Source: Candidatus Nesterenkonia stercoripullorum
GTDB lineage: Bacteria > Actinomycetota > Actinomycetes > Actinomycetales > Micrococcaceae
Assembly (NCBI GenBank): GCA_019114115.1
Contig: DXGD01000122.1
Location: forward strand, 1 to 15,543
Direction of reading: 5' to 3'
DNA length: 15,543 bases
Positions 1-15,543 of the stretch are shown piece by piece. Both the position numbers and the translations under genes were made by a program. The notes beneath the pieces are model-generated. The model had not been told where the DNA came from and did not search any database. It saw only the letters and a list, made by a program, of their open reading frames with translations. How positions within the stretch are numbered: position 1 is the first letter of the stretch; the number at the start of each line of letters is the position of its first letter.

Positions 1-785
1 TTGATCTGGAAGCTGGCACCCTCCGGGTCTGCGACGGTGACGACCCGCCCGAAAGGTGAGTCCATCGGGCCGTCGAGCACGGCTCCGCCTCGCTCCACGA
101 TCCGTTGCGCGGTGCCATCGGCGTCCTCCACCGACACGTACAGCCGCCACTGGGAAGCGTCGAACCATTCCGCCGCGTCGCATATTCCCGCGGTGGCGGC
201 TGCTCCGGGGGCGTTGGTGGCGTACATGGCTGTGGTCTGAGCACCGGCGTCCTCGATGAACGTGCCGTCGTCGCCCATATAGGCCGGCTTCCATCCGAAG
301 ACGTGCTCGTAGAAGGGCAGGGCGGCTCTCATGTCAGTGGACATCACTTCGAACCAGGCGAGTGTGCCGGGGGTCAGGGGCAGGTCGAAGCCTTCGAAGT
401 CGTAGGACTGCCAGACGCCGATGCGTCCGCCGGCGGGATCGGTCAGCTCCGCCATCCGCCCGAGCGATCCGACGTCCATCGGCTGCAGCGCCACCTGCCC
501 TCCAGCGGTCTCCGCTGCACGCACAGTGGCGTCGGCATCGACAGACTTCAGGTAGATGCTCCACGTGGAGGGCATGTCCGGGGCGGGCCCCTCGAGCGTC
601 ATGGCGCGCATCGCCCCGCCGACGTCGCTGTCACCGCTGCGAATGAGGTGGTAATGACCGTACTCCGGGCCCATATCGGTGAACGCCCAGCCGAAGATCT
701 CGCTGTAGAAGTCCTTTGCGGCGTCGAGGTCCTGGACGGTGAGGTCCACCCAGATCGGGCTCCCGGGACTCACATTCGCTGGCAT
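1..785 (-). CDS. Two-domain VOC (glyoxalase/bleomycin-resistance fold) protein, C-terminus cut by window edge
   Basis: The frame is open from the ATG at 785 to the window edge, giving 261 codons without a stop. The start is preceded by AAAGGA six bases upstream. The protein holds two vicinal-oxygen-chelate modules: residues about 9-120 begin with PIWVDLTVQDLDAAKDFY and end near DPAGGRIGVWQ; residues about 130-261 begin GTLAWFEVMSTDMRAALPFY and end in DPEGASFQI. This tandem layout and the length match the Cfp30B/Rv0577-type VOC proteins of actinobacteria (about 260 residues), so only a handful of C-terminal residues should be missing. VOC proteins bind a metal or small molecule between paired modules; substrates of this subgroup are mostly unknown, and I assign no reaction. 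The gene stands alone, divergent from the acetyltransferase, with a 16-bp palindrome just upstream. Confidence 0.9.
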   Translation of the reverse strand, partial: MPANVSPGSPIWVDLTVQDLDAAKDFYSEIFGWAFTDMGPEYGHYHLIRSGDSDVGGAMRAMTLEGPAPDMPSTWSIYLKSVDADATVRAAETAGGQVALQPMDVGSLGRMAELTDPAGGRIGVWQSYDFEGFDLPLTPGTLAWFEVMSTDMRAALPFYEHVFGWKPAYMGDDGTFIEDAGAQTTAMYATNAPGAAATAGICDAAEWFDASQWRLYVSVEDADGTAQRIVERGGAVLDGPMDSPFGRVVTVADPEGASFQI

Positions 786-811
786 GACGCGTCCTTTCAC
801 ACGGACCTGGA

Positions 812-827
812 GCGCCCACGTGGGCGC
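812..827. promoter_or_regulatory. 16-bp perfect palindrome upstream of the VOC gene, possible operator
   Basis: GCGCCCACGTGGGCGC is its own reverse complement and lies 27-42 bases before the VOC start codon at 785. A further half-site GCCCACG follows at 838-844, so the half-site occurs three times in 33 bases. The position suits a repressor site over the VOC promoter. It could also be chance in GC-rich DNA; no regulator is encoded next to it. Confidence 0.35.
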
Positions 828-974
828 CCAGACGATTGCCCACGAAGACGGGGTTGCCGTGAGTGTACGCCGGGAGCCCTCGTGCCTCCAAGGTCAGCCG
901 ACCGCGGACGCGAGATTCCGGGGCATGGCGTCCTGGGGCATGGCCAGCGCGCCGCTCCCTGCCGCCGATGCGGC

Positions 975-989
975 GCCGGGTGACCCGGC
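975..989. promoter_or_regulatory. 15-bp inverted repeat upstream of the acetyltransferase
   Basis: GCCGGGT-g-ACCCGGC is a perfect seven-base inverted repeat with a one-base centre. The centre is too small for an RNA hairpin loop, so a protein-binding site is the more natural reading. It sits 46-60 bases before the ATG at 1035, upstream of the candidate -10. A repeat of this size can arise by chance in GC-rich DNA. The rest of 786-1034 shows no gene. Confidence 0.25.
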
Positions 990-1020
990 CATCTGCTGAG
1001 ATCCACATGCTGTCGAGCCA

Positions 1021-1026
1021 GATACT
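1021..1026 (+). promoter_or_regulatory. -10-like hexamer for a leaderless acetyltransferase transcript
   Basis: GATACT matches five of six bases of TATAAT and ends eight bases before the ATG at 1035. No Shine-Dalgarno sequence precedes that ATG. This spacing would start transcription at or next to the start codon, as in leaderless actinobacterial genes. No good -35 hexamer is visible. Confidence 0.35.
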
Positions 1027-1034
1027 GTTGAGCC

Positions 1035-1496
1035 ATGGAAGAGGTCACGCTGCATATCGCAGAACTGCCGGATATACCGCCCCGCATCCTGTACGAGATT
1101 CTGCGACTGCGCGTCGATGTCTTCGTCGTGGAGCAAGAAGCGGCCTACCCCGACCTGGACGGCCTGGACACCGTGGCGGGCACGGAACTGCACTGGGCCC
1201 AGCGCGGCGAGCAGGTGCTGGCCACGCTGCGGCTCATGCACGGAACAGCCCGCCCTGAGCTGCAGATCGGCCGCGTTGTCGCCGCGCGCTCGGCACGCGG
1301 GACCGGTATCGCAGCCACGCTCATGGAGCAGGCGATGCAGCGTTGCGCTGAGCTCAGCCCGAACTCACCGGTCATCCTCAATGCCCAGGAGCCGCTCACC
1401 GGCTGGTACGGCCGATTCGGCTTCGTACCCTCCGGCGAGCGCTACCTGGAGGACGGCATCCCGCATATCCCCATGACCGCCGGGCGCGCTGCCTAA
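1035..1496 (+). CDS. ElaA-family GNAT N-acetyltransferase
   Basis: The 153-residue protein belongs to the GNAT superfamily, which moves an acetyl group from acetyl-CoA to an amine. The ElaA branch is recognisable from LRLRVDVFVVEQ (23-34), PDLDGLD (39-45), the acetyl-CoA pyrophosphate loop RSARGTGIA (85-93), and the C-terminal signature YLEDGIPHIPM (137-147). Length is typical of ElaA (about 150). The physiological acceptor of ElaA proteins is not established. The ATG at 1035 was chosen because homology begins immediately after it and a -10-like hexamer lies eight bases upstream, suggesting a leaderless message. The TAA stop overlaps the stop codon of the convergent aminotransferase gene by four bases. 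Confidence 0.9.
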   Translation: MEEVTLHIAELPDIPPRILYEILRLRVDVFVVEQEAAYPDLDGLDTVAGTELHWAQRGEQVLATLRLMHGTARPELQIGRVVAARSARGTGIAATLMEQAMQRCAELSPNSPVILNAQEPLTGWYGRFGFVPSGERYLEDGIPHIPMTAGRAA

Positions 1497-2926
1497 CCTT
1501 CCGCGACGACCCGGTCGGCGAGGTCCAGGGCCTCGTCGAGCACATCGAGGCCGTAGCGGATGTCCTCTTCGCTGACGTTCAGCGGCGGGCAGATGTGCAG
1601 CCGGTTCATGTTCGGGTATGGCAGCACGAAACGCTCGCGGGCGAACGCCACGATCTCACTGGAGACTGCGGGCACCTGGCCGTACTCAGACAGCGGTTCG
1701 CGGGTCTGGCGGTCCTTCACCAGCTCGATGGCCCAGAAGACGCCTGTGCCTCGGACATCGCCCACACTGGGGTGGCGTTCCTTGATCTGCTGCAGCCGTG
1801 GCCCGATGACCTCCTCGCCGATGCGGGCGGCATGCTCGACCATCTGCTCATCGTGCATGGCGTTGATCGTGGCGACCGCGGCCGCCGTCGCCAGCGGGTG
1901 GCCGGAGTAGGTCAGGCCGCCCGGGTAGGGCTGCTCGGCGAAACGAGCGTAGATGTCGTCGTCCATGACGACGCCGCCCAACGGCACGTACCCGGAGTTC
2001 ACGCCCTTGGCGAAGGTCACGATATCGGGATCGATGCCGTAGTGCTGATGCGCGAACCACCGGCCGGAGCGCCCGAAGCCTGCCATGACCTCGTCCATGA
2101 TGAGCACGATGCCGTACTCGTCGCACAGCTCCCGCACACCGGTGACGTACTCCTTCGGCGGGGCGTAGATCCCCGCCGTCCCCGGGATCGCCTCCAGGAT
2201 GAGCGCCCCGACAGTGTGGGGCCCTTCGAGCTGGATGACATCGCGCAGGTGGTTCAGTGCCCGCTCGGCCTCTTCGGCGTCGTTCTGGGAGCCGAAGTAG
2301 GAGCGGTAGGGGTAGGCGGGCAGGAAGTGCACGACGCCGTCGGTCGCCTTGTCCGAGGCGAACCGGCGCGGATCGCCGGTCATGTTGATCGCCAGGTGCG
2401 TACCGCCGTGATACGAGCGGTACGCCGAGAGGACCTTGTGCCGGCCGGTGTAGAGCCGGGCCATGCGCACGGCATGCTCATTGGCATCGGCGCCGCCGTT
2501 GGTGAAGAAGACGTGGTTGAGGTCATCGCTGAGCAGCTCGGTGATCAGCCGTGCCGCCTCGGAGCGCGCCGCGTTGGCATGCTGCGGCGCCACGGTGCAC
2601 AGCTTCTGGGCCTGCTCCTGGATCGCTGCGACGACCTTCGGGTGACGGTGGCCGATATTGGTGAAGACCAGCTGGCCGGTCAGGTCGAGCAGGGGCTTCC
2701 CTTCACCGTCCCAGACCCAGGAGCCCTGGGAATCCACGATGGTCATGGGCGAGAGCTTCTCCTGCGCGCCCCACGAGTGGAACACATGCTGACGATCCAG
2801 CTCATAGGCACGACGGCCCTCCGCGATCTGGTCCTCGCTCGCACGGGTCTCAGTGACGCTGGGCTGCGCTGCACTCTCGGGCTGCGCAGAACTCTCGGTC
2901 CGCGCACTGGTGGATGGCTGTGCCAT
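1493..2926 (-). CDS. Class III PLP-dependent aminotransferase (omega-transaminase type)
   Basis: The 477-residue enzyme has the fold-type I class III layout. Visible are GGAD (144-147, where most relatives have GSEA) for the PLP phosphate, SYHGG (171-175) with the ring-stacking aromatic, MDEV (277-280) with the PLP-nitrogen aspartate, and TFAKGVNSGYVPLGG (304-318) with Schiff-base Lys307. YSGHPLATAAA (340-350) and VRGTGVFWAIEL follow. The subgroup resembles actinobacterial enzymes annotated as aspartate, taurine or omega-amine aminotransferases and is clearly different from the DavT sequence I recall; the amine donor cannot be read from sequence. The ATG at 2926 is favoured over one at 2977 because GAGGAAGAAGG lies just upstream. 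It is third in the TetR-MFS-aminotransferase operon, 70 bases after the pump gene. A role with 5-aminovalerate is possible from context only. Confidence 0.9.
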   Translation of the reverse strand: MAQPSTSARTESSAQPESAAQPSVTETRASEDQIAEGRRAYELDRQHVFHSWGAQEKLSPMTIVDSQGSWVWDGEGKPLLDLTGQLVFTNIGHRHPKVVAAIQEQAQKLCTVAPQHANAARSEAARLITELLSDDLNHVFFTNGGADANEHAVRMARLYTGRHKVLSAYRSYHGGTHLAINMTGDPRRFASDKATDGVVHFLPAYPYRSYFGSQNDAEEAERALNHLRDVIQLEGPHTVGALILEAIPGTAGIYAPPKEYVTGVRELCDEYGIVLIMDEVMAGFGRSGRWFAHQHYGIDPDIVTFAKGVNSGYVPLGGVVMDDDIYARFAEQPYPGGLTYSGHPLATAAAVATINAMHDEQMVEHAARIGEEVIGPRLQQIKERHPSVGDVRGTGVFWAIELVKDRQTREPLSEYGQVPAVSSEIVAFARERFVLPYPNMNRLHICPPLNVSEEDIRYGLDVLDEALDLADRVVAEG

Positions 2927-2996
2927 AGTCCGCCTTCTTCCTCGGGTTGGGTGCCGTTCCAGTCTATCGGCTGGCACCGGCGCATGACGCCTAAGG

Positions 2997-5308
<2,312 letters not shown>

Positions 5309-5314
5309 GAGTAC

Positions 5315-5343
5315 AGTTTATGCACTGGTGCAACTTTGCACAA
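5315..5343 (-). promoter_or_regulatory. tetR operon promoter
   Basis: Read on the minus strand, TTGTGC (5343-5338) and TAAACT (5320-5315) are separated by 17 bases, and the -10 ends six bases before the tetR ATG at 5308. That predicts transcription starting at the start codon. Matches to consensus are three of six and four of six, which is modest, but spacing and placement are good. The two palindromes cover the -35 and the whole spacer, as a repressor site would. Confidence 0.5.
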
Positions 5344-5349
5344 GTGCAA
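5320..5349. promoter_or_regulatory. Two tandem 14-bp palindromes, likely TetR operator
   Basis: On the plus strand ATGCACTGGTGCAA (5320-5333) and TTGCACAAGTGCAA (5336-5349) stand two bases apart, giving 16 bp centre to centre. Both fit the pattern WTGCACnnGTGCAA; the second is a perfect inverted repeat apart from its centre and the first has one mismatch. Tandem dyads over the promoter of an autoregulated TetR gene are the usual arrangement, and adjacent sites can be filled by two dimers. Distance to davA at 5473 is about 125 bases, so davA control is possible but not shown. Confidence 0.65.
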
Positions 5350-5460
5350 CAATCGTCTGTTCGGTCACACTATGGAGTCACTCACGCAGAGCCAGGAGAC
5401 GCGGACATGGGGTTGCGCTCGCCGTAAGAACCGGGGGTGGTGCCGGCAGCCGGCGTGACG

Positions 5461-5466
5461 CACAAT
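5461..5466 (+). promoter_or_regulatory. -10-like hexamer before davA
   Basis: CACAAT ends six bases before the ATG at 5473, the same spacing as in the divergent tetR gene. It matches four of six bases of TATAAT. No convincing -35 is visible, and GAGA just before the start could instead be a weak ribosome binding site. Confidence 0.3.
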
Positions 5467-5472
5467 GAGACG

Positions 5473-6345
5473 ATGCGCATCGCTCTGCTTCAGGACACGG
5501 CCTCTGTGCTCGATGCGGCGAGCAACCTCGCTGTCATCGGCGATGCCGCGCGCCGCGCACGGGAGGGCGGCGCCCGGCTGCTGGTCACTCCCGAGCTGTT
5601 CGTCCACGGGTACGCTCCGCAGCGCCTGCGCGCGGAGCTCGAACCGAGCGCCGTAGAGTCCGCCCTTCAGCGCCTCGGAGAGATCGCCCGCGCATCCGGG
5701 ATCGCTCTGATCGGCAGTCTTCCGAGCCCCGGGGATGCTGCAGCGCGCGGCATCGACGCCGTCCACATCGACGCCGACGGGGCCCTGCGCGCCCGCTACA
5801 CCAAGACCCACCTGTTCGGCCCTGACGAGCGCGCCGCTTTCGTGGCAGGCGATCGGCGGCCCCCGGTCGTGGAGGCTGAAGGACTCCGCATCGGCATGCT
5901 GATCTGCTACGACGTCGAGTTCCCCGAGTGCGCCCGGCAGCTCGCACTGGAGGGCGCCGACCTCATCGCGGTCCCGACCGCCCTGGCCGGCGACTTCCCG
6001 CAGATCACCTCGCTCATCGTGCCGACCCGCGCGCTGGAGAACGGCGTGAGCATCGCCTACGCGAACCATACGGGCAGCTCCGACGGCCTGCACTTCCACG
6101 GGCGGAGCCTCGTCGCCGGACCGGAGGGACGTGCCCTCGCCTCGGCCGGGGAGGGCGCTGAGCTGCTCTTCGCAGACATCTCCCCGCGGCCGCACCCGGC
6201 GGCCGCTCCGGGAATACCGGGGCCGCAGACCTCGGGGTCCGGCGGTGACGGCGCCCCCGCTCAAGCCGACGAGGACACCCCGGACTATCTCCGCGACCGC
6301 CGTGGGGCGCTGTACCGTGACTGGCAGGCCACGATGAAGCACTGA
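5473..6345 (+). CDS. davA: 5-aminovaleramidase-like amidase (nitrilase superfamily), DavA
   Basis: DavA hydrolyses 5-aminovaleramide, the DavB product, to 5-aminovalerate and ammonia in lysine catabolism. The 290-residue protein has the Glu-Lys-Cys triad of carbon-nitrogen hydrolases: Glu41 in TPELFVHGY, Lys111 in YTKTHLFG, and Cys145 in LICYDVEFPE. The opening MRIALLQ, the KTHLFG block and the ICYD-EFPE block agree with the Pseudomonas DavA sequence as I remember it. A Pro/Gly/Ala-rich insertion (about 239-270) precedes the C-terminal DYLRDRRGALYRDW, making it about 25 residues longer than the 264-residue Pseudomonas enzyme. The ATG at 5473 is chosen over an in-frame GTG at 5437 because homology starts exactly there. 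Its position 69 bases before davB is the main support for the specific call; by sequence alone it could be another omega-amidase. Confidence 0.85.
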   Translation: MRIALLQDTASVLDAASNLAVIGDAARRAREGGARLLVTPELFVHGYAPQRLRAELEPSAVESALQRLGEIARASGIALIGSLPSPGDAAARGIDAVHIDADGALRARYTKTHLFGPDERAAFVAGDRRPPVVEAEGLRIGMLICYDVEFPECARQLALEGADLIAVPTALAGDFPQITSLIVPTRALENGVSIAYANHTGSSDGLHFHGRSLVAGPEGRALASAGEGAELLFADISPRPHPAAAPGIPGPQTSGSGGDGAPAQADEDTPDYLRDRRGALYRDWQATMKH

Positions 6346-6414
6346 CCCTGCCCGCGTACCTGCAGCCCAGGACGCCAGCTCACACCCCCGAACGCCAACC
6401 CGAGGACCAGGTGC

Positions 6415-8115
6415 ATGACCCTCTCCACGCCATTGCACGATGAGGAATTCCACGCCGGGCGCCCGAATGAGCGGCCGCTGACGATGTGGGGGCCGGACTT
6501 CCCCTTCAGCTACGACCACTACCTCCAGCACCCTGCAGGGCTCGGCGAGCTGCCCCAGCAGCACCACGGTGAGGAAGTCGCCGTCATCGGCGCCGGCGTC
6601 GCGGGGATCGTCGCGGCTTACGAGCTGATGAAGCTGGGTCTGAAGCCCGTCATCTTCGAGGCAGACGCGATCGGCGGCCGGCTGCGAACCGAAGCGTTCA
6701 GCGCAGCGCCCGACGTCGTCGCCGATCTCGGGGGGATGCGCTTCCCGGAGTCGGGACGCGCGTTCTACCACTACGTCGACCTGCTCGGCCTGGAGACCAG
6801 GGCGTTCCCCAATCCGCTGGCCGAGGTCACCCCCTCCACGGTGATCGACCTCAAGGGCGAGCCGATATTCGCCGAGACCCCCGATCAGCTGCCCGACTTC
6901 TACCGCGACGTCGCCCAGGCCTGGAAGCAGACGATGGCCGAAGACGCCCAGATCGAGGCGATCCAGCAGGCGATCCGCGAGCGCGACGTCGCCACCATCA
7001 AGTCGCTGTGGAACCGGATGGTCGAAGAGCTCGACGATGAGTCCTTCTACGGCTTCATCTCCTCCTCCGCAGCGTTCTCCTCGCGCAGCTACTCCCACCT
7101 GGAGACATTCGGGCAGGTCGGGTTCGGCACCGGCGGGTGGGACACCGACTTCACCAATTCCATCCTCGAAGTGCTGCGCGTGGTCTTCACCGACGCGGAT
7201 GACCACCATCGCAGCATCGTCGGAGGCGCCCAGCGGCTGCCGACCGGATTATGGCGCCACCAGCCTGCGAGCATCCGGCACTGGCCGGCTGGCACCTCGC
7301 TCTCCTCGCTGCACGGCGGCACACCACGCGGCGCGGTCCGCGCCATCCAGCGCGGGGCCGGCGGCGGCATCCAGATCACCGAGCGCTGGGGGCGTCAGCA
7401 GGAGTTCGCGGCCGCCGTCGTGACGTGCCAGTCCTGGCTGCTCTCCTCGCGGATCGATACCGCGGAGTCGCTCTTCCGCCCGGAGATGTGGACGGCCATC
7501 GAGAAGAGCCACTACATGCTCTCCTCGAAGACGTTCGTGATGGTGGACCGGCCCTTCTGGCGCGATACCGACCCCTCCACCGGCCGTCCGCTGCTCTCGA
7601 TGACCCTGACCGACCGGCTCCCCCGCGCCACCTACCTGCTCGACGAAGGACCCGACAGGCCGGCGTCGATCCTGCTGAGCTATACCTGGAACGACGACGC
7701 CCTGAAATGGCTGGCCCTCGACGCCGAGGAACGCACCCGGCTCATGCTGCACTCACTGGGAAAGATCTACCCAGGGGTCGATATCGGCTCCCATATCGTG
7801 GGCGAGCCGATCACGGTCTCCTGGGAGGCCGATCCCAATTTCATGGGGGCATTCAAGAACAACCTGCCGGGCCATTACCGCTACCAGGAGCGCCTCTTCG
7901 GGCATTTCATGCAGCAGGACCTGCCGGAGCATATGCGCGGCATCTTCCTCGCCGGTGACGACATCTCGTTCACGGCCGGCTGGGCCGAAGGGGCGGTGAC
8001 GACGGCGCTCAACGCCGTCTGGGGAGTCATCGACCACCTGGGCGGGCACTGTGCGGCCGAGAACCCCGGCCCCGGAGACCGCTGGGAAGAGCTGGCGCCG
8101 ATCCGGCTCGCCTGA
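6415..8115 (+). CDS. davB: Lysine 2-monooxygenase (FAD), DavB
   Basis: The 566-residue flavoenzyme matches lysine 2-monooxygenase (EC 1.13.12.2), which converts L-lysine and O2 to 5-aminovaleramide, CO2 and water. Resemblance to the Pseudomonas putida protein, as I recall it, is extensive: GPDFPFSYD (26-34), the FAD dinucleotide motif VIGAGVAGIVAAYELMKLG (57-75), GGRLR (87-91), LGGMRFP (105-111) with the substrate-carboxylate arginine, GQVGFGTGGWD (233-243), SSKTFVMVDRPFW, TVSWEADP, and the C-terminal flavin segment GIFLAGDDIS (about 508-517). Cysteine 254 of the Pseudomonas enzyme, reported to influence the oxidase/monooxygenase balance, is Ala261 here. GAGGACCAGG precedes the ATG. It lies directly after davA, so the two form an operon. 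Confidence 0.93.
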   Translation: MTLSTPLHDEEFHAGRPNERPLTMWGPDFPFSYDHYLQHPAGLGELPQQHHGEEVAVIGAGVAGIVAAYELMKLGLKPVIFEADAIGGRLRTEAFSAAPDVVADLGGMRFPESGRAFYHYVDLLGLETRAFPNPLAEVTPSTVIDLKGEPIFAETPDQLPDFYRDVAQAWKQTMAEDAQIEAIQQAIRERDVATIKSLWNRMVEELDDESFYGFISSSAAFSSRSYSHLETFGQVGFGTGGWDTDFTNSILEVLRVVFTDADDHHRSIVGGAQRLPTGLWRHQPASIRHWPAGTSLSSLHGGTPRGAVRAIQRGAGGGIQITERWGRQQEFAAAVVTCQSWLLSSRIDTAESLFRPEMWTAIEKSHYMLSSKTFVMVDRPFWRDTDPSTGRPLLSMTLTDRLPRATYLLDEGPDRPASILLSYTWNDDALKWLALDAEERTRLMLHSLGKIYPGVDIGSHIVGEPITVSWEADPNFMGAFKNNLPGHYRYQERLFGHFMQQDLPEHMRGIFLAGDDISFTAGWAEGAVTTALNAVWGVIDHLGGHCAAENPGPGDRWEELAPIRLA

Positions 8116-8133
8116 GAATCAGCCACAGGGCTG

Positions 8134-8733
8134 ATGTGGGGCTTCGGGTACTACGCCAAAATGGGTACCATGCTCGAGACACTCCTGCACCTGCCTGACA
8201 CTTCGATTCTGGCCTCCACCGTCGATACCGGCATGATCGATGAGGACAGCTGGATAGGCCGCCTCCAAGGCTGGGTCGAGGGCCTGCCCCCCACCCTGCA
8301 ATGGCTCGGCATCATCCTGATCTCGTCGATCCCCTTCATCGAGTCCTACACCGGCGCCCTCATCGCGGTAGTCGCAGGGATCCACCCCGTGGTCGCCGTG
8401 TTCGTGGCGTCGCTGGGGAACATGCTCTCGCTCATCCTCGTGGTCTACATCGCCCACGGTGTGCGCAGCTCGGTGACCAAACGCACCGACAAACCCGTCG
8501 ACGAGAAACAGCAGGCGCGGCGCGAGAAGATCAAGCGCATCTTCGACAAATTCGGCGTGCCCGGCGTCTCCCTGCTCGGCCCATTTGCTCTTCCCTCCCA
8601 GATCACCGCTCCGATCATGGTCTCCTTCGGCGCCTCCCGGAACGCCGTCATGGTGTGGATGCTGATATCCGTCATCGTCTGGGGCATCGGCTTCGGACTG
8701 CTCGGCTGGGGGCTGCTGCAGCTGCTGAGCTGA
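8134..8733 (+). CDS. Small multi-drug export family membrane protein (PF06695-like)
   Basis: The 199-residue inner-membrane protein has hydrophobic segments at about 55-80, 85-107, 142-166 and 171-197, with a basic cytoplasmic loop (111-139). The conserved blocks of the family are visible: SSIPFIESYTGA (64-75), the ASLGN segment (92-96) and FGVPGVSLLGPFALPSQITAP (140-160). Despite the family name, direct evidence for drug export is thin, so I make no substrate claim. Three in-frame ATGs (8134, 8161, 8170) could be the start, none with a good ribosome site; homology begins only around residue 55. It follows davB by 18 bases on the same strand, so it is probably co-transcribed with davAB, and it ends at a strong bidirectional hairpin shared with lysG. 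Confidence 0.82.
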   Translation: MWGFGYYAKMGTMLETLLHLPDTSILASTVDTGMIDEDSWIGRLQGWVEGLPPTLQWLGIILISSIPFIESYTGALIAVVAGIHPVVAVFVASLGNMLSLILVVYIAHGVRSSVTKRTDKPVDEKQQARREKIKRIFDKFGVPGVSLLGPFALPSQITAPIMVSFGASRNAVMVWMLISVIVWGIGFGLLGWGLLQLLS

Positions 8734-8772
8734 GGCATGCCAGGACCGGCCCCACCTGGCGAGCCGGCCTCA
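8731..8772. terminator. Nested bidirectional terminator between the convergent export gene and lysG
   Basis: An outer stem TGAGGC/GCCTCA (8731-8736 with 8767-8772) encloses an inner stem GCCAGG/CCTGGC (8739-8744 with 8755-8760) with a ten-base loop. The outer stem includes both TGA stop codons, one on each strand. There is no long T run on either side, but the symmetry and the 36-base convergent gap make a two-way terminator the natural reading. Confidence 0.5.
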
Positions 8773-9660
8773 GCGCAGGATCCGGGCGGCCCGCTGCACC
8801 GCGGCGGTGAGGCGGTCGACCACCGGCGTCGTCGAGGACCAGTGCTGCCAGTGCAGCGCCGCTCGCTGCACCCCCAGCTCGGGAATCATCACAAGATCCG
8901 CGTGCGTGCCTTCGAGCAGCTTCGCCGGCATCTGGATCTCCGGCATCATGCCCCAGCCCAGGCCGAACCGCACCGCGGCGTTATAGGCCTCGACAGAGGG
9001 CACGAGATGGGTGACCGGGGTTTCGCCTCCGGTGAGCCGGCGCAGGGCATTGCGCTGGAGCGAATCGCGGATCGTGAAGTCGACCAGGGGAACCCGGTGC
9101 CACGCGACGAGGCCGTCGGCACCGCGGTGCCGGTCCAGCAGCTGCGCGCTGGCCACCGGCCAGTAGGTCATCGTTCCCAGCGACGTCGAGCGGCATCCGG
9201 GGATCGCTGTCGGACGGTCGGTGATCGCGGCTGCGACAGAACCGTCGCGCAGCAGCTCATGAGTGTGCTCCTGATCCTCGGCCACGAGGTGAAGCTCGAC
9301 GTCGTCCCAGGTCGCAGCCTCCTGGAGGACGCGGATGAACCAGGTGGCCAGAGAATCGGCGTTGACGGCGACGGCGAGCGTGGAGATCCCGGATCCCTGC
9401 CCCGAGGTGCCGAACTTCAGCGAGCGCCGGGCCTCGTCCTCCAGCATGACGGTCTGCCGTGCGATGCGCAGCAGCGCAGTCCCGCTCGCCGTCGGTGCCA
9501 CCGGCACCGTGCGGGTGACCAGCACGTGGCCGACTTCCTTCTCCAGCGCCTTGATGCGCTGGGAGAAGGCCGAGCCGGATATCCCCAGCAGGGCTGCAGC
9601 GGCGTCGAACGTGCCTTCGTCCACAGCCGTCACGAAGGCCCGCAGATGGTCAGTATTCAC
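8770..9660 (-). CDS. lysG: LysG/ArgP-type LysR regulator of the lysine exporter
   Basis: The 296-residue protein is a LysR-type activator closest to LysG of Corynebacterium glutamicum as I recall it, which activates lysE when intracellular lysine, arginine or histidine is high. The N-terminal winged helix-turn-helix (about 17-45) contains DEGTFDAAAALLGISGSAFSQRIKALE-type features, followed by the linker helix and a periplasmic-binding-like ligand domain. Shared blocks include NADSLATWF, LVPSVEAYNAAVRFGLGWGMMPE and HWQHW. The start is GTG at 9660; homology begins there and an upstream ATG in another frame hits a stop. Only a weak GGTGA precedes it. It is transcribed away from lysE across 178 bases, the classic lysG-lysE layout. 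ArgP of enterobacteria is the orthologous group name. Confidence 0.92.
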   Translation of the reverse strand: MNTDHLRAFVTAVDEGTFDAAAALLGISGSAFSQRIKALEKEVGHVLVTRTVPVAPTASGTALLRIARQTVMLEDEARRSLKFGTSGQGSGISTLAVAVNADSLATWFIRVLQEAATWDDVELHLVAEDQEHTHELLRDGSVAAAITDRPTAIPGCRSTSLGTMTYWPVASAQLLDRHRGADGLVAWHRVPLVDFTIRDSLQRNALRRLTGGETPVTHLVPSVEAYNAAVRFGLGWGMMPEIQMPAKLLEGTHADLVMIPELGVQRAALHWQHWSSTTPVVDRLTAAVQRAARILR

Positions 9661-9775
9661 TGGCGATCACCGTTTCATCCTTGTTTCACCCTTCATCTGC
9701 GTGCTGCCCCGGCGTCGTGGCACGGGCTCTTCTCCGCAGTGCGACGGCAGTCCAGGACGCCACTGATACGGGATC

Positions 9776-9790
9776 TGAAGCATCGCTTCA
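9776..9790. promoter_or_regulatory. Inverted repeat in the lysG-lysE intergenic region, candidate LysG site
   Basis: TGAAGC-atc-GCTTCA is a perfect six-base inverted repeat 49-63 bases before the lysE ATG. LysR regulators bind imperfect dyads of about 15 bp near -65 of the activated promoter, so size and place fit. It is T-N13-A overall rather than the common T-N11-A. The rest of 9661-9838 holds AT-richer sequence around 9795-9822 that may contain the lysE promoter, but I cannot choose hexamers with confidence. Confidence 0.4.
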
Positions 9791-9838
9791 CACAGTACAG
9801 AATATTGCGATGGTACGGATATCCCTTCGGGGCACATC

Positions 9839-10726
9839 ATGGAGGTCATGACCATCGTGATGACAGGACTGCTGACCTGCTTGGCGCTCATCGTCGCCGT
9901 CGGGCCGCAGAGCATCTGGCTGCTGCGCCAAGGGCTGCGGCGAGATCGGATCGTGCTGGCCTTCGTCGTCTGCCTGCTCGGTGACATCCTGCTGGTCGGC
10001 CTGGGGACTGGTGGTGTCGGGGCGGCCCTGGAGCATGCGCCCTGGCTCTTGGAGATCCTGCGCTGGGCCGGTGTGATCTACCTGATCTGGTTCGCCTATC
10101 GCTCCTTCCTCTCAGCCCGCCAGCACTACCGCGGGCTTCAGAGGGCAGGGCACGATCCAGCAGCGCACTATCCCTCAGGGCACTATCCCTCAGGGCACGG
10201 TCCCGCAGAACATGGTCCCGCAGAACACGATCCCGCAGAGCGTTCCGCGCAGTCCAGTCAGCCGGGGTCACTGCGGCAGGAGGATCAGGCACAGGAGGCT
10301 CAGGAGCTTGCGCATGTCATGACCTCGCAACTGGACCTGTCCGAGCTGCAGAGCGCCCCGAGTCGCGGCTCCCGCGAAGCTGGGCCCGCAGCGAGCGCTC
10401 GCCCAGCCGGGCCGTCGGCGGAGCCTGGACCGGCGTCGTGGGGAGCTGTCGCGGGCGCGGGTGCGGCCGTCACGCTGCTGAACCCGCATTCCTGGCTCGA
10501 CACCCTCGTCGTCCTCGGCTCGATGGCCAACAGCTTCGGTGACCAGCGCTGGCTCTTCGCCCTCGGCGCGGTCCTGGCCTCAACACTGTGGTTCAGCGCC
10601 TTGAGCTTCGGCGGATCGGCTCTCGCCAGCTTGCTCGACCGGCCGCGGACCTGGGTGGTCATCGATTCCACGGTGACCGTCGTCATGCTGGGCGTTGCGG
10701 CGATGCTGGCCCTGCACGGCGTGTGA
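9839..10726 (+). CDS. lysE: LysE basic amino acid exporter with an expanded histidine-rich loop
   Basis: LysE exports L-lysine and L-arginine across the inner membrane, driven by the membrane potential. Family marks are VGPQSIWLLRQG (21-32), CLLGDILLVGLGTGGV (45-60), LRWAGVIYLIWFAY (74-87) and LNPHSWLDT (214-222) with the conserved Asn-Pro and Asp. At 295 residues it is about 60 longer than the 233-residue Corynebacterium LysE; the difference is a cytoplasmic loop of about 105 residues (95-200). Residues 105-134 of the loop are six pentapeptides of type H-(D/Y/G)-P-(A/S)-(A/G/E). The N-terminus aligns with the Corynebacterium start, supporting the ATG at 9839, although no ribosome site precedes it. 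Other ATGs at 9848 and 9860 are possible. Confidence 0.92.
   Translation: MEVMTIVMTGLLTCLALIVAVGPQSIWLLRQGLRRDRIVLAFVVCLLGDILLVGLGTGGVGAALEHAPWLLEILRWAGVIYLIWFAYRSFLSARQHYRGLQRAGHDPAAHYPSGHYPSGHGPAEHGPAEHDPAERSAQSSQPGSLRQEDQAQEAQELAHVMTSQLDLSELQSAPSRGSREAGPAASARPAGPSAEPGPASWGAVAGAGAAVTLLNPHSWLDTLVVLGSMANSFGDQRWLFALGAVLASTLWFSALSFGGSALASLLDRPRTWVVIDSTVTVVMLGVAAMLALHGV
10151..10240 (+). repeat. Six in-frame 15-bp tandem repeats inside lysE
   Basis: Six contiguous 15-base units fit the consensus CACKRTCCCKCAGRR: 10151-10165, 10166-10180, 10181-10195 (identical to the previous unit), 10196-10210, 10211-10225 and 10226-10240. They encode HDPAA, HYPSG, HYPSG, HGPAE, HGPAE and HDPAE. Unit length is a multiple of three, so gain or loss of copies keeps the reading frame. 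Confidence 0.9.
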
Positions 10727-10735
10727 CCCTCGTGT

Positions 10736-10756
10736 GCCGGGAAGCGGATCCCCGGC
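10736..10756. terminator. Possible terminator hairpin between convergent lysE and oxidoreductase gene
   Basis: GCCGGG (10736-10741) pairs with CCCGGC (10751-10756) around a nine-base loop, ten bases after the lysE stop and at the stop of the convergent gene. There is no T run, so this is supported by position and stem only. Confidence 0.35.
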
Positions 10757-12375
10757 TACGCCGGTCCGTAGCGCTGCAGCACGGCGCGTGCCGCGTGATA
10801 GCCGGGCATCCCATGGGCCCCACCGCCTGGCGGCGTCGAGGAGGAGCACAGATACACCCCGGCAGTCCCCGTGCCGTACGGGCCGGCACCGGAGACGCCA
10901 GGCCAAGCAGGTCTCGCCAGCAACTGCTGCAGACTGGGCACCCCGCCGGTGATGGCCCCGCCCACGAGATTCGGGTTCCACTCCTGCAGCTGCTGCGGGC
11001 CCCAGACCTTCGATGCCACCACCGCGTCGCCGAAGCCCGGCGCCTGGCGCTCGATCTCGGCGGTTATCATCTGCGCGGCGCGAGAGGCGCCGTCGTCGTC
11101 GAGCCCCGCGGGGACGTGCGCATAGGCCCACAGGACCTCGTAGCCCTCCGGAGCCCGCGTGGTGTCCGCCGCACCAGGCTGCGTGAGCAGAACATAGGGC
11201 CGTCCCGGCAGCACACCGCGGTGCACGGCGGCCTCCGAGGCAGCGATCTGCCGGGAGCTGCCGCCCAGATGCACTGTGCCGGCTCCGGCCAGCTCCTGGT
11301 GGGCCCACGGCATCGGCGAGCGCACAAGGTAGTCGACCTTGACCACCCCGGGTCCGTCCTCCCACTGCCGCAGCGAGCGTTCATACCGTCGCGTGAGCGG
11401 GAGCCCTTCGAGCTCCAGGACCTGCTTCGGACCCATGTCCAGCAGCACGACGTCGGCCGGCGCCTCCGCCTTACGTCGCTCCCCGGCCGCCCGCCCCTGC
11501 CGACGGCGGCCCGCGATGCTGTACGTCGGGCCGCGGCCCGAGGTCGCAGCGCTGCCCTGCCGGACAGTGTCGACGTGAAAATCGGTCACCACCCTCCCGC
11601 CGTAGGAATGCAGGCAGGCCAGCAGGGCGTCGACGATCGCCTGAGACCCGCCGCGCGCCATCGGCCAGCCGTCGGCATGGCCCGCGGCGGCGAAGAGCAC
11701 GCCGAATGCCCCGGTGATCGGGCGGTTCAGCGGCAGTGTGGCGTGTGCGGCCAGCCCGGTGAAGAGCGCACGGGCGCGCTCTTCACGGAACAGCCGGTTC
11801 ACCAGGGCAGCTGGCCACGCGCCCGCACTGCCGAGCTTCACGTAGGCGAGCAGCCGGTCCGCGACGGCGTCGGCCGCTCCGGGCCCGCGCAGAAGTCCGC
11901 TGGTCGCGCTGAAGGGACGCGTGGGAGGGGACATCGCCGCCCGATTGACCTGCGGCCAGGCTCTGCTGGCAGCTCCCACCAGCCACGCCCATCGCCGACC
12001 GTCGACGCCGAGCTCCTCGACCTGCTCGCGCAATGAGGAGTGCAGCAGCACGGGAGCCTCGTCATCGAGCCCATGCACTGCCGGGTACTTCGGATACGCC
12101 CACTCCAGGCCGTAGTCGGTCAGACCCAGATCCTCGAAGGCCAGCGAGACCGCTCCCATCGGGTGGGCGCTGGCACCCAGGTCGCTCACCACGGAGTCGC
12201 CCAAGACCCGCGCTGAACGCACTGCACCGCCGGGGGCCGCGGCAGATTCGTACACCACGACATCCCAGCCATCCCGGGCCAGAAGACAGGCCGCGGTGAG
12301 CCCGTTGGGCCCCGAGCCGACAATGGCGGCACGCCGCGGCGAGCCTGGGGCATCCGCGGTGGCTCTAGGTGTCAT
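10756..12375 (-). CDS. FAD-dependent oxidoreductase, phytoene desaturase (CrtI)/PYROXD2-like
   Basis: The 539-residue protein has the N-terminal FAD dinucleotide fold IVGSGPNGLTAACLL (18-32), with the ribose-binding acid Glu43 and APGG (47-50). Its C-terminal flavin motif SSSTPPGGGAHGMPGYHAA (511-529) is the hallmark of the CrtI/PYROXD2 group. The middle resembles uncharacterised NAD(P)/FAD oxidoreductases rather than true carotenoid desaturases, and no carotenoid genes are nearby, so the substrate is unknown. A basic, Gly/Arg-rich insertion (about 272-305) looks disordered. AAGGAGG seven bases before the ATG at 12375 fixes the start. It lies 27 bases after the membrane protein gene on the same strand, so the two are likely co-transcribed. 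Its stop is close to convergent lysE. Confidence 0.85.
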   Translation of the reverse strand: MTPRATADAPGSPRRAAIVGSGPNGLTAACLLARDGWDVVVYESAAAPGGAVRSARVLGDSVVSDLGASAHPMGAVSLAFEDLGLTDYGLEWAYPKYPAVHGLDDEAPVLLHSSLREQVEELGVDGRRWAWLVGAASRAWPQVNRAAMSPPTRPFSATSGLLRGPGAADAVADRLLAYVKLGSAGAWPAALVNRLFREERARALFTGLAAHATLPLNRPITGAFGVLFAAAGHADGWPMARGGSQAIVDALLACLHSYGGRVVTDFHVDTVRQGSAATSGRGPTYSIAGRRRQGRAAGERRKAEAPADVVLLDMGPKQVLELEGLPLTRRYERSLRQWEDGPGVVKVDYLVRSPMPWAHQELAGAGTVHLGGSSRQIAASEAAVHRGVLPGRPYVLLTQPGAADTTRAPEGYEVLWAYAHVPAGLDDDGASRAAQMITAEIERQAPGFGDAVVASKVWGPQQLQEWNPNLVGGAITGGVPSLQQLLARPAWPGVSGAGPYGTGTAGVYLCSSSTPPGGGAHGMPGYHAARAVLQRYGPA

Positions 12376-12402
12376 GCCCTCGCCTCCTTCGGTTCCTGGC
12401 CC

Positions 12403-13680
12403 TCACGCCGGCTGCTGGGCCAGGCCGTCCCCGCGGCTCTGCCCCAGCAGGGCCGCGATATTGCGGATGAACACGACCAGCCAGGCGAAGAGGATCGCCC
12501 CGGCAATGAGCTCCAGCGAGGTGAGGTTGTAGTACCCGATCGGCTTCCACAGCGCCGTCGCACCCACCAGGCCGCCCGCGTAGAGATAGCTGAGCACGTA
12601 GAAGCTCCTCGGGAAGCCCGGCACCCAGTAGGGCATGCCGACGAGCAGGATCATGAAGAACACGCCGAACGACATCGTGGCCGTGGAGTGGATCTGATTG
12701 TGGAAGGTGATCGGCACCAGCCCGACGCCGGCCAGCGAGACGCCCATGCCGATCATCGCCACCCGGACGATGCCGACCCTCGGCATATGCACATGCCGGC
12801 TGAACGCCTGGCGCACCAGCACCCGACGCGGAACTCTGCCGCGCTCGTTGAGCAGGTGCTCCCGACGCTGCTCGATCTGACGATCCTGCGACTCCGCGAC
12901 CTTCGCGGCCCAGGTCTTCAGGTCGTTGGTGATGAACGCGGTCAACGTGGTGATGATGACCCCGGAGACCACCAGGGTGGTGTTGAACGTCCAGAACGAC
13001 GTCAGCCCTGCCTGGCCCGTACCGAGTTCGCTGAACATCACCGACCACCACAGCGGGTTCTCCGCGAAGATCATCGAGACGAGCACTCCCGATGCCATGA
13101 ACAGCGCCAAGAGCGTGGAGAGCGTGAAGGCGTTGATGCGCGCGCCGGAGTTGAAGCTGAAATAGGCCGAGACTCCGCCCATGATGCCCAACAGCACAGA
13201 CCCGGCGATATGGTCGACTTCCAAGCCGAGGAACGCCTCCTGGAACACCCTGAAGATCCCCAGCGACCCCATGACGGCGATCGAAGAGTGCACCACCAGC
13301 AGCGCCACAGTGTCGAGCAGCTGACGCAGCCGCGGGCGCTGGCCCAGCCAGATATTGGCCATCCTGGCGTTCAGCGAGAACCCGAGCAGAAAGGCGATCC
13401 CGGCCGTGATCCCGCCGACGATGGAGGCGTAGAACTGGATCGACCCGTCCCCGGCCAGCGGCGGGCTCTTCCCGACGAAGACGATGGCGCCGAAGATCAC
13501 GCCGATCGCACCGCCGCCGATCGCGCTCCAGATGGCGCGCGATTCGATCATCACCTGCAGCCGGGCCAGGCTCTCCTCCTTGACCTGGCTGGGGGTGTGT
13601 GGATGCGCTGCTTCCTCAGCCGCCACTGTGGCGGCGAGCCTACGCGCCTCCCCTTGGACAGGGGTACGCACATCGTTCAC
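12403..13680 (-). CDS. Unrecognised polytopic membrane protein, about ten helices
   Basis: I do not recognise the family. From a GTG at 13680 the protein has 425 residues. About 45 polar residues come first, then hydrophobic helices near 50-70, 84-103, 122-141, 158-177, 184-204, 233-253, 303-324, 335-353, 360-378 and 387-407. A basic cytoplasmic loop (about 254-300) separates two groups of helices. Noticeable polar spots in or near helices are FSFNSGAR (174-181), TFHNQIHS (325-332) and the MPYWVPGFPRSFY segment (349-361). The GTG is preferred because GAGGCGG precedes it, a TATGAT -10 lies 36 bases upstream, and third-position GC drops before it. In-frame ATGs at 13755 and 13827 exist; the latter would overlap the divergent gene. 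It precedes the FAD oxidoreductase in a likely operon. Confidence 0.8.
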   Translation of the reverse strand: MNDVRTPVQGEARRLAATVAAEEAAHPHTPSQVKEESLARLQVMIESRAIWSAIGGGAIGVIFGAIVFVGKSPPLAGDGSIQFYASIVGGITAGIAFLLGFSLNARMANIWLGQRPRLRQLLDTVALLVVHSSIAVMGSLGIFRVFQEAFLGLEVDHIAGSVLLGIMGGVSAYFSFNSGARINAFTLSTLLALFMASGVLVSMIFAENPLWWSVMFSELGTGQAGLTSFWTFNTTLVVSGVIITTLTAFITNDLKTWAAKVAESQDRQIEQRREHLLNERGRVPRRVLVRQAFSRHVHMPRVGIVRVAMIGMGVSLAGVGLVPITFHNQIHSTATMSFGVFFMILLVGMPYWVPGFPRSFYVLSYLYAGGLVGATALWKPIGYYNLTSLELIAGAILFAWLVVFIRNIAALLGQSRGDGLAQQPA

Positions 13681-13716
13681 GTCAGGCCGCCTCGCATCCT
13701 CAGTTCCACACCCTTC

Positions 13717-13745
13717 ATCATAAGCTGACAGGCGGCTTCGTTCAC
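13717..13745 (-). promoter_or_regulatory. Promoter of the membrane protein/oxidoreductase operon
   Basis: On the minus strand GTGAAC (13745-13740) and TATGAT (13722-13717) are 17 bases apart. The -10 matches five of six consensus bases and lies in an AT-rich patch. Transcription would begin near 13710, leaving a leader of about 30 bases with GAGGCGG before the GTG at 13680. The -35 is weak. Confidence 0.5.
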
Positions 13746-13803
13746 GGCTCAGCATCCTGTTACTTCCCAGCTGAAGTCCAGCCGACGTCATCATGACATG
13801 CCC

Positions 13804-13809
13804 TACACT
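13804..13809 (+). promoter_or_regulatory. -10-like hexamer for a leaderless SRPBCC transcript
   Basis: TACACT ends seven bases before the ATG at 13817, where no Shine-Dalgarno sequence is present. Just upstream, GTCATcATGAC (13787-13797) is an 11-bp inverted repeat in the -35 area and might be a regulator site. No clear -35 hexamer is visible. Confidence 0.4.
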
Positions 13810-13816
13810 TCCACCT

Positions 13817-14311
13817 ATGACTGGCAACTCGGAAATTCAGAACCGACCGCAGAAAGTTCACCGCGGGGAACACGTCGTGGCGTACACGATCACCGTGAAC
13901 GCCCCTGCCGAGGAGCTTTACGCCATGGCGTCCAACCCGCACCGCCACCAAGAACTCGACGGCTCTGAGACCGTGCGGGACACGGCAGTGGGGCCGCGGG
14001 AACTGTTCCAAGGAGACCGGTTCCGCGTCGATATGAACAAATTCGGGGTCAACTACGCGCTGACCTCGGTAGTCACCGAAGCCGAGGCACCCCATGTCGT
14101 CGAGTGGCGGCACCCTGCAGGGCACCACTGGCGCTGGGAGTTCACCCCGGTGGCCGGTGACCCCTCACGCACTGTGGTGACCGAGTCCTATGATGCACGC
14201 GGGCAGAAGCCCCTTGTCAGGCGTGGCTTGTCAGTAGCCAAGGTGCCCGCGGACAATGCCAACGGCATCAAGGCCTCCTTGCAGAAGCTCCACGACCGTT
14301 ACGCCGGCTGA
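13817..14311 (+). CDS. SRPBCC (START/polyketide cyclase-like) superfamily protein
   Basis: The 164-residue protein looks like a helix-grip small-molecule binding domain: a first strand HVVAYTITVNAPAEELYAMASNP (19-41) of the form seen in polyketide cyclase/dehydrase-like proteins, then HHWRWEFTPV and TVVTESYDA strands, and a long C-terminal helix (about 140-163) that would close the cavity. Length is typical. The ligand or reaction cannot be read from sequence; such proteins are often cytosolic binding or stress proteins. The ATG at 13817 is preferred to one at 13793 because TACACT seven bases before it suggests a leaderless start. The CGNR gene follows after 19 bases, probably on the same transcript. 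Confidence 0.82.
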   Translation: MTGNSEIQNRPQKVHRGEHVVAYTITVNAPAEELYAMASNPHRHQELDGSETVRDTAVGPRELFQGDRFRVDMNKFGVNYALTSVVTEAEAPHVVEWRHPAGHHWRWEFTPVAGDPSRTVVTESYDARGQKPLVRRGLSVAKVPADNANGIKASLQKLHDRYAG

Positions 14312-14330
14312 TCCAGAAGAGTCTTTCGCT

Positions 14331-15221
14331 ATGTTCACCACGAAAACCGCGCAGGCCGTCGGGATGGCCGCCGATCTGCTCAATACCGCCCAGGGGATGC
14401 GCAGCGCCCAGCCCAGCTCTGAGGAGCTCAGCACCGTCGATTCCCTGGCGACGTTCATCTCAGACCACCAGGAGCTGCTCCGCAGCGTCTCCGCTGCCGG
14501 AACTGCTGCGTCCGGGGCCTCAAAGGGCAGGTCAGTGCGCAAGCCGACGGCCCGCGATGTGACAGAGGTCCACGAGCTCCGCGAGCGCACCGGACGGTTC
14601 TGGAGCGTCGTCGGGGAGGACGACGCCGAAGCACTGTCGATACTGAATGCCCTGCTGGAAGGCATCAGCACAGTCGTGGTCCCCGATGGGGCCCCCGCAG
14701 CGGACGACGACGCCCCGCATCACCACCGGGAGCCCGTCCCGCCGTCGGACGCTCCCGCAGATGTCCTGCGCGCGCATATCGCCCAGGGACTCCAAGAAAT
14801 CGTGGTGCTGGGTGAGACCGAGCGACTGCGGCACTGCCACGATGACCAGTGCGATATGGCCATCGTCGACCTCTCCCGCAACCGCTCGAAGCTGTTCTGC
14901 GATTTCGGCAATTGCGCCAATAGGAGCCACGTCAGAGCGTATCGGGCACGGAAAGCCGAAGAGCGTCGCACCGCCAGAGCCGCCGCGTCCTCCGCCGACG
15001 CCTCCGCCGGGGAGTCAGACGATCCGCAGACGGCCCCCCGGACACGGCCGAGCGCTGCGGAGAAAGCAGCGCAGCTGGCCGAGCCGACCTCTGAATCAGC
15101 GGTGGCGGCGAAGGCCTACCGGTCCCAGATGCGCGACGAGCTGATGGAGCAGCGCAAGAAGAAGGACAAGAAGAAGAAAAAGAAAAAGAAGGGCAAGTCC
15201 TCAGACTCCGGCGAGGGGTGA
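14331..15221 (+). CDS. CGNR zinc-finger-like protein with CANR variant and polylysine tail
   Basis: The 296-residue protein resembles the actinobacterial CGNR zinc-finger family, thought to be DNA-binding regulators with an N-terminal ABATE-like domain (here about 10-165) and a C-terminal zinc finger. The finger is at 169-206: Cys169-x4-Cys174, then VDLSRNRSKLFC with Cys190, and Cys195 in NCANR, then YRARK. The usual signature glycine is alanine here. Family members are mostly near 190 residues; this one adds about 90: an Ala/Ser/Glu-rich stretch and, at 276-289, a run of lysines broken only by one Asp and one Gly. The ATG at 14331 is where family similarity begins; AAGAG is a weak ribosome site upstream. 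Target genes are unknown; the SRPBCC gene is the likely operon partner. Confidence 0.83.
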   Translation: MFTTKTAQAVGMAADLLNTAQGMRSAQPSSEELSTVDSLATFISDHQELLRSVSAAGTAASGASKGRSVRKPTARDVTEVHELRERTGRFWSVVGEDDAEALSILNALLEGISTVVVPDGAPAADDDAPHHHREPVPPSDAPADVLRAHIAQGLQEIVVLGETERLRHCHDDQCDMAIVDLSRNRSKLFCDFGNCANRSHVRAYRARKAEERRTARAAASSADASAGESDDPQTAPRTRPSAAEKAAQLAEPTSESAVAAKAYRSQMRDELMEQRKKKDKKKKKKKKGKSSDSGEG

Positions 15222-15234
15222 CCGGTCTGCGGCT

Positions 15235-15257
15235 CCGGGCCGCCCGGGTGGGCCCGG
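15235..15257 (+). terminator. GC-rich terminator hairpin after the CGNR gene
   Basis: CCGGGCC (15235-15241) pairs with GGCCCGG (15251-15257) around a nine-base loop, 13 bases after the stop codon. The stem is seven perfect GC pairs. No T run follows, which is common for actinobacterial hairpin terminators. Confidence 0.5.
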
Positions 15258-15258
15258 C

Positions 15259-15346
15259 CAGCTCAGCTCGGCCAATTCAGCTCGGCCCAATTCAGCTCAG
15301 CCCAGCTCAGTTCGGTCATGATCAGCTCAGGTCAGCTGGGCCCTGA
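15259..15346. repeat. Degenerate 15-bp tandem repeat between convergent genes
   Basis: After a first 14-base unit (15259-15272), units at 15273-15287, 15288-15302, 15303-15317 and 15318-15332 drift from the consensus CARYTCAGCTCRGCC, and a partial unit runs into the stop of the next gene. Units two and three differ at one position, later ones at more. The stretch has no open gene; it fills the gap between the CGNR terminator and the convergent gene at the right edge. Confidence 0.75.
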
Positions 15347-15543
15347 TCAGTCCGTGCGCTGGCCGTAGCGAGGTTCGCCGTCGTCGGCTGCTCTGGCCTC
15401 TTCGGCCTTCTTCCGCCGGGCTTCCTCACGCCGAGTGGCTACTTGCTGCCGGTACAGCTCCTCGGAATCGCGATTGACCCCGGATCCGGCTGAGAGCTCA
15501 TCCGGGTTCTCCCGCGAGGCCAGCTGCAGCATGGAGACCAGCA
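15347..15543 (-). CDS. C-terminal end of an unrecognised charged protein, cut by window edge
   Basis: The frame is open from the right edge to a TGA at 15347-15349, giving about 65 residues. An ATG at 15532 is possible as a start, but the frame stays open beyond it, so more likely this is the tail of a longer gene. The visible part is very polar: SEELYRQQVATRREEARRKKAEEARA suggests a charged helix or coiled coil, followed by DDGEPRYGQRTD. Such tails are usually poorly conserved and I cannot name a family. Confidence 0.55.
   Translation of the reverse strand, partial: LVSMLQLASRENPDELSAGSGVNRDSEELYRQQVATRREEARRKKAEEARAADDGEPRYGQRTD

Follow-up and report, generated by a model that had tools for sequence, protein, structure and literature searches.

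A davAB-like gene pair beside lysG and lysE in Nesterenkonia probably encodes an arginine 2-monooxygenase pathway

In a 15,543-nucleotide stretch of Candidatus Nesterenkonia stercoripullorum DNA (contig DXGD01000122.1; hereafter the window), genes resembling davA and davB lie close to genes for a LysG-type sensor and a LysE-type exporter, raising the question of whether these genes sense, export and degrade one amino acid as a unit, and whether that amino acid is lysine. The initial annotation favored lysine and a shared logic. Its gene calls and coordinates were correct, and a LysG/ArgP-type sensor with a divergent lysE, beside a DavB-type enzyme and an amidase, is present. The five genes follow the order davA-like, davB-like, small membrane protein gene, lysG (minus strand) and lysE; the proposed gene order stood, but the davAB operon does not abut lysG as had been proposed, since the PF06695 gene (8134-8733) intervenes. 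Judging from sequence, davBA probably encodes an arginine 2-monooxygenase and a 4-guanidinobutyramidase and appears to have been inserted at a pre-existing site. The features are as follows.

1493-2926: class III aminotransferase gene, best solved relative a taurine aminotransferase
2997-4634: MFS exporter gene, neighbor of the TetR gene
4631..5308, minus strand: TetR-family regulator gene (PF00440, 42.2 bits), adjoining the MFS exporter gene
5321..5348: pair of TGCACNNGTGCA palindromes, starting at 5321 and at 5337 and lying 124 bases before davA; the divergent TetR gene is the likely target of this operator
5473..6345, plus strand: davA-like gene, nitrilase-superfamily amidase (PF00795, 133.9 bits), predicted 4-guanidinobutyramide amidohydrolase
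6415..8115, plus strand: davB-like gene, class I flavin L-amino-acid 2-monooxygenase (3WE0, 777 bits), predicted arginine 2-monooxygenase (EC 1.13.12.1)
8134..8733, plus strand: small membrane protein gene (PF06695, 31.2 bits, cut-off 30.7), starting 18 bases behind davB
8770..9660, minus strand: lysG, LysR-type sensor of the ArgP/LysG family (PRK03635, 6XTV)
9772..9807, plus strand: conserved lysE operator, window form GATCTGAAGCATCGCTTCACACAGTACAGAATATTG, likely LysG site (profile score 37.1)
9839..10726, plus strand: lysE, basic-amino-acid exporter family (PF01810, 123.8 bits)

Class and pocket of the DavB-like enzyme

The product of 6415-8115 belongs to the flavin amine oxidase family. Among solved structures it scores best against 3WE0, the Pseudomonas L-amino acid (lysine) oxidase/monooxygenase (777 bits, residues 18-566), with homology over the full length of the flavin amine-oxidase fold. 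Because this is the closest solved structure, "DavB" is the natural first guess for a name. The solved protein is the lysine 2-monooxygenase or L-AAO-MOG of Pseudomonas sp. AIU 813 (EC 1.13.12.2; 3WE0, 5YB6-8), whose residues were named by Im 2018, and Asp238, which anchors the substrate's basic side chain in that enzyme (PMC5832979), is retained in the window protein together with the aromatic cage residues. However, the window DavB belongs to another clade and carries A254, H258 and G515 where the Pseudomonas enzyme has C254, Q258 and A515 (pocket pattern RWDAHYWFAGW versus RWDCQYWFPAW), and so does not have the lysine-type pocket of Q258 and A515 with C, F or Y at 254. The change from Ala515 to Gly is one of two tied to wider pockets in Trp and Phe enzymes (PMC5832979).

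The DavB tree unites 3WE0 with ten class II rows in a single 11-row clade (support 100) and leaves the window DavB outside. We call class I the large actinobacterial group that holds the window DavB, which need not be one clade, as the root is unsure. Across 108 sequences in the residue table (8 genomes counted twice; the split genes L036, L039 and L057 left out), positions 254/258/515 read A/H/G in the window DavB and 98 others, and C, F or Y/Q/A in 3WE0 and 8 class II sequences. Because these signature residues mark two clades, they cannot be counted as evidence separate from the tree. Nor is H258 found throughout: Q258 takes its place in L230 and in the polyketide-cluster enzyme L245. Names attached to the relatives include lysine 2-monooxygenase, tryptophan 2-monooxygenase and plain "flavin monoamine oxidase".

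The activity of arginine 2-monooxygenase was recognized decades ago. The corresponding gene has been described in connection with polyketide starter units, and the published layout of azalomycin-type clusters (arginine monooxygenase, 4-guanidinobutyramide hydrolase, CoA ligase) involves the same two-step chemistry that we propose for the window (PMC5082578, PMC8944477). The DavB relatives L243 and L245, both with G515, lie in polyketide clusters of this same layout, with genes for a CoA ligase, a VinK-type acyltransferase and a polyketide synthase. A254 and G515 are common to the window DavB and L243, L245 and L246, a likeness drawn via these relatives, but W516 is replaced by F516 in L243 and L245, and L245 also lacks H258. 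The partners differ as well, being CoA ligase and polyketide synthase in the clusters, whereas the davBA partner is a ureohydrolase, as for a catabolic route.

Partner genes and the choice of substrate

We infer arginine as the substrate, and the products that follow, from homology, pocket residues, tree, gene neighbors and genome-wide co-occurrence. The davB-like flavin enzyme would act on L-arginine and O2, with decarboxylation, to give 4-guanidinobutyramide; the davA-like enzyme would hydrolyze this to 4-guanidinobutyrate, from which a ureohydrolase, with its gene at another genomic location, would release GABA and urea. Both companion genes expected of an arginine 2-monooxygenase were found, davA adjoining davB and, in the organism's own genome, part of a ureohydrolase gene truncated at the end of a contig (66% identical over 134 residues).

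In the class-wide sample, a guanidino-acid hydrolase (ureohydrolase) was found in 66/70 class I genomes versus 0/3 class II-only genomes and 66/320 genomes without DavB, a comparison whose p value is uncorrected for relatedness. At the genome level, it was present in 16/16 class I genomes versus 1/14 others (p 1.2e-7), or 17/17 versus 1/13 when G017 is counted as class I; an independent-pairs control agreed in 3/3 pairs (p 0.25), too few for significance. G017, a genome 62% complete, has a frameshifted ureohydrolase and a frameshifted class I davB with Y and not G at 515, in poor sequence. Of the 15 other Nesterenkonia loci, 12 have the ureohydrolase gene next to class I davB or close to it (13/16 including G017), versus none of the 9 class II loci, in a tally where L036 was assigned to its class by identity alone; the gene was not found within the searched stretch of the class I Nesterenkonia loci L040, L041 and L046 or of Arthrobacter-type loci. 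Among solved structures, the ureohydrolase scores highest against guanidinopropionase (275.9 bits) and guanidinobutyrase (272.5 bits), with the best agmatinase at 224.4 bits; its NCBIfam label is agmatinase, above cut-off.

The DavA-like protein (5473-6345), of the carbon-nitrogen hydrolase family, has the Nesterenkonia amidase 5JQN as its best solved relative (228 bits) and belongs to the same amidase group as the Nesterenkonia aliphatic amidase (5JQN, 3HKX). 5JQN is 98% identical to the DavA beside the class I davB of G012, which is itself 48% identical to the window DavA, and we take 5JQN to be the AN1 amidase. The AN1 amidase of Nel 2011 is mentioned in PMC3968332, with short-chain amides given as its substrates. 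In the amidase tree, the window davA groups (support 86) with davA genes of five further loci, of which four are linked to lysG. This tree does not split by DavB class, as the amidases of Streptomyces-like class I and of the clusters group with class II amidases, and it does not support the amidase subtype as a substrate marker.

Lysine had been assigned as the DavB substrate, and a true DavB/DavA pair would convert it to 5-aminovaleramide and then 5-aminovalerate. Such a pair would agree with the full-length homology to the Pseudomonas enzyme, with the retained Asp238 and cage residues, and with the source name "lysine 2-monooxygenase" on 2 of 120 relatives listed (P0059, P0088). Nevertheless, the tree position outside the lysine-enzyme clade, the differences at 254, 258 and 515 and the genome-wide partner gene favor arginine and make lysine very improbable. 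Three genomes (G003, G009 and G028; G009 by identity) carry one davB gene of each class, which suggests a division of labor and speaks both against lysine and against a broad basic-amino-acid monooxygenase that would take Arg, Lys and Orn and be served by an equally broad davA, with arginine as one of several substrates. The broad enzyme has a precedent in the Pseudomonas protein, which takes all three (monooxygenase kcat/Km: Arg 24, Lys 74, Orn 200; PMC5832979), and since arginine is a substrate even for this lysine enzyme, class I might likewise have retained activity on lysine; Asp238 and the unsplit amidase family also fit, but the strong co-occurrence of class I with the guanidino-acid hydrolase leads us to consider breadth unlikely. 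Ornithine, which would yield GABA amide, was considered as well but would leave the ureohydrolase unexplained. No 5-aminovalerate/GABA-type transaminase lies beside the window davB, which also counts against lysine, though we discarded this marker as poorly discriminating: it adjoins only 3/11 class II loci (L058, L244, L248) and is also near the class I-type L240 and L039.

Linkage to lysG-lysE and control of the locus

DavB relatives are common in actinobacteria, so davAB is no novelty there. They are encoded in 209 stretches of the genome collection; the 80 retained comprise 79 that bear actinobacterial titles and one labeled as an Acidobacteria MAG. A relative at E <= 1e-100 was found in 73/393 sampled Actinomycetes genomes. 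The expected proximity of davB to lysG/lysE recurs in a second genome, that of Nesterenkonia sp. GX14115 (L087/L043), meaning that the neighborhood is shared with some related genome, and proved rare elsewhere: 1/80 davB loci of the collection (L087; a few of these loci are short stretches), L043 only, from the same genome, among 29 further stretches of relatives, and 0/74 loci of the class-wide sample (stretches of ~5 to 19 kb). In three more genomes (G003, G008, G025), davA without davB lies near lysG.

The lysG-lysE neighborhood is ordinary Nesterenkonia backbone and keeps the same neighbors in genomes without davAB; the PF06695 gene is an ordinary member of it, found near lysG in relatives both with and without davA. 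On these grounds the idea of a functional, conserved five-gene island was abandoned, and davAB seems to have come to lie beside the exporter genes by a lineage-specific insertion, so that the arrangement does not look like a conserved control unit. The pair would have been assembled in this lineage at a site flanked by the TetR-MFS unit on one side and, on the other, by the small membrane protein gene that neighbors lysG-lysE.

LysG is recognized as an ArgP/LysG regulator by a family model above cut-off (PRK03635, 290.9 bits, cut-off 197; also TIGR03298, 281, cut-off 273.55), the divergent exporter gene and an operator between the two; it scores 248.2 against PRK13348 (ArgP), under the cut-off of 297, and 180.2 bits against 6XTV. 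The arrangement is that of LysG-LysE of Corynebacterium glutamicum (6XTU/6XTV; PMC7519686), a divergent sensor and exporter, and 5/8 arginine-contact residues are identical to those of C. glutamicum LysG. LysE matches PF01810 in two stretches (123.8 bits, cut-off 25.6) and differs from its C. glutamicum counterpart in a long insert of ~100 residues and a score of 159.9 bits against TIGR00948 "L-lysine exporter", below the cut-off of 213.65. The lysE operator profile was built from 26 relatives (G009, which had no lysG match, G030, G032 and G004, which had a gap, were left out; the lysG tree is without G009, G030 and G032), and it scores 37.1 at 9772, with 30 mononucleotide shuffles of the window reaching at most 3.2.

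Control of davAB and lysE together by LysG, as had been suggested, would make the five genes one regulon that senses, exports and degrades a basic amino acid. The genes adjoin in the window and in L087, davA is near lysG in the three further genomes, and C. glutamicum LysG has Lys, Arg and His as ligands (PMC7519686), so that a basic amino acid, with arginine in place of lysine, may still be common to these neighbors. Against this regulon, which we consider highly unlikely, no LysG operator was found before davA (best score -16.7 within 5250-5500), the sole strong site in L087, L207, L208 and L211 stands before lysE, L217 has no second site, the lysG-lysE neighbors are identical without davAB and the linkage is absent from the class-wide loci. 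LysG probably controls lysE only, and TetR is more likely than LysG to touch the davA promoter. At least one copy of TGCACNNGTGCA stands beside TetR in all 11 relatives in which TetR was found, and the pair in 10/11. In Nesterenkonia without davAB at that place, the TetR gene adjoins SMDR, and it is this position that davA occupies, 124 bases beyond the pair. Control of davAB by the divergent TetR regulator through this pair is possible, although we lean against it, as the operator may serve the TetR-MFS unit alone and a consensus scan of 5200-10000 revealed no promoter.

A companion terminator scan and the Rfam and tRNA scans gave no lead, and neither did a plasmid search, which matched 11 records. 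The class III aminotransferase was considered as the next pathway enzyme and set aside, as it resembles taurine aminotransferase and was found in none of the 30 stretches compared; we claim no link.

Wider reading

A joint reading, which we hold as plausible but not quite probable, is that most actinobacterial "lysine 2-monooxygenase"-like proteins are catabolic arginine 2-monooxygenases marked by A254/H258/G515, that the crystallized Nesterenkonia amidase is the second enzyme, and that the amidase and then the monooxygenase moved beside lysG-lysE in one Nesterenkonia lineage, forming an arginine valve through which LysE might release arginine, or even the intermediate amide. In C. glutamicum, LysE is involved in exporting 5-aminovaleramide (PMC12930585). 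Among the titles and abstracts listed in searches of the open PMC literature, none assigned catabolic arginine 2-monooxygenase genes in Micrococcaceae. If this reading is true, entries named lysine 2-monooxygenase, tryptophan 2-monooxygenase or "flavin monoamine oxidase" could gain a function, with residues 254/258/515 as a quick first test; metabolic engineers in search of enzymes that turn lysine into 5-aminovalerate would learn which homologues are doubtful, and a natural substrate could be proposed for the Nesterenkonia amidase.

The genome of the window organism also encodes urease, and its ureohydrolase gene adjoins one for a thiamine-diphosphate enzyme, which might have a role in a 2-ketoarginine route.

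Gene order around davAB and lysGE

The five-gene anatomy is real, as every gene proposed in the initial annotation was confirmed with family matches at the positions below, in a Nesterenkonia-like genome of 2.63 Mb (499 contigs, 82% complete). The proposal that davAB ends against lysG held in part: davAB does precede lysG, but a small membrane-protein gene stands between them.

1493-2926, reverse strand: class III aminotransferase gene (PRK06062, 718 bits against a cut-off of 472)
5473-6345: davA, amidase gene, upstream of davB with a gap of 69 bases
6415-8115: davB, 18 bases from the next gene
8134-8733: SMDR, small membrane-protein gene (PF06695), its end and that of lysG 36 bases apart
8770-9660, reverse strand: lysG, divergent from lysE
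9839-10726, forward strand: lysE, with a His-, Gly-, Pro- and Ser-rich insert of ~100 residues, which divides the Pfam match into two stretches
12403-13827, reverse strand: gene for a membrane-like protein

The aminotransferase, whose closest solved relative is a taurine:2-oxoglutarate aminotransferase, was not found in any of the 30 relatives' stretches examined (29 around lysG and one, from genome G009, around davA). The protein at 12403-13827 had no Pfam or NCBIfam match, and its relatives near lysG are 61-69% identical where in one piece.

DavB pocket and hydrolase partner

The closest solved relative of the window's DavB is the lysine oxidase/monooxygenase of Pseudomonas sp. AIU 813 (3WE0), and the pocket residues of that enzyme, taken from an excerpt of Im 2018 (PMC5832979), were compared at native positions 102, 235, 238, 254, 258, 416, 418, 473, 514, 515 and 516. 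The 108 aligned sequences comprise 3WE0, the window and one each from 106 of 109 loci, three loci with split genes being omitted and eight genomes entering twice through overlap of the named and unnamed collections. RWDAHYWFAGW was found in 97 of them, including the window, and RWDAHYWFPGW in two (class I, with A254, H258 and G515), while 3WE0 and five others carry RWDCQYWFPAW and three more have F or Y at 254 (class II). In a 64-row tree, whose root is uncertain owing to the very long row L252, the Pseudomonas enzyme groups with ten class II rows in a single clade (SH-aLRT support 100), and the window falls outside it. Placement outside the lysine-enzyme clade and a pocket pattern different from that of 3WE0 indicate that the initial lysine assignment is probably wrong. 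A GABA/5-aminovalerate-type transaminase gene near three of the 11 class II loci (L058, L244 and L248) says little, as it also lies near L240 and L039 and not near class II loci alone.

Odd pockets include N238 with Q258 in L230, and L254 in L240 and L252. Three Nesterenkonia genomes have one DavB of each class: G003 (L034, L049), G028 (L031, L043) and G009 (L036, L057; by identity only). Corynebacterium yudongzhengii has a 76% identical DavB relative (P0020), and C. glutamicum has been engineered with davB of P. putida.

Class I DavB keeps company with a guanidino-acid hydrolase. In Nesterenkonia sp. GX14115 (L087), davA and davB are separated by a ureohydrolase gene, and with its protein as query, in stretches mostly reaching 8-9 kb each side of davB, a ureohydrolase was adjacent or within the stretch at 12 of the 15 remaining class I loci of Nesterenkonia (13 of 16 counting the frameshifted G017) and at 0 of 9 class II loci. 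Across the genus, it was present in 16/16 class I genomes against 1/14 others (p 1.2e-7), counting the window's genome by a contig-end fragment; values were 15/16 against 1/14 (p 2.4e-6) without that fragment, and 17/17 against 1/13 with G017 placed in class I. Independent pairs on the lysG tree agreed in 3/3 cases, three being too few for significance. Among 393 sampled Actinomycetes genomes, 73 had DavB at E <= 1e-100, and residue 515 was G in 71 and A in 3 of the 74 loci read. With the best 3 to 5 candidates scored per genome, a ureohydrolase at E <= 1e-60 was found in 66/70 class I, 0/3 class II-only and 66/320 DavB-free genomes (class I against DavB-free, p 2.6e-32, uncorrected for relatedness and dominated by genus g53). 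The four class I exceptions are the window's genome, G117 (a polyketide cluster), G277 (a ligase gene ~6 kb off) and G397 (a 44%-identical outlier). NCBIfam names the ureohydrolase agmatinase, whereas among solved relatives guanidinopropionase (275.9 bits) and guanidinobutyrase (272.5) outscore the best agmatinase (224.4).

Arginine catabolism as the preferred reading

Taken together, arginine catabolism is the best reading and, in our judgment, a likely one, with davB a predicted arginine 2-monooxygenase and davA a predicted 4-guanidinobutyramide amidohydrolase. Two loci, L243 and L245, have a DavB relative (A254, G515; Q258 in L245) amid genes for an AMP-binding ligase, a VinK-type acyltransferase and a polyketide synthase, along with an amidase in L243 and a ureohydrolase in L245. 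They resemble published arginine-primed clusters in gene layout, the basis of comparison being layout rather than the sequence of an assayed enzyme. Excerpts of PMC5082578, PMC8944477, PMC10322714 and PMC4737276 describe, as a group, the stepwise conversion in such clusters of L-arginine to 4-guanidinobutyramide, then to 4-guanidinobutyrate and finally to the CoA ester of the latter; they also describe an amidinohydrolase of ureohydrolase type for the desertomycin cluster.

The amidase tree counts against the arginine reading, since it has no class I/class II separation, and the class I amidases from f33 and f35 genomes, as well as the cluster amidases, group with class II ones. There, the window's DavA groups with those of G028, G009, G003, G008 and G025 (support 86), and the amidase adjoining a class I davB in G012 shares 98% identity with 5JQN, the Nesterenkonia amidase of known crystal structure.

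In the window's genome, contig C461 ends in a ureohydrolase fragment (66% identical over 134 residues), and no further arginase-family match was found at E <= 0.001. The fragment adjoins the gene of a thiamine-diphosphate enzyme, for which 5-guanidino-2-oxopentanoate decarboxylase ranks second among NCBIfam models, below cut-off. This region (L270, 1653-6334) also holds symporter-like and cupin-type regulator-like genes, both labelled by eye, and the set is perhaps a 2-ketoarginine route. The urease alpha subunit is present in this genome, and overall in 6/17 class I against 0/13 other Nesterenkonia genomes, with G017 as class I.

Neighbourhood history and regulation

The initial annotation joined davAB and lysG-lysE in one island, a view at odds with the distribution of these genes. 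MFS, TetR, SMDR, lysG, lysE and four more genes recur across Nesterenkonia whether or not class I davB is present, although the run is rearranged or short of members in some relatives, and lysG or lysE lies near davB in 1/80 named loci and 0/74 class-wide loci. The association looks like a lineage-specific neighbourhood. In G003, G008 and G025, davA precedes SMDR ~5 kb from lysG without davB, and it also precedes SMDR in G009, on a short contig with no lysG hit; in the window, davB stands between davA and SMDR. From this order we infer that the amidase reached the site in one lineage and that davB then joined it in the window.

Control of all five genes by LysG, also initially proposed, appears very unlikely. 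TATCTGAAGCATnGCTTCAGAtAgTGAAGgATnnTG is a strongly conserved element in aligned lysG-lysE intergenic regions, and a lysE operator profile built from 26 relatives gave the window a score of 37.1 at position 9772, against at most 3.2 in 30 shuffles, and -16.7 at best before davA. Five more loci make this alternative still less likely, as none shows a second operator: four with davA near lysG (L087, L211, L207 and L208) score 41.5 to 48.9 before lysE and at most -7.7 at the next independent site, and L217, with davA but no lysG, has no site above -7.8. The window's LysG retains 5/8 arginine-contact residues of C. glutamicum LysG, by the residue list in an excerpt of PMC7519686. According to PMC5648196, M. 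tuberculosis LysG responds to lysine and histidine, not arginine, so the effector of the window's LysG should not be assumed.

The TetR-davA gap of the window contains two TGCACNNGTGCA palindromes, which are kept beside TetR in relatives without davA there. The TetR gene and this pair together span 4631-5348, and the starts of the palindromes are 16 bases apart in the window and 33-34 in relatives.
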